This document shows, in pieces, positions 1 through 64,000 of a DNA stretch of 64,000 bases. This stretch comes from Marinitoga aeolica (GTDB lineage: Bacteria; Thermotogota; Thermotogae; Petrotogales; Petrotogaceae), in contig NZ_CP069362.1 in assembly GCF_029910535.1 (NCBI RefSeq), positions 682,001 through 746,000 of the forward strand, written 5' to 3'. Numbering within the stretch: the stretch's first letter is position 1; the number at the start of each line of letters is the position of its first letter. The notes under the pieces were generated by a model. That model saw only the letters and a list, made by a program, of their open reading frames with translations. It did no database searches and was not told where the DNA came from. A program made the translations under genes and the position numbers.

Positions 1-308
1 CAAAAACATTAGAATTATCAAGAGATAGATATCAGATGGAAAGGATTACCCAAAAAGGTTTTACTATTGGATATGTCGTATGGGGAACAACAAAAGAAGG
101 AGCTTTCATAGTCGATGTTTCACCAATTATTGATGCTACAAGATATGATGAAATTTTAGAAGATCTATTAGCTCGATTTGCTGAATTGAATTTCAAAAAT
201 GTTACTATCGTTTCTTTACCAGAAGATGATCCATTATATTCGTTAGTAAAAAAATATAACTTTAATTCTTTCTTAAGACAAGTAGAAATGGAAAAAAGAA
301 TACACTAA
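1..308 (+). CDS. C-terminal part of an unidentified protein (5' end outside window)
   Basis: The reading frame is open from the left edge to a TAA at 306-308, so the ATG at 36 is probably internal; no Shine-Dalgarno sequence precedes it. About 101 residues are visible. The tail has alternating strand/helix character, with a segment reading NVTIVSLPEDDPLYSLVKKY followed by a short basic end, which resembles the last strand-helix-strand of GNAT-type acyltransferases. That resemblance is weak and I do not assign a function. A strong terminator follows within 10 bases of the stop, so this is the last gene of its transcript. Confidence 0.6.
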   Translation, partial: KTLELSRDRYQMERITQKGFTIGYVVWGTTKEGAFIVDVSPIIDATRYDEILEDLLARFAELNFKNVTIVSLPEDDPLYSLVKKYNFNSFLRQVEMEKRIH

Positions 309-312
309 TAAT

Positions 313-347
313 AAACCGCGGCCGATTTACTCAACCGCGGTTTTTTT
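313..347 (+). terminator. Intrinsic terminator after the first gene
   Basis: Perfect 8-bp stem AACCGCGG (314-321) / CCGCGGTT (335-342) followed by a run of seven T on the plus strand. It overlaps the stop codon of the convergent acetyltransferase gene. On the minus strand the T-run is interrupted, so it should act mainly on plus-strand transcripts. Confidence 0.85.
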
Positions 348-872
348 ATGCCATTCTCTTCTTAAAATTCCCATTATTATTTCGTCATGATATTTTCCTT
401 CTCTAAATATCTGTTCTCTTAATACTCCTTCAACTTTAAAACCAACCTTTTCATATGATCTTATTGCTCTTTTATTAAAACTAAAAACATGTAACTTTAT
501 CTTATTTATATTCATTTCATTAAAAATAAAGCCTACTAATAATTCCATAGCTTCTGTTCCATATCCATTATTTAAAAATGGTTTCCCAAGAAAAATACCA
601 ACAGTTGCAACAGAATTTTTCCAATCGACATCATTAATTCCACATCCACCAATATATTTATTATCCTCAATTCTTTCTATAGCAAAACTATATTTACCAT
701 TACCCATAGGATTATTACTTTCATACCATTTTTCTTCATCTTCTATTCTAAATGGAAAAGGAATGCCTGGCATCAGATACTTTTTCACCTCATAATCATT
801 GATATATTCTAAAACTTCTTTTAAATCATCTTTAGAATACGCTCTTAATCTTACTTTTTTACCCTCTAACAT
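327..872 (-). CDS. GNAT family N-acetyltransferase, RimJ/RimL-like
   Basis: 181 residues, the normal length for the RimJ/RimL branch of GNAT acetyltransferases, which move an acetyl group from acetyl-CoA to an N-terminal or small-molecule amine in the cytoplasm. The N-terminus (KKVRLRAYSKDDLKEVLEYI) is the typical first strand and helix. The acetyl-CoA binding region lies near residues 95-115 (FLGKPFLNNGYGTEAMELL), where the R/Q-x-x-G-x-G/A loop is degenerate but the N-G-Y-G-T-E core is present. The NKRAIRSYEKVGFKVEGVLRE segment is the family's C-terminal signature. The gene stands alone between a repeat region and a convergent gene. The substrate cannot be told from sequence. Confidence 0.85.
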   Translation of the reverse strand: MLEGKKVRLRAYSKDDLKEVLEYINDYEVKKYLMPGIPFPFRIEDEEKWYESNNPMGNGKYSFAIERIEDNKYIGGCGINDVDWKNSVATVGIFLGKPFLNNGYGTEAMELLVGFIFNEMNINKIKLHVFSFNKRAIRSYEKVGFKVEGVLREQIFREGKYHDEIIMGILRREWHKKTAVE

Positions 873-961
873 AAAATCCCTCCCTAAAAAATCAGTTTTT
901 TAAATAGAAGCACAAATATTTGAGAACATTATAACAAATTATAACTCCCATGTCAATTATA

Positions 962-978
962 AATATTGATTTATTGAA
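962..978. repeat. Left 17-bp inverted repeat bracketing the structured-repeat pair
   Basis: The 17-mer AATATTGATTTATTGAA is the exact reverse complement of 1397-1413. The two copies enclose both structured elements. They could be terminal repeats of a composite element or a fold-back; no flanking target duplication is obvious. Confidence 0.6.
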
Positions 979-988
979 ATAAAATGTA

Positions 989-1186
989 TTATAAAATTTG
1001 CATAATAAATCTCGATCAGACGCTCATTTGCTAATCTGATAAAATCATTCATTTTCAGCTGTCGCTCAGACAACACATCGTGTGTTGCTTCGCTTAAAAT
1101 CCCATCCTTGGGATTTTAACAGCTACATTCATGATTTTATCAGGCAAATTTCGAGTCTTTTCTCAATTTATTATGAAATTTTATAA
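989..1186 (+). repeat. Structured repeat element, copy 1 (multi-branched fold)
   Basis: The ends pair almost perfectly: 989-1010 with 1166-1186 (one bulged base). Inside, CTGATAAAATCA pairs with TGATTTTATCAG, and AGCTGT (1057-1062) pairs with ACAGCT (1119-1124). The core has two hairpins: CAACACA/TGTGTTG (1071-1077, 1081-1087) and AAAATCCCA/TGGGATTTT (1096-1104, 1109-1117). Linkers GTCGCTCA and TTCGCT separate them. There is no coding potential. A second copy with different arm sequences but the same linkers and fold lies next to it in inverted orientation. Confidence 0.8.
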
Positions 1187-1190
1187 TAAT

Positions 1191-1378
1191 AGCGAATTAT
1201 AACCTGAGGTAAGGCTTGAAAATTCCCGAATTAAATATTTGCGTGAGCTGGCAAAAAAACAGGATGTTTTTTTGAGCGAAACCATTGCACGGATGCAATG
1301 TTTGAGCGACAGCGGCAAGAAAATATTTAACGAGGAATTAGAATTTTCACCGCCTGAACGAGGGTTATAATTTGTTAT
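1191..1378 (-). repeat. Structured repeat element, copy 2 (inverted)
   Basis: Read on the minus strand it has the same plan as copy 1: GCTGTCGCTCA, a hairpin CATTGCA/TGCAATG (1283-1289, 1294-1300), TTCGCTC, a hairpin AAAAAAAC/GTTTTTTT (1253-1260, 1266-1273) and GCCAGC. The outer arms GAATTATAACC and GGTTATAATTT pair imperfectly. The 69-codon open frame across this region is a by-product of the repeat and not a gene. Confidence 0.8.
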
Positions 1379-1396
1379 TATTAATTCCATATCAAC

Positions 1397-1413
1397 TTCA
1401 ATAAATCAATATT
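1397..1413. repeat. Right 17-bp inverted repeat bracketing the structured-repeat pair
   Basis: Exact reverse complement of 962-978; see that entry. Confidence 0.6.
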
Positions 1414-1459
1414 ATTAACAATATGGGATTATAATATTAAAAAATATTGTAGGTTTATA

Positions 1460-1468
1460 TGTTATAAT
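1460..1468 (+). promoter_or_regulatory. Extended -10 promoter element for mnmE
   Basis: TG-T-TATAAT (TG at 1460-1461, TATAAT at 1463-1468) lies about 30 bases before the mnmE start. No good -35 box is visible, as is usual for extended -10 promoters. Confidence 0.55.
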
Positions 1469-1497
1469 ATATCAGAAAAACTTTAGGGAGTGGTTTT

Positions 1498-2838
1498 ATG
1501 ATTTTTGATACTATTGCCGCCATATCATCACCTTTAGGCACAGGAGCTATATCTGTAATAAGATTAACTGGAAAAAATGTTTTACAGGTTATAGACGATC
1601 TTTTTAGCAACAAAAATCCAGAACCCAAGAAGATGTATTATGGCTGGATAAAAGATAAAAATGAAATAATAGATGAAGTAACATGGGTATACCATAAAGG
1701 GCCCAAAAGTTATACTGGTGAAGATATGCTAGAAATTTTTGGTCATGGTGGAATTTTAGTTACAAAGAAAATTCTAAATATTATCCTATCAAAAAATATA
1801 AGAGAAGCATTACCAGGTGAATTTTCTAAAAGAGCTGTTATGAATAAAAAAATGGATTTAGTAAAGGCCGAAGCTATTAACGAATTAATCCATGCAAATT
1901 CCGAATATGCTTTAAAAGCAGCTGCAAATCAAATGGATGGAAAACTTTCAGAAAAAATACAAATTCTAAAAAAAGAATTATTCAATATCGCTGCAAGAAT
2001 AGAGGTAGAAATGGATTACCCCGACGATTTTGAAGTTGATAACTTTGAATTTCTTAATTCTTTAAACGCCATTAAAGAGGAACTGGAATATCTATATGAA
2101 AATGCTGATAACGGCATCTCTGCTATTGAAGGAATTAAAATGGCTATTGTAGGGAAACCAAATGCAGGTAAATCCACCTTATTAAATGCCTTATTAAGAA
2201 AAGATAGGGCTATAGTAACAGATATTCCTGGAACAACGCGAGATACTATAGAAGAAAGCTTAAGCATTCGCGGTATATTAATAAAATCTATTGATACTGC
2301 TGGGATAAGAAAAACTGATGATATTGTAGAAAAAATTGGGGTAGAAAGATCTTTAAAAGCTATTGAAGAATCTAAACTAATATTATTCGTATTAGATAAT
2401 TCAACTGGCATAGAAGATTATGACAAAGAAATATATGAAAAAATAAAACAATTTAACAAAGACATCATTATAGTTATTAATAAATCAGATATACATAATA
2501 AAGATAACTTTGACATCCCTTGGCAGAATCATGATGTTGTCAGAATTTCGGCAGCTACCGGAAATATTAAAAATCTTGAAGATTTAATCTATAATAAACT
2601 AAAAAACACAGTTACCACAAATGAATTCACACTTACAAACGAAAGACAAAAACAAGCTGTTAAAAAAGCTATTGACTCTGTAATAAAAGCTATTGAAGGA
2701 ATTGAATTAGGTTTGACAAATGATGCTATAATGTTTGATGTAAGAAAAGCCATTGAAGGTTTAAATGAGTTAACGGGAGAAGATTATACAGAAACATTAT
2801 TAGATAATATATTTGGAAATTTCTGTGTAGGAAAGTAG
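1498..2838 (+). CDS. mnmE: tRNA uridine-5-carboxymethylaminomethyl modification GTPase MnmE
   Basis: 446 residues, close to the usual 450-460. With MnmG it installs the cmnm5 group on wobble U34 of certain tRNAs. The N-terminal formyl-THF-binding domain starts directly with MIFDTIAAISSPLGTGAISV. A G domain is inserted in the helical domain, with G1 GKPNAGKST, the TTRDT G2 region, G3 DTAG and G4 NKSD. The protein ends in FCVGK, matching the FC(I/V)GK catalytic tail with its essential cysteine. The ATG at 1498 follows GGGAG with good spacing. The next gene begins 11 bases after the stop, so they are likely co-transcribed. Confidence 0.97.
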   Translation: MIFDTIAAISSPLGTGAISVIRLTGKNVLQVIDDLFSNKNPEPKKMYYGWIKDKNEIIDEVTWVYHKGPKSYTGEDMLEIFGHGGILVTKKILNIILSKNIREALPGEFSKRAVMNKKMDLVKAEAINELIHANSEYALKAAANQMDGKLSEKIQILKKELFNIAARIEVEMDYPDDFEVDNFEFLNSLNAIKEELEYLYENADNGISAIEGIKMAIVGKPNAGKSTLLNALLRKDRAIVTDIPGTTRDTIEESLSIRGILIKSIDTAGIRKTDDIVEKIGVERSLKAIEESKLILFVLDNSTGIEDYDKEIYEKIKQFNKDIIIVINKSDIHNKDNFDIPWQNHDVVRISAATGNIKNLEDLIYNKLKNTVTTNEFTLTNERQKQAVKKAIDSVIKAIEGIELGLTNDAIMFDVRKAIEGLNELTGEDYTETLLDNIFGNFCVGK

Positions 2839-2849
2839 GTGCTGAAAGT

Positions 2850-3557
2850 ATGAATTACATAGTCCTTTCAATTTTATTTGGATTAACACCTCTTGTTCAA
2901 TTCTTTATTAAAGGATGGTTGTTCTTCGGAATATCACTAATTGCATTTATTATTTTTTATCAAATACTAAAATCAAAAGGTAAACAGGCCTTTTCATTTT
3001 TATCTGCAACAATAATAGGAAGTGAGGCTTTTGCGCTCCTTTTTGGATTTACAAATTTTTTTATTCTCTTTTATCTTTTAGTAGTTTCTGGTATTTTTTT
3101 AGTTGCAGCCAATGAAGAAAAGAAAGTGGATATACTAAGGGATTATCTAAAAATTAATAACTTTAATTCTAAAAAATGGGATTATTATCATTTATTTTTT
3201 GGTCGAGGAGAAATTTCTTCTATAGAAGAAGTTGGGAAATTAATTCCTTCAATTTTTGCTATAGGTGAAGGAAAAATTGCGTATTCTGTAAAAATGCCTA
3301 ACGGTGATTACTACAATCAGATCATTCCAATTGAAAATGTAAATTCATATGATCTTTATGACATTAAAGGTAACCAAGAATTATATTATGTAAAAATACA
3401 GGACTTATTTTTACCTAATAGAAGATTGAGAACTTTACATAAACCTTATTTAGAAAGTTTTTGTTTAACTATTTCTACTAAAGACGGAGAACTTATTTCC
3501 TTTTATGAAGAACCTGATATCCTTCAAAAAATAATAAAAAAATTGGATGAAATATAA
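2850..3557 (+). CDS. Small membrane protein of unknown function
   Basis: 235 residues. I do not recognise the family. The first 85 or so residues form about three to four hydrophobic segments (around 2-17, 22-40, 47-62 and 66-83), and the rest is a soluble cytoplasmic-looking domain with alternating strands and a helical C-terminus. It starts 11 bases after mnmE, with a GGTGCTGAAAGT leader as a weak ribosome binding site, so it probably shares the mnmE transcript. A tRNA promoter begins about 30 bases after its stop, and no terminator separates them. Nothing in the sequence ties it to tRNA modification. Confidence 0.75.
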   Translation: MNYIVLSILFGLTPLVQFFIKGWLFFGISLIAFIIFYQILKSKGKQAFSFLSATIIGSEAFALLFGFTNFFILFYLLVVSGIFLVAANEEKKVDILRDYLKINNFNSKKWDYYHLFFGRGEISSIEEVGKLIPSIFAIGEGKIAYSVKMPNGDYYNQIIPIENVNSYDLYDIKGNQELYYVKIQDLFLPNRRLRTLHKPYLESFCLTISTKDGELISFYEEPDILQKIIKKLDEI

Positions 3558-3586
3558 CTTGTAAAAATCTTGAAATATTTTTTTAC

Positions 3587-3615
3587 TTGACTAGTAATGA
3601 TTTTTGTGGTATTAT
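3587..3615 (+). promoter_or_regulatory. Promoter of the tRNA cluster
   Basis: TTGACT (3587-3592) and TATTAT (3610-3615) are separated by 17 bases. An alternative -10, TATAAT, lies at 3613-3618. The first mature tRNA begins about 30 bases downstream. Confidence 0.7.
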
Positions 3616-3647
3616 AATTCTCGGACATCTGATGAAGATGGATGTGT

Positions 3648-3723
3648 CGGAGCGTAGCGCAGATGGTAGCGCGCCGGTCTTGGGAACCGGAGGTCGCTGG
3701 TTCGATCCCAGTCGCTCCGACCA
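3648..3723 (+). tRNA. tRNA-Pro (anticodon TGG)
   Basis: Acceptor stem CGGAGCG/CGCTCCG, anticodon stem CCGGT/ACCGG with loop CTTGGGA, and T-loop TTCGATC. CCA is encoded (3721-3723). First of four tandem tRNAs. Confidence 0.97.
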
Positions 3724-3743
3724 GAAGGTGGCGACCTTTAAGT

Positions 3744-3819
3744 GCGGCTGTAGTTCAATTGGTAGAACACTGGCCTTCCAAGCCAGGGGTTGCGAGTTCG
3801 AGTCTCGTCGGCCGCTCCA
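3744..3819 (+). tRNA. tRNA-Gly (anticodon TCC)
   Basis: Acceptor stem GCGGCTG/CGGCCGC with one G-T pair, anticodon stem CTGGC/GCCAG with loop CTTCCAA, T-loop TTCGAGT, and encoded CCA. The next tRNA starts at the adjoining base. Confidence 0.97.
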
Positions 3820-3896
3820 GCGCCCATAGCTCAATAGGATAGAGCATTGGATTTCTAATCCAAGGGTTGGGGGTTCGAGTCCCTCTGGGCGCGCCA
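3820..3896 (+). tRNA. tRNA-Arg (anticodon TCT)
   Basis: Acceptor stem GCGCCCA/TGGGCGC, anticodon stem TTGGA/TCCAA with loop TTTCTAA, T-loop TTCGAGT, and encoded CCA. It abuts tRNA-Gly with no spacer, so processing must cut both at the same junction. Confidence 0.97.
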
Positions 3897-3915
3897 CCTT
3901 TTTTTATTTAGCGAT

Positions 3916-3991
3916 GGTGGCATTAGTTCAGTGGTAGAACGCCTGACTGTGGATCAGGATGTCGTGGGTTCAAATCCCACATGCCACCCCA
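3916..3991 (+). tRNA. tRNA-His (anticodon GTG)
   Basis: Anticodon stem CCTGA/TCAGG with loop CTGTGGA. The extra G-1 of tRNA-His is encoded at 3916, opposite C73 at 3988. Acceptor stem GTGGCAT/ATGCCAC, with encoded CCA ending at 3991. Confidence 0.97.
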
Positions 3992-4027
3992 ACAAAAAAG
4001 GGAACCTGAATTGGTTCCCTTTTTTGT
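3992..4027 (+). terminator. Terminator of the tRNA operon
   Basis: A 15-bp stem ACAAAAAAGGGAACC/GGTTCCCTTTTTTGT begins at the base after the tRNA-His CCA. The T-rich 3' arm doubles as the T-run. Confidence 0.9.
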
Positions 4028-4063
4028 TATCATAATACTCTTTTATTTTTTAATTTCTTATAT

Positions 4064-4091
4064 AAAAGTGGAAGCTTTTGCTTCCACTTTT
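4064..4091 (-). terminator. Terminator downstream of ahcY
   Basis: Perfect 12-bp stem AAAAGTGGAAGC/GCTTCCACTTTT with a four-base loop, three bases past the ahcY stop codon. A/T tracts on both sides make it usable in both directions. Confidence 0.85.
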
Positions 4092-4093
4092 TG

Positions 4094-5320
4094 TTACTTC
4101 CAACTATTTAAATATTCTATTTGTTCTGGTGTTAATTCATCTATTTCTATTCCCATAGATTTTAATTTAATTTTAGCTATTTTTAAATCCACTTCATACG
4201 GAACAGGTCTAACATCTATATCTATCTTACCTTTATTTTCTTTTAAATATTTTGCCCCTTCTAATTGTAGTGAAAATGAAAGATCCATTATTTCTACTGG
4301 ATGTCCATCACCATTTACAAGATTTACCAATCTTCCCATACCAAGTAAATATAATTTATTTCCATTTGGCATAGTATATTGAGTTACACCATTTCTAACT
4401 TCTTTCTTTTCAACATTTATTCTTTCTAAATCAGCAACTTTTACTTCAATATCAAAATGACCAGCATTAGCTAATACAACCCCATCTTTCATAGACAAGA
4501 AATGTCTTTCCACAATTACATCTGTATCACCTGTAACCGTAACAAAGAAATCACCTATTTTTGCTGCTTCATCCATAGGCATTACTTCAAATCCATCCAT
4601 AACAGCTTCAATTGCCTTTATAGGATCAACCTCTGTAACTATAACTTTTGCGCCTAATCCTTTAGCTCTCATTGCTACGCCTTTACCACACCATCCATAT
4701 CCTGCAACAACCACATTTTTACCTGCAACTGTTAAATTAGTAGATCTGATTATTCCATCCCATGTAGACTGCCCTGTCCCATATCTATTATCAAATAGAT
4801 ATTTCATATATGAATCATTTACATCTATAACAGGAACCTTTAATTTACCATCTTTTAGCAAAGCTTTATATCTTTTTATTCCTGTTGTAGTTTCTTCATT
4901 AATTCCCCAAATATTTTCTAGTAGTTCTGGATATTTCTCTACAATTCTAACTCCTAAATCTGCTCCGTCATCAATGACTATATTCGGCTTAATTGCTAAA
5001 ACTTTATCAATATTTTTCCAATAAAGTTCTTCGTCTGGTGTTCTTTTAGCATATACATTTACTCCATATGTTTTCAAAGCTTCTGCAACATCATCTTGAG
5101 TTGATAATGGATTACTACTTGTTATTGCCACATTTGCACCTAATTCATGTAATACTACAGCTGTATATGCAGTTTTGGCTTCAAGATGAATACTCATAGA
5201 AATATTTATTCCTTTAAAGGGTTGTTCATCCATATACATTTCTTTTAATGTATTCAATACCTTCATATGTTGTTTTACCCATTCTATCTTTTTTCTTCCG
5301 GATTCCACTAAGTTCATCAT
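4094..5320 (-). CDS. ahcY: Adenosylhomocysteinase (S-adenosylhomocysteine hydrolase)
   Basis: 408 residues, the short form seen in Thermotogota and archaea. It reversibly splits S-adenosylhomocysteine into homocysteine and adenosine using tightly bound NAD. Visible signatures are the substrate-domain SMSIHLEAKTA, the NAD-binding GYGWCGKGVAMRAKGLGA near residue 205-225 with the downstream EVDPIKA, and the HFDIEV segment. A GGAGGGG ribosome site precedes two tandem ATG codons (5320 and 5317) and either could start the gene. It has its own sigma-A-type promoter and is therefore not obligatorily co-transcribed with the methyltransferase upstream, but its product homocysteine is the substrate of the neighbouring MccA. 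Confidence 0.95.
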   Translation of the reverse strand: MMNLVESGRKKIEWVKQHMKVLNTLKEMYMDEQPFKGINISMSIHLEAKTAYTAVVLHELGANVAITSSNPLSTQDDVAEALKTYGVNVYAKRTPDEELYWKNIDKVLAIKPNIVIDDGADLGVRIVEKYPELLENIWGINEETTTGIKRYKALLKDGKLKVPVIDVNDSYMKYLFDNRYGTGQSTWDGIIRSTNLTVAGKNVVVAGYGWCGKGVAMRAKGLGAKVIVTEVDPIKAIEAVMDGFEVMPMDEAAKIGDFFVTVTGDTDVIVERHFLSMKDGVVLANAGHFDIEVKVADLERINVEKKEVRNGVTQYTMPNGNKLYLLGMGRLVNLVNGDGHPVEIMDLSFSLQLEGAKYLKENKGKIDIDVRPVPYEVDLKIAKIKLKSMGIEIDELTPEQIEYLNSWK

Positions 5321-5350
5321 ATCCCCTCCAATAATAAGTCATATGTTTTC

Positions 5351-5379
5351 ATTATATCATAAGTTATCCAAAAGTCTAA
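5351..5379 (-). promoter_or_regulatory. ahcY promoter
   Basis: Minus-strand TTAGAC (5374-5379) and TATAAT (5351-5356) with a 17-base spacer, about 30 bases before the start codon. Confidence 0.7.
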
Positions 5380-5461
5380 ATATCAAAAATTTAGAAATCC
5401 CGTTATATGAAGAAATGCTAATTCCTCTAATGAACTAATATTAAATTGAATAGTTTATATA

Positions 5462-6193
5462 TCATATAAAAATAGCTTTGTATAAATTTATTTTTTTATT
5501 ATTAACCATACAATATGCTTCTAATGGTTCTACATTTACCTTTCTAAATATTTTATTTCCTATATTTTTTATTTCTTTTAAAGAATATCCAGGGCGTGTA
5601 TCCTTTAAATTTTCTAATATCTCAACATGTTCGTGTTTTAATATATCTATTATTATTACCTTTCCATTTTCTTTTAAAACTTTTTTCATACTTTTCAATG
5701 CCTTTTCCGGTTCTAAAAAATGATGGAATGCCAGAGTTGAAATAATTACGTCAAATTTTATAGAATTATGAGTATTATAATAATCATTTGAAACTTTTAT
5801 TGATTCCTCAATTCTCTCAGCTATTCCCCATACTGCTTTAATATTTCTTTTTTTTAATCTTTTTAACATACTTGGAGTCAAATCCAGGGCATACGGAAAA
5901 GTTTCTATATCTCTCTCATTCAGCTTTTTCATAATTTTTTCAGTAAAAAATCCCGATCCTGCTGCAACATCAAGAAATATAACTTTTTTTCTACCTAACT
6001 TTTCTGTTTCTGATACTATTTCTTCCACTATTATATTTATACATTTATCTTCTAAATATGATCTTACAATATCATCTCTCATAGGTGCTTCTTCTTCAAA
6101 ATGTTTTATCTGTTCAAGAAGTTCTTTTTTTGCCAATTCTTTATACCCTAATTTTTCTATAAGCCTTTCTACATCACTTAATGTTGGTATCAT
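5462..6193 (-). CDS. Class I SAM-dependent methyltransferase (YrrT-like position)
   Basis: 243 residues. SAM-binding motif I is FLDVAAGSGFFTEKIMKKL near residue 75-90. The ALDLTPSMLKRL segment carries the acidic residue expected to hold the ribose, and STLAFHHF is the post-motif III region found in UbiE/Methyltransf_11-type enzymes. The ATG overlaps the mccB stop (ATGA), so it is translationally coupled as the third gene of mccA-mccB-MTase. In Bacillus subtilis the equivalent cysteine-from-methionine operon also carries a methyltransferase, YrrT. The methyl acceptor is unknown. A plausible role is to produce S-adenosylhomocysteine for the pathway. Confidence 0.85.
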   Translation of the reverse strand: MIPTLSDVERLIEKLGYKELAKKELLEQIKHFEEEAPMRDDIVRSYLEDKCINIIVEEIVSETEKLGRKKVIFLDVAAGSGFFTEKIMKKLNERDIETFPYALDLTPSMLKRLKKRNIKAVWGIAERIEESIKVSNDYYNTHNSIKFDVIISTLAFHHFLEPEKALKSMKKVLKENGKVIIIDILKHEHVEILENLKDTRPGYSLKEIKNIGNKIFRKVNVEPLEAYCMVNNKKINLYKAIFI

Positions 6194-7347
6194 TCTTTCA
6201 CCGCCTTAAATCCTTTTTCAAAATCTTCTATTAAATCTTCTACTTCCTCTATTCCAACAGAGACTCTTATTAAAGAATCTTTTATTCCTGTTTTTTTTCT
6301 TTCTTCAACAGAAACAGCTGAATGAGTCATCAGTGAAGGTATTTCTATTAAAGATTCGACTCCTCCAAGACTTTCAGCAAGTGAAAAAATGGTTAATTTT
6401 TCCACAAACTTTTTTGCACTTTCTAAATCACCTTTTATTTCAAATGAGAGCATCCCTCCAAATCCTCTCATCTGTTTTTTAGCCAACATATGTTGCGGAT
6501 GAGATTCCAATCCAGGATAATATACTTTTTCAACATATGGGTGATTCTCTAAGTATTCTGCAATAATCGATGCATTTTTTGCATGTCGTTCCATTCTAAT
6601 AGATAAAGTCTTTATTCCACGCATAACCAACCATGAATTAAATGGTGACAGTATAGCTCCTATTGAATTCTGATGAAATTTTATTTTTTCATACAATAAA
6701 TCAGAATTCAACATTACTGCTCCGCCAACAACATCTGAATGACCGTTGATATACTTTGTAATACTGTGTAATACTATATCTGCTCCAAGATCTAGTGGGT
6801 TTTGGAAATATGGACTGGCAAACGTATTGTCGACCACAACAATCAAATTTTTTTCTTTAGATAGTATAGAAATTTCTTTAATATCAGCAAGTTTTAATAA
6901 AGGATTTGTCGGTGTTTCAATCCATATCATTTTTGTATTACTTTTTATTGCTTTTTTTATATTTTCTATTTCTCTAAAATCTACATAACTCACTTCAATA
7001 CCAAAATGATTTAAAACTTTGCTAAATAATCTTCGAGTTCCTCCGTATAAATCATCAAATGCTATAATATGTTCTCCTTGCTTTAATAATGACAAAATCA
7101 CAGTAGTTTCCGCTGCTAATCCAGAGGAAAAAGCAAGACCATATTTTGCATTTTCAAGAGTGGCTAATTTTTTTTCCAAACTGTTTCTTGTTGGATTTCC
7201 GCTTCTTGAATATACATATCCTTCTTCCACCTCATCAAGTGATTGTTTTGCAAAAGTCGTTGATAAATGTATAGGATAAATTGCGTCACCATATTCTACA
7301 TCTTTTGGATTTTCTCCAACATGTATAGATTTTGTTGTAAATTTCAC
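6190..7347 (-). CDS. mccB: Cystathionine gamma-lyase / gamma-synthase family PLP enzyme (MccB-like)
   Basis: 385 residues of the Cys/Met-metabolism PLP family (fold type I). Visible are the N-terminal TKSIHVGENPKDVEYGDAIYPI, the active-site YSRSGNPTRNSLEKKLATLE, the PLP-phosphate SSGLAAETTVILSLL and the Schiff-base lysine in LHSITKYINGHSDVVGG near residue 198. The start is GTG, coupled to the mccA stop (GTGA). Family members split cystathionine to cysteine or make it from O-acyl-homoserine. Pairing with a cystathionine beta-synthase and AhcY favours the lyase direction (homocysteine to cysteine). The direction cannot be proved from sequence. Confidence 0.9.
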   Translation of the reverse strand: MKFTTKSIHVGENPKDVEYGDAIYPIHLSTTFAKQSLDEVEEGYVYSRSGNPTRNSLEKKLATLENAKYGLAFSSGLAAETTVILSLLKQGEHIIAFDDLYGGTRRLFSKVLNHFGIEVSYVDFREIENIKKAIKSNTKMIWIETPTNPLLKLADIKEISILSKEKNLIVVVDNTFASPYFQNPLDLGADIVLHSITKYINGHSDVVGGAVMLNSDLLYEKIKFHQNSIGAILSPFNSWLVMRGIKTLSIRMERHAKNASIIAEYLENHPYVEKVYYPGLESHPQHMLAKKQMRGFGGMLSFEIKGDLESAKKFVEKLTIFSLAESLGGVESLIEIPSLMTHSAVSVEERKKTGIKDSLIRVSVGIEEVEDLIEDFEKGFKAVKE

Positions 7348-8501
7348 TTTAACACCTCCAATATTTTTTCATCATCAAGTTCAAAACCTTTTTCAATCAA
7401 CCAACTATCATTAAAAATTTTTGTCAAATAATTTCTTCCTCCATCCGGAAAAATTATTGCAATCTTTTTATTTTTTATCTCTCTTTTTTTAAGATATTTT
7501 ATCGCTCCAAATAATGCTGCTCCAGAAGAGCCACCAACCAATATACCTTCTCTTTTAGCTAAAAATCTTGTCATAGAAAATGATTCTTGATCACTTACGA
7601 CGATCATATCATCTATCAAATCAAGCTCTATTGTTTCTGGAATTATATCTTCTCCAATTCCCTCGACGAAATATGATTTTGCTTTCTTTAATGCCTTTTC
7701 AAAACTCATACCTTTTTTCACAAAATTATATACAGATCCAACAGGATCAATTCCTATTATTTTTGTATTTCCTTTTTCTTTAAAATATTTTGAAATACCT
7801 GTTATTGTACCTCCTGTACCTGCACCAACAAAAATATAATCTAAAATTCCATTAAATTGGTTCCATAATTCTGGAGCTGTTATATTATAATGAGATTCCG
7901 GGTTATATTTATTAAAATATTGATTAGGGATATACGCATATATGTTTGGTTTAATATTTTGAGTCAGTATAGATTTTAATTCATTTAATTTATTACTATT
8001 CACCAGAGTCTGTACATAATTAACTAATTTTTCTATTTCATCATATTTAAGTTTTTTATTTTCTTTCCAGATTAATTTTGCTATAACTTCTGAAACTTTA
8101 TAATACGAATTTGGATTATCCGGTTTTACTTCAGTTGGTGTTCTCACAACAAATGCTCCATATGCTTTTAATAGCAATTCTTTTTCAATGCTTATTTTTG
8201 AAGGCATTGTAAAAATTAACTTATTTCCTTTTTTAGTACCATAAAGTGCTAACCCAACCCCTGTATTTCCAGATGTAGGCTCCACAATTATAGTATCTTC
8301 ATTAATTTTACCCTTCTCATTAGCTCTTTCTAACAAATAAACTCCCATTCTATCTTTTATACTTCCTCCAGGATTTAAATATTCTACTTTTGCATATAAT
8401 TCATTATTTATATTAAAATAAGATTCAATTTTATTTAATCTTAAAATCGGTGTATTTCCTATCATTTCAAAAACATTATTGCAAATTTTTTCTTTTCCCA
8501 T
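7344..8501 (-). CDS. mccA: Cystathionine beta-synthase / cysteine synthase family enzyme (MccA-like) with an insertion
   Basis: 385 residues, fold type II PLP enzyme. The PLP lysine is K49 in GGSIKDRMG, the substrate loop is EPTSGNTGVGLA (residues 74-85), and the phosphate-binding glycine loop is VGAGTGGTITG. The downstream SESHYN-type region resembles cystathionine beta-synthases rather than plain cysteine synthases. Residues about 145-185 are an extra Lys-rich helical insertion not present in typical 305-330-residue relatives. The start is ATG at 8501, eight bases after GGAGG, not the GTG just upstream. First gene of a coupled three-gene operon with its own promoter. Confidence 0.9.
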   Translation of the reverse strand: MGKEKICNNVFEMIGNTPILRLNKIESYFNINNELYAKVEYLNPGGSIKDRMGVYLLERANEKGKINEDTIIVEPTSGNTGVGLALYGTKKGNKLIFTMPSKISIEKELLLKAYGAFVVRTPTEVKPDNPNSYYKVSEVIAKLIWKENKKLKYDEIEKLVNYVQTLVNSNKLNELKSILTQNIKPNIYAYIPNQYFNKYNPESHYNITAPELWNQFNGILDYIFVGAGTGGTITGISKYFKEKGNTKIIGIDPVGSVYNFVKKGMSFEKALKKAKSYFVEGIGEDIIPETIELDLIDDMIVVSDQESFSMTRFLAKREGILVGGSSGAALFGAIKYLKKREIKNKKIAIIFPDGGRNYLTKIFNDSWLIEKGFELDDEKILEVLK

Positions 8502-8539
8502 CACATTATCCTCCTTGTTATTTTTTTAACTTTCTAATT

Positions 8540-8556
8540 CAGATAAATTTTATCTG
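8540..8556. promoter_or_regulatory. Palindrome over the mccA transcription start (candidate operator)
   Basis: CAGATAA-ATT-TTATCTG, a 7-bp perfect inverted repeat, sits immediately downstream of the -10 box at the predicted +1. A repressor bound here would block initiation. The binding protein is unknown. Confidence 0.45.
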
Positions 8557-8560
8557 TTTT

Positions 8561-8589
8561 ATTTTATCAAATTAGACAAAAAAAGTCAA
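8561..8589 (-). promoter_or_regulatory. mccA operon promoter
   Basis: Minus-strand TTGACT (8584-8589) and TAAAAT (8561-8566), 17-base spacing, about 55 bases before the start codon. The rest of the 270-base gap between mccA and metI holds the metI terminator and no further ORF. Confidence 0.75.
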
Positions 8590-8748
8590 GATTAAATATG
8601 TAACAAATTACTTCTTTAAAAAATTCATAGATATTAATAACTGTTATATAGAAAATTGTTGTAAAATAATCTCAGATCTTCCTTTTAAAGCCTTATTATC
8701 AAAATTATCATCCTTTATATTTTTAGTATAGACTTTATCAATACCCTA

Positions 8749-8779
8749 AAATAACTGCATCCAACTGGATGCAGTTATT
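8749..8779 (-). terminator. Terminator after metI
   Basis: A stem AATAACTGCATCC/GGATGCAGTTATT begins inside the metI stop codon and runs into TTTTA on the minus strand. It ends the metQNI transcript. Confidence 0.8.
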
Positions 8780-9425
8780 GATTTATATCTATTATCTTTT
8801 CAATTTTCATTCCTACAAATTGTATTATCTGAGTAATTAAAATTAAAATAATTAAATCATACATTAAAATATCAAATCTAAACCTTTGATATCCATAATT
8901 TATTGCCATAGCCCCTAATCCACCTGCTCCAACCGCACCTGCTATGGCAGTATAAGTTATAAGATTTATTAACAATAAAGTTATATTAGCAACTATTTTC
9001 GGCAATGTTTCTGGAATAAGAATTTTCACTATAAACTCAAAATTATTCATACCCAATGTATGTGCAGTATCAATCATTTCTTTCGGTAATGAATTAAAAG
9101 TACTTTCACTTAATCTTGCCATAAAGGGTATAGCGGCAATAGTTAAAGATACTATTGCTGACTTAGGACCAATTATTGTTCCTACTATTAATTTTGTTAA
9201 TGGTATAATCAAAACAATTAATATAATAAAAGGTATAGATCGAAATATGTTTATAATTACATCAAAGATCCTATATATAACTTTTGATATTTTAAGTTGA
9301 CTAATGGATGTTAAATATAGTATTATCCCTAAGGGAATTCCAAAAATAACACTTAAAAAACCAGAAAAAAATGTCATATATACTGTTTCTAATGTTGCTT
9401 TAATTAATTCATTTAAAATATTCAA
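8775..9425 (-). CDS. metI: Methionine ABC transporter permease MetI
   Basis: 216 residues, five predicted membrane segments, normal length. The coupling-loop motif for the ATPase is FIVKILIPETLPKI near residue 145. The IAGAVGAGGLGAMAINYGYQRF end is typical of MetI proteins. The start is a TTG overlapping the metN stop codon (TTGA), with GGAGG ten bases upstream. Last gene of metQ-metN-metI, followed by a terminator. Works with MetN and MetQ to import methionine across the cytoplasmic membrane. Confidence 0.95.
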   Translation of the reverse strand: MNILNELIKATLETVYMTFFSGFLSVIFGIPLGIILYLTSISQLKISKVIYRIFDVIINIFRSIPFIILIVLIIPLTKLIVGTIIGPKSAIVSLTIAAIPFMARLSESTFNSLPKEMIDTAHTLGMNNFEFIVKILIPETLPKIVANITLLLINLITYTAIAGAVGAGGLGAMAINYGYQRFRFDILMYDLIILILITQIIQFVGMKIEKIIDINQ

Positions 9426-10396
9426 AGTCTTAGCACCTCCAAAGCATAAACATATTCTCTTAAATCATTTATAAACTCACTTGTTTTTTCTCCTTCTATT
9501 TCCAAAATTAGTTTACCAAAAGGTGCATTTTTGAAATCTTCTATCTTTCCATATAATATGTTAAATATAATGTCATATTTTTTAGAAATTTTATTTAATA
9601 TGGGTTTTCCAACACTTTCACCATAAAAAATAACTTTTATTATCTTTCCATTTTTAAATTTTAACTTACTATAATTATAATTGATATCTTTATAAAATTC
9701 TTTATTTAATTCTTCTTCAAATTCAGAAAAAAATCTATAAACTTCACCAAAATAATGAACTTTACCATTTTTTAAATATAAAATTTTATCGCAAATTCTC
9801 TTTATTACATCCATCTCATGCGTTACTATAATTGTTGAAATTTTCATATCTTGGTTTATTTTTAATATTAATTCAAGAATTTTTTCGGTAGTTTTAGGAT
9901 CAAGTGCCGATGTTGGTTCATCTAAAAATAAAATATCGGGATTGGAAACTATTGCCCTTGCAATTGAAACTCTCTGTTTTTCACCACCCGACAAATGTGC
10001 TGGAAACGCATTTTTTCTATGTTCAAGCCCTACTTTCTTTATAATATTAGATACTTTTTCCTCTATCTCATTTTCCTTATTTAAAATTAAAGGCAATGAT
10101 ATATTTTCAAAAACTGTTTTTCTTGACAATAAATTATAATGTTGAAAAGCCACTCCTATTTTTTTTCTAATATTCCTTAATTCCTTCCTTGATAATTGAG
10201 TTATATTAATATCATTAAATAAAATTTCACCTTGAGGTTTTTCAAGCAAATTCAATGCTTTCAATAAAGAGGACTTCCCAGCACCGGAAAGTCCAATAAT
10301 TCCCAATATTTCACCTTTTTCTAATTTAAAACTTATATCTTTTAATACATAATTTTTCCCATCATATGTAAGATTTAAATTCTTCACTTCAAGCAA
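9422..10396 (-). CDS. metN: Methionine ABC transporter ATP-binding protein MetN
   Basis: 324 residues. Walker A is GLSGAGKSS, the Q-loop is AFQHYNLL, the signature is LSGGEKQR, Walker B is ILFLDEPTSALD and the switch histidine is VTHEMD. The C-terminal 80 residues are a NIL domain, which binds methionine and mediates trans-inhibition in characterised MetN proteins. The TTG at 10396 is preferred over the GTG at 10405, because the latter lies one base after the Shine-Dalgarno GGAG. Co-transcribed with metQ (22-base gap). Confidence 0.95.
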   Translation of the reverse strand: MLEVKNLNLTYDGKNYVLKDISFKLEKGEILGIIGLSGAGKSSLLKALNLLEKPQGEILFNDINITQLSRKELRNIRKKIGVAFQHYNLLSRKTVFENISLPLILNKENEIEEKVSNIIKKVGLEHRKNAFPAHLSGGEKQRVSIARAIVSNPDILFLDEPTSALDPKTTEKILELILKINQDMKISTIIVTHEMDVIKRICDKILYLKNGKVHYFGEVYRFFSEFEEELNKEFYKDINYNYSKLKFKNGKIIKVIFYGESVGKPILNKISKKYDIIFNILYGKIEDFKNAPFGKLILEIEGEKTSEFINDLREYVYALEVLRL

Positions 10397-10418
10397 TTTA
10401 TTCACTCTCCTTAAAAAG

Positions 10419-11210
10419 TTAAAAAGTTGGAACTACAGCTCCTTTGTATTTTTCAATTATAAAGTTTTTAACCTTTTCAGTTTGAAGTATTGAAATTAAT
10501 TCTTTAATTATTTCATTATCTTCATTTTTCTTTTTTACAGCTATTATATTTGCATATGGTGAATTGGCATTTTCTATAAATATTGCATCTTTTAATGGAT
10601 TTAATCCATTTTCTATTGCATAATTTGTATTTATTACAGCTCCAACCACAGAAGCATCTTCCTTATATGTTCTTGGCAAATATGCAGCATCCAATTCAAC
10701 AAAAGTCAAATTATACTTATTTTCTTCGATATCATTAATAGTAACTTTTAAAGAATTTGTATTTTTTAACTTTATTAATCCATTTTCTTGTAATAACAAT
10801 AATGCTCTTCCTTCATTTGTTGCATCATTTGGAATTACTACTTTATCACCGGATTTAAATTCTTTTATTGGTTTTTTAGAATAAAATCCCATAGGTTCAA
10901 CATGGATTTTTGCAATTGATATTAAATCTTTATATCCTTTGTTTTTTGAAAATTCTTCTAAATAGGGTATATGTTGAAAATAATTCGCATCAATTTGTTC
11001 TTCTTCCAAAGCTATATTTGGCTGTACATAATCATTAAAAATAACAATTTCCAATTTATACCCTGTCTTTTTTTCAAAATCGTCCTTAACAAATTCAAGA
11101 ATTTCCGCGTGAGGAACAGCTGTTGCACCAATTTTTAACACCTTTTCTTCCTTTGAACAACCAAAAAGCACTAATACTAACAATAGTATGAAAATACCTA
11201 ACTTTTTCAC
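10419..11210 (-). CDS. metQ: Methionine-binding lipoprotein MetQ
   Basis: 263 residues of the NlpA/MetQ family. A lipoprotein signal with lipobox LFGC puts the modified cysteine near residue 18. The mature protein opens with the LKIGATAVPHAEILEFVKDD strand-helix typical of MetQ. Binding-protein landmarks include DANYFQHIPYLEEF and PNDATNEGRALLLL. The start is GTG at 11210, eight bases after GGAGG. First structural gene of the operon and preceded by a long regulated leader (11237-11436), which makes methionine the most likely ligand. Confidence 0.93.
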   Translation of the reverse strand: MKKLGIFILLLVLVLFGCSKEEKVLKIGATAVPHAEILEFVKDDFEKKTGYKLEIVIFNDYVQPNIALEEEQIDANYFQHIPYLEEFSKNKGYKDLISIAKIHVEPMGFYSKKPIKEFKSGDKVVIPNDATNEGRALLLLQENGLIKLKNTNSLKVTINDIEENKYNLTFVELDAAYLPRTYKEDASVVGAVINTNYAIENGLNPLKDAIFIENANSPYANIIAVKKKNEDNEIIKELISILQTEKVKNFIIEKYKGAVVPTF

Positions 11211-11236
11211 TACAAACACCTCCTGATAAAATTTTT

Positions 11237-11270
11237 AAAAAAATAAGGCCGGTTATTTTCATAACCGGCC
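11237..11270 (-). terminator. Attenuator terminator in the metQ leader
   Basis: A perfect 10-bp stem GGCCGGTTAT (11261-11270) / ATAACCGGCC (11247-11256) with loop GAAA, followed by TTATTTTTTT. It lies between the promoter and metQ, so it must be conditionally bypassed. Confidence 0.93.
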
Positions 11271-11342
11271 TTCTCAATTAATTCCACTCAGCACGAAAAC
11301 AGAGTGGCATTAATCTTCCTTAGAGAAGACCTTACATGCCAC
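11267..11342 (-). promoter_or_regulatory. Mutually exclusive antiterminator / anti-antiterminator hairpins of the metQ leader
   Basis: Fold A pairs GTGGCAT (11336-11342) with ATGCCAC (11304-11310) and, inside it, GGTCTTC (11325-11331) with GAAGATT (11312-11318). That leaves the terminator free. Fold B pairs CCACTC (11302-11307) with GAGTGG (11284-11289), nested in GGTCTTCTC (11323-11331) with GAGAAGGCC (11267-11275). Fold B uses the 5' arm of the terminator, so the two folds exclude each other. All pairings are seen in the sequence; the regulatory reading is inferred. Confidence 0.75.
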
Positions 11343-11392
11343 ATCATCATATGTACTTTATATAACCTTTCTAAATTTTTACTTAATTTCAT
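11288..11392 (-). CDS. Leader peptide with three consecutive Met codons (metQNI attenuation)
   Basis: A 34-codon ORF: ATG at 11392, TGA ending at 11288. A GGGTGAT ribosome site is spaced normally before the ATG. Residues 12-20 read KVHMMMWHV, so Met codons 15-17 (11342-11350) are in a row just before the first leader hairpin arm. The stop codon lies within the GAGTGG arm of the antiterminator. This is the arrangement of classical leader peptides such as TrpL and HisL, here in front of a methionine transporter. Too short for routine gene callers. Translation is inferred. Confidence 0.75.
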   Translation of the reverse strand: MKLSKNLERLYKVHMMMWHVRSSLRKINATLFSC

Positions 11393-11442
11393 AATATCAC
11401 CCGAATATAATTTTTTTGCATTCCAATTTATAATTTTTTTGT

Positions 11443-11472
11443 ATTCTAACATATATACTTTTTTATTGTCAA
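11443..11472 (-). promoter_or_regulatory. metQNI promoter
   Basis: Minus-strand TTGACA (11467-11472) and TAGAAT (11443-11448) with an 18-base spacer. Predicted transcription start is near 11436, giving a leader of about 225 bases before metQ. Confidence 0.8.
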
Positions 11473-11511
11473 GTAAACAAAAGAGTATTAAAGTAAATAA
11501 AATGTAAATGG

Positions 11512-11537
11512 AAAAGAGCTGAAAAATCAGCTCTTTT
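11512..11537 (-). terminator. Intrinsic terminator between kamA and the metQ promoter
   Basis: Stem AAAAGAGCTGA/TCAGCTCTTTT with a four-base loop. It directly follows the stop codon of the small coding remnant at 11539 and lies about 190 bases beyond kamA. Confidence 0.75.
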
Positions 11538-11538
11538 C

Positions 11539-11604
11539 TTATGGATAAACTCTGTATAATATTCTTGCAAAAGGAATTGCTTCATATAAAAAGAAATTAA
11601 AACC
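11539..11604 (-). pseudogene. Possible 3' remnant of a lost gene
   Basis: On the minus strand a 21-codon frame ending FLYEAIPFARILYRVYP-stop lies immediately before a terminator and is closed upstream by a TAA. Its composition looks protein-like and its position is right for a gene end, but no start codon or ribosome site remains and I do not recognise the parent. The remainder of 11605-11728 shows nothing I can name. Confidence 0.3.
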
Positions 11605-11728
11605 TTAATTTTAATGATTTTATTGTTTGTGAAATGTTTTTCTTATTTATTCTCAAATATATAATGGACAAATTATTATACTAAGAAACTAATTTCCGGC
11701 AACAATCCAGGAGATCTATCATAACCTT

Positions 11729-12841
11729 TTATTTTAGTATATTATCAATAATATATTCTTCAACTAAGTCTTTATAATCATCAAGCCAATATGCATTTGG
11801 ATTCCTTTTATAAACCATAATTTTACCAGCATTTTTAAGATCATGTGCTCTTTGATATCTAAATATGATGTGTTCTTTAGTAAGAGCAGCTACTTCTATT
11901 TTTCCCGTTTCATGAGACATAGCAAATCTCGCTCTTTTTGCAAGACCAGAGACATTCATTATTGCTTTAAGAAATATTTGATATCCTTCTTCTATTGGAA
12001 CAGCAAATGGTTTATTACCAGCAACAGGCCTTCCTTGGAACACATAATATGGCGGCACACCTATAAATGATAGTTTTTTAAACAATTCCATCAATGTTTT
12101 CCAATCGGCATTTACTCCTTTGATCAAAGGTGTTTGATTGGCCAATATCGCACCTGCTTTTAATAATTTATTTATTGCTTTTATAGATACATCTGTAATT
12201 TCATTAGGATGATTAAATTGAGTCATAATATATATCTTTTTTTCATCAGTAGAATATTTTTTTATCATTTCAATTAATTCCGGATCATCTATTACTCTAT
12301 ATGGGTTAAAAGCAAGCATTTTTGAACCTATTCTAACTATTTGAACGTGTTCAATTCCTCTAATTTGTTTAATAATATTTTCTAATTTTTTTGTAGATAA
12401 TAATAATGGGTCTCCACCTGTTAATAATACATTAGTTATTTCTTTGTGTTGTTTGATATATTCTAAATCTTCACTTACATCTCTAACTACTTCTTCACCA
12501 ATATTTATAAATAATCTTTTTCTGAAACAAAATCTACAAAATCCCCCACAAACATCATTTACCAAAAGCAAAGCTGTATCTCTGTATTTGTGTTGCAGTC
12601 CTTTACTTATGGTATATGATTTTTCATTTGAAGCATCTAATCTTCCCCATTCTTCTAATTCATCAACTTGTGGAATAATAAGCTTTCTTATTGGATCATC
12701 AGGATCCTCCCAATTAATTAAACTTAAATAATAATCATTTGCTCTAAACTTGTATTTTTTTGTAACTTTCTTTAATTCGTTTCTCTCTTCTTGGTTTAAT
12801 TGCTCTACTTTGTCAATATCAATTATATACTTTACACTCAA
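11729..12841 (-). CDS. KamA-family radical SAM protein (lysine 2,3-aminomutase-like)
   Basis: 370 residues. The radical SAM cluster motif is CGGFCRFCFRKR near residue 97-108, and LLTGGDPLLLSTKKLE follows as the SAM-binding glycine region. The ending with PNAYWLDDYKDLVEEY is typical of the family. Family members interconvert alpha- and beta-lysine or modify EF-P lysine. This one is shorter than clostridial lysine 2,3-aminomutase (about 415) and lacks neighbours such as EF-P, EpmA or lysine-fermentation genes, so the substrate is open. The start is TTG, well spaced from AAAGGAGGAGG; the nearer ATG is out of frame. The 220-base region upstream holds no gene. Confidence 0.85.
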   Translation of the reverse strand: MSVKYIIDIDKVEQLNQEERNELKKVTKKYKFRANDYYLSLINWEDPDDPIRKLIIPQVDELEEWGRLDASNEKSYTISKGLQHKYRDTALLLVNDVCGGFCRFCFRKRLFINIGEEVVRDVSEDLEYIKQHKEITNVLLTGGDPLLLSTKKLENIIKQIRGIEHVQIVRIGSKMLAFNPYRVIDDPELIEMIKKYSTDEKKIYIMTQFNHPNEITDVSIKAINKLLKAGAILANQTPLIKGVNADWKTLMELFKKLSFIGVPPYYVFQGRPVAGNKPFAVPIEEGYQIFLKAIMNVSGLAKRARFAMSHETGKIEVAALTKEHIIFRYQRAHDLKNAGKIMVYKRNPNAYWLDDYKDLVEEYIIDNILK

Positions 12842-13064
12842 TGCATCCTCCTCCTTTCAAAGTTATTTAACGAAAAAAATGAACTCTTTTTAGAGTCTTA
12901 TTTGTAGACAATACACAAAATAAAATATTCAAAATAATATTCGTTTATATGATTTTTTATATTTCATTTTCCAACAATTTGCGGCTTTTTAAGGATAAGT
13001 GTCATTTCAGATAGAGTTAATAAAGAAGGAATATGAGGTTACACATATATTATAACATATAAAA

Positions 13065-13832
13065 TTAATATTCAAAAATAACTTGAGGTTTGTTTTTTAT
13101 AGGATGATAGGTTATTATACAATCTATATCATATATTTCTTTCATTATTTTTTGTGTTATTACTTCTTCTGGTTTACCATGATATTTTATAATACCTTCT
13201 TTAAAGATATATATTCTATCAGAATATAGAGAGGCTAAATTAATATCATGAAATATAGAAAGAATACTTTTATTTTTTTGAATAGATTCATTTTTTACCA
13301 TTCTTACTAATTGTTGTGTATATCCCGGATCAATTTGTGAAACAAATTCATCCAGTAATAATACATTAGTATCTTGAGCTAATGCTCTCGTTAACATTAC
13401 CCTTTGTTTTTCACCACCACTTAAATAATTATATATTCTATCCTTAAATTTTAGCGTGTCTGTCTTTTCCATTATCTTATTTAAAAATTCATACTCTCTT
13501 CTTGAAAACAATGTTTCATATGGTATTCTGCCTGAAGAAATAATGCTTTCTACTGTAAAATCAAAGGAAGTATAAAATTCTTGAGGAACAACAGAAATTT
13601 CTTTAAATAACTCTTTTTTAGAATATTTTTCTATATTTTTATCATTTATAATAATTTTGCCTTTATCTTTTTTTTCTATCATAGTTAATAACTTTAACAC
13701 TGTAGTTTTACCAGAACCATTAGGACCTATAATTGATACAAATTCCCCTTTTTCAACATATAATTCATCAATATATAATGTAAAATGATTATTATATGAA
13801 AATTTTAGATCTTTCATTTCAATTATTCTCAT
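13065..13832 (-). CDS. btuD: Cobalamin/siderophore-type ABC transporter ATP-binding protein (BtuD-like)
   Basis: 255 residues. Walker A is GPNGSGKTT, the signature is YLSGGEKQR, Walker B is VLLLDEFVSQID and the switch is FHDINLASLYSDR, all of the FecE/BtuD subclass. Its start overlaps the end of btuC by four bases. Substrate assignment rests on the cobalamin riboswitch at the head of the operon. Without that, iron-chelate import would be equally possible. Confidence 0.9.
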   Translation of the reverse strand: MRIIEMKDLKFSYNNHFTLYIDELYVEKGEFVSIIGPNGSGKTTVLKLLTMIEKKDKGKIIINDKNIEKYSKKELFKEISVVPQEFYTSFDFTVESIISSGRIPYETLFSRREYEFLNKIMEKTDTLKFKDRIYNYLSGGEKQRVMLTRALAQDTNVLLLDEFVSQIDPGYTQQLVRMVKNESIQKNKSILSIFHDINLASLYSDRIYIFKEGIIKYHGKPEEVITQKIMKEIYDIDCIITYHPIKNKPQVIFEY

Positions 13833-14845
13833 ATTTTTCTTCCTCTTTTCATAATAATGATAAAAATAGGAGTTCCTACTAATGATGTTGTTACACCAAT
13901 AGGTAACTCTGTAGGTCTAAACAAATATCTTGAAAATAAATCTGCAAATCCTAAAAATATTCCACCATATATTAAAGAGCCTATTGTAGAATAATAAATA
14001 TTAGGACCTGTAAACTTTCTCACGAGATGTGGAATTATTAATCCAACAAAACCAATTATCCCTGCTTTTGAAACAACTACAGAAACAGCAAATATATTTA
14101 TAGTCAATACTAATAATTTTATTTTTTCAGGATTTATTCCTGAAAAAATAGATATATCATCACCCATAGCAACAACTTCTATATGTTTTTTGAAAATGAA
14201 ATTAATTAATACTTGAAGAATTAAAAATATACTTAAAATTATTAAATCTGACCAAACAATGTTTCCTGTACTACCCATAAGCCAAAAATTTACATGTAAC
14301 AAATTTTGCCAGAATAAAACAGTAAATAAAGTTGAAATTGAATTAAATACAAATCCTACAATAACACCACTTAATATTAGTGATACAACAGGAATTTTTC
14401 TACCTTCTTTTGCAAGAGCAAAGGCTATCCCTGTTGCTATTAAAGCAGATAAAAATGCAAAAGTTTCTATCCCAAAAGGTAAATTTATTCCATATACACT
14501 TTTTAATGCAGTATATATAACAGCACCAAAACTTGCTCCAGATGAAATACCAATAATAAATGGATCGGCAAGTGGATTTTTTATTATCATTTGAAAGTCA
14601 TTACCAGCTATTGCGAGAATAGCTCCTATTAATATAGTTCCAATTACCCTCGGTAATCTCAAATTGAATATTATTCTATCATATAATACATTATCTGACT
14701 TATTTAAAAAGGATGACATTACATCTTTAAAAGGAATTTTTACCGTCCCTAATGATGTGAATATTATTATTGATAAAAATACAAAAATAACCCCCAACAA
14801 AAGGGAAAAAATCGGGGAGAACTTCCCCGAAATTATTTTTTTCAT
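13829..14845 (-). CDS. btuC: FecCD/BtuC-family ABC transporter permease
   Basis: 338 residues with nine to ten hydrophobic segments. Family landmarks are LRLPRVIGTILIGAILAIAG near residue 62, NPLADPFIIGISSGASFGA, and VSKAGIIGFVGLIIPHLVRK near residue 255, which contacts the ATPase. The ATG overlaps the btuF stop (ATGA). Codons 5-13 encode an RNA hairpin followed by T6 that looks like an intrinsic terminator (see 14806-14830). Forms the membrane channel for vitamin B12 with BtuD and BtuF. Confidence 0.92.
   Translation of the reverse strand: MKKIISGKFSPIFSLLLGVIFVFLSIIIFTSLGTVKIPFKDVMSSFLNKSDNVLYDRIIFNLRLPRVIGTILIGAILAIAGNDFQMIIKNPLADPFIIGISSGASFGAVIYTALKSVYGINLPFGIETFAFLSALIATGIAFALAKEGRKIPVVSLILSGVIVGFVFNSISTLFTVLFWQNLLHVNFWLMGSTGNIVWSDLIILSIFLILQVLINFIFKKHIEVVAMGDDISIFSGINPEKIKLLVLTINIFAVSVVVSKAGIIGFVGLIIPHLVRKFTGPNIYYSTIGSLIYGGIFLGFADLFSRYLFRPTELPIGVTTSLVGTPIFIIIMKRGRKI
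14806..14830 (-). terminator. Terminator-like hairpin inside the start of btuC
   Basis: TCGGGGA (14824-14830 on the plus strand as TCCCCGA) and its partner (14812-14818) form a 7-bp stem with loop AGTTC, followed on the minus strand by TTTTTT. It sits within codons 5-14 of btuC, so any termination would reduce btuC and btuD relative to btuF. Confidence 0.5.
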
Positions 14846-15726
14846 TTATTTTCACTGAAGAGTTTATTAATCTCTCCTAATAAATTTATTAATCCTGTAT
14901 TTGGCAATGATGCCTTATTACCATCAATAATAAATACTTTTCCTTCCTTAACAGCTTTCACATCTTTGAATTGTTCAGCGTTCATAATTAAATTATATGC
15001 TCCTTTATCACCAGGATAATAAGCTGGCACTAAAATAATATCTGGATTTTCTTTAACTACAAATTCCGGTCCAATAGCAAACCAACCGTTATTCCCTGTA
15101 TAAGGTGCTGTTATATTAATCCCACCAGCATATGCAATTATTTCGTTTAAATACGAACCTGTTCCACAAGTCCACATTTGTGAAACACTACCATATGCAG
15201 ATAAATAAATAACTCTTGGTTTTTCTTTCCATGAAAATGTATTTTTTGCAATATTCAACATTCTTGTTCTTAATTTTTGAGCATAATCCTGAGCTGTTTT
15301 ATCTTTTCCTAATATAACCCCAACAAGAGATAAATCTCTAAATACTTCATTTAATGTTGTAGCATTTAAAACGAAGGCTTTAATACCAAATTTTTCTAAT
15401 TTGGAAATTTCTCCTTCTTGAAATCCACCAGTTAATAATACAACATCTGGATTTAAAGAAATTATTTTTTCTACATTCAAAGGAACCATATTACCTATTT
15501 TTTCTACATCTGTTATATAAGAATCAAAATTTGTTACTCCAACAACTTTTTCCTTTGCACCAAGTTTTACTATAAAATCGGAAATAGCTGGTGCTGCAAC
15601 CACAATTCTCCCAACTTCCTTATCAAATGTAACAATTCTTCCCAAATCATCAACTAATGTAACCGGTTTAAATGCAAATACGGATAAAGTTAATACCAAT
15701 AATACTGCCAGAAATACCTTTTTCAT
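14842..15726 (-). CDS. btuF: Cobalamin-binding periplasmic protein BtuF-like
   Basis: 294 residues. A Sec signal peptide covers about 1-19 (VFLAVLLVLTLSVFAF), with no lipobox. The body is a PBP class III protein: DDLGRIVTFDKEVGRIVVAAPA, VVGVTNFDSY, LNPDVVLLTGG and a long connecting helix. Directly downstream of the cobalamin riboswitch, and coupled to btuC by a four-base overlap. In a single-membrane or toga-type cell it acts outside the cytoplasmic membrane. Confidence 0.9.
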   Translation of the reverse strand: MKKVFLAVLLVLTLSVFAFKPVTLVDDLGRIVTFDKEVGRIVVAAPAISDFIVKLGAKEKVVGVTNFDSYITDVEKIGNMVPLNVEKIISLNPDVVLLTGGFQEGEISKLEKFGIKAFVLNATTLNEVFRDLSLVGVILGKDKTAQDYAQKLRTRMLNIAKNTFSWKEKPRVIYLSAYGSVSQMWTCGTGSYLNEIIAYAGGINITAPYTGNNGWFAIGPEFVVKENPDIILVPAYYPGDKGAYNLIMNAEQFKDVKAVKEGKVFIIDGNKASLPNTGLINLLGEINKLFSENK

Positions 15727-15756
15727 TAAAAATCCCTCCTATATAAAATCTATTTT

Positions 15757-15781
15757 CCATCTTCTTTTCGCGAGAAGATGG
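15757..15781 (-). promoter_or_regulatory. Hairpin between the cobalamin aptamer and btuF
   Basis: CCATCTTCT/AGAAGATGG, a 9-bp stem with a seven-base loop, follows the aptamer and precedes the AGGAGGG ribosome site. No T-run follows on the minus strand, so it is not a standard terminator. It may be part of a translational expression platform. Confidence 0.55.
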
Positions 15782-15788
15782 AACAAAT

Positions 15789-15940
15789 CCCTTTAAAGTA
15801 GGTCTCCCGGCTTGTGGTTCATCCTACTTCCAGCGCCTTCCCAGAGAAATGTTTCCAGTGGCTTAGTGCTGGTTTCGTCCCCACTCACGGTGGCGCGACC
15901 GCAACGGATTTTCACCGTTTTCCCTTACACTTTAAAGGAA
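15789..15940 (-). ncRNA. Cobalamin (adenosylcobalamin) riboswitch aptamer
   Basis: Minus-strand conserved blocks are all present in order: the GGTGAAAATCCG loop, GCCACTG, CTGGGAAGGCGC (B12 box), GATGAACCACAAGCCGGGA and GAGACCTACTT. The closing stem P1 pairs 15929-15940 with 15790-15801. It sits in the 5' UTR of btuFCD and identifies the transporter's substrate. Confidence 0.96.
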
Positions 15941-15962
15941 TTTTTATTTAATTGTCAGTGAT

Positions 15963-15991
15963 ATTATATCATGATCACTATAATATTTCAA
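15963..15991 (-). promoter_or_regulatory. btuFCD promoter
   Basis: Minus-strand TTGAAA (15986-15991) and TATAAT (15963-15968) with a 17-base spacer, just upstream of the riboswitch. Confidence 0.8.
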
Positions 15992-16001
15992 ATAAAAATT
16001 A

Positions 16002-16010
16002 TGATATAAT
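16002..16010 (+). promoter_or_regulatory. Extended -10 element for the HEPN/MNT pair
   Basis: TG-A-TATAAT (16002-16010). The predicted start is only about 12 bases before the HEPN start codon, so the leader is little more than the ribosome site GGAGGT. Confidence 0.55.
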
Positions 16011-16028
16011 CGTAATGGAGGTGTGAAA

Positions 16029-16445
16029 ATGAAAGATATTAGATGGATTCAAAGATTTCAAAATCTCAAAAAGGCTTTTCAACAATTAAAAAATGCTGTA
16101 GAATTAGCAAAAACGAGAGAATTATCAATTTTGGAAAAACAAGGATTAATTCAAAGTTTTGAATATACACATGAATTAGCTTGGAAAACCTTCAAGGATT
16201 TTTTTAATGAAAAGGGCATTTTTAATATATATGGTTCTAAAGATTCTACAAGAGAGGCATTTAAAAATGGGTTAATAAATAATGGAGATGTATGGATGCA
16301 AATGATTTTAAGCAGAAACTTAAGCAGTCATACATACGATGAAAAAACTGCCGAAGAAATAGTTTCACAAATAATAAATAAATATTATAGTGAATTTGAA
16401 ATATTGATAAATAGATTAGAAAAATTAAAGGAAGAATTTTTATGA
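16029..16445 (+). CDS. HEPN-domain protein, HI0074 / nucleotidyltransferase substrate-binding family
   Basis: 138 residues, all helical. It matches the HI0074 family, partner of minimal nucleotidyltransferases. The conserved stretch IQSFEYTHELAWKTFKDFF and an R-x4-H motif (RNLSSH, the HEPN RNase signature) are visible. The ATG at 16029, seven bases after GGAGG, is preferred over the GTG at 16023, which touches the Shine-Dalgarno. Overlaps the MNT gene by four bases. MNT/HEPN pairs work as toxin-antitoxin modules in other bacteria, with the MNT protein AMPylating the HEPN toxin; that role is plausible here but not shown. Confidence 0.87.
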   Translation: MKDIRWIQRFQNLKKAFQQLKNAVELAKTRELSILEKQGLIQSFEYTHELAWKTFKDFFNEKGIFNIYGSKDSTREAFKNGLINNGDVWMQMILSRNLSSHTYDEKTAEEIVSQIINKYYSEFEILINRLEKLKEEFL

Positions 16446-16756
16446 ATTTTGGATTAGATGATTCTACTATAAAAAAAATTATAAATATACTATCAAAAAA
16501 CAAAAAAATAAGTAAAGCTGTTATATTCGGATCCAGAGCAAAGGGAAATTATAAAAATGGATCAGATATTGATATTGCACTTTTTGGTGAATATTTGGAT
16601 ATACAAGATATTTATAATATCCATTTATTAATTGAAGAATTATTTTTGCCATATACATTTGATATTGTCATTTTTGATAATATTAAAAATGAGGAGTTAA
16701 AAGAGCATATTAAAAGAGTTGGAAAAACTATATATAAAAAGAATCCCCGGGAATAA
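16442..16756 (+). CDS. Minimal nucleotidyltransferase (MNT domain)
   Basis: 104 residues. The polymerase-beta-type active site is FGSRAKGNYKNGSDIDIALF, with the G-S motif and the first two catalytic aspartates; a third acidic residue is in FDIVIFD. The start is coupled to the HEPN stop (ATGA). Together they form the usual two-gene MNT/HEPN unit. The end overlaps the terminator of the convergent gene. Confidence 0.9.
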   Translation: MNFGLDDSTIKKIINILSKNKKISKAVIFGSRAKGNYKNGSDIDIALFGEYLDIQDIYNIHLLIEELFLPYTFDIVIFDNIKNEELKEHIKRVGKTIYKKNPRE

Positions 16757-16767
16757 ATCCCGGGGAT
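16735..16767 (-). terminator. Terminator of the cohesin/propeller lipoprotein gene
   Basis: A 10-bp GC-rich stem ATCCCCGGGA/TCCCGGGGAT (16743-16752, 16758-16767), followed on the minus strand by a T-rich tract ending TTCTTTTT. Confidence 0.85.
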
Positions 16768-16785
16768 AGTCTTATCAAAATAAAA

Positions 16786-19700
16786 TTAATTTGCAGCTAT
16801 ACCTCCAACTAAATTATACCAATTTAAGTCATTATCGGGACTATTTGCAAAAGCATTTACTCCAAAGTCAAAATTATTTGTTGATTGTCTATATGTGAAT
16901 ATTACTATACCATTTGAGGAATCTGCTAATACAGCTTTATCTGCCCATGCTGTAGCATCATTGTAAGGAATTACATTCATTGCTGATCCCTGTGTATCAT
17001 ACATATCAATAATCTTATTATTATCTGAATCGCCATCCGGATATCTTCCATCAGAGTTATCTAAATTTGTTAAATTAGCCGGATCAACCTGGAATGATAC
17101 AATACCTTTATTGCCCGCTGCTATTAAATAGTAATCAAATCCACCATTTGAGGCCACATATTTTGCACCAGTTATCATAGCATCTTCAAATCTTACAGCA
17201 TATTTATCAGATGTAGTATTAGCATCTGTTGGACCATCTTCACTAAACTTTCCATTTGCTGTATTATATTCTTTTAATACAAATCCCGCACTTCCATCTG
17301 CTATTACAACAAAATCTGAAGTATTTGATAATTCAACTGAGAATGCATAACCATCAGTATCATATCTTTCTACAAATGTTAATGCATTTTCTGCAGCATA
17401 TGTTAATGATCCAACTCCATCATCGCCAAGAGCTGCAAAAATTATATTGTTTGTTGTATCAATTGCTAAATCTACAACTACTTTTCCGTCAACACTTATA
17501 TTTGAGTCATATTGCGGGTTACCACTTGAAGATATATTAATAATTGCAATACCTTTTGAACTATCTGCAACATATAAATATGTACCAGCCGTTTCAGATG
17601 GTAATAATGCATAAGCATAACCATCGGTATCAACATAATTATTTGTCAAAGCTGGAGTATCAGCTGTACCACTAACACTGCCATCATCAAGAACATTTCC
17701 ATCAGCATCACTATCTAAATCAATAACAGAAACTCCTGCTGCACCATCTGCAACATATAAATACCTGCTTCCATCAAACCATACATCTTCCGCTGAACCT
17801 CTTGTCTGAATAACAGCTACAATACTACCATCATTTTTCAATATTCTAACTCCACCGGATTTATCAGCTACAATTATTGCAACTTCATTAGCTTCACCAG
17901 CAACTCCACTTTCATTGTAGTCGGTTTGTATTACAATACTTTTTCTTGCATTTATTCCTACTAAACTATTTGCATTTGCCGCATCTACATCATATGGTGC
18001 TTTATCAAGTAGAATACTTAAATTAGAATCCATTTTTACTAAACCATTAACTCCATCAAATACATATAATGTTGAACCATCAATGTCCAATGAATTAGCA
18101 TAACCATTTGTTCCTCTAACTCCAACATATGAAAGATCTGATTTCTTTAATTTAACTACTCCCATTGTTCCATCAGCTACAAATAATGCATCATCAATTG
18201 ATGAATATACAACATCTTCTGCATAACCAGGAGTATCAAATGAGTATAATGCTACAGGATTATTTTCGTCTGTTACATCATATTTAATTACTCCTTTATC
18301 TTTCGCTGTCGCATAAATATATTTTTTGCTTCCATCTGATTCAAATGCGATACTATTAATATCAACATTATTTGAATTACTATCTGTATTAATGCTTGTT
18401 ATCAGTGTAGGATTTGAATAGCTGGATATATCTAATATAATTAATCCATCTGTACCACCTGCTAAATATGCAACTGTTCCATCGTATGTTATATCATATA
18501 CTTTATCATTCCCAGAATAACTTCCCATTAATTGATAATCGGTATCTCTTGCTCCACCATTTTCAAATGTAGCTTTTACTATTTTTAAACCTGCATCTTC
18601 TACTGCAGCTAAAATATAATATGAACCACTATCTTCTTTTACTTTTAATTTTCTTGTTATTCCTCCAAGAGATATTTTACCATTATCAATATCTGTATTA
18701 TCTGTTTCTGGAGCTCCTGCATTTAAATGATAAGAAACAATACCTTCACTACCATCCGCAACTAATAAGTATTCTTCTGGTGTTGTTGTTGTTACTTTTG
18801 CAATGTCATAAGCATATCCATCTGTATCCTGAGTTTGCGCTTGATCCATATTATTTGCATAGTTTGCATTAAATATGAATATTCCTTCGTACCCACCAGC
18901 AGCATATACTTTACTTACAGGATTAATACTAAAGCTTCTTATAGAGTCTGATTCTCGTGTTCCTCCTTTAGGATCTTTTGCTACAACCTTCCAATAATAA
19001 GTTACACCAGTTTGACTAAATGAATCACTATAAGAATTTGTAGTTAAACCACTTTTATATAATGTTGTCGGATTAGGATTAGTATCAAGATATAGGTCAT
19101 ATGTAACGGCATCACCATCTGGGTCTGTTGCTGCTGCCCATGCAAAATTAACTGGTGCATTGGCTGCAAATGCTGCTGCATCAGCTGGCCCTGTTAAATC
19201 AAATGATCCTGGAGGTGTATTTAATTCAGGTTTTGTTTTATTATAATTTCTTGAGAAAATTATAAAATCGTATAAGTCTATTTTTCCATCTGGAAATGAT
19301 ATGCTATATATATTATTATTCTGCCAATCACCAACAGGCGCTATTTCAGAAGGGTATATATCAAAATTTGAATCATAATTAACATCTCCTATTTGAGAAC
19401 CATAATGATCTAAAAAGGCTATGAAATCATTAATATCAACTACTTTATCTTTTGATAAACCTCTTGCTGTATCTTCAAAATCTCCTAAAAGTTTTGGATT
19501 ATATATTGTTATTTCACCAGGATGTTTGTCAACACTTACTTCTTGTAATGCGTTGTTAAGCAAAGAAGCATCTACTGTAACTGTTAATGTTTTTTTAGGA
19601 TCCACATTCAAAGCTCTCCAATAAACTTTTACAATATCACTTGAAGCCATTGTAATTTCTTCCCCATTTATTGTTGCAAAATCAACTATTAATTTACCAG

Positions 19701-20340
19701 GGTTTGATTTATCAACAGATGCTTTATTTACATTACTTAACAATACATCTACACCATCACCATCAGTTCCTTTATTTTCGATTTCCATAAAATTTTCATC
19801 ATAATTGAAAACTATTCTAAATGCTTCTACACCGGATATATTCTCCGCATGAATAATAGACCATGTTGAGTCATTAGTTAAAACATTTGTTGCATCAGAA
19901 ACACTTAGACCATCTGAATAAGGTGCTGTTGCTTTTGTTATTATTCTGTTATTTTGTTCATCCAACAATGCTGCTTTAGTTACAATTTGCGTTTTTTCTA
20001 CATTTAAATAATTTCTTTTTACTGAAAATAGTTTTTCACCCTTAACTATATCTTTTTGTGCTCTTGAAAACATCAATACTGTTTTGTTAGGATAATTTTT
20101 CACCAACATTAATGATGTGTTTTTGTCATAAATAAATGCATCTTTTGGTATATTTGCGTTAAATTCTACTTCTACAGCTGATGCATTTACCTTTGAATAA
20201 AAATCATAATTGGTAGCTAAATCTACACTTATATGATTTGTATTCAACATTTCTACTGGAACTGTTTTAAAGCATCCTACCAAAACAAATGCAACAAACA
20301 GCAAAATCCCCATAAATAATAATCCCTTTTTGTTCCGCAT
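16786..20340 (-). CDS. Large lipoprotein with cohesin-like, dockerin-like, FnIII-like and LVIVD-type beta-propeller repeats
   Basis: 1184 residues. The lipoprotein signal has lipobox LVGC, modified cysteine near residue 23. Domains in order: an unassigned beta domain (about 30-150), a cohesin-like fold (about 155-290, SGVEAFRIVFNYDENFMEI), a dockerin-like pair of calcium loops (about 295-380; DKVVDINDFIAFLDHYG and DGKIDLYDFIIFSRNY), one FnIII-like domain with the DPDGDAVTYDLYL motif, then about 12 repeats of the form YVADGxxGVxVI to the C-terminus. Such repeats (LVIVD type) build beta-propellers. It is exported and surface-anchored. Enzymatic activity is not evident; binding or envelope structure is more likely. 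Confidence 0.8.
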   Translation of the reverse strand: MRNKKGLLFMGILLFVAFVLVGCFKTVPVEMLNTNHISVDLATNYDFYSKVNASAVEVEFNANIPKDAFIYDKNTSLMLVKNYPNKTVLMFSRAQKDIVKGEKLFSVKRNYLNVEKTQIVTKAALLDEQNNRIITKATAPYSDGLSVSDATNVLTNDSTWSIIHAENISGVEAFRIVFNYDENFMEIENKGTDGDGVDVLLSNVNKASVDKSNPGKLIVDFATINGEEITMASSDIVKVYWRALNVDPKKTLTVTVDASLLNNALQEVSVDKHPGEITIYNPKLLGDFEDTARGLSKDKVVDINDFIAFLDHYGSQIGDVNYDSNFDIYPSEIAPVGDWQNNNIYSISFPDGKIDLYDFIIFSRNYNKTKPELNTPPGSFDLTGPADAAAFAANAPVNFAWAAATDPDGDAVTYDLYLDTNPNPTTLYKSGLTTNSYSDSFSQTGVTYYWKVVAKDPKGGTRESDSIRSFSINPVSKVYAAGGYEGIFIFNANYANNMDQAQTQDTDGYAYDIAKVTTTTPEEYLLVADGSEGIVSYHLNAGAPETDNTDIDNGKISLGGITRKLKVKEDSGSYYILAAVEDAGLKIVKATFENGGARDTDYQLMGSYSGNDKVYDITYDGTVAYLAGGTDGLIILDISSYSNPTLITSINTDSNSNNVDINSIAFESDGSKKYIYATAKDKGVIKYDVTDENNPVALYSFDTPGYAEDVVYSSIDDALFVADGTMGVVKLKKSDLSYVGVRGTNGYANSLDIDGSTLYVFDGVNGLVKMDSNLSILLDKAPYDVDAANANSLVGINARKSIVIQTDYNESGVAGEANEVAIIVADKSGGVRILKNDGSIVAVIQTRGSAEDVWFDGSRYLYVADGAAGVSVIDLDSDADGNVLDDGSVSGTADTPALTNNYVDTDGYAYALLPSETAGTYLYVADSSKGIAIINISSSGNPQYDSNISVDGKVVVDLAIDTTNNIIFAALGDDGVGSLTYAAENALTFVERYDTDGYAFSVELSNTSDFVVIADGSAGFVLKEYNTANGKFSEDGPTDANTTSDKYAVRFEDAMITGAKYVASNGGFDYYLIAAGNKGIVSFQVDPANLTNLDNSDGRYPDGDSDNNKIIDMYDTQGSAMNVIPYNDATAWADKAVLADSSNGIVIFTYRQSTNNFDFGVNAFANSPDNDLNWYNLVGGIAAN

Positions 20341-20475
20341 ATTGTCACCTCCATATATTAATTTTCTGCAATTATAACATCGGCCATTTTAAAAAATACT
20401 TTATTATTTTTTTAAACTTTATTTATTATTAGATTAATCTTATTTGTTTAGACTATATAATCTTTTTTATTGTTC

Positions 20476-20516
20476 AAAAAAACAAGGCCATGCCCTTAAA
20501 AAGAAGCACAGCCTTA
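20476..20516 (-). terminator. Terminator of the FnIII/cohesin lipoprotein gene
   Basis: A 10-bp stem with wobble pairs, AAGGCTGTGC and GGCATGGCCTT, is followed by a run of seven T on the minus strand, just beyond the stop at 20523. Confidence 0.7.
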
Positions 20517-20522
20517 TTTTTA

Positions 20523-23500
20523 TTATTGTATTGTTATTATTCCAACATCACTAATATCAACATTTAATTCATTACCACTTGAATCTACAATTTTAGTATT
20601 TGAGGTAAATTTAATTTCTGTATTTCCACTACTTCCTATTGCAGTAAAAGTTATTTTTAAAATATCGCTATTATTGATATTAAATGGTGAAAAAGATAAT
20701 GTTGTTACTTTTATTTTTCCATTATTTATATTAATTATTAAACTCCTTCCCTGTAATTCTCCAATCGCCTGAATATTATTTTGTGATACTGTCAATTTTG
20801 TTTTGTCATAACTTATTTCAATATCGAAAGCCTGAACATTTTCCAATTTTTGCCCGTGAATAATTAAATCTCCCTGACTTCCAGATTGTATTGTAGCATC
20901 TTTAAAATATAATTTTGGTGTTAATGGCCCTATTGATTCTTTTATTGTAAATGAATATATATCACTTGTACTTTCACCACCTTTACCATCTTTTGCCACT
21001 ACTTTCCAATAGTATGTTACCCCTAATTCCAATCCAGAAACAGCTAAAGATGTATTTTTCACATTAGTTTTATATGGAGTATTTAAATTTTGAGTTTTAT
21101 CAAGATAAATGTCATATGTTAATGCATCTCCATCTGGATCATTTGCACTCCATCGTAATGTAATATCAGGTTCCACATCTATAGAATTATTTGCAGGTGA
21201 TAATAATATTGGTTTAGATGGTGGATTATTTATTACTGAAGCTGTATTAAATGAATATACATCACTTGATGTTTCTCCGCCTTTACCATCTTTTGCTACA
21301 ATTTTCCAATAATATGTTTCTCCAGGTTCCAATATAATACTATATGACGTTCCATCATAGCCAATTTCCTTTGGAGTTGATAATATAGGTTCTTTTTCAA
21401 TATATATATCATATGTTAAAGAATCTCCATCTGGATCAGAACATGACCATTTCAAACTCGCGTTTATAGGTACATTTTCACTATTATTTACTGGTTCTAA
21501 TAATGTTGGTTTAAGAGGTGGATTATTTTCACCAATAACTTCTTTAACTGTAAAACTCCATAAATCACTTCTTGAAATATTCCCATAACTATCATGTGCT
21601 TTAATATACCAATAATATGTTCCTGGTTTCAAATTTGATATTTTATATTCTTTTTTTGTAAGTTTTTGCGCTTTCAATTCTTGATTCAAATTATTTCCAA
21701 AGTATACATCATAATATACCGCATCTCCATCTGGATCAGAAGATTCCCAGGATAATGTTACTGTAGATAAAGCTATTTCGCCTTTATCCTGCGGATAAGG
21801 ATTATACGGTTTTAATGGTGGCCTATTAGAAGGCATTGTTATATTTTTATTTATGTTTCCTGTATGTTTTTTATCTCCTAAATATATTGGCCAGGAAGTA
21901 TCTCTCAAATTTCGTGCTTCGCCATATATTCCATATAAAAAACCATCTGTTGTTCCAAAAATAATAACACCATTAGCATCTATATTTGGAGAATATTTTA
22001 TTTTATTATAAAGTGTATACCATTCTAATTCACCATTATAAACTATAAATTTATTTTTTGTAGTAATATATTTCGCATTTTCCATCAAGATAAGAGAATA
22101 TGGAATATCCTTTAATTCAATTTTCTCCATATAATCGCTTAAATAATAATACTTATACAAATTTCCTTCCACTGTTTCGAAAATTATGGAATTATCATTA
22201 TCTATCAATATACTTCCTCTTATTTCTTCACCTATATATTTATCAAAAATTATTCTACCATATTTATTAATAGAATATATTTTGTTTTCACCCGTAGCAA
22301 AATAAACATTTTCATTCCCATCCATTGATAATCTGGAAGATATAGCCTTTGAAAATCCTTTTTTAAATTTAACATTTCCATTTAAATCTAAACCATATAA
22401 ATAATTATTCATAGCAAAATAAATATTACTTTCTTTATCTATTACAATATTTGAAGTAGGATTCCCTTTTAATTCTTTTTTCCATATTTCATTTCCATAT
22501 GCTCCAAATTTATATATAGTACCTATCGAAGTAATTACATATATTTCTCCATTACTACCAAGTGAAACGGGATAATCTATTGCCCCATCCAAATTTATTT
22601 TATCAGATAGTGTTCCATCAGAATTGATAATATATAATTCTCCATTTTCATTCCCAATAATAACCTGATTTAACGGATTTAACACAACAGAGCTTTTTAC
22701 AAATCCATCTGTATTATACTTCCACAATTTCTCCCCTGAAGAATTATATGCATAAACGGAACCAGAACTTGTTGAAAAATATATTATATTTTCATCTGAT
22801 ATTGCTGGAGAATATATAGTTGATCCTTCAACTTTAATTTTAAACTTTTCTTCAGCTGGCGCAGGAATGGTATTGAAACTGTATATACTGCTTTCTGATT
22901 CTAATTCGCCATCATTTGCAATAACTTTCCAATAATATCTTTTACCATTTTCTAAATTAATTTCATATGATGTTGCATTTGTCGTAGTAATTAAATTCAA
23001 ATTGTCATCTTCACCTAAATATATTTTATATGTCAAATCATCATCTTCGGGATCCTCACATTCCCAGGTTAATAGAATATGCTTGGGGATTTCTATACTC
23101 TGATTTTGTGGATAGGTTAATTCAGGTTTTTCAGGTTCAGTATTATTTCTTATATATGAATTTCTATTTTTATAAATATTTTTTCCAAAAACTGGCCAAA
23201 AAACATTTAATATATTTTTATCTTCGAGTGAAACAGAATATAACTTATCGTTAGAAGCAAAATATATTAGACCATCATTTAACAAAATATCTGTTTTTAT
23301 TTCTCCAAAATTCTTTAATATTATTTTATTTTCATTTTGAATTACACTATCGTTTGACACCACAATTAAATTTTTATTTTCAGTTATTAATAATGTTTTC
23401 GAATAAATATCATTCAAAACAGAGGTATTTATTAAATTACCTTTTTTATCTATTTTAAATATCTTATTTTTCCCAGCTGCATATAAATTTTCACCATCAT

Positions 23501-25397
23501 ATATTATTTCATTTTCTACATTTTCTGATAAATTTAATTCCCAATTTTTATCCCCTTCTTTTGTATAAGAATATATTTTATTTTCTGTAGCAAAATAAAT
23601 ATTATAATTTTCATCGTTTGAAATTAATGTTGTAATTTTTTGTGGGAATGTTATTTCTTTATATATTTTCCCCTTTGGTTTGGTAAGAATTATTTTCCCA
23701 ACATTTTCATAATTACCAGATATAACTAAATATCCATTTTCAATTATCAAAGCAGGTCCAGAGGGTATTATATTATAATTTTTATTCCAATAAAGAGAAT
23801 AATTTTCTAGACTATATGTATATACACTTCCATTTTCAGTAATTATATATAAATATTTTCTGTTTTTATAATCTTTATTAGCTGTAATTCCTACAATATC
23901 ATCAGATACATTTATTGTATTGATAGTTTCGAATTTATCCAAATCTATTACTTTTAATATTCCGCCATTTGTAGGAACAAACATCATATTACCAAAAATA
24001 ATACTATTTGATCTTATATTATTTATCTCAATTGAATAATTTTCTAAGCCATTTGTATTTAGTCTATATATTTTATTTTCATTGACAACAATTAATCTAT
24101 GATTATAGGCAAAAATATTTTTAACTCCGGAAATCTCCTCTTCCCATTGGAATTTTCCTGGTTCTTTTTTAGTTTTAAAATATATTTCATCGCTTGCTCT
24201 TATACCCCCATATTCATCTTTTGCTACTATTTTCAAGTAATAATCTGTATCATAACTCAAATTAAGCATATATTCCTTTGAAGTAATATTTGTAGCTATT
24301 TTTGTGTAATTACCAGAATAATTTCCCAAATATATATCATATTTTAAATCATCTCCATCTAAATCAGAACAATCCCATTTTAAAACAAAATCTTTAGGAA
24401 CTATTGAGTTATTTAAAGGATATAAAATTTTCGGTTTTTCAGGTTCTTGATTGACATCTTTAACTATAATATTTAAAAATCCGCTGGAATTATCTTTTGT
24501 ATCTGATACAACTATTTGTTCCTGGATTTTTCTAGTTGAATTAGAGTGTTTTACAAAATCATACCTTGGTTTAAATATATATTTACTTCCTTGAATACTG
24601 GCACCATTGTTTGTTACTATACTATATTCAAAATAATCGTCTTCCATATCTGATACAAAATTACTTAAGTCTAATTCAAATTCTTCATTTTCTTTTACTA
24701 CGAAATCTTTTTGAGGAAAATCAATAATTGGAGGAGTGTTAGATACTGTTTTAAATGTCCATATCTCTGATGTAGTAGAAGCTCCATTGGAATCATGTGA
24801 TACTATTTCCCAATAATATGTTTTATTTAATGCTAAATTACTTATTGTGTATTCGGTTTTTATTAAATTCGTTGCAATTGGAGTTATTAATGGAGTAGAT
24901 TCACCAAGATATAAATCATAATAAACCATATCTCCATCAAAATCAAGGCTTTTATTCCATTGAAATTTTATATTATATGGATAAACTGAATTATCATTAT
25001 TATTCGGATATATCAAAAATGATTTAATTGGTTTATTATTAGGCTTATATGTTTCAAATTGAGCAATTTTTTTCACTTTTTCTCCTTTTTCATCAACTAC
25101 TTCTAACCACCATTCATATTGTTTTAAATTTTCTAAATTCTTTACAACATAATTATTACCAGCAAGATTTTCTTCCTTTTTAATTATATTTCCATTTGAA
25201 AACAAATAAAAATTATAATGCAATACTCCCCCTTCAGCATCTTTAGCAGACCACTTGAAGGTTACTTCATCAGGATTAACTTTTTCACCATTAGACGGAC
25301 TCATACTTTCAATTATAGGAGGTTGATTCTTAAATATACATCCCTGTAAAAAAAACAATAACATCAATATTACAAATAAAACATATATCTTTCTCAT
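20523..25397 (-). CDS. Giant lipoprotein with FnIII-like repeats, PQQ-type beta-propellers and a C-terminal cohesin-like domain
   Basis: 1624 residues. The signal has lipobox LQGC. At least seven FnIII-like domains share the signature W-S/E-x-x-DPDGD-x-x-x-YDIYL and a later YYWKVVAKDGKGG. They are arranged as four N-terminal, one central and three C-terminal. Two long stretches (roughly residues 425-760 and 865-1190) carry PQQ/quinoprotein-like propeller repeats (for example YAYNSSGEKLWKYNTDG). The last 130 residues form a cohesin-like domain (VQAFDIEISYDKTKLTVS). The ATG at 25397 is used, seven bases after GGGAGG; the upstream ATG contains the Shine-Dalgarno itself. Neighbouring gene encodes dockerin-like loops, suggesting the two may interact. 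Confidence 0.82.
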   Translation of the reverse strand: MRKIYVLFVILMLLFFLQGCIFKNQPPIIESMSPSNGEKVNPDEVTFKWSAKDAEGGVLHYNFYLFSNGNIIKKEENLAGNNYVVKNLENLKQYEWWLEVVDEKGEKVKKIAQFETYKPNNKPIKSFLIYPNNNDNSVYPYNIKFQWNKSLDFDGDMVYYDLYLGESTPLITPIATNLIKTEYTISNLALNKTYYWEIVSHDSNGASTTSEIWTFKTVSNTPPIIDFPQKDFVVKENEEFELDLSNFVSDMEDDYFEYSIVTNNGASIQGSKYIFKPRYDFVKHSNSTRKIQEQIVVSDTKDNSSGFLNIIVKDVNQEPEKPKILYPLNNSIVPKDFVLKWDCSDLDGDDLKYDIYLGNYSGNYTKIATNITSKEYMLNLSYDTDYYLKIVAKDEYGGIRASDEIYFKTKKEPGKFQWEEEISGVKNIFAYNHRLIVVNENKIYRLNTNGLENYSIEINNIRSNSIIFGNMMFVPTNGGILKVIDLDKFETINTINVSDDIVGITANKDYKNRKYLYIITENGSVYTYSLENYSLYWNKNYNIIPSGPALIIENGYLVISGNYENVGKIILTKPKGKIYKEITFPQKITTLISNDENYNIYFATENKIYSYTKEGDKNWELNLSENVENEIIYDGENLYAAGKNKIFKIDKKGNLINTSVLNDIYSKTLLITENKNLIVVSNDSVIQNENKIILKNFGEIKTDILLNDGLIYFASNDKLYSVSLEDKNILNVFWPVFGKNIYKNRNSYIRNNTEPEKPELTYPQNQSIEIPKHILLTWECEDPEDDDLTYKIYLGEDDNLNLITTTNATSYEINLENGKRYYWKVIANDGELESESSIYSFNTIPAPAEEKFKIKVEGSTIYSPAISDENIIYFSTSSGSVYAYNSSGEKLWKYNTDGFVKSSVVLNPLNQVIIGNENGELYIINSDGTLSDKINLDGAIDYPVSLGSNGEIYVITSIGTIYKFGAYGNEIWKKELKGNPTSNIVIDKESNIYFAMNNYLYGLDLNGNVKFKKGFSKAISSRLSMDGNENVYFATGENKIYSINKYGRIIFDKYIGEEIRGSILIDNDNSIIFETVEGNLYKYYYLSDYMEKIELKDIPYSLILMENAKYITTKNKFIVYNGELEWYTLYNKIKYSPNIDANGVIIFGTTDGFLYGIYGEARNLRDTSWPIYLGDKKHTGNINKNITMPSNRPPLKPYNPYPQDKGEIALSTVTLSWESSDPDGDAVYYDVYFGNNLNQELKAQKLTKKEYKISNLKPGTYYWYIKAHDSYGNISRSDLWSFTVKEVIGENNPPLKPTLLEPVNNSENVPINASLKWSCSDPDGDSLTYDIYIEKEPILSTPKEIGYDGTSYSIILEPGETYYWKIVAKDGKGGETSSDVYSFNTASVINNPPSKPILLSPANNSIDVEPDITLRWSANDPDGDALTYDIYLDKTQNLNTPYKTNVKNTSLAVSGLELGVTYYWKVVAKDGKGGESTSDIYSFTIKESIGPLTPKLYFKDATIQSGSQGDLIIHGQKLENVQAFDIEISYDKTKLTVSQNNIQAIGELQGRSLIININNGKIKVTTLSFSPFNINNSDILKITFTAIGSSGNTEIKFTSNTKIVDSSGNELNVDISDVGIITIQ

Positions 25398-25535
25398 AAA
25401 TTTGCCTCCCATATTTGAGACTATTCAAAACTTTAGTTAGTTCTTATATCTTCGTATTATTTTTCCATATTAATTAATCATTTACCTATAAATAATATTT
25501 ATTTATAATCTTTATTTTTGAAAGCGGTATACTAT

Positions 25536-25567
25536 AACAAAAGCACCCGAAATCGGGTGCTTTTGTT
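25536..25567 (-). terminator. Terminator after cstA
   Basis: A 15-bp stem AACAAAAGCACCCGA/TCGGGTGCTTTTGTT with a two-base loop. The symmetric A/T flanks allow bidirectional action. Confidence 0.85.
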
Positions 25568-25573
25568 ATAAGT

Positions 25574-27259
25574 TTATATTTCTTCTTCAACTGGTTCTGG
25601 TTCTTTCCCAGCTTTTGCAATCGCTATAAATCCTTCTGTTATAATCCATAATGCTATTATAAGCGTTGCAACAGTAATGAAAATCAATAATCCATTATTT
25701 GCAGAAATAAATTTCTTTAAATTCATAAATGTTGCATATAATGTCATTACCATCATAAATAACATTGGTAATCCTGTAATCCAAATTGCTTTTCGTTTTT
25801 TTGCCAGATAAACTGTACCTATTAACAGTGCTAAACTTGCTAGCAATTGATTTAATGCACCAAATACAGGCCATAAAATCAAAGCACCTTTACCACCATC
25901 TGCAGATAATGCTAATCCCATTGCTGCTAATATAACAACTGCTGTAGCAACATATCTATTTTTCAATGGTTTAACTACTACTTCTTTTTCTTTATTTGAG
26001 AACAATTCCTGTAATGCAAATCTTTGAATCCTTGCAGATGAATCCATTGTTGTTCCTGCAAAAGAAACAATAAATACGGCCATTATCGTTTTAGCTAAAT
26101 CTAAAGGTATACCATATGAATTCATTAAGTTTGCAGAACCATTAATAACTGCTGATAATTTTGCACCTAAACCACTTGCTGCTGCCCATGAAGCATAATG
26201 TGATGTGAATGCCGCTACTCCTCCACCATTCATACCTAATCCAGCCGTTACTGCGATAATAACAATAGTAGCCAAAACACCTTCTAAGATCATTCCACCA
26301 TATCCTATTAAATGTGCATCTGTTTCTTTTTCCATTTGTTTAACAGTTGTTCCAGAAGCTGCCAAACTATGAAATCCTGAAATAGCACCACAAGCTATAG
26401 TAATAAATAAAATTGGAAATAATGGAGGTGCATCTGGAACTGTTTGGAAAGCCGGTGCAACAATTTTAGGATGGCCAACTAATATACCCAATACTAATAA
26501 TGCCATTGCGATTAACAATTCATGTGAATTTATGTAATCTCTTGGTTGTAATAATTTATGAACAGGCAATGTTGAAGCAAGGAATACATATATCATTAAA
26601 ATGTAAATCCATGTAACTACAGAAATACCTTTTATCGGCATAGCAACACCTATTGCTATTGTTACATACATTAAAATAACAGCTATTATTGAATAAACTG
26701 TATCGTTTTTACCCTTGTTATATACCATATAACTTAACCACATTGCAATAGGTATTTCCATCCATACTGGAAATACTGATTGTGGATACATATTGAACAA
26801 TAATGCAACGATTAAACCAAAAACAGCTAAAACTATCCATAATAAGAATTGAATTAATATTAAGAATATCTTTGCTGTTCTTTCGTTAATTAAATTACCT
26901 GTCAATTCACCAATAGTTTTTCCTTGATTTCTAGCAGAAACTATTAATGATGTAAAATCATGTACGGCACCCATGAAAATTGATCCAAAAAACACCCATA
27001 TAAATGCTGGAACCCAACCCCAAATTACACCAATTGCTGGACCAACAATAGGACCAGTTCCTGCGATTGTTGTAAAATGGTGTCCTAATAAAATATGTTT
27101 TTTAGTAGGAACATAATCAACACCATCTTCAAATTCCTTTGATGGAACTGGATTTTTGTCATTCAAGCCAAAAATCTTCTTTGCTATCCATTTACCATAT
27201 GTGTTATAAGCTAACCAATAGCCAACAAATGCTAATATTGCCAAAAGCAATGAATTCAC
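25574..27259 (-). CDS. cstA: CstA/BtsT-family transporter (probable pyruvate or peptide transporter)
   Basis: 561 residues and about 16 membrane segments. The family signatures HHFTTIAGTGPIVGPAIGVIWGW and FGSIFMGAVHDFTSLIVSAR are present in the first 110 residues, and FAGTTMDSSARIQRFALQE is in the C-terminal half. The start is GTG at 27259; the TTG upstream lies before the GGGGG ribosome site. CstA-family members include E. coli BtsT (pyruvate uptake) and CstA. Here the gene follows a LytS/LytTR two-component system, the same arrangement that controls BtsT, so pyruvate uptake is the favoured role. Confidence 0.92.
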   Translation of the reverse strand: MNSLLLAILAFVGYWLAYNTYGKWIAKKIFGLNDKNPVPSKEFEDGVDYVPTKKHILLGHHFTTIAGTGPIVGPAIGVIWGWVPAFIWVFFGSIFMGAVHDFTSLIVSARNQGKTIGELTGNLINERTAKIFLILIQFLLWIVLAVFGLIVALLFNMYPQSVFPVWMEIPIAMWLSYMVYNKGKNDTVYSIIAVILMYVTIAIGVAMPIKGISVVTWIYILMIYVFLASTLPVHKLLQPRDYINSHELLIAMALLVLGILVGHPKIVAPAFQTVPDAPPLFPILFITIACGAISGFHSLAASGTTVKQMEKETDAHLIGYGGMILEGVLATIVIIAVTAGLGMNGGGVAAFTSHYASWAAASGLGAKLSAVINGSANLMNSYGIPLDLAKTIMAVFIVSFAGTTMDSSARIQRFALQELFSNKEKEVVVKPLKNRYVATAVVILAAMGLALSADGGKGALILWPVFGALNQLLASLALLIGTVYLAKKRKAIWITGLPMLFMMVMTLYATFMNLKKFISANNGLLIFITVATLIIALWIITEGFIAIAKAGKEPEPVEEEI

Positions 27260-27290
27260 TAGAATTCCCCCTTTCAAGATTACTATGCAG

Positions 27291-27318
27291 AATTAATATA
27301 TCACATGATATATTAATT
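27291..27318. promoter_or_regulatory. 28-bp palindrome upstream of cstA (candidate operator)
   Basis: Arms AATTAATATATCA and TGATATATTAATT (13 bp, perfect) flank the dinucleotide CA. It lies 32 bases before the cstA GTG and just after the response-regulator terminator, in the only space available for a cstA promoter. The reverse strand offers GATATATTAAT as a -10. Confidence 0.5.
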
Positions 27319-27334
27319 TAATACATAAAAGTTA

Positions 27335-27363
27335 AAAAAAATGACCTGAATGGTCATTTTTTT
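27335..27363 (-). terminator. Terminator after the LytTR regulator gene
   Basis: Stem AAAAAAATGACC/GGTCATTTTTTT with a five-base loop. It separates the two-component operon from cstA, so cstA must have its own promoter. Confidence 0.85.
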
Positions 27364-27393
27364 GAATTAAAAGATATAAACTTTTCTTGACAG

Positions 27394-28074
27394 TTAAATT
27401 TTTAAAATATTTTTTATTGCTTTCATATGTGTTTTTCCAATAGGGATAATTTTATCATTTTTCATTTGTATAGAATTCAATTCTTTTATAAATTTATCAA
27501 TAAAATTTAGATTTACAATGTATGATTTATGAACTCTTAAAAAATTATACGGTAATTCTTTTTCTAATTTATTCAAATTTTTAAAATGCTTTAATGTATA
27601 TTCATTGTTTTTTGTCCTTACCAATATTTTTTTGCTAAAATATTCGAAATAATATACTTCATCAAAATCTAAAAACAATATTTCTTTTTCACTTTCAACT
27701 GCTATTTTATTTAACTTACTATTTTTAAACACCTCTTCTATTCTATTAATCGTTTCAATAAATCTTACTTCAGAAATTGGTTTAGTCACATAATCCAGCG
27801 CATTTACTTCAAACGCCTCCACTGCATATTCGGAATATGCAGTTACAAAAACTATCTTATATTTTTCAAGGTATTTAGAAGCTTTTATACCTTTCATTTT
27901 TGGCAAATCTATATCTAGAAATATAACATCGACATCATTTTTTATTTTACTCTTTAAAAAATCTTCTACGCTTTCATAACCTCCTACTATATCAAACGTA
28001 CTCATTTCTTCAATTAAATCTTTTAAGCTTTCTCTTGCATAATATTCATCATCTATAATAACAACTTTAATCAT
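27394..28074 (-). CDS. LytTR-family response regulator
   Basis: 226 residues. The receiver domain (1-120) has IDDEYYARESL, the phospho-acceptor in VIFLDIDLPKMKG, FVTAYSEYAVEAF and the conserved lysine in YVTKPI. The C-terminal LytTR DNA-binding domain (about 130-226) has LRVHKSYIVNLNFIDKF and ends IPIGKTHMKAIKNIL. Its ATG overlaps the kinase stop (ATGA). Closest in plan to BtsR/YpdB regulators that switch on CstA- or MFS-type carboxylate transporters. The adjacent cstA is the obvious target. Confidence 0.93.
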   Translation of the reverse strand: MIKVVIIDDEYYARESLKDLIEEMSTFDIVGGYESVEDFLKSKIKNDVDVIFLDIDLPKMKGIKASKYLEKYKIVFVTAYSEYAVEAFEVNALDYVTKPISEVRFIETINRIEEVFKNSKLNKIAVESEKEILFLDFDEVYYFEYFSKKILVRTKNNEYTLKHFKNLNKLEKELPYNFLRVHKSYIVNLNFIDKFIKELNSIQMKNDKIIPIGKTHMKAIKNILKI

Positions 28075-29729
28075 ATCTTTTCACCAACTTTATTTTTTAT
28101 ACCTATTTCAATAGTAGTTCCTCCAAATAATCCTTTTTTTATTGAAAATTTATATTTTTCCCCATACAATGAATTTAATCTATTTTTTATTAATGATAAA
28201 CCTTTACCATTAGGTTTTTGCCCCAAAAATCCCTTTCCATTATCTTCTACATATATATTAATTTGGTTATCCTTTTCTTCTATTGTTATTTTTATCAATA
28301 ATTTTTCTTCTTTCATGCCATGTTTTATTGAGTTTTCTACTAAAGGTTGTAATATAAATGGAGGAATCAACCTTTCTTCCAATTCTCTATCATAAATTAT
28401 TTCATAATCCAGTTTGTCTTTAAAGCGCAATTTCATTACTTCTAAATAATTAACAGTAAAACTTATTTCTTTTTTTATGGTCACTAATTTTGAATTTTCG
28501 TAAAGGGTATATCTCAATAATTCTGATAAATTATCTATAAATTTATTAACTTTTTGAGGTTCCTTTTTTGATATGTATTTTATGGCATTTAATGTATTGA
28601 ATAAAAAATGAGGACTTAAATTCGCCATTAATTCTCTTAATTTTTCTTCAGTCGCTAATTTTAAATTTTCATTCATTTTCGAAATGGAAATTATTAAAGA
28701 TAATATTTGAGAAAGTTTTTTCCCAAAAACTACATCAGAATTTTTTATTGTTTTATTTTTAGAATAATACAATTTTAACGTTCCTATTAATTCTCCACTT
28801 AAATCTTTTAATGGTACTATTAATGCAGAATATAAAGGGCAATCTTTTTTTTCACAATTTATTCCTTTTTTTCCCACTACTTTTAAACCTTTTTCATTTG
28901 CTATTACTTTTTTGGTGGCTTCAGTTTTTATTTCAAGACCAGGGAAATGATGATCATCTCCTATACCAACATGTGCAAAAATTTGTTTTCTATTTGTTAA
29001 AGCAACAGCTTCAAAATCTGTATTTTCCAAAATAACTTTAGCAATTATATTTGCACTTTCTTTATTAAACCCCATTTCTATTGTATTTAAACTTTCTTCC
29101 ATTATAACAAAAATAGAATTCATTGTATTCTCTGCTGTATATTCAAGTTTTTCTTCCATATTAATGATCATAAAATTTAAAAAAGAAACACCGAGAGCAT
29201 TCGTTATTACCATAGGAAATAGTATGTTAAAAGTTATATCATAGGCTAAAGTAAATGGTTTTACCATAACTAGCACATAAGTTAAATGAACTATTTCAAT
29301 AATCGTTGTATAAAAAAGGGTTCTAAAAAAAGTAAAATGTTGTCTTCCATAATATTGCGAAATCATTCCACTCATAATTCCTGCGGTTAACGTTCCAAAA
29401 AAACATGGAACTGCCGTAATTCCTCCATAAAATAACCTAAATGTCGCTGAAATTAATGCCGCTATTATCCCGGCAGGAATACCCCCTATCATTCCTGATA
29501 AAATAACTCCTATGTCTCTATAATTAACAATTGCTCCATTATATTTTACACCATACACTGTCCCAAGAATACCTAACAATCCACCAATAATACCAAGAAC
29601 AACTCTATTTTTAGCAACCAACGTTTTGCCAAAAATTTCTTTTATAAAATATGTTTGAAAAATTATATATGTTATCACTAATATCAATGAAACTCTTTCT
29701 AATAAAATTAAACTAATGTTCTCTAACAT
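28071..29729 (-). CDS. LytS/BtsS-type sensor histidine kinase
   Basis: 552 residues. An N-terminal five-to-six-helix 5TMR-LYT sensor domain (1-190, with GLLGILGTVYGVKYNGA and FRLFYGGITAVPCFFGTLTAG) is followed by a GAF-like domain (about 205-345, with CEKKDCPLYSALIVPL). Next is the HisKA_7TM/His_kinase module with the phospho-acceptor in LSPHFLFNTLNAIKYIS and N-box VENSIKHGM, then G-box NGKGFLGQKPNGKGLSL. The family senses extracellular pyruvate in E. coli. The start overlaps the end of the 91-residue ORF by seven bases. Confidence 0.93.
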   Translation of the reverse strand: MLENISLILLERVSLILVITYIIFQTYFIKEIFGKTLVAKNRVVLGIIGGLLGILGTVYGVKYNGAIVNYRDIGVILSGMIGGIPAGIIAALISATFRLFYGGITAVPCFFGTLTAGIMSGMISQYYGRQHFTFFRTLFYTTIIEIVHLTYVLVMVKPFTLAYDITFNILFPMVITNALGVSFLNFMIINMEEKLEYTAENTMNSIFVIMEESLNTIEMGFNKESANIIAKVILENTDFEAVALTNRKQIFAHVGIGDDHHFPGLEIKTEATKKVIANEKGLKVVGKKGINCEKKDCPLYSALIVPLKDLSGELIGTLKLYYSKNKTIKNSDVVFGKKLSQILSLIISISKMNENLKLATEEKLRELMANLSPHFLFNTLNAIKYISKKEPQKVNKFIDNLSELLRYTLYENSKLVTIKKEISFTVNYLEVMKLRFKDKLDYEIIYDRELEERLIPPFILQPLVENSIKHGMKEEKLLIKITIEEKDNQINIYVEDNGKGFLGQKPNGKGLSLIKNRLNSLYGEKYKFSIKKGLFGGTTIEIGIKNKVGEKI

Positions 29730-29998
29730 GGATCTCGCATCATCGCCCTATCACCAAAATCTCCTAAATCCTGCAATTCAGCATTTTCTATTTCCTTAGC
29801 TTTCCTTTTAGCTTCTTTATAAAAATTCAAAGTTGTATTTATTTCCACATCATTTAATTCTTCCAACATTTCTTTGGCTTTACCCTGTGGCTCTTTTGAG
29901 ATAAATACTACTATTTTTTCATATTTGTCTTTTATCTTTTTTATACTCCTAATATCGACAACACCTATTCCAAAACCATACAAAATCAATGTTTTCAT
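29723..29998 (-). CDS. Small protein of unknown function
   Basis: 91 residues, not recognised. It begins MKTLILYGFGIGVVDI, a strand-glycine-turn that resembles a Rossmann start, followed by a lysine-rich helical region and an acidic-then-basic end (GDFGDRAMMRDPC). It is packed between the peptidase gene (11-base gap) and the kinase gene (overlap), with a GGAGGAGAAAAT ribosome site. It is therefore likely to be expressed and may act with the kinase or the peptidase. Confidence 0.7.
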   Translation of the reverse strand: MKTLILYGFGIGVVDIRSIKKIKDKYEKIVVFISKEPQGKAKEMLEELNDVEINTTLNFYKEAKRKAKEIENAELQDLGDFGDRAMMRDPC

Positions 29999-30009
29999 AT
30001 TTTCTCCTC

Positions 30010-31230
30010 CTATAAATTTGACATTAAATGCGCATATACCTTTGTATCTTCTATTAAATGTTCAATTTTTATATATTCATTTGGTTGATGAGCCATATGA
30101 TCCATTGTTCCCCATACAACAGCAGGTAATCCCTCGTGTCTCAAAATTGCAGCACATGTTCCACCACCAATTCCACCCACAAAAGTTTTTATTGACCTTA
30201 ATATTTCTATACTTTCTTTTAATTTTAAAACCATAGGATGATCCTTAGGAGTTGGTTCTGGAGCAAATTCCATTTGAGGAATATCAATATTTATTTTTAC
30301 TCCAAATTTAGCCTCATATTTTTCTTTGATTTTATTAACATCTAATATTATTTCATTTAAATCATATTGTGGTAAAACTCTGCAATCAAAGTATAACACA
30401 TCAGTACCCGGGATAGTATTAACATTATCAACATTATGTTCTTTCTTTGTTGGTTCAAATGTTGAGATAGGAATTCTTCCAAACATATTATCAATTGCAT
30501 TATATTTATTGTGTAAAAATTCATCTAATTCTTTTGCAAAGTATATAGATGCCCTATGGGCATTTCTAGCAACATTAGGTGTAGAAGCATGTGCTTGTTT
30601 TCCAAGTGTTTCAATTTTTAACCATAATATTGATTTTTCAGCGATTTCAATAAAAGAACCTTCTGGATTTCCTGAATCTGGAACATAATACCAATCATCT
30701 TTAGAAAAAATATTTTGTTTTAATAGGTATTTTATACCATATTCACTACCTGTTTCTTCATCTGAAACAAAAACTAAACCAATATTATTTTTTGGTCTAA
30801 TATTTAAATCCATCATTGTTTTTACTCCGAATAATGTAGCAATTAATGAACTTCCATTATCTTCAGATCCCCTGCCAAATATTTTTCCATCTTTAACAAC
30901 AGGATCAAAAGGATCATGATCCCATAATGATAAATCTCCTTCAGGTACTTTATCCATATGGGTAATAAACCAAATTGTTCTTTCAGGATTTGTTCCATTA
31001 TACATTGCAACAATATTTGGTCTATAACCATATTCAACAGCATCATCAGGTGCATCATATCTTTTTATTTCATCAAATTTAAGAGTGTTTAAATATGATT
31101 CTAACCATTCTGCTACTTCTTTTTCGCCAGGCCCTCCAGCTCTTGGGTTTACAGAATTAATTGAAACAAATTTTCTTAAAGATTCGATAATTTCATCTTT
31201 TATTTTTTCTACATGATTAATGATATCCAT
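30010..31230 (-). CDS. M20-family metallopeptidase / deacylase
   Basis: 406 residues of the M20 (DapE/ArgE/dipeptidase) family. Zinc-site residues are visible in FITHMDKVPEG, GRGSEDNGSS, SDEETGSE and VPDSGNPEG, with the last ligand in HQPNEYI near the C-terminus. The catalytic glutamate pair is E-E-T. The middle lid domain holds AHASTPNVARNAH. It leads an operon with the small ORF and the sensor kinase. Substrate is uncertain; a di/tripeptidase or an N-acyl amino acid deacylase would suit. Confidence 0.88.
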   Translation of the reverse strand: MDIINHVEKIKDEIIESLRKFVSINSVNPRAGGPGEKEVAEWLESYLNTLKFDEIKRYDAPDDAVEYGYRPNIVAMYNGTNPERTIWFITHMDKVPEGDLSLWDHDPFDPVVKDGKIFGRGSEDNGSSLIATLFGVKTMMDLNIRPKNNIGLVFVSDEETGSEYGIKYLLKQNIFSKDDWYYVPDSGNPEGSFIEIAEKSILWLKIETLGKQAHASTPNVARNAHRASIYFAKELDEFLHNKYNAIDNMFGRIPISTFEPTKKEHNVDNVNTIPGTDVLYFDCRVLPQYDLNEIILDVNKIKEKYEAKFGVKINIDIPQMEFAPEPTPKDHPMVLKLKESIEILRSIKTFVGGIGGGTCAAILRHEGLPAVVWGTMDHMAHQPNEYIKIEHLIEDTKVYAHLMSNL

Positions 31231-31278
31231 AATAATCCCCCTTATTAATTAGTATTCCTAATTATTATACCATAAAAA

Positions 31279-31303
31279 GAATAAGCCCGTGAAGGGCTTA
31301 TTC
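31279..31303 (-). terminator. Terminator after the GH94-like gene
   Basis: GAATAAGCCC/GGGCTTATTC with a five-base loop, followed on the minus strand by TTTTTATGG. Confidence 0.8.
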
Positions 31304-34300
31304 AAAATAACAAATTATTTTATCTATTTCTTTGCTTCTTAATTTATATGCTAATTCTCCTTTTAACTTATTTCCAGTGATTTCAAATTTATTATCTCCT
31401 ATAAATACTTCCATTTTTTTGATTTCTTTAGAATTATTGTTATTAATATATTTAACTAATGTTTTTGAGAATAATTTAAATTCAACTTCACCATTATCAT
31501 AAAATTCATAATTTAATTTTGGTTCAAAAGTGAAAGTTAATTCATTATTTTCCATTTTAAATAATTTATTACCAATAAACATTAATTTCCACATACTTAA
31601 AAATTCTGCTGTAGAACCACTTAATCTAGCGCTGAAACCTTGTCCATGAAGATTTTCATTCTTATTTGCACTACTTACAATAAATGAAGAGTTTTCTAAT
31701 AAACTTCTTCCATATACTTCATATTTCATATATGGAGGCAACATAGTTTTAATGTCATCATAGAATTCTTCTAACATGTTTGCTTTTAATATTTCAAGTA
31801 AATATTTAAATTCCATATGCATAAATATAGATTCATTTTCTAACCAACCTGGAGTAAATGCTCTTAATCTTCCAATACTATATGGTTGATCCATAATACT
31901 TTCTGATGTTTTATACATTTTTAATTTTTTGTCATAGATATTTGATTCTTTTACAAATTTATATAATTCTTTTCTTTCATTATCATCGATTACCTTAAAT
32001 GATCTAACAATTCCTTCTAAGAAGTATGGAAGAACATTTACTTCAAATCTTTTTGGTAGAATAACCCCATCTTTTTCTTCGTATTCTATTAAATCATATG
32101 TAAAGAAGGAAGGATATACACCTTTTCCAATTTCTTTAGCTTTTTTAATTCCATCATCTAATTTATTAATCATTTTATTAATGAAGCCTAATAAATACTC
32201 TTTTGAAATATTAACTCTTTCACCGATTTTGAAAAATACTTTTTTCCTATAATCTTCCTTATGAGAATAAATATTATTCCAATATGTAAATTGATCTTTG
32301 AAATTATCTAATTCATAATTTATGTTATCAATAAACTCTTTTAACTCTTCAAAAACCTCTACATCTTTTACACAATATTCTTTTAAGAATAAAAGTAATC
32401 TTTTTAATTCAAATGTTTCACTCATACCAGAACCAAATATTCCAGGAAGTCCATTTAATGCATCATTCCAACCTGGTTTATTTGCTTCCATTTCAAGTCC
32501 CAATCCATATGGATCCAATGTAGAAAATTTATTTACTGCTAATAATAGTAATTTTTCAAACATTGTAGCGTTATATATATTATCATCTTTATCAACTAAA
32601 TAATTATGACCTCTTTTTCTAATTATTTCTGCTTTTTCTTCTGATTCACCAATTGCAGCAATTTGCATAACCTTTCCCTTATAAATCTTATACTTTTCAC
32701 TTCTAGGTTTTATAAATGCATGTGAATCAAATATTTTGAATTTTCTTTCATTAAATAATTTATCAATTATTTTATCCGGATATATTTCATAATAAGTTTC
32801 TACTAAATCCATTATATATGTCCAGTGATCAATCCAATAACCTTCACCAAATTCTGCTTGTTCTAATTGTATAGAATCTTTAAGGATATTTTCTATAAAA
32901 TCATCTTCTACGTTTATTCCGTTATTTTCAACAAAGGTTAATAACTGTCCGGGAGTGAAATAATTATTTTTTAAATAATCAGCTAATTTTTCATCTAAAT
33001 TATCATAATTGCCGTTATATTTAAATACAGTCCCTTTAACAACTAATGGATTATTACCATCTGCTTGTATTAAATTAATAAACATCTTTAAATTGAAATC
33101 ATCAATTTCTGGTTTAAAAATAATATCATTTCTTCTATTTTGCAACACATCTCTGAAATTACCATTTCCTTGAGAATATTTATTTGCTTCTAATGAGAAG
33201 AAATTATAATCTCTTTCTAAATCACCATGTTTTCTTGAATATATATGATAGACAATCTTATTATCATTAAATAATACTGGATAACCGCCTCTTGAAATAT
33301 TGTCTAAATAGTTTTGTTCACAATATTTATTAAATAATTCATTATTTGTTTTTGTATAAATATCAGAAACAATTTCATTTACTACCTCATCAGCCTCTTT
33401 CATTTTTTCCACAATATATTCATTTGTTTTTATATTGTTTATGTTTTCATTAATATATTCTCTAGTATGAGAAAATCCTATCATACTGTTAATAATAATT
33501 TTTTCTGAGTTATCTTTTAAAGCACAAAATGCACTAGGTAAATTGTTTTCGTCATATTGTTTTTTAGATAGTATATCCTCTAATGAATTATTTTTAAACT
33601 CATAAGCTTCAACTATGCCAGTTTTATTTCCAAACAAAATATTTTTATCATATATTACATCCAATAATTCATCATTATATGATGCAAAATAGAAATAGCC
33701 ATTAGTAACTTCTTCAACTACTTCTAAATCTCCAACAGCAGTTCTAACACTATAGAAAGGAACTTTATTTTCATAGTTAGAAACTTGCATCCAAGCTCTT
33801 GCGGTAAAACCCATATCTTTAAATAATGCATTTGATATGCCATATGGTAAAACTTCAGGCATTCCATCAACTATTTCTAAATTCTTCTTGTTTTTATTAT
33901 CAATTTCTACTCTTCTTACTAATGCAGCATAATTATCATTAGGAATAGTAAAATATATTACTCTTATAGTTAAATCCTTACTTTCTTCAACAATCTCTAA
34001 TGAATTTTTCTTGATTCTCATTTCTCTTTTCGCGTCATTTAATTCTGAGAAAGGCTCATAATATTCACCATCGATTTTAATAAATGTTCTAAATCCTTTT
34101 AATGGTGTAGCAGTATAACTTTGATCAGCGGGTTTAAATTCCATTATAGCGTTATTTTTATTTTCTATTCCAAAACTAGCTATACATTGACCTCTGTTTA
34201 CATAGAATACCCACATTGGAATACCGTTTTTTCCTGCTATTCCAGGTAAGAAACTAGAGAAACATTTGTTTTTATCATAATTTTCTATAATATAATCATA

Positions 34301-34306
34301 GCTCAT
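31298..34306 (-). CDS. Large GH94-clan-like enzyme (annotated in relatives as cellobiose phosphorylase)
   Basis: 1002 residues. No signal peptide, so cytoplasmic. The N-terminal third is beta-rich. The (alpha/alpha)6-type catalytic part contains QGNGNFRDVLQNRRND (near residue 370), GYWIDHWTY (near 490) and KPGWNDALNGLPGIFGSGMS (near 620), where the W-N-D aspartate is the likely general acid. The C-terminus has HGQGFSARLSGSTAEFLSMW. These are shared with long proteins usually called cellobiose phosphorylases and related glucan phosphorylase families. The exact glycan cannot be told. It is divergent from the sulfoglycolysis operon across a 350-base gap. Confidence 0.75.
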   Translation of the reverse strand: MSYDYIIENYDKNKCFSSFLPGIAGKNGIPMWVFYVNRGQCIASFGIENKNNAIMEFKPADQSYTATPLKGFRTFIKIDGEYYEPFSELNDAKREMRIKKNSLEIVEESKDLTIRVIYFTIPNDNYAALVRRVEIDNKNKKNLEIVDGMPEVLPYGISNALFKDMGFTARAWMQVSNYENKVPFYSVRTAVGDLEVVEEVTNGYFYFASYNDELLDVIYDKNILFGNKTGIVEAYEFKNNSLEDILSKKQYDENNLPSAFCALKDNSEKIIINSMIGFSHTREYINENINNIKTNEYIVEKMKEADEVVNEIVSDIYTKTNNELFNKYCEQNYLDNISRGGYPVLFNDNKIVYHIYSRKHGDLERDYNFFSLEANKYSQGNGNFRDVLQNRRNDIIFKPEIDDFNLKMFINLIQADGNNPLVVKGTVFKYNGNYDNLDEKLADYLKNNYFTPGQLLTFVENNGINVEDDFIENILKDSIQLEQAEFGEGYWIDHWTYIMDLVETYYEIYPDKIIDKLFNERKFKIFDSHAFIKPRSEKYKIYKGKVMQIAAIGESEEKAEIIRKRGHNYLVDKDDNIYNATMFEKLLLLAVNKFSTLDPYGLGLEMEANKPGWNDALNGLPGIFGSGMSETFELKRLLLFLKEYCVKDVEVFEELKEFIDNINYELDNFKDQFTYWNNIYSHKEDYRKKVFFKIGERVNISKEYLLGFINKMINKLDDGIKKAKEIGKGVYPSFFTYDLIEYEEKDGVILPKRFEVNVLPYFLEGIVRSFKVIDDNERKELYKFVKESNIYDKKLKMYKTSESIMDQPYSIGRLRAFTPGWLENESIFMHMEFKYLLEILKANMLEEFYDDIKTMLPPYMKYEVYGRSLLENSSFIVSSANKNENLHGQGFSARLSGSTAEFLSMWKLMFIGNKLFKMENNELTFTFEPKLNYEFYDNGEVEFKLFSKTLVKYINNNNSKEIKKMEVFIGDNKFEITGNKLKGELAYKLRSKEIDKIICYFE

Positions 34307-34571
34307 TCTAAAACCTCCTTTTTTATTGAATTATATCAGTTGTAATAGTTACATTAAAAACATAGTGAATTTAAAATATTTGGAATTATTACTGAATATA
34401 TATAATTTAAGCCAATTTTATGTAAATCATAAAATGTGAATTAATAATGTTTTTATTGGTTAAACAAAACATTACTTTTAAATTAATCTTAAAAATCAAG
34501 TAATAAATTAGATTTTTATTAATAAATGGTTATAAATTTATATAATTAACTATAGTTATATTTACTTTAAT

Positions 34572-34600
34572 TTGTATAATAAATTACAATATGATATACT
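34572..34600 (+). promoter_or_regulatory. Promoter of the sulfoglycolysis operon
   Basis: TTGTAT (34572-34577) and TATACT (34595-34600) with a 17-base spacer. Predicted transcription start falls at about 34606, inside the first operator. The rest of the 34307-34571 gap is AT-rich, with a small palindrome TAACTATAGTTA and no ORF. Confidence 0.8.
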
Positions 34601-34605
34601 GGTTC

Positions 34606-34632
34606 TGGTAACGTTATCAGATATCGTTACCA
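34606..34632 (+). promoter_or_regulatory. Tandem LacI-type operators at the operon start
   Basis: TGGTAACGTTATCA (34606-34619) and AGATATCGTTACCA (34619-34632) share one base. Each is a near-palindrome with the central CG step typical of LacI-family sites, and their centres are 13 bases apart. They cover the +1 region. The LacI-family gene within the operon is the likely regulator. Confidence 0.85.
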
Positions 34633-34656
34633 AAAATCTATTAGAGGGGGATAAAC

Positions 34657-35916
34657 ATGAAAAAAGCATTGTTGGTATTATTAGTTTCATTATTCATTAT
34701 TTCATCTTTTGCAGCTACAACTATTAAAGTGTTAGTTTGGGATGATGCGTTAACAAGAGCTGTTCAGTCAAAACTTAAAGATTTTGAAAAAGAAACGGGT
34801 ATTAAGGTTATTATGGAATTAGTTCCTTCTGGAAGTGTTCTACAAAAAATCGCAGTTGGTGTTTCTTCAAAAAATACACAATATGATATTGTAGCAGTTG
34901 ATGAACCATATGTTCCTAGTTTAGGGGATTTATTAGAACCATATGACAAATGGTCAAATGGGAATATGTATAAAAAACCTGATTTAAATGTTATTATGAA
35001 ACAAGTTTTTGATGCTGCAGTATGGAAAGATGTTATAGTAGGATTGCCAATTAATGGAAATATTTATGTATGGATGACAAGAAGAGATATTATTGAAAAC
35101 AAAGAATACCAAAAAGAATTTAAAGAAATGTATGGTTATGATTTAACAGTTCCACAAACATTCGAACAATTATTAGACATTGCTAAATTTTTAAAGAAAA
35201 AAGGTATATATGGTTTTGCACCATTTACAAAAACATCAGAAGGTGCTACATGTGAAGCTATGCTTTTCTTTAGTGCGTATGGAACTATACCTATTAATTT
35301 AGTAAATGGTAAATATGTAGTTTCATTGGATAAAGAAAGAGCTATAGAAGCTATTAATATGTATAAAAAATTATTAGAATATGCTCCAGTTGGTGCTAAT
35401 AATTATGGGCATTCAGAAAGAATAGCTGCATTTAACCAAGGAAAAGTATTCTCAATGTTCCAATGGCCAGCTATAGTTCCTGATCATGAAGATCCAAACA
35501 AATCAATAGTTGCAGGAAAAATTATTTATTCTGCTCCTCCAGCAGGTAAATATCAAAGAGCTGCTGTAAGAGGTGCATGGGTATTAGGTATTCCAAAAGC
35601 TTCAAAGAATAAGGAAGCTGCTGCTGAATTTGCATACTGGTGGTCTTCATATGAAGCAGGAAAAGAATTAGTTAAAGTTGGTATGACACCCGCTAGAGTT
35701 GATTTATTAAAAGATTCTGAATTTCAATCTACACATCCTTGGTTTGAAGGTATATTTGATTCTATGAAATATGCTACAAGCAGACCAAGAATTGAAAATT
35801 ATGCTGAAGTATCAAATGTTATTAAAACAAATTGGATTGCTGCTGTTACAGGAACTATGTCACCAGAAATGGCTGTAAATAAGATGATTCAGGAGTTATT
35901 AAATGTTGTTAAGTAG
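34657..35916 (+). CDS. ABC sugar transporter substrate-binding protein
   Basis: 419 residues. The Sec signal peptide is about 1-19 (ALLVLLVSLFIISSFA), and the mature protein starts ATTIKVLVWDDALTRAVQSK. It is a family-1 extracellular solute-binding protein, with the GVSSKNTQYDIVAVDEPYVP segment and the C-terminal RPRIENYAEVSNVI end typical of sugar binders. It is the first gene after the LacI operators. Its stop region overlaps the first permease by 14 bases. From context the ligand is a sulfoquinovose derivative such as sulfoquinovosyl glycerol. Confidence 0.9.
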   Translation: MKKALLVLLVSLFIISSFAATTIKVLVWDDALTRAVQSKLKDFEKETGIKVIMELVPSGSVLQKIAVGVSSKNTQYDIVAVDEPYVPSLGDLLEPYDKWSNGNMYKKPDLNVIMKQVFDAAVWKDVIVGLPINGNIYVWMTRRDIIENKEYQKEFKEMYGYDLTVPQTFEQLLDIAKFLKKKGIYGFAPFTKTSEGATCEAMLFFSAYGTIPINLVNGKYVVSLDKERAIEAINMYKKLLEYAPVGANNYGHSERIAAFNQGKVFSMFQWPAIVPDHEDPNKSIVAGKIIYSAPPAGKYQRAAVRGAWVLGIPKASKNKEAAAEFAYWWSSYEAGKELVKVGMTPARVDLLKDSEFQSTHPWFEGIFDSMKYATSRPRIENYAEVSNVIKTNWIAAVTGTMSPEMAVNKMIQELLNVVK

Positions 35917-36799
35917 TAAAAATAAAAAGAAAAGAGGAAATTTTCCTCTTTTCTTTTTAGCTCCAGCTTTAATTTCTGTAACAGCAGTTCTTGTTTTTCC
36001 AATTGCATATGCTTTGGGATTATCTTTTTTTGAATGGAATTTAATGAATGAAGCAAACAGAGTTTTTATCTTTTTTAAAAACTATGTTTCAGTATTTAAT
36101 GATCCACAATTTTGGAAATCATTTCTATTACAAATAGGATTTATATTTATAGCTATACCAATTGAATTAATCATAGGTTTTTTTGTTTCTATATTGATGA
36201 ATAGAAAATTCAAAGGAGCTGGAGTTTTAAGATCATTATTATTATTACCAGTTTTCATTTTACCGGTTTTATCTGGGTTAACTTGGAGTTTTATGCTACA
36301 GCCAGAATATGGAACAATAAACTATATATTGAGTTTATTGGGATTTAAACAAATAGCATGGTTAGCCTATCCAGGAACTGCATATACAGCAGTAATCTTA
36401 CAAGATATATGGAGAATGTGGCCGTTTATGTTCATTATATTATATGCAGGGATTAGTGGTATGCCAAAAGAATTTGAAGAAGCTGCTACTATAGATGGAG
36501 CTGGATTTTGGCAAAGAGTTTTTTATATTATTATTCCATATTTAAAACCAACTATTATAACTGCAATATTATTAAGAACTATAGACGCATTAAGAATTTT
36601 CTCTGAAGTATATGTAATGACGGGAGGAGGACCAGGTAATTCCACATTGTTATTATCATTGTATATTAATAAGCAAGCATTTGAATATTTTAATATTGGT
36701 TATGCATCTGCAATGTCAATTATATTAATTGTTGTCACATTAATTTTGACCATTATATTAGTAAGAGGAAATATTGAGATAGATGGTGATAAGGCATGA
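35903..36799 (+). CDS. ABC sugar transporter permease (MalF/UgpA type)
   Basis: 298 residues with six membrane segments. The EAA loop EFEEAATIDGAGFWQRVFYIIIP lies near residue 192. It overlaps the binding-protein gene and is coupled to the next permease (ATGA). No ATPase gene is in the operon, so an MsmK/MalK-like shared ATPase encoded elsewhere must energise it. Confidence 0.92.
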   Translation: MLLSSKNKKKRGNFPLFFLAPALISVTAVLVFPIAYALGLSFFEWNLMNEANRVFIFFKNYVSVFNDPQFWKSFLLQIGFIFIAIPIELIIGFFVSILMNRKFKGAGVLRSLLLLPVFILPVLSGLTWSFMLQPEYGTINYILSLLGFKQIAWLAYPGTAYTAVILQDIWRMWPFMFIILYAGISGMPKEFEEAATIDGAGFWQRVFYIIIPYLKPTIITAILLRTIDALRIFSEVYVMTGGGPGNSTLLLSLYINKQAFEYFNIGYASAMSIILIVVTLILTIILVRGNIEIDGDKA

Positions 36800-37617
36800 A
36801 GAATAAAAGATTAAAACATAAATTTTTAGTTTTCTTAGCTTTTTTAGTTGTTATAATTGAATTATTTCCTATTTTTGTAGTTATTTCTAATGGTTTTAAA
36901 AGAGATATTGATATTTTTACATCAAATCCTTTTTCATTTAAATTTTCTTTGCAAAGTTACAAAAGCGTTTTAACTGACTATATGTTTTTAAATAGTTTAA
37001 AGAATAGTTTAATAGTAGCTTTAATATCTTCATCCTTTTCTGTTTTAGCAGGAGCAATGGCATCTTATGCTATTACGAGGTATAAATTTAGAGGGAAAAC
37101 GGCTATTGCCTATTCCTTTTTAACATCTAGAATGATTCCGCAAATATCATTATCTATTCCACTATATTTAATGTTTAGAAATTTAAATATGCTAGATAAT
37201 GTTTTTTCTTTGGTTTTAGCATATATAAGTTTTAATGTTCCATATATTATTTGGTTATTATTACCATTTTTTGCATCAATTCCTAGAGAATTTGAAGAAG
37301 CAGCAAGAGTAGATGGGTGTTCGGAAAAAAGATTGTTTTGGTCAATATTTATTCCATTGGTAGCTCCAGGCTTAGTGGTTGCAATGGTATTTTCATTTAT
37401 TATGTCTTGGAATGAGTTTTTATACGCACTTATTTTAACCAATACACAAGCTAGGACAGCACCTATTTCAGTAAATGCATTTATGGGACAATATGCTCCT
37501 CAATGGGGACAACTATCAGCAGCTGGAACATTAATGCTTATACCAGCATTTATTATCACATTATCTCTACAAAGATTTATAATTAAAGGTTTAACAGCTG
37601 GTGGTGTAAAAGGATAA
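36796..37617 (+). CDS. ABC sugar transporter permease (MalG/UgpE type)
   Basis: 273 residues with six membrane segments. The EAA loop is EFEEAARVDGCSEKRLFWSIF near residue 160. The C-terminus AGTLMLIPAFIITLSLQRFIIKGLTAGGVKG is the classic end of the second sugar permease. Start coupled to the previous gene (ATGA) and stop overlapping the next start by one base. Confidence 0.93.
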   Translation: MKNKRLKHKFLVFLAFLVVIIELFPIFVVISNGFKRDIDIFTSNPFSFKFSLQSYKSVLTDYMFLNSLKNSLIVALISSSFSVLAGAMASYAITRYKFRGKTAIAYSFLTSRMIPQISLSIPLYLMFRNLNMLDNVFSLVLAYISFNVPYIIWLLLPFFASIPREFEEAARVDGCSEKRLFWSIFIPLVAPGLVVAMVFSFIMSWNEFLYALILTNTQARTAPISVNAFMGQYAPQWGQLSAAGTLMLIPAFIITLSLQRFIIKGLTAGGVKG

Positions 37618-38477
37618 TGAAATATAGTTATTTACTTTTATTATCTTTTGTTTGGGGAATGTATTATATATTTAATAAAATAGCTGTTCAATATGCAGAT
37701 GTTTTTACAGTAGGCATATTCATTAGAGTTTTAGTATTCATTATATTGAGTTTCATATTATTTTTTAGGAAAAGAATTAAAGAATTAAAAATTATTAAAA
37801 TTGCCTTTAAGGAATTATTTTTAATTGGTTTTTTAGGATTTTTATTAGATATATTTGCATTTTTAGGATTAAATTACTCAACAGCTTCAAATGGTTCATT
37901 GCTTTTAAAATCAGACATCTTTTTTACAGATATTATTTCATTGTTTTTAGGAGTTCGGTTTACATCCTTTGATTTATTTGGATCAATATCAATGATATTA
38001 GGAATTCTATTAGTTTTAAATGTTGATTTTGCGAATTTATCATTTAATTTTGGAGATATATTTTTTATTCTTAGTGCATTATTTATATCTTTAAATGCAT
38101 TTTTAATAAAATATGTTCAGAAAAAGTATAAGATAAAAAACATGATCATTGCATTTTATAATAATTTTTTTGCTATGTTATTTTTTATTTTTATTTCATA
38201 TAAATTTTCAGATCGTTTTTTTGAGTTTAAAGGTACTATATTTCTATTATTAGCAGGGATATGCCAATTTTTGATATATATTTTGTATTATTATAATTTA
38301 CACAAATTTCCAATATGGATAGTAAGAACATTCCTATTATTTACACCTGTTTTTGTAACCATTATAGGAACACTATTTTTAAATGAAAAAATGATTTTTG
38401 TACAAATAATAGGAATATTTTTAATATTATTTGGAGGATTTATCATTATATTAAAACAGAAAGGAGTAAAATCATGA
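37617..38477 (+). CDS. EamA/DMT-superfamily transporter (candidate isethionate exporter)
   Basis: 286 residues with about ten membrane segments in two EamA repeats: NKIAVQYADVFTVGIFIRVL opens the first, and the second starts near residue 150. DMT proteins move small metabolites, often outwards. Start overlaps the permease stop (TAATG) and its stop region overlaps the dehydrogenase start. Its place between importer and catabolic genes suits removal of the sulfonate end product. The substrate is inference. Confidence 0.8.
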   Translation: MKYSYLLLLSFVWGMYYIFNKIAVQYADVFTVGIFIRVLVFIILSFILFFRKRIKELKIIKIAFKELFLIGFLGFLLDIFAFLGLNYSTASNGSLLLKSDIFFTDIISLFLGVRFTSFDLFGSISMILGILLVLNVDFANLSFNFGDIFFILSALFISLNAFLIKYVQKKYKIKNMIIAFYNNFFAMLFFIFISYKFSDRFFEFKGTIFLLLAGICQFLIYILYYYNLHKFPIWIVRTFLLFTPVFVTIIGTLFLNEKMIFVQIIGIFLILFGGFIIILKQKGVKS

Positions 38478-39535
38478 ATTATCAATTTTATATGCCTACA
38501 AAGGTAATTATTGGTAAAAACAAATTAGAAGAATTAAAAAACATGAATCTTGAAAATAATATTATGATTGTGTGTGAAAAATTTGCATATAATCTTGGAT
38601 ATATAGATAGATTAAAAGAAATTCTAGATAATGTTTTTGTATTTGATGAAGTAGAACCAAATCCGCCTACATATGTTATAAACAATGGAGTTAAATTTGC
38701 TCTAGAAAACAATATTAAAACAATAATTGCGTTAGGTGGAGGAAGTTCTATAGACACGGCTAAAGCTATATCATGTTTAGAAGAGGATATTGAAAATCCA
38801 AAAGAACTAAAGAGAAAAACCAAATTAATTGCAATACCAACTACTTCAGGAACTGGTAGCGAAGTAACTAATGTAGGAGTATATACATTTAGTAATAATC
38901 TAAAAAAGCCTTTGGTAACAGATAGTTTTTGGCCAGATATATCTATAGTTGATCCCACATTAACTTATTCAATGCCTAAAAATGTTACAGGATCAACAGG
39001 GTTAGATGCTTTTACACATGCAATTGAGTCTTATTGGGCATTATCAACACAAAATATAAGTAAATCAATAGCCTTGAAAACAATGAAATTAATATTTGAA
39101 AATCTCGAAAAATCTATTGATGGAGATAAAAAAGCAAGAGATGTAATGTCAGAAGCTAGTATGATGGCTGGAATAGCCTTTTCTCAAACACGAACAACTG
39201 CAGCACATGCTATTAGTTTTCCTTTAACAAATATATATAAGATTCCACACGGATTAGCTTGTGCATTATCTTTGTATAAATTAATTGAATATGTAAATAA
39301 TGAAAATCCATTAGAAGAAATTATAAATTATTTAGAGTTAAACTCTATTAATGAATTAAGCTCCTGGATAAAAAAGATGATAGAAAAATCCGGATATAGT
39401 TTTAAACTTAGGGATTATGGTGTAAATAATTTAGAGGAAATAGCAGATATATCATTAAAAGCAAATATAATAGAACTCACACCTATAAAAATTGATAAAG
39501 AAAAATTAATGAATTTACTTAAAGATATATATTAA
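38474..39535 (+). CDS. sqwF: Iron-type alcohol dehydrogenase, candidate sulfoacetaldehyde reductase
   Basis: 353 residues, group III metal-dependent alcohol dehydrogenase. The NAD site is ALGGGSSIDTAKAI near residue 93, and PTTSGTGSEVT follows. Metal ligands are in GLDAFTHAIESY, RTTAAHAISFPL and KIPHGLACAL, so the usual Asp-His-His-His set is complete. Known family members include the sulfoacetaldehyde reductase SarD. In this operon it would reduce sulfoacetaldehyde with NAD(P)H to isethionate, the last step of the sulfo-TK route. The symbol is given by analogy with the clostridial pathway. Confidence 0.78.
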   Translation: MNYQFYMPTKVIIGKNKLEELKNMNLENNIMIVCEKFAYNLGYIDRLKEILDNVFVFDEVEPNPPTYVINNGVKFALENNIKTIIALGGGSSIDTAKAISCLEEDIENPKELKRKTKLIAIPTTSGTGSEVTNVGVYTFSNNLKKPLVTDSFWPDISIVDPTLTYSMPKNVTGSTGLDAFTHAIESYWALSTQNISKSIALKTMKLIFENLEKSIDGDKKARDVMSEASMMAGIAFSQTRTTAAHAISFPLTNIYKIPHGLACALSLYKLIEYVNNENPLEEIINYLELNSINELSSWIKKMIEKSGYSFKLRDYGVNNLEEIADISLKANIIELTPIKIDKEKLMNLLKDIY

Positions 39536-39552
39536 TAAGGATGGTGAATATC

Positions 39553-40398
39553 TTGAATAAAGAAAAGAAAATATTTTTAATGAAAAAAGCTAATTTAATA
39601 AGACAAAATATTATTAAAGCTATAGGTACTTTGGGAGTTGGACACGTAGGAGGAAGCATGTCATTAGCAGAGGTTTTAGCTGTACTATACTATTCAGAAA
39701 TGAAGATAAAAGAAGGAGAACCTAATTGGGAAGAAAGAGATAGATTGGTACTTTCAAAAGGTCATGCAGGTCCTGCATTATATTCTGTTTTTGCAGATAT
39801 AGGATATATACCTGAGGAATGGTTATATACATTAAATCAACCAAATACAAAATTGCCTAGTCATTGTGATAGATTAGTAACTCCTGGGATTGATATGACA
39901 AGTGGATCATTAGGACAAGGATTATCTGCAGCTATTGGTATGGCAATAGCTTTAAAATTAGATAAAAAAGACAATTATGTATATTGTATTATGGGAGATG
40001 GAGAAATTCAAGAAGGACAAATTTGGGAAGCTGCAATGTATGGCGGAAATAGAAAATTAGATAATTTAATAGCTTTTGTAGATTATAATAAAATGCAAAT
40101 AGATGGAAAAACAGATGAAATTAATAGTATTGAACCTTTGGTAGAAAAATGGGAATCATTTAATTGGCATGTGCAATCCATAAACGGGCATGATGTTGAA
40201 GAAATAGATGAAGCTATAAAAATAGCAAAAGATAAAAAGGATAAAACATCTGTTATTATATTAAATACAATTAAAGGTAAAGGTGCATACTTTGCAGAAA
40301 ATAAATTGAGTTCTCATAATATGCCTTTAACCAAAGAAGAAATGGAAAAAGCTTTAGAGTTATTGAGAAATGAGGTGAAAGAATATGACTTTAGATAA
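39553..40398 (+). CDS. sqwG: Transketolase, N-terminal (TPP-binding) subunit; candidate sulfofructose transketolase
   Basis: 281 residues. It holds the first half of transketolase: GVGHVGGSMSLAEVL, the SKGHAGPALYSVF active-site histidine, SGSLGQGLSAAIGMA, and the TPP/Mg motif GDGEIQEGQIWEAA...N. The TTG at 39553 is preferred, since GGTGA lies at normal distance; the ATG at 39541 has none. It overlaps the C-terminal subunit gene by 14 bases. Split transketolases are common in Thermotogota. Its place here between SQ enzymes suggests a dedicated copy that acts on 6-deoxy-6-sulfofructose and 4-deoxy-4-sulfoerythrulose. Confidence 0.85.
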   Translation: MNKEKKIFLMKKANLIRQNIIKAIGTLGVGHVGGSMSLAEVLAVLYYSEMKIKEGEPNWEERDRLVLSKGHAGPALYSVFADIGYIPEEWLYTLNQPNTKLPSHCDRLVTPGIDMTSGSLGQGLSAAIGMAIALKLDKKDNYVYCIMGDGEIQEGQIWEAAMYGGNRKLDNLIAFVDYNKMQIDGKTDEINSIEPLVEKWESFNWHVQSINGHDVEEIDEAIKIAKDKKDKTSVIILNTIKGKGAYFAENKLSSHNMPLTKEEMEKALELLRNEVKEYDFR

Positions 40399-41320
40399 AG
40401 AATTGAGAGAATTATATGTTGAAGAATTAGTTAAAATAGCGAAAGATAATAACAATATAATGGTTTTAGATGCTGATTTAATGAAAGCTCATAAAACTAA
40501 TATATTTAAGGATGCATATCCAGAAAGATACATAGATGTTGGAGTAGCAGAAGCTAATATGATAGGTATAGCAGCAGGTTTAGCAAATATGGGGAAAATA
40601 CCATTTACCCATACATTCACCCCTTTTTCAACAAGAAGGGTATATGACCAAATAGCTATTTCTGTAGGATTAGCATATTTGCCTGTAAAAATTGTAGGAT
40701 CCGATCCAGGAGTTACTGCAGAGTTAAACGGACAAACACATATGAGTTTTGAGGATGCAGGAATAATGAGAAATTTACCAAAGATGACAATTGTTGAGCC
40801 TGTTGATATATATCAATTAAGAAAATTATTACCACAAATAATAGAACATGATGGACCAGTATACATTAGATTAGATAGAAAATCGAAAAATGCCTTTTTT
40901 GATGAAAATGTAGATTTTAAATTAGGAAAAATACATGAAGTTAAAGATGGTGAAGATATAACTATAATAACATCTGGAATTTGCTTATTTGAAGTTATGA
41001 AAGCAGTTGAAAAAGCTGAAAATGAAGGTATTAGTGTAAAAGTGTTAAATATGCATACATTAAAGCCTGTAGATAGTGAAACTATTATTAAAGCAGCTAA
41101 AAAAACTAATAAAATTATTACAGTAGAAAATCATAATATTATTAATGGTTGGGGAAGTGCTGTAGCTGAAGTTGTATCTGAAAATTATCCAGTTAAAGTT
41201 ATTAGAATGGGTATTAAAGATCATTATGGTGAGGTTGGAAAAAGTGATTTTTTAATGAAAAAATATGGTATTGATGCTGATAGTATATATAAAAAGATAG
41301 TTGAGGAGGTAAAATTATGA
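40385..41320 (+). CDS. sqwH: Transketolase, C-terminal subunit; candidate sulfofructose transketolase
   Basis: 311 residues. It carries the pyrimidine-binding domain (DVGVAEANMIGIAAGLANMGK with the catalytic glutamate) and the C-terminal regulatory domain (ITVENHNIINGWGSAVAEV). GAGGTGAAAGAAT precedes the ATG. Forms a complex with the preceding subunit to transfer two-carbon ketol units to glyceraldehyde 3-phosphate, giving xylulose 5-phosphate. Stop overlaps the isomerase start. Confidence 0.85.
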   Translation: MTLDKELRELYVEELVKIAKDNNNIMVLDADLMKAHKTNIFKDAYPERYIDVGVAEANMIGIAAGLANMGKIPFTHTFTPFSTRRVYDQIAISVGLAYLPVKIVGSDPGVTAELNGQTHMSFEDAGIMRNLPKMTIVEPVDIYQLRKLLPQIIEHDGPVYIRLDRKSKNAFFDENVDFKLGKIHEVKDGEDITIITSGICLFEVMKAVEKAENEGISVKVLNMHTLKPVDSETIIKAAKKTNKIITVENHNIINGWGSAVAEVVSENYPVKVIRMGIKDHYGEVGKSDFLMKKYGIDADSIYKKIVEEVKL

Positions 41321-41793
41321 AAAAAATTATCATAGGTTCAGACAAATCCGGTTTTACTTTAAAAGAGGCTATAAAAAATCATTTAATAGAAAAAGGATAT
41401 GAAGTTGAGGATGTTGGAATGTATGAACATGAAGAAAAAAGAGCATATTTTGAATCAGCTAAGATTGTAGCATCAAAAGTTTCATCAGGTGAATATGAAA
41501 GAGGAATACTATGTTGCGGTACGGGTATGGGAATGGCAATAGTTGCAAATAAATTTAAAGGTGTATATGCAGCTGTTGTTGAAAGTTCTTTCCCTGCAAA
41601 AATGGCTAAAGTAATTAATAATGCTAATATTTTGACTATTGGAGGATGGTTAATAGCTCCTATACAAGCATTTGATATGGTTGATAATTGGTTAAACGCT
41701 TCTTTTACTGAAGGATTTCCTGAAGATAGACAAGAATTTTTGAAAAATGCATTAAATGAAATTAAAAAAATTGAGGATGAAAACTTTAAATAG
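41317..41793 (+). CDS. sqwI: RpiB/LacAB-family isomerase with altered phosphate site; candidate 4-deoxy-4-sulfoerythrose isomerase
   Basis: 158 residues, normal length for RpiB/LacAB aldose-ketose isomerases. The catalytic cysteine loop is CCGTGMGMAIVANK (C67). The family's SDHAG motif here reads SDKSG (K10), the SREHNDAN histidine is isoleucine (I100, AKVINNANIL), and the following G-A-R is G-G-W (W111). The lost residues take part in ring opening and phosphate binding in RpiB, so the substrate is probably not an ordinary sugar phosphate. A sulfonated tetrose fits the operon. The sulfo-TK pathway includes an isomerase of this family. Confidence 0.8.
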   Translation: MKKIIIGSDKSGFTLKEAIKNHLIEKGYEVEDVGMYEHEEKRAYFESAKIVASKVSSGEYERGILCCGTGMGMAIVANKFKGVYAAVVESSFPAKMAKVINNANILTIGGWLIAPIQAFDMVDNWLNASFTEGFPEDRQEFLKNALNEIKKIEDENFK

Positions 41794-41801
41794 GTGGAAT
41801 T

Positions 41802-42794
41802 ATGAAAAAAAAATTTGTTACTTTAAAAGATATTGCAAATGCTTCTGGATACTCTATTAATACAGTATCCAGAGCATTGAATAATAAGCAGTATGTTGAT
41901 AAGGAAACTAAAGAAAAAATATTAAAAATCGCTAAAGAAATGAATTATTTTAAAAATGTAACAGCTACTTCTTTGAGATACAGTAAAACACATACTGTAG
42001 GAGTTGTAATTGTTGATGCTCAAAACCCTTTTTATATTGAAGTATTAAAGGGAATTGAATATGCAGCAAGAGAAAAGAAATATCAAGTTATATTTATGAA
42101 TTCGGATAAAGAATATGAATTGGAAGAAATGGCTATAAAAACTTTTCTTGAAAGAAGAGTAGATGGACTAATAGTATCTACAACTCAAAATAAATTTGAG
42201 GATATAAAATTACTAAGTGATCTAAATTATCCTACTGTTTTAATAGAATATCCAAAAGATGGATATAATTTAGATTCAGTATTAGTAGATAATCAAAATG
42301 GAGGATATATAGCTACTAAATATTTGATTAATAAAGGAAGAAAAAATATATTAATGTTTAATGCAACAGAACATAAATATGCTTCTAAGATGAGGTGCAA
42401 AGGTTATTTAAAAGCAATAGAAGAATATAATTTAAAAGAACATATATTATTATCAAATGAAGGTTATGAAAATGCATATAATACTTTTAATGATTATATA
42501 AAAAAACATGGGATAAAAGAAATAGATGCAATATTTGCATATAATGATGTTTTTGCAGTTGCTTGTTATCAGGTTTTAAAGGAAAAAAATATAAAAATAC
42601 CAGAAGAAATAGCTATTATAGGATTTGATAATACTATTGAATCAAAAATAGCTGAAATAACAACAGTATCAATTGACAAATTTTATATGGGTAAATTAGC
42701 ATTTGAAATGTTATATGAAAGAATAAAAAATAAAAATAAAGAAAATGAAGAAAAAATATTTGAAGTGACTATTATTGAAAGAAAGACAACATAG
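41802..42794 (+). CDS. LacI-family transcriptional regulator
   Basis: 330 residues. The N-terminal helix-turn-helix is VTLKDIANASGYSINTVSRA (residues 6-25), followed by the hinge helix region TATSLRYSKTHTVGVV and a periplasmic-binding-protein-like effector domain ending in the conserved EEIAIIGFDN and TTVSIDKFYMGKLAFEML. It is inside the operon it most likely represses through the paired operators at 34606-34632. A sulfoquinovose-related inducer is inferred. Confidence 0.92.
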   Translation: MKKKFVTLKDIANASGYSINTVSRALNNKQYVDKETKEKILKIAKEMNYFKNVTATSLRYSKTHTVGVVIVDAQNPFYIEVLKGIEYAAREKKYQVIFMNSDKEYELEEMAIKTFLERRVDGLIVSTTQNKFEDIKLLSDLNYPTVLIEYPKDGYNLDSVLVDNQNGGYIATKYLINKGRKNILMFNATEHKYASKMRCKGYLKAIEEYNLKEHILLSNEGYENAYNTFNDYIKKHGIKEIDAIFAYNDVFAVACYQVLKEKNIKIPEEIAIIGFDNTIESKIAEITTVSIDKFYMGKLAFEMLYERIKNKNKENEEKIFEVTIIERKTT

Positions 42795-42804
42795 GAGGGT
42801 TATT

Positions 42805-44100
42805 ATGCTAAAAATAGGAGTAGTTTGTTTGGCAAGGAAAACATTTGACTATAATGCAGCTGCTGAAATATATAAAGAAAAAATAGAGGAATTAAAAAGT
42901 ATAAAATATGTAGAATTTATATTTGATGAAAATTTGGTTATTGAGGTAGAAGAAGCTCAAAATTCTGTAAAAAAATTTGTCGATGTTGATGGAATAGTTA
43001 TAATTAGCGGAACATTTCATTTAGGTCATTTAGCTTTAATATATGCAAGTTTGAAAAAACCAATGTTATTGTGGGCATTTAATGAGTTGCCATATAACGG
43101 CGGAAAAATAAGATTAAATTCAGTTTGTGGGCTGAACTTAAATGCTTCAAATTTATACAAAGCTGGATATGATAATTTCCATTATACAGTTGGTGATAAA
43201 ATTGATATGGATTGGATAAATGCATTAAAGATGAAAAAAGTTTTAGAAAATACACGACTAGGTGTAGTGGGATCAAGAGCACATGGATTTTTTAATTTAG
43301 GTATAGATGAACTAAATTTAAACGGGAAAGCGGGAACATTAATAGATTATTTGCAATTAGATGAATTATTTGATTATGCAAATAATTCTGAATCGCAGTA
43401 TGAAGAAAAGTTAAAAGAAATATATGATGTTTCAGGAATAAATAATACACAATTAAGTAAAGTAAGTAAATTAATTAGAGGATTAGAATTGTTTTTTAAA
43501 GAGAAAAATATTAATGCTATGGCAATAAGATGTTGGCCAGAATTTGCTTCAAAATATGGAATTTCTCCTTGTGCTGCAATGTCATATTTACAAGCTAATG
43601 ATTATATTATAGGTTGTGAAGGTGATGTTGAAGGGACATTATCTATGATAGCAACTAAAGCAGCCTCTAATTCTACGCCATTTTTAGCAGATTTGTCTCA
43701 AGTTAATTTAGAAGAAAACTATGCATTATTATGGCATTGTGGAGTTGCTGCATATAATTTATGGGATAAAAAATCAAATAGATCTTTAGATACATATTTT
43801 GCAGGAGGAAAAGGAGTTACTGCTGATTTTGTATTGAAGCCAGGAGTAATAAGTTTATTAAGAATAGATTCTGCAAGAGGAAAAACTAGATTATTTATAG
43901 CAAAAGGTGAAGCAGTAGAAATGAAAAAAGAATTAAAAGGAACATATGCAAAAGTTATTTTTGAAAATCATATCAATAGTTTATTAGATACTTTAGTAAA
44001 AAATGGAGTAGCGCATCATGCTGCAATGGTATATGGCGATTATATGAGAACATTTGAAATCTTTGGCCAATTAATGGGTTGGGAAATAATAAGAGGATGA
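42805..44100 (+). CDS. L-fucose/L-arabinose isomerase-fold enzyme; candidate sulfoquinovose isomerase
   Basis: 431 residues. The ATG at 42805 follows GGAGGG with five bases; upstream codons overlap lacI and lack a ribosome site. The protein has the FucI/AraA-like fold: an N-terminal Rossmann-like domain with DGIVIISGTFHLGHLALI, RLGVVGSRAHGFF, then metal-site candidates E in RCWPEFASKYG, D in GCEGDVEGTLSM and H in LLWHCGVAAYN. These enzymes convert aldoses to ketoses with a divalent metal. As the only aldose isomerase candidate for the C6 sugar, it would turn sulfoquinovose into 6-deoxy-6-sulfofructose. Isomerases of this fold act in other sulfoglycolysis clusters. Confidence 0.8.
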   Translation: MLKIGVVCLARKTFDYNAAAEIYKEKIEELKSIKYVEFIFDENLVIEVEEAQNSVKKFVDVDGIVIISGTFHLGHLALIYASLKKPMLLWAFNELPYNGGKIRLNSVCGLNLNASNLYKAGYDNFHYTVGDKIDMDWINALKMKKVLENTRLGVVGSRAHGFFNLGIDELNLNGKAGTLIDYLQLDELFDYANNSESQYEEKLKEIYDVSGINNTQLSKVSKLIRGLELFFKEKNINAMAIRCWPEFASKYGISPCAAMSYLQANDYIIGCEGDVEGTLSMIATKAASNSTPFLADLSQVNLEENYALLWHCGVAAYNLWDKKSNRSLDTYFAGGKGVTADFVLKPGVISLLRIDSARGKTRLFIAKGEAVEMKKELKGTYAKVIFENHINSLLDTLVKNGVAHHAAMVYGDYMRTFEIFGQLMGWEIIRG

Positions 44101-44105
44101 TTACT

Positions 44106-46040
44106 ATGATAATAGATAAAGATAATGGATTTGAAATAATAATTGGAAAAAATAAATTGTTATCGCATTCTAAGGAAAACCCTTCAATATTTTTAGGATA
44201 TGGAAAAGAAAAAATAGATATGTATAGAGGGAATTTTGATATTAATGATTATTTAGAAAGCAGAATTCCATTAAGAAATTTTAATATAGCTGGAAATATT
44301 ATAAGTTTTTATGAGGATGGAAAAACAATACTCAAAATGGAAATAAAAGATAATGAAATAACATTTGAAAATTATTCTAATTATAATAGATTTTGGATAA
44401 GATTAAACGCAACAAAAAATGAAGATATATATGGTTGTGGAGAACAATTTTCATATTTTAATCTTAGAGGAAAAATCTTCCCATTATGGACATCAGAACC
44501 AGGTGTAGGTAGAAATAAGAAAACATATATTACATGGTTGGCAGATGTAGAAGGTAAAGCAGGTGGGGATTATTATACAACAAATTTCCCTCAAAGTGCT
44601 TTTTTAAGTTCAAATATGTATTATTGTATAGTAGATTCATCAGTATATATGAAATTTGATTTTTCTCATGTAGATTTTCATGAAATAGAAGTATGGGATA
44701 TACCAAAAAGAATTTCCTTTATTACAGGAGAAAACTATCTAGAAATAATTTCAAAATTTAATAAATATATGGGAATACAACCGAAATTACCAGAGTGGAT
44801 TTTAGATGGTTTAATATTAGGTGTGCAAGGTGGATTAGAAGAAGTAAATAAAAAACTAGAAAAATTAAGTGAAGTAAAGATTAATGCATTATGGGTTCAA
44901 GATTGGGTAGGTAAAAAAATTACTTCTTTTGGTAAAAGATTATTTTGGGATTGGAAGGTAAATGAGAAATACTATCCTAATTTAAAAGAGTATATTGAAG
45001 AATTAAATAAAAGAAATATTAGGTTTTTAGGGTATATAAACCCATATTTGATAAGAGAAGGAGAATTATTTAAAGAAGCCGATAAAAAAGGTTATTTTGT
45101 AAAAAACAAAAAAGGAGATACATATTTAATCGATTTTGGAGAATTCTATTGTGGTACAATAGATCTAACGAACGAGAAAGCTTTTAATTGGTATAAAGAG
45201 GTAATAAAGAAAAATATGATAGATTTAGGTTTCTCAGGATGGATGGCTGATTTTGGAGAATATTTGCCAATTGATTGTGTTTTGGAAAATGGAGATCCGA
45301 AAGAAATGCATAATATGTGGCCAGTGTTATGGGCTAAATTAAATTATGAAGCAGTTAAAGAATCTGGAAAACTAGGTGAAATAGTATTTTTTATGAGAGC
45401 TGGTTTTAATGGAATTCAAAAATATACAACATTAATGTGGGCAGGGGATCAATTAGTAGACTGGTCTGAAGATGATGGTATTCCTTCAGTTGTTAAAAGT
45501 TTTTTATCTTCAGCAATATCTGGAATAGGATATACTCACTGTGATTTGGGTGGATATACATCATTATTTGAAGTTAAAAGAAGCAAAGAATTAATGAAGA
45601 GATGGATAGAATTGTCGGCATTTTCTCCTGTAATGAGATCTCATGAAGGAAATAGGCCAGATGATAATATTCAAGTTTATTCAGATGAAGAATTAATTGA
45701 ATATCTTAAAAAAATGACAGAAATACATTCTTATTTAAAAGATTATTTATTATATTATATTGATGAATATCAAGAAAAAGGAATACCTTTAATAAGGCCA
45801 TTAATGCTGCATTATAATGTTAATAGCGATAAAGAGTATTTATTAGGTAGAGATTTATTGATTTGTCCAGTTTTAAAGGAAAATACAAAAAATATGGAAG
45901 TTTTATTACCAGAAGATGAATGGATTAATTTATGGACAAAAGAAAAATATAACGGTGGAAAATACGTTGTAAATTCTGAAATAATTCCAGTATTTTATAG
46001 AGCAAGCTCTAAATTTAAAGAATTATTTGATAATTTGTAG
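44106..46040 (+). CDS. yihQ: Sulfoquinovosidase, GH31 (YihQ family)
   Basis: 644 residues, no signal peptide, so it acts in the cytoplasm. It follows E. coli YihQ closely along its whole length: YGCGEQFSYFNLRGKIFPLW, GVGRNKKTYITWLAD, MRAGFNGIQKYTTLMWAGDQ, SPVMRSHEGNRPDDN. Catalytic residues are D382 (GWMADFGEY, nucleophile, YihQ D405) and D448 (WAGDQ, acid/base, YihQ D472). The sulfonate-recognition set Q265, R278, W281 and Y484 corresponds to Q288, R301, W304 and Y508 of YihQ, with identical spacing in the first three. It therefore hydrolyses sulfoquinovosides to sulfoquinovose, not ordinary alpha-glucosides. The ATG at 44106 is chosen by AGAGG spacing. Confidence 0.95.
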   Translation: MIIDKDNGFEIIIGKNKLLSHSKENPSIFLGYGKEKIDMYRGNFDINDYLESRIPLRNFNIAGNIISFYEDGKTILKMEIKDNEITFENYSNYNRFWIRLNATKNEDIYGCGEQFSYFNLRGKIFPLWTSEPGVGRNKKTYITWLADVEGKAGGDYYTTNFPQSAFLSSNMYYCIVDSSVYMKFDFSHVDFHEIEVWDIPKRISFITGENYLEIISKFNKYMGIQPKLPEWILDGLILGVQGGLEEVNKKLEKLSEVKINALWVQDWVGKKITSFGKRLFWDWKVNEKYYPNLKEYIEELNKRNIRFLGYINPYLIREGELFKEADKKGYFVKNKKGDTYLIDFGEFYCGTIDLTNEKAFNWYKEVIKKNMIDLGFSGWMADFGEYLPIDCVLENGDPKEMHNMWPVLWAKLNYEAVKESGKLGEIVFFMRAGFNGIQKYTTLMWAGDQLVDWSEDDGIPSVVKSFLSSAISGIGYTHCDLGGYTSLFEVKRSKELMKRWIELSAFSPVMRSHEGNRPDDNIQVYSDEELIEYLKKMTEIHSYLKDYLLYYIDEYQEKGIPLIRPLMLHYNVNSDKEYLLGRDLLICPVLKENTKNMEVLLPEDEWINLWTKEKYNGGKYVVNSEIIPVFYRASSKFKELFDNL

Positions 46041-46052
46041 GAGGAAGAGAAA

Positions 46053-46985
46053 ATGAATTATAGGAAGTATTTAGGAAAATTAGTTTCTGAAATTGGATTT
46101 GGAGCTTGGCAATTAGGTAATGATAAAGAATGGGGAGGGCCAAAAGATTCAGAAGCAATTAAATTAGTAGAGACAGCTGTAGAACTCGGATGTAATTTTT
46201 TTGATACTGCTCCAAATTATGCTGGGGGTAAAAGTGAGTTAATATTAGGAGAGGCGTTAAGTAAGTTTGATAGAGAAAAACTTGTAATAAACACTAAAGT
46301 AGGGCATGTTCCTGGAGAAAAAGATGGATTTGCTCCGGAGGTTATTAGAAAAACAGTTGAAAATAGCTTAAAAAAACTTAAAACAAATTATTTGGATTCA
46401 GTTATTTTACATAATCCACCTTATGAGATGTTAGACAAAAATGCACCACAATTTAAAGTTTTGGAAGAATTAAAAAATGAGGGATTAATAAAAGCATATG
46501 GTGCATCATTAGATTTTTCAAGAGAAGTTGATAAATTAATCGAAAATACTGATAGTCAAGTGGTAGAAATATTATTTAATATATTCTTTCAAGATGTAAG
46601 AAAATCTTTTGATAAAATTAGAGAAAAAGGATTAGCAGTAATAGTTAAAGTTCCTTTAGATTCTGGATGGTTATCTGGGAAATATAATAAAGATAGTAGA
46701 TTTACAGGTATTAGAAGCAGATGGAGTGTAAAGGATATTGAAAAAAGAGCAGAATTAATTGAAAAAGTAAAAAAAATAAAATCTAATGATGTATCTATGG
46801 TTCATGAAGCCTTGAGTTATATTTTATCATATGATGTTATTAGCACAATTGCAGTAGGTAGTAAAAATATAGAACAATTAAAAGAAAATTTAAAAGCTAG
46901 TGAAATTAAGATGGATAAAGACAAAGTTAAAAAATATGAAGAATTATATGAAAGGGAAATAGCAATTAATCCATTACCTTGGTAA
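46053..46985 (+). CDS. Aldo/keto reductase of unknown role in sulfoquinovose metabolism
   Basis: 310 residues. The catalytic tetrad is present: D and Y in FFDTAPNYAGGKSE, K in VINTKVG, and H in SVILHNPPYE. The (beta/alpha)8 barrel ends with the NADP-binding IAVGSKNIEQLKENLKASE. It starts 12 bases after the GH31 gene with GGAGG. An aldo/keto reductase also occurs in the oxidative sulfo-SMO pathway, but the monooxygenase needed there is absent. Possible roles are reduction of another aldehyde, epimerisation of a hexose by oxidation and reduction, or detoxification. Confidence 0.82.
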   Translation: MNYRKYLGKLVSEIGFGAWQLGNDKEWGGPKDSEAIKLVETAVELGCNFFDTAPNYAGGKSELILGEALSKFDREKLVINTKVGHVPGEKDGFAPEVIRKTVENSLKKLKTNYLDSVILHNPPYEMLDKNAPQFKVLEELKNEGLIKAYGASLDFSREVDKLIENTDSQVVEILFNIFFQDVRKSFDKIREKGLAVIVKVPLDSGWLSGKYNKDSRFTGIRSRWSVKDIEKRAELIEKVKKIKSNDVSMVHEALSYILSYDVISTIAVGSKNIEQLKENLKASEIKMDKDKVKKYEELYEREIAINPLPW

Positions 46986-47005
46986 AAGATTTCAGGGGGG
47001 TAAAT

Positions 47006-48415
47006 ATGAAGAGAAGAAATATTATTGCATATGGTATGGGGGATATTTTTGGTGGAGGATCTTTTTTAGTAATTGGAACATTGTTTTTGATATTTTTAAC
47101 AGATGTTGTAGGACTTAGACCATCTTTAGCTGGACTAGTTCTTATTATAGGAAAAGCTTGGGATGCAATTTCTGATCCTATAATGGGATATATTTCAGAT
47201 AACACAAGATCTAAATTTGGGAAAAGACGATTATACTTTTTATTGGGTATATTTCCTATAGCTTTATCTTTTTATTTGTTGTGGTTACCTATTAATAGCA
47301 ACTCACAATTATCGTTATTCTTATTTTATTCTTTTGCATATATATTATTCTCAACAGTATATACAATGGTTATGATACCATATACAGCTTTAAATGCCGA
47401 AATGACAAAAGACTATTCATTAAGAACAAAATTATCTGGTACGAGAATGTTTTTTTCTCAAATTTCAGCATTACTGTCAGGTGTTTTGCCAAAAATAATA
47501 ATTGATTCAGCTTCAAACCCTTCTATTGGTTATAGAAATATGGCGATTGTTTTTAGTATATTATATTCGCTTCCTTGGATTTTTGTATTTTTAGGAACCT
47601 TTGAAGAAAGCACCAAAGATGATAATGTTCAAAAAAATAAATTTGATTTATTATCTTTATTAAAAAACAAGCCGTTTAAAATCCATATTGGTATGTATAT
47701 TATGGCATATACAGCAATGGATATATTAATGGCATTATTTATATATTATTTAACCTACTATATTCAAAAACCAAATATATTTTCCATATGTTTAGGTTTG
47801 ATATTGCTTACTGAAATATTGTCATTACCATTACATGTATATATAGCAAACAAATATGGAAAAGGGAAAGATTATACTTTAGGGTTGTCAATATGGGCTA
47901 TAGGAATGTTTATATTATTTATTATTGGCAAAAACACTCCAACTATATTTATCTATTTAGATTCAATAATAATAGGTTTTGGCTTATCCGCTGGTGTAAT
48001 GATACCTTGGGCTATGTTGCCAACAATAATTGATATTGATGAATTAATAACAACAAAAAATAGAGCAGGAATTTATTCCGGAGCAATGACGTTTATTAGG
48101 AAGATAATACAAGCAGTTACTTTATTTGTTTTAGGTGTATTTTTAGATTTTATTGGGTATATACCAAATCAAGATCAAACTGCTAGTACATTGTTTAAGT
48201 TAAAGTCTATATTTGTATTTTTACCCATATTGTTATTAATAACTGGAATATTATTATCTTTAAAATATAAAGTGAATGCACAAAATCATAAGATTATTAG
48301 AGAAGAAATAGATAGATTAAGAAATAATGGCAAAAAAGAAGATGTTGATTCAAATGTAAAGAAGATTTGTGAATCTATAACTGGTCTATCATATGAGCAA
48401 TTATATAATAAATAA
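47006..48415 (+). CDS. GPH-family (glycoside-cation symporter) MFS transporter, YihO-like role
   Basis: 469 residues with 12 membrane segments. GPH/MelB landmarks are YGMGDIFGGGSFLVIGTLFLIF, GKAWDAISDPIMGYISDNTRSKFGKRR, VYTMVMIPYTALNAEMTKDY and IDIDELITTKNRAGIYSGAM. The ATG at 47006 follows AGGGGGG; longer versions overlap the reductase gene. The sulfoglycolysis operon of E. coli has two GPH symporters (YihO, YihP). Here it is the last gene and may import free sulfoquinovose beside the ABC system, or export a product. Confidence 0.9.
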   Translation: MKRRNIIAYGMGDIFGGGSFLVIGTLFLIFLTDVVGLRPSLAGLVLIIGKAWDAISDPIMGYISDNTRSKFGKRRLYFLLGIFPIALSFYLLWLPINSNSQLSLFLFYSFAYILFSTVYTMVMIPYTALNAEMTKDYSLRTKLSGTRMFFSQISALLSGVLPKIIIDSASNPSIGYRNMAIVFSILYSLPWIFVFLGTFEESTKDDNVQKNKFDLLSLLKNKPFKIHIGMYIMAYTAMDILMALFIYYLTYYIQKPNIFSICLGLILLTEILSLPLHVYIANKYGKGKDYTLGLSIWAIGMFILFIIGKNTPTIFIYLDSIIIGFGLSAGVMIPWAMLPTIIDIDELITTKNRAGIYSGAMTFIRKIIQAVTLFVLGVFLDFIGYIPNQDQTASTLFKLKSIFVFLPILLLITGILLSLKYKVNAQNHKIIREEIDRLRNNGKKEDVDSNVKKICESITGLSYEQLYNK

Positions 48416-48434
48416 TAATGTAATTATATAATAC

Positions 48435-48465
48435 AAAAGTCCCATCAAAAAATGATGGGACTTTT
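48435..48465 (+). terminator. Terminator of the sulfoglycolysis operon (bidirectional)
   Basis: A 13-bp perfect stem AAAAGTCCCATCA/TGATGGGACTTTT. It also serves the convergent degP gene, whose stop codon is two bases beyond. Confidence 0.92.
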
Positions 48466-48466
48466 A

Positions 48467-49849
48467 TTATTTACCCATATAACTAAAGTATACAGAAGCT
48501 CTATAACCGTCTCTATATATTATAAATCCTACATAATCGCCTTTTTTAATATTTGAAGCTAATTTTTGGAAATCTTTTACAGATTCTAATTTTTCACCTT
48601 TTCCATTTACGTACATTTCCATTATAATATCACCTTTTTTAATATTTACATATTGTGCTTCTGATCCTTCTTTAACCTCTTCAACTCTAACACCATACAT
48701 ATCTTTTGGTAATTTTAATTCATTAATATCTTCTGGAGTTAAATCTCTAACTTTTAATCCTAAATAATAATCTTCTGTAGCTTTTGCAAATTCTTCTCTT
48801 TCGGCTAAAGTAACTGTATATGTAATTTCTTTCCCTTTCCTATTCACAACAACATTAATGCTTTGTCCTGCTGGATAAGTTTTTACAATATATACAAGTT
48901 CATCAGCACTATCTATTTCTTTATTATCTATTTTTACAATAACATCGCCAGGTTTTATTCCAACTTTATCTGCAGGTGATCCTTTTTCAATATCACTAAC
49001 AAACGCACCTTTTGTTACTTTTAATCCAAATGTTTTTGCAAGAGATTCTGTTACGTTTTGTATATAAACTCCTAAGTATGCTTTTGATACTTTTCCAGTA
49101 TTTATTAAAGATTCGGCAAATCTTTTAGCAAAATTAATTGGAATTGCAAAACCTAAATTTTGACCTTGTGTTGGATTTACTATAGCTGTATTTATACCTA
49201 TTACCTGAGCATGAATATTTAACAATGGACCTCCACTATTACCAGGATTGATTGCTGCATCTGTTTGAATTAAATCTGCATAAGCACCATTTCCATCAGG
49301 TTTTGGAATCTTTCTATGTACAGCGCTTACAACACCTAATGTAACTGTATGTTTAAACCCTAAAGGATTACCTATTGCAATTGCCCATTCACCAATTTCA
49401 ATATTATCAGAATCTCCTAATTCTATTACAGGTAATTCATCTTTTGTTTTAACTTGCAAAACCGCTATATCAAGATCTCCATCTCCACCCACATATTTTG
49501 CTTTATATTTCTTTCCTTCTAATGTTGTTACAGTTATTTCATCTGCATTTTCAACAACATGATAATTTGTCAATATATATCCTCTTTTATCAAATATAAA
49601 TCCTGTACCTAATGCTTTGAATTCTCTATCTTGAGTCCATGGTGATTCACCAAAAAACCTTTTATAAAAATCCTCAAAAAATGGATCTATTGAAGCCTTT
49701 CTATGCCCTACAGCTTCAATGTTGACTACAGCTGGTGCAGCTTCTTTTACAACATTTACCACTGGTGAAACATAATTTGGATTTACAAAGGCAAATGAGG
49801 AAACTACCATTAATAATACTGCTGTCATAGCAACAACAATTTTTTTCAT
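48467..49849 (-). CDS. degP: Trypsin-like serine protease HtrA/DegP
   Basis: 460 residues. A signal peptide covers about 1-21. The protease domain has catalytic H (LTNYHVVENADE), D (GGDGDLDIAVLQV) and S (DAAINPGNSGGPLLN). Two PDZ domains follow (about 260-355 and 365-455; FVSDIEKGSPADKVGIKPGD marks the first). The ATG at 49849 follows GGAGGTGAT, and the ATG upstream includes that ribosome site. It degrades or refolds misfolded envelope proteins. Monocistronic. Confidence 0.96.
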   Translation of the reverse strand: MKKIVVAMTAVLLMVVSSFAFVNPNYVSPVVNVVKEAAPAVVNIEAVGHRKASIDPFFEDFYKRFFGESPWTQDREFKALGTGFIFDKRGYILTNYHVVENADEITVTTLEGKKYKAKYVGGDGDLDIAVLQVKTKDELPVIELGDSDNIEIGEWAIAIGNPLGFKHTVTLGVVSAVHRKIPKPDGNGAYADLIQTDAAINPGNSGGPLLNIHAQVIGINTAIVNPTQGQNLGFAIPINFAKRFAESLINTGKVSKAYLGVYIQNVTESLAKTFGLKVTKGAFVSDIEKGSPADKVGIKPGDVIVKIDNKEIDSADELVYIVKTYPAGQSINVVVNRKGKEITYTVTLAEREEFAKATEDYYLGLKVRDLTPEDINELKLPKDMYGVRVEEVKEGSEAQYVNIKKGDIIMEMYVNGKGEKLESVKDFQKLASNIKKGDYVGFIIYRDGYRASVYFSYMGK

Positions 49850-49932
49850 CACTATCACCTCCATTATTGTATTTTCTATTTCAAAAAAATTTTTACTCTT
49901 TTTCCTTAGAATTTCCTTAGAATTATTTTAAA

Positions 49933-51399
49933 TTAATCTAACAATATTTTGTTAATTTCATAAAGAATAGTATGATTATACTCTATATTTCTCTCAAAAA
50001 CATTTTTAAATTTAAATTTCTTTTTTATCTTTAATGGTTTCCCTTCTAATAAAAATACATTTTCACCTAAATTAGATACTTCAAAAGGATCATGTGTTAC
50101 CATTATAACAGTAAATTTTTCTTTTTTTTGAATATTAATAAATTCTTTTATTATTTTATATTTATTAGAAATATCAAGGGATGCAAAAGCCTCATCCATT
50201 AAAATTATATCTGGATTATAAGCTATTGCTCTCAAAATATTTACACGTTTTTTCATTCCACCTGATAATTCATCTGGATATTTTGTAAGAATATCTTTTT
50301 CAAGATTTAGCAAATTTAGATATTTTATTATTTCATTTAAATTAATGTCTTCATTAACTAACTTAATATTTTCATATACATTAAGCCATGGAACCAATCG
50401 ATCATCCTGGAAAATATATCCAATTTTTCCATTTATATAAATTTCTCCATTATCTTTTCCCACTATTCCTGATAATATATTTAAAATCGTAGTTTTACCT
50501 ATTCCAGATTCTCCCAATAACACATTTATTTTTCCGCTTTTAAATGCAATATCAAATCCGGATAATATGACGTTATCATCAAATTTTTTGTTCAAACTTT
50601 TTATAATAATATCTTCTGATATTCTATTTACTTTTTTTGATGATTTTATTATTTTATTTTTTATCTCTTTCTCTCTTCTTAAATTTTTACTGGATATACC
50701 TTTTAACATTTTTTCGGATATCATTCCTAATATTGCTAATAAAATGGTATATGCAAAAACTCTATCTGTATTCAATGCAATTTTAGAAAAGGAAAGGCTA
50801 ACTCCAAGTCCTCTGTCCCCTGCTAAGAATTCACCAACAACAACAGATTTCCATAAGCTACCAGATATCATATTTAATGTGGATTTTAAAAAAGGAATTA
50901 AAGAAGGAAAGTATATTTTTAAAAGAATATTTTTTTTATCAAGATTAAAAACCTTTGCCATTTCCAGCAATTTTTTATCTGTAGATCTTATACCTTCAGA
51001 AATATTTAATACTACTACTGGAAATATAACCATAAACGCAACAAAAACCGGCGTATAAAACCCTATTCCAAACCATAACATCGCTATAGCTATATATGAA
51101 ACTACAGGAGAACTTTGAATTAACATTAAAAAAGGTCTAAAAATTTCAAAAAAAGATTTACTTAATCCAGAAATAATCCCTATAGGAATGCCAATAAAAA
51201 CAGATATAAAAAATCCTACTATTATTTTTAAAAAGGTGTTTAATAAATCTCCATAAAAATTTAAATCTTTAAAAAGCTTTACCATTTCCAGAAAAACTTT
51301 TTGAGGAAATGGAATTAAAAGCTGATTATTATTTAAAACTGCTATAATCCACCAAACCAGTAAAATCAAAATTAATCCTATAGCTGTATTTTTTTTCAT
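49933..51399 (-). CDS. NitT/TauT-type ABC transporter: permease and ATPase fused in one protein
   Basis: 488 residues. Residues 1-230 are a six-helix SsuC/TauC-like permease with the EAA-like loop MAKVFNLDKKNILLKIYFPS; a basic linker (about 230-260) leads to a complete ATPase. The ATPase has Walker A GESGIGKTT, Q-loop GYIFQDDRLVPWL, signature ELSGGMKKR, Walker B IILMDEAFASLD and switch VTHDPFE. The two are normally separate genes. No binding protein is adjacent. It starts nine bases after uvrC and is probably co-transcribed. Substrate may be a sulfonate, nitrate, bicarbonate or thiamine precursor; nothing here decides. Confidence 0.87.
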   Translation of the reverse strand: MKKNTAIGLILILLVWWIIAVLNNNQLLIPFPQKVFLEMVKLFKDLNFYGDLLNTFLKIIVGFFISVFIGIPIGIISGLSKSFFEIFRPFLMLIQSSPVVSYIAIAMLWFGIGFYTPVFVAFMVIFPVVVLNISEGIRSTDKKLLEMAKVFNLDKKNILLKIYFPSLIPFLKSTLNMISGSLWKSVVVGEFLAGDRGLGVSLSFSKIALNTDRVFAYTILLAILGMISEKMLKGISSKNLRREKEIKNKIIKSSKKVNRISEDIIIKSLNKKFDDNVILSGFDIAFKSGKINVLLGESGIGKTTILNILSGIVGKDNGEIYINGKIGYIFQDDRLVPWLNVYENIKLVNEDINLNEIIKYLNLLNLEKDILTKYPDELSGGMKKRVNILRAIAYNPDIILMDEAFASLDISNKYKIIKEFINIQKKEKFTVIMVTHDPFEVSNLGENVFLLEGKPLKIKKKFKFKNVFERNIEYNHTILYEINKILLD

Positions 51400-51408
51400 A
51401 TTTCACCA

Positions 51409-53139
51409 CTAATCAAAAAATTCTTTTATTTTTTTTGCTACTTTTTCATTTTTTATTACCTCATTTATTTCTTCCCACGAAGCTTTTGAAATTTCTTCAA
51501 GTGAACCAAAATGATTAATAAGAAGTTTTTTTCTTTTTGGGCCTATTCCTGGGATATCGTCTAATCTTGATTTTTCAAATCTTTTAGCTCTTAACTTTCT
51601 ATTAAAGGTTATAGCAAATCTATGTGTTTCATCCCTCATAAAAATAAGCATTCGTAATACCGGGTGGTCAAGAGATAAATGCAAATCTTCTATTTCTCCT
51701 GGAAACACTATTCTTTCATCTTCTTTAGCTATTCCCACAACATCTATATCATCTAAGGTATAACCTATTTCTTTTAAGGCCTCAACTGCAGCATTAACCT
51801 GACCTTTTCCCCCATCTATAAATAACAAATCTGGCAAAGGATGTTTTGTATATCTTTTTTTTATAACTGTTTTAATCGATTCAAAGTCATTAGGCTCTTT
51901 AAATTCATCAAGTCTGTATCTTCTATAGTCTTCTTTTTTGGGTTTCCCATTTTCAAATGTTATCAAAGAAGCTACGGTATACATCCCCTGTAAATGGGAT
52001 ATATCTATTCCTTCTATTCGATAAGGTAATTTTTTTAAAGAAAGAATTTCCTTTGCCTGTTTTAACACATTCCCAAGATCCGTCTGTTTTTTTACTTCTT
52101 CTGTTAAATTCCTGGTGGTTATTGTATACAATTCTTCACTTTCACTTTTTAAATCTTTTATATCTTTTAACCCATTTTTAGTTAAAAAATGTATTATTTC
52201 ATCATCTATATTATTTTCAAAATCCTTTATCCATATTTCTTCAGGAATTATATTTTTTCTTATTACATAATATTGATGTATAAATTCATTTATATTTTCA
52301 TCAATGGTAAAGGTTAGTTTTGAGATAACATATCCTTGTCTTATAATTAAAGCCACCACTACAGGATATTCTTTATCTTTTGCAATAATATCTATATTTT
52401 TATTATGCACCATCTCAACACCAATCGGAACAAACAATCTATCTAATTTAAAAAGCAAATCTCTCAATTGTGCAGCTTTTTCAAAATTTAATAATTTCGC
52501 ATATTGGTGCATGCTTTCTTCTATATATTTTCTAATAGATTTAATATTTCCCTTTAAAAATCTTTTTACTTTTCTAACTGCTTTTTTATATTCTTTTTTA
52601 TCTACTTCAACATAACATGGAGCAAAACACTTTCCAAGATGAAATAAAAAACAGGGTTTTGATTTCCTATCTAATTTTCTTTCACATGTCCTTACTTTGT
52701 ATACCCACTGTATTATTTCTATAATTCCTCTTACCATACCCACATTGGAGTACGGTCCATAAAACTCTGCTTTTTCACCTTTCTTTGTCCTAACTAATTT
52801 AATTTGCGGAAAATCTTCCTTTGTAATAGCAATATAAGGATACACTCTGGCATCCTTTAATAATATATTGTACTTGGGTTTATGAGTAAATATTAAATTA
52901 GATTCTAAAATTAATGATTCATCTTCGTTTCTAACTACTATATAATCCAGAAATTCTGCATCTTCAACAATTTTTTTCACTTTTTCATTTTTATCTTGAT
53001 TTGACTTATTAAAATATGAAGCTATTCTATTTTTTAACTTTTTAGCTTTACCTATATAAATAGGTTTAGAATTCTTATCCTTAAAAATATAAACTCCCGG
53101 TTCATTTGGAATATTCTTTAATACCTTTCTATCTAGCAT
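51409..53139 (-). CDS. uvrC: Excinuclease ABC subunit C
   Basis: 576 residues. N-terminal GIY-YIG nuclease (PNEPGVYIFKDKNSKPIYIG, residues 10-29), zinc-site cysteines around CERKLDRKSKPCFLFHLGKC, the UVR motif (IEESMHQYAKLLNFEKAAQL), an RNase H-like 5' nuclease domain (GIDISHLQGMYTVASLITFE, FIDGGKGQVNAA) and a C-terminal double HhH (LDDIPGIGPKRKKLLINHFG). The ATG at 53139 follows GAGGAG; the longer frame overlaps the GGDEF gene without a ribosome site. Makes both incisions in nucleotide excision repair. Confidence 0.96.
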   Translation of the reverse strand: MLDRKVLKNIPNEPGVYIFKDKNSKPIYIGKAKKLKNRIASYFNKSNQDKNEKVKKIVEDAEFLDYIVVRNEDESLILESNLIFTHKPKYNILLKDARVYPYIAITKEDFPQIKLVRTKKGEKAEFYGPYSNVGMVRGIIEIIQWVYKVRTCERKLDRKSKPCFLFHLGKCFAPCYVEVDKKEYKKAVRKVKRFLKGNIKSIRKYIEESMHQYAKLLNFEKAAQLRDLLFKLDRLFVPIGVEMVHNKNIDIIAKDKEYPVVVALIIRQGYVISKLTFTIDENINEFIHQYYVIRKNIIPEEIWIKDFENNIDDEIIHFLTKNGLKDIKDLKSESEELYTITTRNLTEEVKKQTDLGNVLKQAKEILSLKKLPYRIEGIDISHLQGMYTVASLITFENGKPKKEDYRRYRLDEFKEPNDFESIKTVIKKRYTKHPLPDLLFIDGGKGQVNAAVEALKEIGYTLDDIDVVGIAKEDERIVFPGEIEDLHLSLDHPVLRMLIFMRDETHRFAITFNRKLRAKRFEKSRLDDIPGIGPKRKKLLINHFGSLEEISKASWEEINEVIKNEKVAKKIKEFFD

Positions 53140-53956
53140 GTTTTCTCCTCTTCTTGTTTTCATACATATCTTTATCTGCTTTTTCAAATATTTCTTCTAA
53201 AGAAATATTTTCATCAGCTTTTTTTATATATTTTCCAGCTGAAATACCTATGTTGTATATTTTCAATTCTTTTTTTACCTGATTATCTATTCTATTTATT
53301 ATTTTATCAATTGTTTCTTCGTCATTTGTATTAACTAATATAACAAATTCATCTCCACCATATCTAATAGCTAAATCAGACTTTCTTGTATTCTTATTAA
53401 TAATATCTCCAACTTTTTTTAAAGCATAATCTCCAGATTTATGACCAAATTTATCATTAACTGGCTTAAAATTATCAAGATCTAATACTATTATTCCAAA
53501 TCCTTTTCCTATATACTCCTTCAATTTTATTACCTTTGGTACAATTTCTACATAATACCTTCTATTTAATAATCCTGTCAAAGAATCTGTAAAAATATAT
53601 TTTCTAGCTCTAAGCATATCTCTGAATGTTAATAATAAAGTTATAACAAAAACTGTGTTATTTATATAAAATATTTTTAAATTGAACAGATTTATTATAC
53701 TAAAAGCATAAATAGAAATATCTGTTATTGGTGCTGTTATATATAATCCAAATCTAATTATTAAAATAGCTAGAAAACCTGTTGCAATATTCATTGCACC
53801 AATATAATTACCTAATAAAATATTTTTTATTGCTGCTAATATACCAAAGAAAATAAGAATAAATATTACAACATGTGTTCTTATATCTCTATAATAAACA
53901 ACAGATGCAGTTCTTACATTCTTTCTTTTCAATGCTGTTCCACACCCTTTCGCCAA
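53129..53956 (-). CDS. Membrane-bound GGDEF diguanylate cyclase
   Basis: About 275 residues. The N-terminal half has roughly four membrane segments (residues 28-118). The GGDEF domain (about 122-275) has DSLTGLLNRRYY, DLDNFKPVNDKFGH and the active-site RYGGDEFVIL, so it should make cyclic di-GMP. There is no obvious RxxD inhibitory site. Start uncertain: TTG at 53956 or TTG at 53932, both lying inside the DUF501 gene. The next possible codons are too far into the first helix. The overlap of 44-68 bases suggests coupling. It overlaps uvrC by 11 bases. Confidence 0.87.
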   Translation of the reverse strand: MAKGCGTALKRKNVRTASVVYYRDIRTHVVIFILIFFGILAAIKNILLGNYIGAMNIATGFLAILIIRFGLYITAPITDISIYAFSIINLFNLKIFYINNTVFVITLLLTFRDMLRARKYIFTDSLTGLLNRRYYVEIVPKVIKLKEYIGKGFGIIVLDLDNFKPVNDKFGHKSGDYALKKVGDIINKNTRKSDLAIRYGGDEFVILVNTNDEETIDKIINRIDNQVKKELKIYNIGISAGKYIKKADENISLEEIFEKADKDMYENKKRRKHAR

Positions 53957-54404
53957 TAGGGTTATCCGTTCCTCCTAAATATGATGCCAATTGTAAATGT
54001 AAACATTTAATACTTTCAAAATTACTTATGCCACCTATACCTATTTTCTCTAATCTTTCTTTTATCCATTTTTCTTCGCCTTTTATTATAGAATTTCGTT
54101 TTTTTTGTTCTTGAATATGGGCTTTTAAATATTTTTTTCTTAAGTCTTCATTATTTTTTATTTCTTCTTCCCATTCCTTTATTTTACCTAATGATTCAAG
54201 TTTCCCAACTTCTTTTATTAAATGGGGACATGTTAACCAATACAAAGTGGGAAATGGTTTCCCATCTTTTAATGGATAACTTTCAATAACCTGCGGAATT
54301 CCATATGAACATCTTTTTGGAATCGAGACTATTTTATTCGGTTTTCTTTCTATTTGTTTTTCTATTATTTCTAAATCCTCTTTTGTAACAGAAGTGATAT
54401 CCAT
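53889..54404 (-). CDS. DUF501 family protein
   Basis: 171 residues. The family pattern is clear: PKRCSYGIPQVIESYPLKDG, PTLYWLTCPHLIKEVGKLES, CLHLQLASYLGGTDNPIG and the C-terminal KKECKNCICC cysteine cluster. The conserved cysteines and histidines suggest metal binding. Function is unknown, though in actinobacteria homologues are next to cell-division or enolase genes. Start overlaps prmA by 34 bases. In the prmA-DUF501-GGDEF-uvrC cluster. Confidence 0.9.
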   Translation of the reverse strand: MDITSVTKEDLEIIEKQIERKPNKIVSIPKRCSYGIPQVIESYPLKDGKPFPTLYWLTCPHLIKEVGKLESLGKIKEWEEEIKNNEDLRKKYLKAHIQEQKKRNSIIKGEEKWIKERLEKIGIGGISNFESIKCLHLQLASYLGGTDNPIGERVWNSIEKKECKNCICCLL

Positions 54405-55216
54405 CCTGACTCTTCCTCTCTTGATATTATATTATATTCTTTTTCAAATATTTTATTAATCATCTCTTCTTCTCTTTCTTTATTAATACCTGATAGAATC
54501 AGATATCCATTTTCATTTAAAATTTTATCTAATTTTTCATCATCTAATAATCTTAATAGTATAGGAACAACAATATTTGCAATTATTATATCGTATTTTT
54601 CCTTTTTATCCACAGAAGATAACAAATCGGATTGCTTTACTTCAATGACAAGATCATTTAATTCAAATGTTTCTTTTGCTTTTTCTACTGCTAAAGGATC
54701 ATAATCAAGAGATAAAAGTTTGTCTGCTCCATATAATTTAGCAATCATTGATAATATTCCTGTACCAGTTCCAATATCCAATACATCTGCACCTTCATTG
54801 ATAACTTTAACTAAATTCTTTGCAGCTAATCTTGTTGTTGGATGCAACCCTGTTCCAAATGCTGTTCCAGGAATTATTTTTATTACTTTAACATTTTTTG
54901 GAATATCATAACTTTTTTCTGGGTCAGGCATTATCCATATATTTTCAACAAATTCAAAAGGCTTCAATGATTCTCTCCATGGCCTCAACCATTCATCTTC
55001 TGTTATATTTTGTTTTGAAATTAATTCCAATTTTTCTTTTAAATAATTAACAATATCATTTTCTGGATATTTGGGATTTATATATACTTTCACAACAGAT
55101 TGACCTTTAGTAGGTTTATCAAAATAATAATTTTGAAATTCATTCATAGTAAAAAATGTTTCTATTTCATCTTCTAACTTTTTTGGTAAAACAAAAATAT
55201 ATTCTATATATTCCAT
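54371..55216 (-). CDS. prmA: Ribosomal protein L11 methyltransferase
   Basis: 281 residues. The N-terminal ferredoxin-like domain is followed by the catalytic domain with VIKIIPGTAFGTGLHPTTRLA and SAM motif VLDIGTGTGILSMIAKLYGA (about residues 160-180), then DYDPLAVEKAKETFELN. The ATG at 55216 follows GAGG with normal spacing; the GTG three codons earlier touches it. Trimethylates L11. First gene of the cluster. Confidence 0.94.
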   Translation of the reverse strand: MEYIEYIFVLPKKLEDEIETFFTMNEFQNYYFDKPTKGQSVVKVYINPKYPENDIVNYLKEKLELISKQNITEDEWLRPWRESLKPFEFVENIWIMPDPEKSYDIPKNVKVIKIIPGTAFGTGLHPTTRLAAKNLVKVINEGADVLDIGTGTGILSMIAKLYGADKLLSLDYDPLAVEKAKETFELNDLVIEVKQSDLLSSVDKKEKYDIIIANIVVPILLRLLDDEKLDKILNENGYLILSGINKEREEEMINKIFEKEYNIISREEESGWISLLLQKRI

Positions 55217-55289
55217 ATCTATCACCTCAAAGTTAGTATAACATATTTGTATAGCATAATGGAAAATAAAATGTGAAACCTTTTAAAAC

Positions 55290-55318
55290 AAAATGCCAAC
55301 CATTGTGGTTGGCATTTG
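55290..55318 (-). terminator. Terminator after the ArsP-like/Fe-S gene
   Basis: AAATGCCAACCA/TGGTTGGCATTT with a three-base loop and flanking A/T runs; usable in both directions. Confidence 0.88.
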
Positions 55319-55851
55319 TTATGCATACTTTTTAGCTTTACTTCTAATTACACAATCATCTATCGTCACTTCACCTTTTATTACACCATCGGCAAATGCT
55401 CTACAATTAGGATATCCACATGCTCCGCAATTCATATTTGGTAAATCTCTTAAAACCTCTTTTTCATTTTCATATATTATATCTTTATCTTCTATTTCAT
55501 CAATAATATCTTCTCTACTTACCAATTTTTCCATCATATATCCCATAATTAAAATTGCTGGAATTGTCAAAGCATATCTTGTAATAGCAAATGATAAACC
55601 TAAGAAACTAGATTCAACCATAAACATAACAACCTTAACTACAGCCCAAGAACTAATTATTATAACTAAATTTGCAATACTTGCTCCTTTTAAAAATAAA
55701 GCTTGTGCCACAGGAAATGCTGCGTATATTGGTCCTGCTGAAATTGCACCGGTAAAAATTGATAAAAACTTTCCTTTGTTTTTTCTCTACTTTTAAAAAA
55801 TGACCAAATCAAAAATATTACTGCAATACCAATTAAAACCACTGTATTCAT
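55319..55851 (-). pseudogene. ArsP/DUF318-like half-permease with a C-terminal Fe-S domain, interrupted by a frameshift
   Basis: The gene starts at ATG 55851 after GGGAGG and reads MNTVVLIGIAVIFLIWSFF, then a frameshift near 55768-55785, within short A and T runs, moves to the frame FLSIFTGAISAGPIYAAFPV. That second part continues through three membrane segments (AGPIYAAFPVAQALFLKGAS is the ArsP_1 signature), an acidic linker and an RnfB/Fe-S-type cluster domain (NCGACGYPNCRAFADG with a fourth cysteine in IDDCVI). One extra T in the TTTTT run at 55769-55773 would restore a protein of about 178 residues. This could be a sequencing error, a real mutation or recoding. A permease half joined to an Fe-S domain is unusual. 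Confidence 0.75.
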
Positions 55852-55906
55852 AAATCAACCTCCCATTCCTTTTTTGATATCCTAATTATAGAGTATATAA
55901 AAAAAT

Positions 55907-55932
55907 AAAACCGTGATTTCACTCACGGTTTT
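55907..55932 (-). terminator. Terminator after the Crp/Fnr gene
   Basis: AAAACCGTGA/TCACGGTTTT with a six-base loop; T-rich tract on both sides. Confidence 0.87.
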
Positions 55933-55941
55933 ATTTTTATT

Positions 55942-56574
55942 TTATTCAAATATTTTTAAGTTAATCAGTTTTATATGATTTTTATCAATCTCTTCAATTA
56001 TATTTTCATCTATAAGTTCTTTAATTTTTCTTGAAACAACTTCTCTAACACTACCTATTTCATTTGCAATTTGCTGTTTTGATTTAAAATATATGATTTC
56101 AGATTTTTGTTGTTTATATAGTAATGCAAAATATCTAATAAGCCTTTCTTTTATAGATTTAATAATCAAAATATCAACTATGTTGGATAAATTCAATAAT
56201 TTTTTTGATATTTCATTTAAATATAAAACAAGAAAATCTTCATTTTCTCTAAATAGTTCCAGAACCCCTTCTCTCGATATTTCTAAAACTTTTGAATCTT
56301 CTTCAGCTACAATATATGAAGGATAATTTTCTCCAGAAAAAATTAATCCTTCCCCAAAACTTTCATTTTTATTTAAATATTTTAATACCTGTTCATAACC
56401 TTCAGAAGTATATTTTACTACTTTTAGCTTACCTTTTAAAATAATACTAACCTGTTTTAATTCCTCAGTTGTAGAATGCAATATATCATTTCTTTTTACT
56501 TCAATTATTTTCCCGTATTTTTCTAATATATTCTTATTTTCTATTAAAAATTTTTGGAAAAATTTACTTTGCAC
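55942..56574 (-). CDS. Crp/Fnr-family transcriptional regulator
   Basis: 210 residues. A cyclic-nucleotide-binding-type beta-barrel (about 15-115; GKLKVVKYTSEGYEQVLKYL) is followed by a long dimerisation helix and a C-terminal winged helix with recognition segment SKQQIANEIGSVREVVSRKI. There is no N-terminal cysteine cluster, so it is not an oxygen-sensing FNR. The start is GTG after TTGGAG. The upstream 186-residue gene ends 13 bases before, so they form an operon. The ligand is unknown. Confidence 0.9.
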   Translation of the reverse strand: MQSKFFQKFLIENKNILEKYGKIIEVKRNDILHSTTEELKQVSIILKGKLKVVKYTSEGYEQVLKYLNKNESFGEGLIFSGENYPSYIVAEEDSKVLEISREGVLELFRENEDFLVLYLNEISKKLLNLSNIVDILIIKSIKERLIRYFALLYKQQKSEIIYFKSKQQIANEIGSVREVVSRKIKELIDENIIEEIDKNHIKLINLKIFE

Positions 56575-56587
56575 TTTTTCACTCCAA

Positions 56588-57148
56588 TCATACCTTTGAA
56601 TCCAATATCTTTCCCCAGGTTACACCGCCTGTGTAAACCAATCTTCCTTCTGAATCATACGATGTAAAATATCTTACATACACTTGGGCCATTTTTCCTT
56701 TAAACATTGCTTCTTTTATTATTTCTCTTGCATGTTCCCCTTCGTGAGAACTTATAAATAAAAATGATGCACTTTCAGGAACAGCTGTAGGATATTGAAA
56801 AGACACTGCAGAATCCGGAGAATTATCTTGCAAATAAATATCTCCATCAATAGCTTCTGGAATTTGATAATTCTTTTTTGATCTATTTCCTGTATTATCT
56901 GGTAATGGCCTTATATTAATTACGCTTTTTTTATTCTGTTCTTTTGAAAGAACATTTTTTTCTGCTTCTCTTATTTCCCTCTCTGCTTCCTCGATATTTC
57001 CAGATTTTATTAAATTATCTATATTACCAACTTTTAATAGCAAAGAATTATCTTTGCTATTTATAGCCTTTAATAATATTCTTCGCAATTTAGATTCAAG
57101 ATAAATACTCCTTGTATCTTGTGAAGGTAAATAATTACCTATTCTCAT
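56588..57148 (-). CDS. Uncharacterised protein, possible SprA-like
   Basis: 186 residues from the ATG at 57148, which is well placed after GAAGGTGA; the longer frame has no ribosome site. The first half is helical and charged (residues 1-80), a linker rich in N, P and S follows, and the last 60 residues (FLFISSHEGEHAREIIKEAM, then VYVRYFTSYDSEGRLVYTGG) look like a compact domain. HEGEH resembles, but does not match, the HExxH zinc motif; it recalls SprA-related putative metalloprotease domains. Function unknown. Co-transcribed with the Crp/Fnr gene. Confidence 0.7.
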   Translation of the reverse strand: MRIGNYLPSQDTRSIYLESKLRRILLKAINSKDNSLLLKVGNIDNLIKSGNIEEAEREIREAEKNVLSKEQNKKSVINIRPLPDNTGNRSKKNYQIPEAIDGDIYLQDNSPDSAVSFQYPTAVPESASFLFISSHEGEHAREIIKEAMFKGKMAQVYVRYFTSYDSEGRLVYTGGVTWGKILDSKV

Positions 57149-57328
57149 TTTTTCACCTTCTATTATCATTCTACTACTAAATTTTTCTATTTCAAAATTA
57201 CATTTCCTAATCCCCAAAATTATCAAACATATCTTATATGTTTTTACTTTCTTTTTTCTATGCTTCTTAATAAAAAATTTGTTGATTTTTAAACTAAGAA
57301 TGTTTTAATTATTTTGGAGGTGGAAAAT

Positions 57329-58714
57329 ATGACAAAATTTGTAGATACCACTTTAAGAGATGGGCAACAATCCATAATTGCTACAAGAATGAAAACTAAT
57401 GAATTCGAACCTGTTTTGGATAAATTCGATGAAGTCGGATTTCATTCTATGGAAGTTTGGGGTGGTGCAACATATGATTCCTGTATACGTTATTTAGACG
57501 AAGATCCCTGGAAAAGGTTGAAAATCATAAGAAAAAAGTTAAAAAACACACAAATACAAATGCTTTTAAGAGGTCAAAATATTGTAGGATACAGAAATTA
57601 TGCAGATGATGTGGTTGAACTTTTTATAAATAAAGTTGCAGATTATGGCATGGATATAATCAGGGTTTTTGATGCATTAAACGATATTAGAAATCTTGAA
57701 AAAAGCATTGAAATAGCTAAAAAAAGAAGTATCCACGTTCAAGGCGCTATTTCTTATACAATAAGTCCTGTTCATGATCTTGATTTTTATTTGAATTTTG
57801 CTAAAGAATTAATAGAAAAAGGTGTGGATTCTATAGTTATAAAAGACATGGCTGGATTACTAACTCCAAAAATGTCTTATCAATTGGTTTCAGAATTAAA
57901 GAAAAAGTTCAATGTACCTATAGAATTGCATTCGCATAATACTGCAGGTATGGCTTCAATTGCATATCAAGCAGCTATAGATGCGGGAGTTGACTATATC
58001 GACACTGCTTTAAGTCCTTTTGCAAATGCAAGTTCTCAACCTGCTGTTGAACCTTTTAATTTTGCACTTGGCGAACCATTAAATTCCGACTTATTATATG
58101 AATTAGCTCATCATTTCTGGAAAGTAAGAGAAAATCACAGCGAAAATGATATGAAAATGGTTTCTATTGATTCAAGAATTTTAAAAGCTCAAATACCAGG
58201 TGGTATGTTCTCTAATCTTGTTTCACAATTAAAAAATCAAAAAATGGTTCATTTATTAGATGATGTTCTAGAAGAAGTACCAAGAGTGCGAAAAGATCTT
58301 GGATATCCACCATTAGTTACGCCTACAAGTCAAATTGTTGGTGTTCAAGCTGTTTTAAATGTGATGTATAAGGAAAGATATAAAGCTATTACTAATGAAG
58401 TAAAGAATTATTTAAGAGGTATGTATGGAAGACCACCTGCTCCAGTTAATGAAGAATTGTTAAAGAAGGCATTAGGAGATGAAAAACCTATAACTTGCAG
58501 ACCAGCAGATTTATTGGAACCTGAAATTGAAAAATCAAGAGAAGAAATATGTGCATTAGCAGAAAATGATGAAGATTTATTAACTTATATATTGTTCGGT
58601 GAAGTGGGAAAGAACTATTTGAAGAAGAAATATGAAAAGGAAATTCAGGTTGATTTTGATTTAGTTGAAGAAAATGAAGAATTTTCTGAAGATGAAAGTG
58701 TATATCCAGTATAA
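57329..58714 (+). CDS. oadA: Oxaloacetate decarboxylase / pyruvate carboxylase alpha-type carboxyltransferase subunit
   Basis: 461 residues. TIM-barrel carboxyltransferase with DTTLRDGQQSIIATRM, the metal-ligand motif ELHSHNTAGMA, the reactive lysine in IVIKDMAGLL and the PAVEPFNFAL segment. The conserved C-terminal half has QIPGGMFSNL and GRPPAPVNEELLKKALGDE. It stops before the biotinyl domain, so no AMKM motif is present and biotin carrier must be separate. The ATG at 57329 follows GGAGGTGG. With a sodium-pumping beta subunit elsewhere it would decarboxylate oxaloacetate. Methylmalonyl-CoA or pyruvate carboxylase use remains possible. Confidence 0.9.
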   Translation: MTKFVDTTLRDGQQSIIATRMKTNEFEPVLDKFDEVGFHSMEVWGGATYDSCIRYLDEDPWKRLKIIRKKLKNTQIQMLLRGQNIVGYRNYADDVVELFINKVADYGMDIIRVFDALNDIRNLEKSIEIAKKRSIHVQGAISYTISPVHDLDFYLNFAKELIEKGVDSIVIKDMAGLLTPKMSYQLVSELKKKFNVPIELHSHNTAGMASIAYQAAIDAGVDYIDTALSPFANASSQPAVEPFNFALGEPLNSDLLYELAHHFWKVRENHSENDMKMVSIDSRILKAQIPGGMFSNLVSQLKNQKMVHLLDDVLEEVPRVRKDLGYPPLVTPTSQIVGVQAVLNVMYKERYKAITNEVKNYLRGMYGRPPAPVNEELLKKALGDEKPITCRPADLLEPEIEKSREEICALAENDEDLLTYILFGEVGKNYLKKKYEKEIQVDFDLVEENEEFSEDESVYPV

Positions 58715-58744
58715 TTAAGAGTTGCCTTTTGGCAACTCTTAATT
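58713..58744 (+). terminator. Terminator after oadA (bidirectional)
   Basis: A 14-bp perfect stem AATTAAGAGTTGCC/GGCAACTCTTAATT with a TTTT loop. It overlaps both converging stop codons. Confidence 0.92.
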
Positions 58745-61132
58745 ATTTTTTATTAGAGGTAATGTAAAATTTATCCAATAAAGTGCTGTTAAATCCATAT
58801 TCAATGAAAATTTTAAATTTGATTTTTTCGTTTTTAAATTATAATTATAATCTATACTTCCATTAATTCCATCTAAGCTATATTTTCCGTCTAAAATAGA
58901 GAAATATGGATACCATATCCTCTTTGATAACTTTAATCCTGGAATTAAATTACCATTTGTATCATAATAAATATATGGTTCAGTTTTTACAGAATAAATA
59001 TCAAATGCTTTGGAATATTGAATATAAAAATTATCATTGTTATATCCCAAAATACTGTTGTTTTCATAATATTGTTGTTGATCAATTTTATATGGATTAT
59101 TCATTAAATTAATTATTATTTCTTTTGATTTTAAAGTTATATTTTCTAATTCAAAATTACTACTTAATGTTAAATAATTTTGTTTCTTTAAATGGAATTC
59201 AAAACTTTTTGAAATATTTATACTTGAGTATAACTTGCTATTTTGATATTTAAAAATACCTAAATTTTGTGTATAGTAGTCCAAATAAAAACCAAAAATA
59301 GGTTTTAATTGAGTAAAATCTGTTAATAGTCCTGCTCCTACACCATAATTAACCCCTTCACTTAAAGATAAATATAATGCACCTATATCATTATTTTCTG
59401 CATATGGAACTAAAAAATTATATTTTAATGATTCAGAATATTTATTCATCTGTTTAGCTATTTTTAGATCTGTGTTCTCCACAATAATTTGAGTATTATA
59501 TAATTTTATATTTTTTTCACCAATATTATTAATTTCTATTTTTGAAAGATGATATCCAGTAAAATTATAGTATAAAAAATAAAGTTCATCATTTAATACC
59601 ACTGGATAAAATGTTCCAAAAATGTGGTTAGTTAATTTACTTACCAACCCTGTTATTAGATTTATAGAATAGATATTAAAAATATCATCTTCATAATTAG
59701 CTGTATAGTATATATTATTATCTTTAACAAAAAGATTCATTTCAATATATTTATCATTGGTTAATTGAATTAATTTTTTGGTATTTAAATCAATATAATA
59801 TATGTCATTCTGATTATTTATTATTCCAGAAAAATATATTTTATTATTAAAGTAGTAAAAATCATTTATTGTATATTTCCCATAATCCATTAATTTTTCT
59901 GTTTTCCCTGTATTTAAATTTTTTAAAAATACTGCTGTTAATCCATCTTTTATTTTTGTATATACAATTCTTTCACTTCCTGCAAAAGCAAAATTGGTTA
60001 CTCGAATATCTATTAATGTATCTGAAATAGGACAGTTACATTTTAAATATAGAGAATTTATATATTTATCGTTTTTATTTGAAATGAGATATATTATTTT
60101 TCCATCATTTGATATGTCAAAATTTTTTATATCCGGTAAAATTAATTTATCGTCTTTATATCTATATATTCCACTTCTTTTACCTGGAGATTCCTTATAA
60201 TAATAAATATTTTTTCCATCTGTTTTTAAATTTGAAGTGAAATGATTTGATTTATTTAATGGAACATAATTATCAACATATCCTTTATTTAATAAATCTA
60301 AATACTCGTTTTTATATTTTATTTTTATGTATAATAAAAAATCATTCCATTTTTCGTTAGTTATTCTTTCAAATGAACTGCTTATTGTGCTAAAAAATAA
60401 ATGTGAGTTAATATCTTTTATGATGCTTCTTAATGTATCTTCTCCATATTTTTCTGAAATTTCTTTGGTAACAATAGCTCCATACATATAATTAAATCCT
60501 GCTGGTGACCATATATCTTTATATGGCCCTGCACCTAATTGATATCTTGGATAATTATTACTTAAGATTTCTGCTTTTAAATACATATTAAATAAATTAT
60601 TCTGAAATCGCCCCTTAAAGTATTTACTCTCCATATATATAGAAAGTCCTTCATGTAAATAGCTTGGATTCCAATTCATCATTAATGCCTTTCTTATTAT
60701 ATTATTAGGTATCCATGAAACGTAATTATTCAACGTATTTCCATAAAAAATATGATTTAATTCATGAGAAAATACAAAACTAATCCATTCTTCAACGTTT
60801 TCTGATAATCCAATTTTTGCATTTGGTGGATTAATATATAATCTTATTACATTTAAAGGTGGTAACGCAAAAGAATTGACAAAATCAACGTCATCAAAAA
60901 TATAAACTGTTATTGATCCTGGTTTTGTTTCATAAAACTCTACATAATTTTCATATAATTTATCTGATAATTTTTCTAATTCATAAACATAGTTATATAA
61001 ATCCTTTTCAAAAACAAATTTAAAATATTTAGTTTTTTCAACAAAAGCTGATTTGTTAAAATTATAAATTTCTCCTGAAAATACGTATGTTATAAGAAAT
61101 ATGTATAATAATATTACAGATATTCTTTTCAT
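58739..61132 (-). CDS. Secreted HExxH metallopeptidase-like protein with propeller and C-terminal beta-rich domain
   Basis: 797 residues. Signal peptide about 1-19. The first domain (20-280) has the zinc motif SHELNHIFYG near residue 123 and, after it, LHEGLSIYMES, which supplies the third ligand glutamate as in gluzincin (Peptidase_MA-like) enzymes. Residues about 295-540 look like a TolB/DPP-type propeller (NNQNDIYYIDLNTKKLIQLT). The last 230 residues are alternating strands rich in Y and N, ending in an aromatic tail, like an outer-membrane beta-barrel. Together this suggests an envelope-anchored peptidase. Stands alone. Confidence 0.8.
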   Translation of the reverse strand: MKRISVILLYIFLITYVFSGEIYNFNKSAFVEKTKYFKFVFEKDLYNYVYELEKLSDKLYENYVEFYETKPGSITVYIFDDVDFVNSFALPPLNVIRLYINPPNAKIGLSENVEEWISFVFSHELNHIFYGNTLNNYVSWIPNNIIRKALMMNWNPSYLHEGLSIYMESKYFKGRFQNNLFNMYLKAEILSNNYPRYQLGAGPYKDIWSPAGFNYMYGAIVTKEISEKYGEDTLRSIIKDINSHLFFSTISSSFERITNEKWNDFLLYIKIKYKNEYLDLLNKGYVDNYVPLNKSNHFTSNLKTDGKNIYYYKESPGKRSGIYRYKDDKLILPDIKNFDISNDGKIIYLISNKNDKYINSLYLKCNCPISDTLIDIRVTNFAFAGSERIVYTKIKDGLTAVFLKNLNTGKTEKLMDYGKYTINDFYYFNNKIYFSGIINNQNDIYYIDLNTKKLIQLTNDKYIEMNLFVKDNNIYYTANYEDDIFNIYSINLITGLVSKLTNHIFGTFYPVVLNDELYFLYYNFTGYHLSKIEINNIGEKNIKLYNTQIIVENTDLKIAKQMNKYSESLKYNFLVPYAENNDIGALYLSLSEGVNYGVGAGLLTDFTQLKPIFGFYLDYYTQNLGIFKYQNSKLYSSINISKSFEFHLKKQNYLTLSSNFELENITLKSKEIIINLMNNPYKIDQQQYYENNSILGYNNDNFYIQYSKAFDIYSVKTEPYIYYDTNGNLIPGLKLSKRIWYPYFSILDGKYSLDGINGSIDYNYNLKTKKSNLKFSLNMDLTALYWINFTLPLIKNN

Positions 61133-61234
61133 CTAATCACCTCATTAGCTTAATTTTAAATAATTATATCATATTTAAGTCTTCATTTCATTTTATTTTA
61201 ATTTCGACATATTAAATCACAATTCATTTAAATA

Positions 61235-61243
61235 TGGTATAAT
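61235..61243 (+). promoter_or_regulatory. Extended -10 element for the radical SAM gene
   Basis: TG-G-TATAAT (TG 61235-61236, TATAAT 61238-61243), about 38 bases before the start. No convincing -35. Confidence 0.5.
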
Positions 61244-61281
61244 ATATTATATATATCAATTTTAAAAAGGGAGTTTTTAAA

Positions 61282-62931
61282 TTGAAAGCTGTAATTATCG
61301 ATGGATATGTTGATGAACCAGCCATTTTAGGTGTTCCACCATATGTTTCTACATATATTAGGTATGCAGCGGGTGCCTTATATTATCATGGTATAGATGT
61401 GGATTATTTCACTATTGATCAAGTTAGAGAAAATAACATGTGGCAATCATTTAACCATTATGAATACTTAATTATAATCGGAGGAGTTACTGTACCCGGA
61501 CACTATCTTGGTGGAACTCCAATTTCGCTAAATGAAATAAATAAAATATTTTCTTTAAACAAAGAGCCTTTACGAGTTTTAGGAGGGCCTATTGTAAAAG
61601 GCTATACATTAACAGGCGGAAGACGTGCTATTAAGATTGAATCGAATGAAATTGATTATCTAGTTGAAGGAGATATTGAGAAATTTCTTTTTACTTATCC
61701 TGTATCCGATGATTTTAAATTAAACGATAAATCAGATTATAACTTAATTTCAAAAATCGCGCCACTTGGAGCAGAAATATTAAAAAAACATCCAAGATAT
61801 CCTGATATTATCGTTGAAATGGATGTGTCTCGTGGATGTGAAAGAAAAAATGGTTTTTGCTCATTTTGTACAGAACCATTAATTAATGGAAAATACCGGG
61901 AAAGACCTTTAAAAGATACATTAGAGGAAGCAAAAGCTATTTACAATGCCGGAGTTAAAAATTTTAGATTCGGAAGAGCTGCTAATTTTTTAGCATATGG
62001 TTCTCTTTTGAATAATGGAGACCCTAATATTGAATTATTTAATGAGTTATACCAGGAAATGGCTAAAATATCCGATGTTCTTCATACAGATAATGCAAAT
62101 CCTGCTTATATTGTAAAACATAAAAATAAGATTAAAAAATTATTGGAAATTATTGTTAAATATAATACAGCAGGCGATATTCTATCTTTTGGCGTTGAAT
62201 CCTTTGATAAAAATGTTACTTTAAAGAATAAAATTGATATTTTACCAGAAGATTCTTTGGAAGCAATTAGAATAGTTAACGAAATTGGAAGTATCAGAGA
62301 TAAGAACGGTATTCCAAAATTACTACCAGGTATAAATTTATTATATGGTCTAATTGGTGAAACTAAAGAAACTTTTGAAATAAACAAAGAATATCTAGAA
62401 AAAATTATGGATGAAAATTTATTGGTAAGAAGAATAAATGTTCGTCAGGTCATGGCTTTTCCTGGAACTTTATTATATAATATTAAACCAAAACAACATA
62501 AAAAAGATTTCATTAAATTTAAGGAATATATGGAACAATATAATCATGAAATGATAAAAAAAGTCTTTCCTATTGGAACTATATTAAGAAATCTAATTAT
62601 AGAAGAAGTAAAAGGAAATATATCTTTCGGAAGACAATTGGGTACGTATCCTATAAAAACCGGAATTATTGGAAAATATAATTTATTGGACAAAATAGAT
62701 GGTGTTGTAGTTGATCATGGTTCTCGCTCTATTACAGCTCTAAAATATCCTTTTGATATTAATAAAGCTACAGTTGACGAACTAATATCCATTAATGGAA
62801 TAGGGAAAAAAACGGCAGAATCAATTATATTAAAAAGACCTATTAATGATTTAAATGATTTGGATATTACTGAAGAAGCAAAAAAGTCTCTATATATCAT
62901 TAAAGGGGGAATGTTTTATGGGAAAGATTAG
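61282..62931 (+). CDS. Radical SAM protein with B12-binding-like N-terminus and C-terminal HhH domain
   Basis: 549 residues. The N-terminus (1-150) resembles a B12-binding Rossmann domain (YLIIIGGVTVPGHYLGGTPI), but the B12 histidine motif is not evident. The cluster motif is non-standard, SRGCERKNGFCSFC (C-x6-C-x2-C). SAM-binding and barrel segments follow (LLPGINLLYGLIGETKETFE). Residues about 500-540 are a helix-hairpin-helix (FDINKATVDELISINGIGKK), implying nucleic-acid contact. TTG start after GGGAG. It overlaps the TM1266-family gene by 14 bases. Reaction unknown; a nucleic-acid or cofactor modification role is possible. Confidence 0.85.
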   Translation: MKAVIIDGYVDEPAILGVPPYVSTYIRYAAGALYYHGIDVDYFTIDQVRENNMWQSFNHYEYLIIIGGVTVPGHYLGGTPISLNEINKIFSLNKEPLRVLGGPIVKGYTLTGGRRAIKIESNEIDYLVEGDIEKFLFTYPVSDDFKLNDKSDYNLISKIAPLGAEILKKHPRYPDIIVEMDVSRGCERKNGFCSFCTEPLINGKYRERPLKDTLEEAKAIYNAGVKNFRFGRAANFLAYGSLLNNGDPNIELFNELYQEMAKISDVLHTDNANPAYIVKHKNKIKKLLEIIVKYNTAGDILSFGVESFDKNVTLKNKIDILPEDSLEAIRIVNEIGSIRDKNGIPKLLPGINLLYGLIGETKETFEINKEYLEKIMDENLLVRRINVRQVMAFPGTLLYNIKPKQHKKDFIKFKEYMEQYNHEMIKKVFPIGTILRNLIIEEVKGNISFGRQLGTYPIKTGIIGKYNLLDKIDGVVVDHGSRSITALKYPFDINKATVDELISINGIGKKTAESIILKRPINDLNDLDITEEAKKSLYIIKGGMFYGKD

Positions 62932-63175
62932 AGTATTAGGTATTTATATTCATGACAGAAAAAAAGAAGCAGGTGAGGTACAAAGATTATTAACAGGATT
63001 TGGGTGCATTATAAAAACAAGACTTGGTTTACATGATGCATTTGACGATGATTGCAGCGATAGAGGATTAATTCTTTTAGAATTAGCAGGAGATCAAAAT
63101 TTATGGAATGATTTAGAAGAAAAATTATCAAAAGTCGAGGGAATTACTGTAAAAAATATGGATTTTGATTTTTAA
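62918..63175 (+). CDS. TM1266-family putative iron-only hydrogenase system regulator
   Basis: 85 residues. An ACT-like alpha/beta fold with the family's KIRVLGIYIHDRKKEAGEVQ start, GCIIKTRLGLHDA and RGLILLELAGDQ. The ATG at 62918 follows GGGGG; the longer frame lies in the radical SAM gene. Homologues often sit near HydEFG maturases and [FeFe]-hydrogenase genes. Here the only radical SAM partner is the preceding gene, which is not HydE or HydG. Confidence 0.9.
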   Translation: MGKIRVLGIYIHDRKKEAGEVQRLLTGFGCIIKTRLGLHDAFDDDCSDRGLILLELAGDQNLWNDLEEKLSKVEGITVKNMDFDF

Positions 63176-63197
63176 AAGGGGCTTAATGCCCCTTTAT
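63173..63197. terminator. Terminator between the TM1266-family gene and codA
   Basis: AAAGGGGC/GCCCCTTT with a short loop, in the 18-base gap between converging genes; A/T-rich on both sides. Confidence 0.82.
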
Positions 63198-64000
63198 TCA
63201 AAAATCCCAGAAACTCTAAAGTCTATTTCCTCATTATCTACATATGTCTTCGATGGTATTGTCTTAGCAACTACTTTTCCATTTTTAATTACATATATAG
63301 CTTCACTTCTTAATCTAATTGCTTCAATATCACTTGGTGCATTTAAAATTATTAAATCCGCCTTTTTTCCTTCTTCTATTCCATAATCTTTCAAATTCAT
63401 TAATTTAGCAGAATTGCAGGTTATAGCTTTGTAAATTTGCTTTATTTCTTCATAACCTGTCATATGACCTATATTAAGCCCCATAAAAGCTACCTGGAGC
63501 ATACTATATCTTCCTAAAGGATACCATGGATCCATTACTGAATCATGCCCTAACCCTACATTAATCCCATAATTTAATAGTTCTTTCACTCTTGTCATCC
63601 CTCTTCTGATTGGATAATTATCGAATCTTCCTCCAAGAGCTATATTATCTAAAGGATTAGCAATAACATTTAATTGTGCTTTTTTAAAAACTCCCATTAA
63701 TTTATTCGCATATGCGTTGTTATATGAATGCATTGCGGTTATATGACTTGCTGTTACTCTTCCTTGATAACTTTCTTTAATTGTTTTAGAGGCTAAATAT
63801 TCAACAAATCTTGACTGTTCATCATCTATTTCATCAATATGAACGTCAATATCTTTATCATACTTTTTGGCTAAATTCATTATTATATCTATGCTTTCTA
63901 TTCCATCATTTCTAGAAAATTCATAATGTGGTATTCCACCAACCACATCTGCACCTAATTTCAAAGACTCTTCCATTAAATATTCTCCGTTCGGAAAACT
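63194..64000 (-). CDS. codA: Cytosine deaminase (amidohydrolase), 3' part; 5' end beyond window
   Basis: About 268 residues are visible, reading open through the right edge (FPNGEYLMEESLKLGADVVG); the ATG at 63976 is internal. The match to E. coli CodA is strong: HIDEIDDEQSRFVEYLASK, RVTASHITAMHSYNNAYANK, NPLDNIALGGRFDNYPIRRG and GLGHDSVMDPWYPLGR. Metal and catalytic residues H, E, H and D are there. The residue after the metal aspartate is serine (HDS), where E. coli has aspartate (HDD, D314), so the base preference might differ. It deaminates cytosine to uracil in pyrimidine salvage, or a related base. Confidence 0.9.
   Translation of the reverse strand, partial: SFPNGEYLMEESLKLGADVVGGIPHYEFSRNDGIESIDIIMNLAKKYDKDIDVHIDEIDDEQSRFVEYLASKTIKESYQGRVTASHITAMHSYNNAYANKLMGVFKKAQLNVIANPLDNIALGGRFDNYPIRRGMTRVKELLNYGINVGLGHDSVMDPWYPLGRYSMLQVAFMGLNIGHMTGYEEIKQIYKAITCNSAKLMNLKDYGIEEGKKADLIILNAPSDIEAIRLRSEAIYVIKNGKVVAKTIPSKTYVDNEEIDFRVSGIFE

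Follow-up and report, generated by a model that had tools for sequence, protein, structure and literature searches.

The metQNI operon in the 64,000-nucleotide stretch of DNA analysed here (the window) is preceded by a leader that is, with high probability, a ribosome-mediated transcription attenuator sensing charged methionine tRNA. We directly observed the anatomy of this leader, its conservation through concerted changes, in-frame starts for its open reading frame (ORF), a constant geometry and a consistent gene context. Ribosome stalling, the resulting change in termination and the Met-tRNA signal are inferences. In total, we identified 35 such leaders in eight families of the phylum (f1, f2, f4, f6, f7, f8, f9 and f11), located upstream of metQ or of homocysteine/methionine synthesis operons (ask, HcyBio/DUF39, UPF0280, metF).

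Anatomy of the metQNI leader and its genomic setting

The leader is on the minus strand and comprises, from 5´ to 3´, a promoter, a 34-codon ORF, a protector hairpin, an antiterminator pairing and a strong terminator (Table 1). The original prediction had named the promoter, ORF, ribosome binding site, Met codons, stems and terminator, and all were found on the minus strand where it had placed them. Within the ribosome binding site of the ORF, GGTGAT (about 11401-11396) is a 6-nt match to the anti-Shine-Dalgarno complement; metQ has its own ribosome binding site between the T tract of the leader and the metQ start codon.

Table 1. Features of the metQNI leader and operon, in window coordinates
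Feature	Position	Strand	Remarks
Sigma-A-type promoter	11443..11472	-	TTGACA (-35, 11472-11467), 18-nt spacer, TAGAAT (-10, 11448-11443); consensus match alone, predicted start site
Ribosome binding site of leader ORF	11396..11402	-	GGGTGAT; in frame with the Met run
Leader-peptide ORF	11288..11392	-	34 codons; ATG 11392, TGA 11290-11288; MKLSKNLERLYKVHMMMWHVRSSLRKINATLFSC, then stop
Three consecutive Met codons	11342..11350	-	Proposed sensor; kept in metQ leaders of 7 genera
Protector hairpin	11304..11342	-	GTGGCAT 11342-11336 / ATGCCAC 11310-11304, with inner GTCTTC/GAAGAT stem
Antiterminator 5´ arm	11323..11331	-	GGTCTTCTC; best of 19 in swap test
Antiterminator 3´ arm	11267..11275	-	GAGAAGGCC; overlaps terminator 5´ arm
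Inner hairpin	11284..11307	-	CCACTC/GAGTGG; read directly, seen in the window's genus
Perfect intrinsic terminator	11237..11272	-	AAGGCCGGTTAT 11272-11261, GAAA, ATAACCGGCCTT 11256-11245, then A and seven T
metQ	10419..11219	-	Substrate-binding lipoprotein (NlpA family); GTG start 11219; PF03180, 293 bits
metN	9422..10405	-	ABC ATPase, C-terminal NIL domain; PF00005 and PF09383
metI	8775..9425	-	ABC permease; PF00528

Downstream of the Met run come the protector 5´ arm and the antiterminator arm, followed by the protector 3´ arm, the stop codon and finally the terminator. The protector hairpin starts at the final base of the third Met codon, and ATGCCAC, the 3´ partner of GTGGCAT, is located 25 nt downstream. 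This hairpin sequesters the antiterminator 5´ arm, GGTCTTCTC, which is partly paired with GAAGAT inside it. The alternative partner, GAGAAGGCC, forms a duplex of -15.7 kcal/mol with GGTCTTCTC, and its final bases, GGCC, belong to the terminator 5´ arm. The CCACTC/GAGTGG hairpin would lengthen the antiterminator, and the leader stop codon is inside its GAGTGG arm (11289-11284). Mutually exclusive folds, as originally predicted, are therefore present, but not as a trp-type series: given that the antiterminator 5´ arm is contained in the protector hairpin, the foldings are nested and do not follow the 1:2, 2:3, 3:4 succession.

By anatomical criteria, the assignment of the window element to ribosome-mediated attenuators is supported, and its response to Met-tRNA is inferred. 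We propose that, when Met-tRNA is scarce, a ribosome on the leader would stall at the Met codons, where its front edge would cover the start of the protector, breaking this hairpin and freeing the antiterminator arm. The free arm could then pair with the terminator 5´ arm as it emerges, such that no terminator would form and the transporter would be transcribed. When Met-tRNA is ample, the ribosome would reach the stop codon and depart, the protector would fold and hold the antiterminator arm, and transcription would be predicted to end at the terminator. A ribosome usually covers about 12 nt beyond its A site, and from this footprint we infer that a ribosome whose A site holds a Met codon would cover the protector 5´ arm and spare the antiterminator arm. 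Once at the stop codon, a ribosome would cover GAGTGG but not the antiterminator arm in full. It is plausible, though not shown, that a ribosome in this position favours termination, and its role there remains uncertain.

The window leader folds more stably than its dinucleotide shuffles (z -3.6), and only 23 of 2000 shuffles (~1%) reach its density of Met codons. A DNA search of the whole window genome found the leader to be single-copy, and further near matches to the Met-run motif in that genome were all in unrelated sequence.

Several neighbouring features were also noted. Downstream of metI, on the minus strand at 5462-8504, are genes resembling a PLP-dependent cysteine synthase, a PLP enzyme of Cys/Met metabolism and a SAM methyltransferase, which together look like a pathway for conversion of methionine to cysteine; no Met leader is present in the 270-nt gap preceding them. 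A cobalamin riboswitch precedes an ABC uptake operon (15780-15949, minus), and a TwoAYGGAY RNA and four tRNA genes are on the plus strand at 1204-1363 and 3648-3988, respectively. The window genome has no match to HcyBio, to homocysteine methyltransferase PF02574 or to MetE-type PF01717, so methionine is probably imported and the organism probably reliant on this uptake.

Leaders of the same design across the phylum

We collected metQ genes of the order and phylum and found similarly designed leaders 5´ of metQ in seven genera. The Met run reads HMMMWH, HMMMMWH or NMMMMWH in the window's genus, NMMMPWC in g4, HMCMPW in g8, NMMMC in g9, SMMMYGN or AMMMYGN in g12 (where a second metQ copy has MVMC), VMMMYRN in g13, and VMNMIMC in g15, which belongs to another family. 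The leader ORFs of close relatives differ by whole codons (three or four Met), such that the frame is preserved. Every metQ leader of the attenuator type retains Met codons (MMM, MMMM, MCM, MVM, MNMIM), every leader compared has an intrinsic terminator, and beyond the Met codons the peptides and stems share almost nothing across most genera. The Met run thus recurs 5´ of metQ amid unrelated flanking sequence. It is also kept 5´ of ask/HcyBio in other families.

This comparison bears directly on the original prediction, which would have been undermined if the Met codons were lost in related leaders while an aptamer was conserved. The opposite was found: the Met codons are kept, no aptamer is conserved, and while flanks, peptide and stems vary, the antiterminator and terminator arms vary together. 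A detector for a Met-rich ORF followed by a terminator, run on both strands of the window and of the loci collected by then (including 80 metQ-like loci of named genomes, mostly from other phyla), matched metQ leaders only. Among those 80 loci, the Met leader was not detected at the metQ relatives of other phyla, and no viral contigs with metQ were found. In one genome of the window's genus (G023:C9; L027 / L033), the leader is intact (93% identity) and metQ is split by a frameshift, which could be an assembly error.

To extend the comparison beyond metQ, we scanned 103 genomes of the phylum for ATGATGATG followed by T7 73-103 nt downstream. In genomes in which metQ had not been detected, this pattern scan found the same leader design 5´ of aspartokinase - HcyBio (DUF39) - UPF0280 - metF-like operons, whose gene names, other than HcyBio, were assigned by reading sequences. 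HcyBio (PF01837) is present in 35 of the 103 genomes, and DUF39 and COG2122 proteins have been shown to be required for homocysteine synthesis (PMC5764234). Leaders of these operons encode MMPMMMWCTD, NMMIMCG, MMMRWKAPG, SMMMCGDA, MMMRHTPP and, directly 5´ of HcyBio, NMIMCGYAP. In a family whose operons begin with a metH-like gene (metH-ask-HcyBio), we found VMIMCIHAP, AMIMRTDAP and AMIMCIYAP. One genome, G039, has two Met leaders, at metQ and at HcyBio, and there they constitute a small regulon. The leaders found with ATGATGATG were ascertained on Met, but the gene itself led us to the metQ leaders and to many of those at HcyBio.

Not all loci conform to this arrangement. HcyBio operons without a leader were also seen (L194, L198-L203, L208 and L213), with incomplete upstream sequence for some. 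One locus, L187 (G050:C2:4000-10000, about 420-620), has a Met leader and terminator, but the next 650 nt contain no methionine gene; an argS-like gene lies downstream of a tRNA-like stretch, and the leader looks orphaned. A Cys codon follows the Met run (MC) in, for example, L018, L031, L051, L193, L195, L212 and L221, a recurrence that could be due to a constraint from the stem or to joint sensing of Met and Cys.

Pairing, reading frame and competing explanations

The protector arms of distant leaders could not be aligned by MAFFT, and we therefore used a swap test that treats each leader separately. Across 19 divergent leaders, antiterminator arms paired with their own terminator arms at a mean of -16.6 kcal/mol, compared to -10.2 kcal/mol with the arms of other leaders, and none of 100,000 permutations was as good as the observed pairing. 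As a control, an equal-length stretch upstream of the Met run paired worse in 19 of 19 leaders. L018 and L195 have weak antiterminators in this test. The geometry is likewise constant: relative to the last Met codon, the protector starts at -2 to +6 nt and the antiterminator arm at +4 to +18 nt, and the leader stop codon is always at least 15 nt ahead of the terminator. A start codon with a ribosome binding site (5 or more matching nt) and an uninterrupted frame to the Met run was present in the Met frame of 26 of the 35 leaders and in neither of the other two frames of any leader (0/35); the 5-nt Shine-Dalgarno match is missing in the remaining 9. Per leader, the Met density was reached by 0.2 to 3.7% of shuffles, and the region from the Met run to the terminator exceeds its shuffles in stability (combined p 4e-9).

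Attempts to model the switch by folding were less informative. Blocking only the first 8 nt past the Met run gave an energy loss that is weak support (combined p 5e-4, with few leaders individually significant). In equilibrium folding, the terminator and antiterminator had nearly equal probabilities in stalled and free RNA; without the terminator 3´ arm the antiterminator prevails, and with this arm the terminator is mostly favoured. The outcome is thus largely set by the presence of the 3´ arm, which renders equilibrium comparisons of stalled and free RNA uninformative, and the absence of a difference between the two states means that the switch must be kinetic, depending on the order of folding during transcription.

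We considered whether the RNA itself could bind SAM, methionine or uncharged tRNA-Met, with the ORF being incidental. SAM riboswitches or Met T-boxes often control methionine transporters, and SAM-I is present at the metQNI operon in sister genera. We nevertheless regard this as very improbable and rejected it, because Rfam gave no aptamer or T-box at threshold in the window leader, with nothing relevant even at a permissive E-value, and because the Met codons and reading frame are conserved between genera while the primary sequence is not; SAM-I is also absent from the entire window genome. A related possibility is that the nascent peptide, while in the exit tunnel, responds to free methionine or SAM, as in TnaC or plant CGS1. 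Such an arrest leader would be compatible with an ORF that has a conserved core and whose stop codon is at a roughly fixed distance ahead of the terminator. However, the Met run is all that the peptides have in common across genera; the preceding residues are completely different, and those that follow (W, PW, Y, C, R) track the sequence of the protector stem. Without a conserved arrest peptide, we rejected this reading as well and see very little chance that it is correct.

Another idea is that attenuation by leader translation operates as we propose, with a signal that includes cysteine or a general slow-down of translation. Cys often adjoins the Met run (many leaders have MIMC, MMMC, MVMC, MCM or MWMC), the genes after metQNI have the appearance of methionine-to-cysteine conversion, and a putative Streptomyces leader likewise mixes Met and Cys. 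Still, the window leader has no Cys near its Met run, Trp, Tyr or Arg takes that place in many leaders, and Met is the sole residue always present, so that a broader signal appears very unlikely. Finally, about 1% of the shuffles of a single leader contain a short ORF with three Met codons, and this alone might be reconciled with a plain intergenic terminator that has chance neighbours and no regulatory role. Recurrence in eight families, matched antiterminator arms and frame-specific start sites leave this explanation with almost no credibility; the swap and frame tests exclude it, unless those tests are artefacts. Attenuation through Met-tRNA therefore remains the reading that we prefer.

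Precedents, SAM-I at the same operons and implications

Known methionine controls comprise SAM riboswitches, Met T-boxes and MetJ. The Met leaders share several features with the trp, his, leu, thr, phe and ilv attenuators of Proteobacteria: a short leader is translated and contains successive codons for the amino acid that the operon supplies, the hairpins exclude one another, and the stop codon lies ahead of an intrinsic terminator. In contrast to those trp-type attenuators, the window leader uses the Met codon, is found in a different phylum and has no Rfam model match, and its antiterminator arm is in the 5´ arm and loop of the protector instead of the 3´ arm of the 1:2 hairpin. A Met T-box also senses the charging of methionine tRNA and chooses between terminator and antiterminator, but it binds uncharged tRNA directly, making an ORF unnecessary, and no T-box match was found in the window leader.

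According to the original prediction, no leader-peptide control of a methionine transporter has been described in this phylum. This holds in the open-licence literature searched, but could not be said of bacteria in general, since a putative leader peptide, metL (MSTTSDRTPATEATTTPGARCMCRRMCAF), has been described before metNIQ of Streptomyces lividans (PMC8079986). The proposal rests on inspection of a single genome, and its authors did not identify a typical terminator (PMC8079986). As with the window leader, metL is 5´ of a methionine ABC importer; it differs in having dispersed Met codons mixed with Cys and a leaderless transcript (PMC8079986), and the two have no evident sequence resemblance. 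It was the only precedent for a Met leader peptide or attenuator that we found in the open-licence literature, and others elsewhere are not excluded. Earlier surveys reported attenuators for other amino acids (PMC3766115, PMC1262725, PMC2965389), and leader peptides are not mentioned in a survey of how Proteobacteria regulate methionine (PMC4239095). Thus, while leader-peptide attenuation is already known, the Met leaders are distinguished by the codon that is sensed, by the nesting of their hairpins and by their exchange or stacking with SAM-I.

This last feature is apparent from the distribution of SAM-I (S box, RF00162), which was found in 12 of the 103 genomes, all within the window's family, and not in the window's genus. 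Like the Met leaders, SAM-I precedes metQNI and ask-HcyBio operons and is followed by a terminator; unlike them, it binds SAM directly and does not need translation. SAM-I is 5´ of metQ in g2, g3 and g6, where the Met leader is missing, and 5´ of ask-HcyBio in g5, g7 and one g8 genome. At metQ loci of other phyla, 8 of 10 checked against Rfam carry SAM-I. In L215 (G035:C1:470100-472600, minus; reverse-strand offsets about 820-1137), SAM-I and a terminator are followed by a Met leader (NMNMWMCGIT) and a second terminator before ask, a tandem that could possibly serve as a two-input leader. L216 (G028:C1:114000-116400, 640-1060) has SAM-I and a second hairpin as in L215, with the Met codons replaced (VLIIGIT), an apparent decay or change in specificity of the second sensor. 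In g3 (L016, L009), the interval from SAM-I to metQ has ~100-nt repeated units containing GGGCGGCAGCCCTAAC within about 400 nt before metQ.

We lean slightly toward a model in which Met-codon attenuation is an old mechanism that governs methionine supply throughout the Thermotogota, through both uptake (metQNI) and synthesis (ask-HcyBio-UPF0280-metF), and that SAM-I replaced or joined in some Petrotogaceae, with L215 acting as a gate for SAM and charged Met-tRNA. We found no earlier description of a methionine-codon attenuator with complete anatomy in the open-licence literature. Across the phylum, the swapping of Met leaders with SAM-I at the same operons provides a natural comparison between sensing a product (SAM) and sensing charged tRNA. 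Many members of the Thermotogota are thermophiles. The Met-leader switch would be impossible without coupling of transcription and translation, and therefore offers a direct test of this coupling in Thermotogota.
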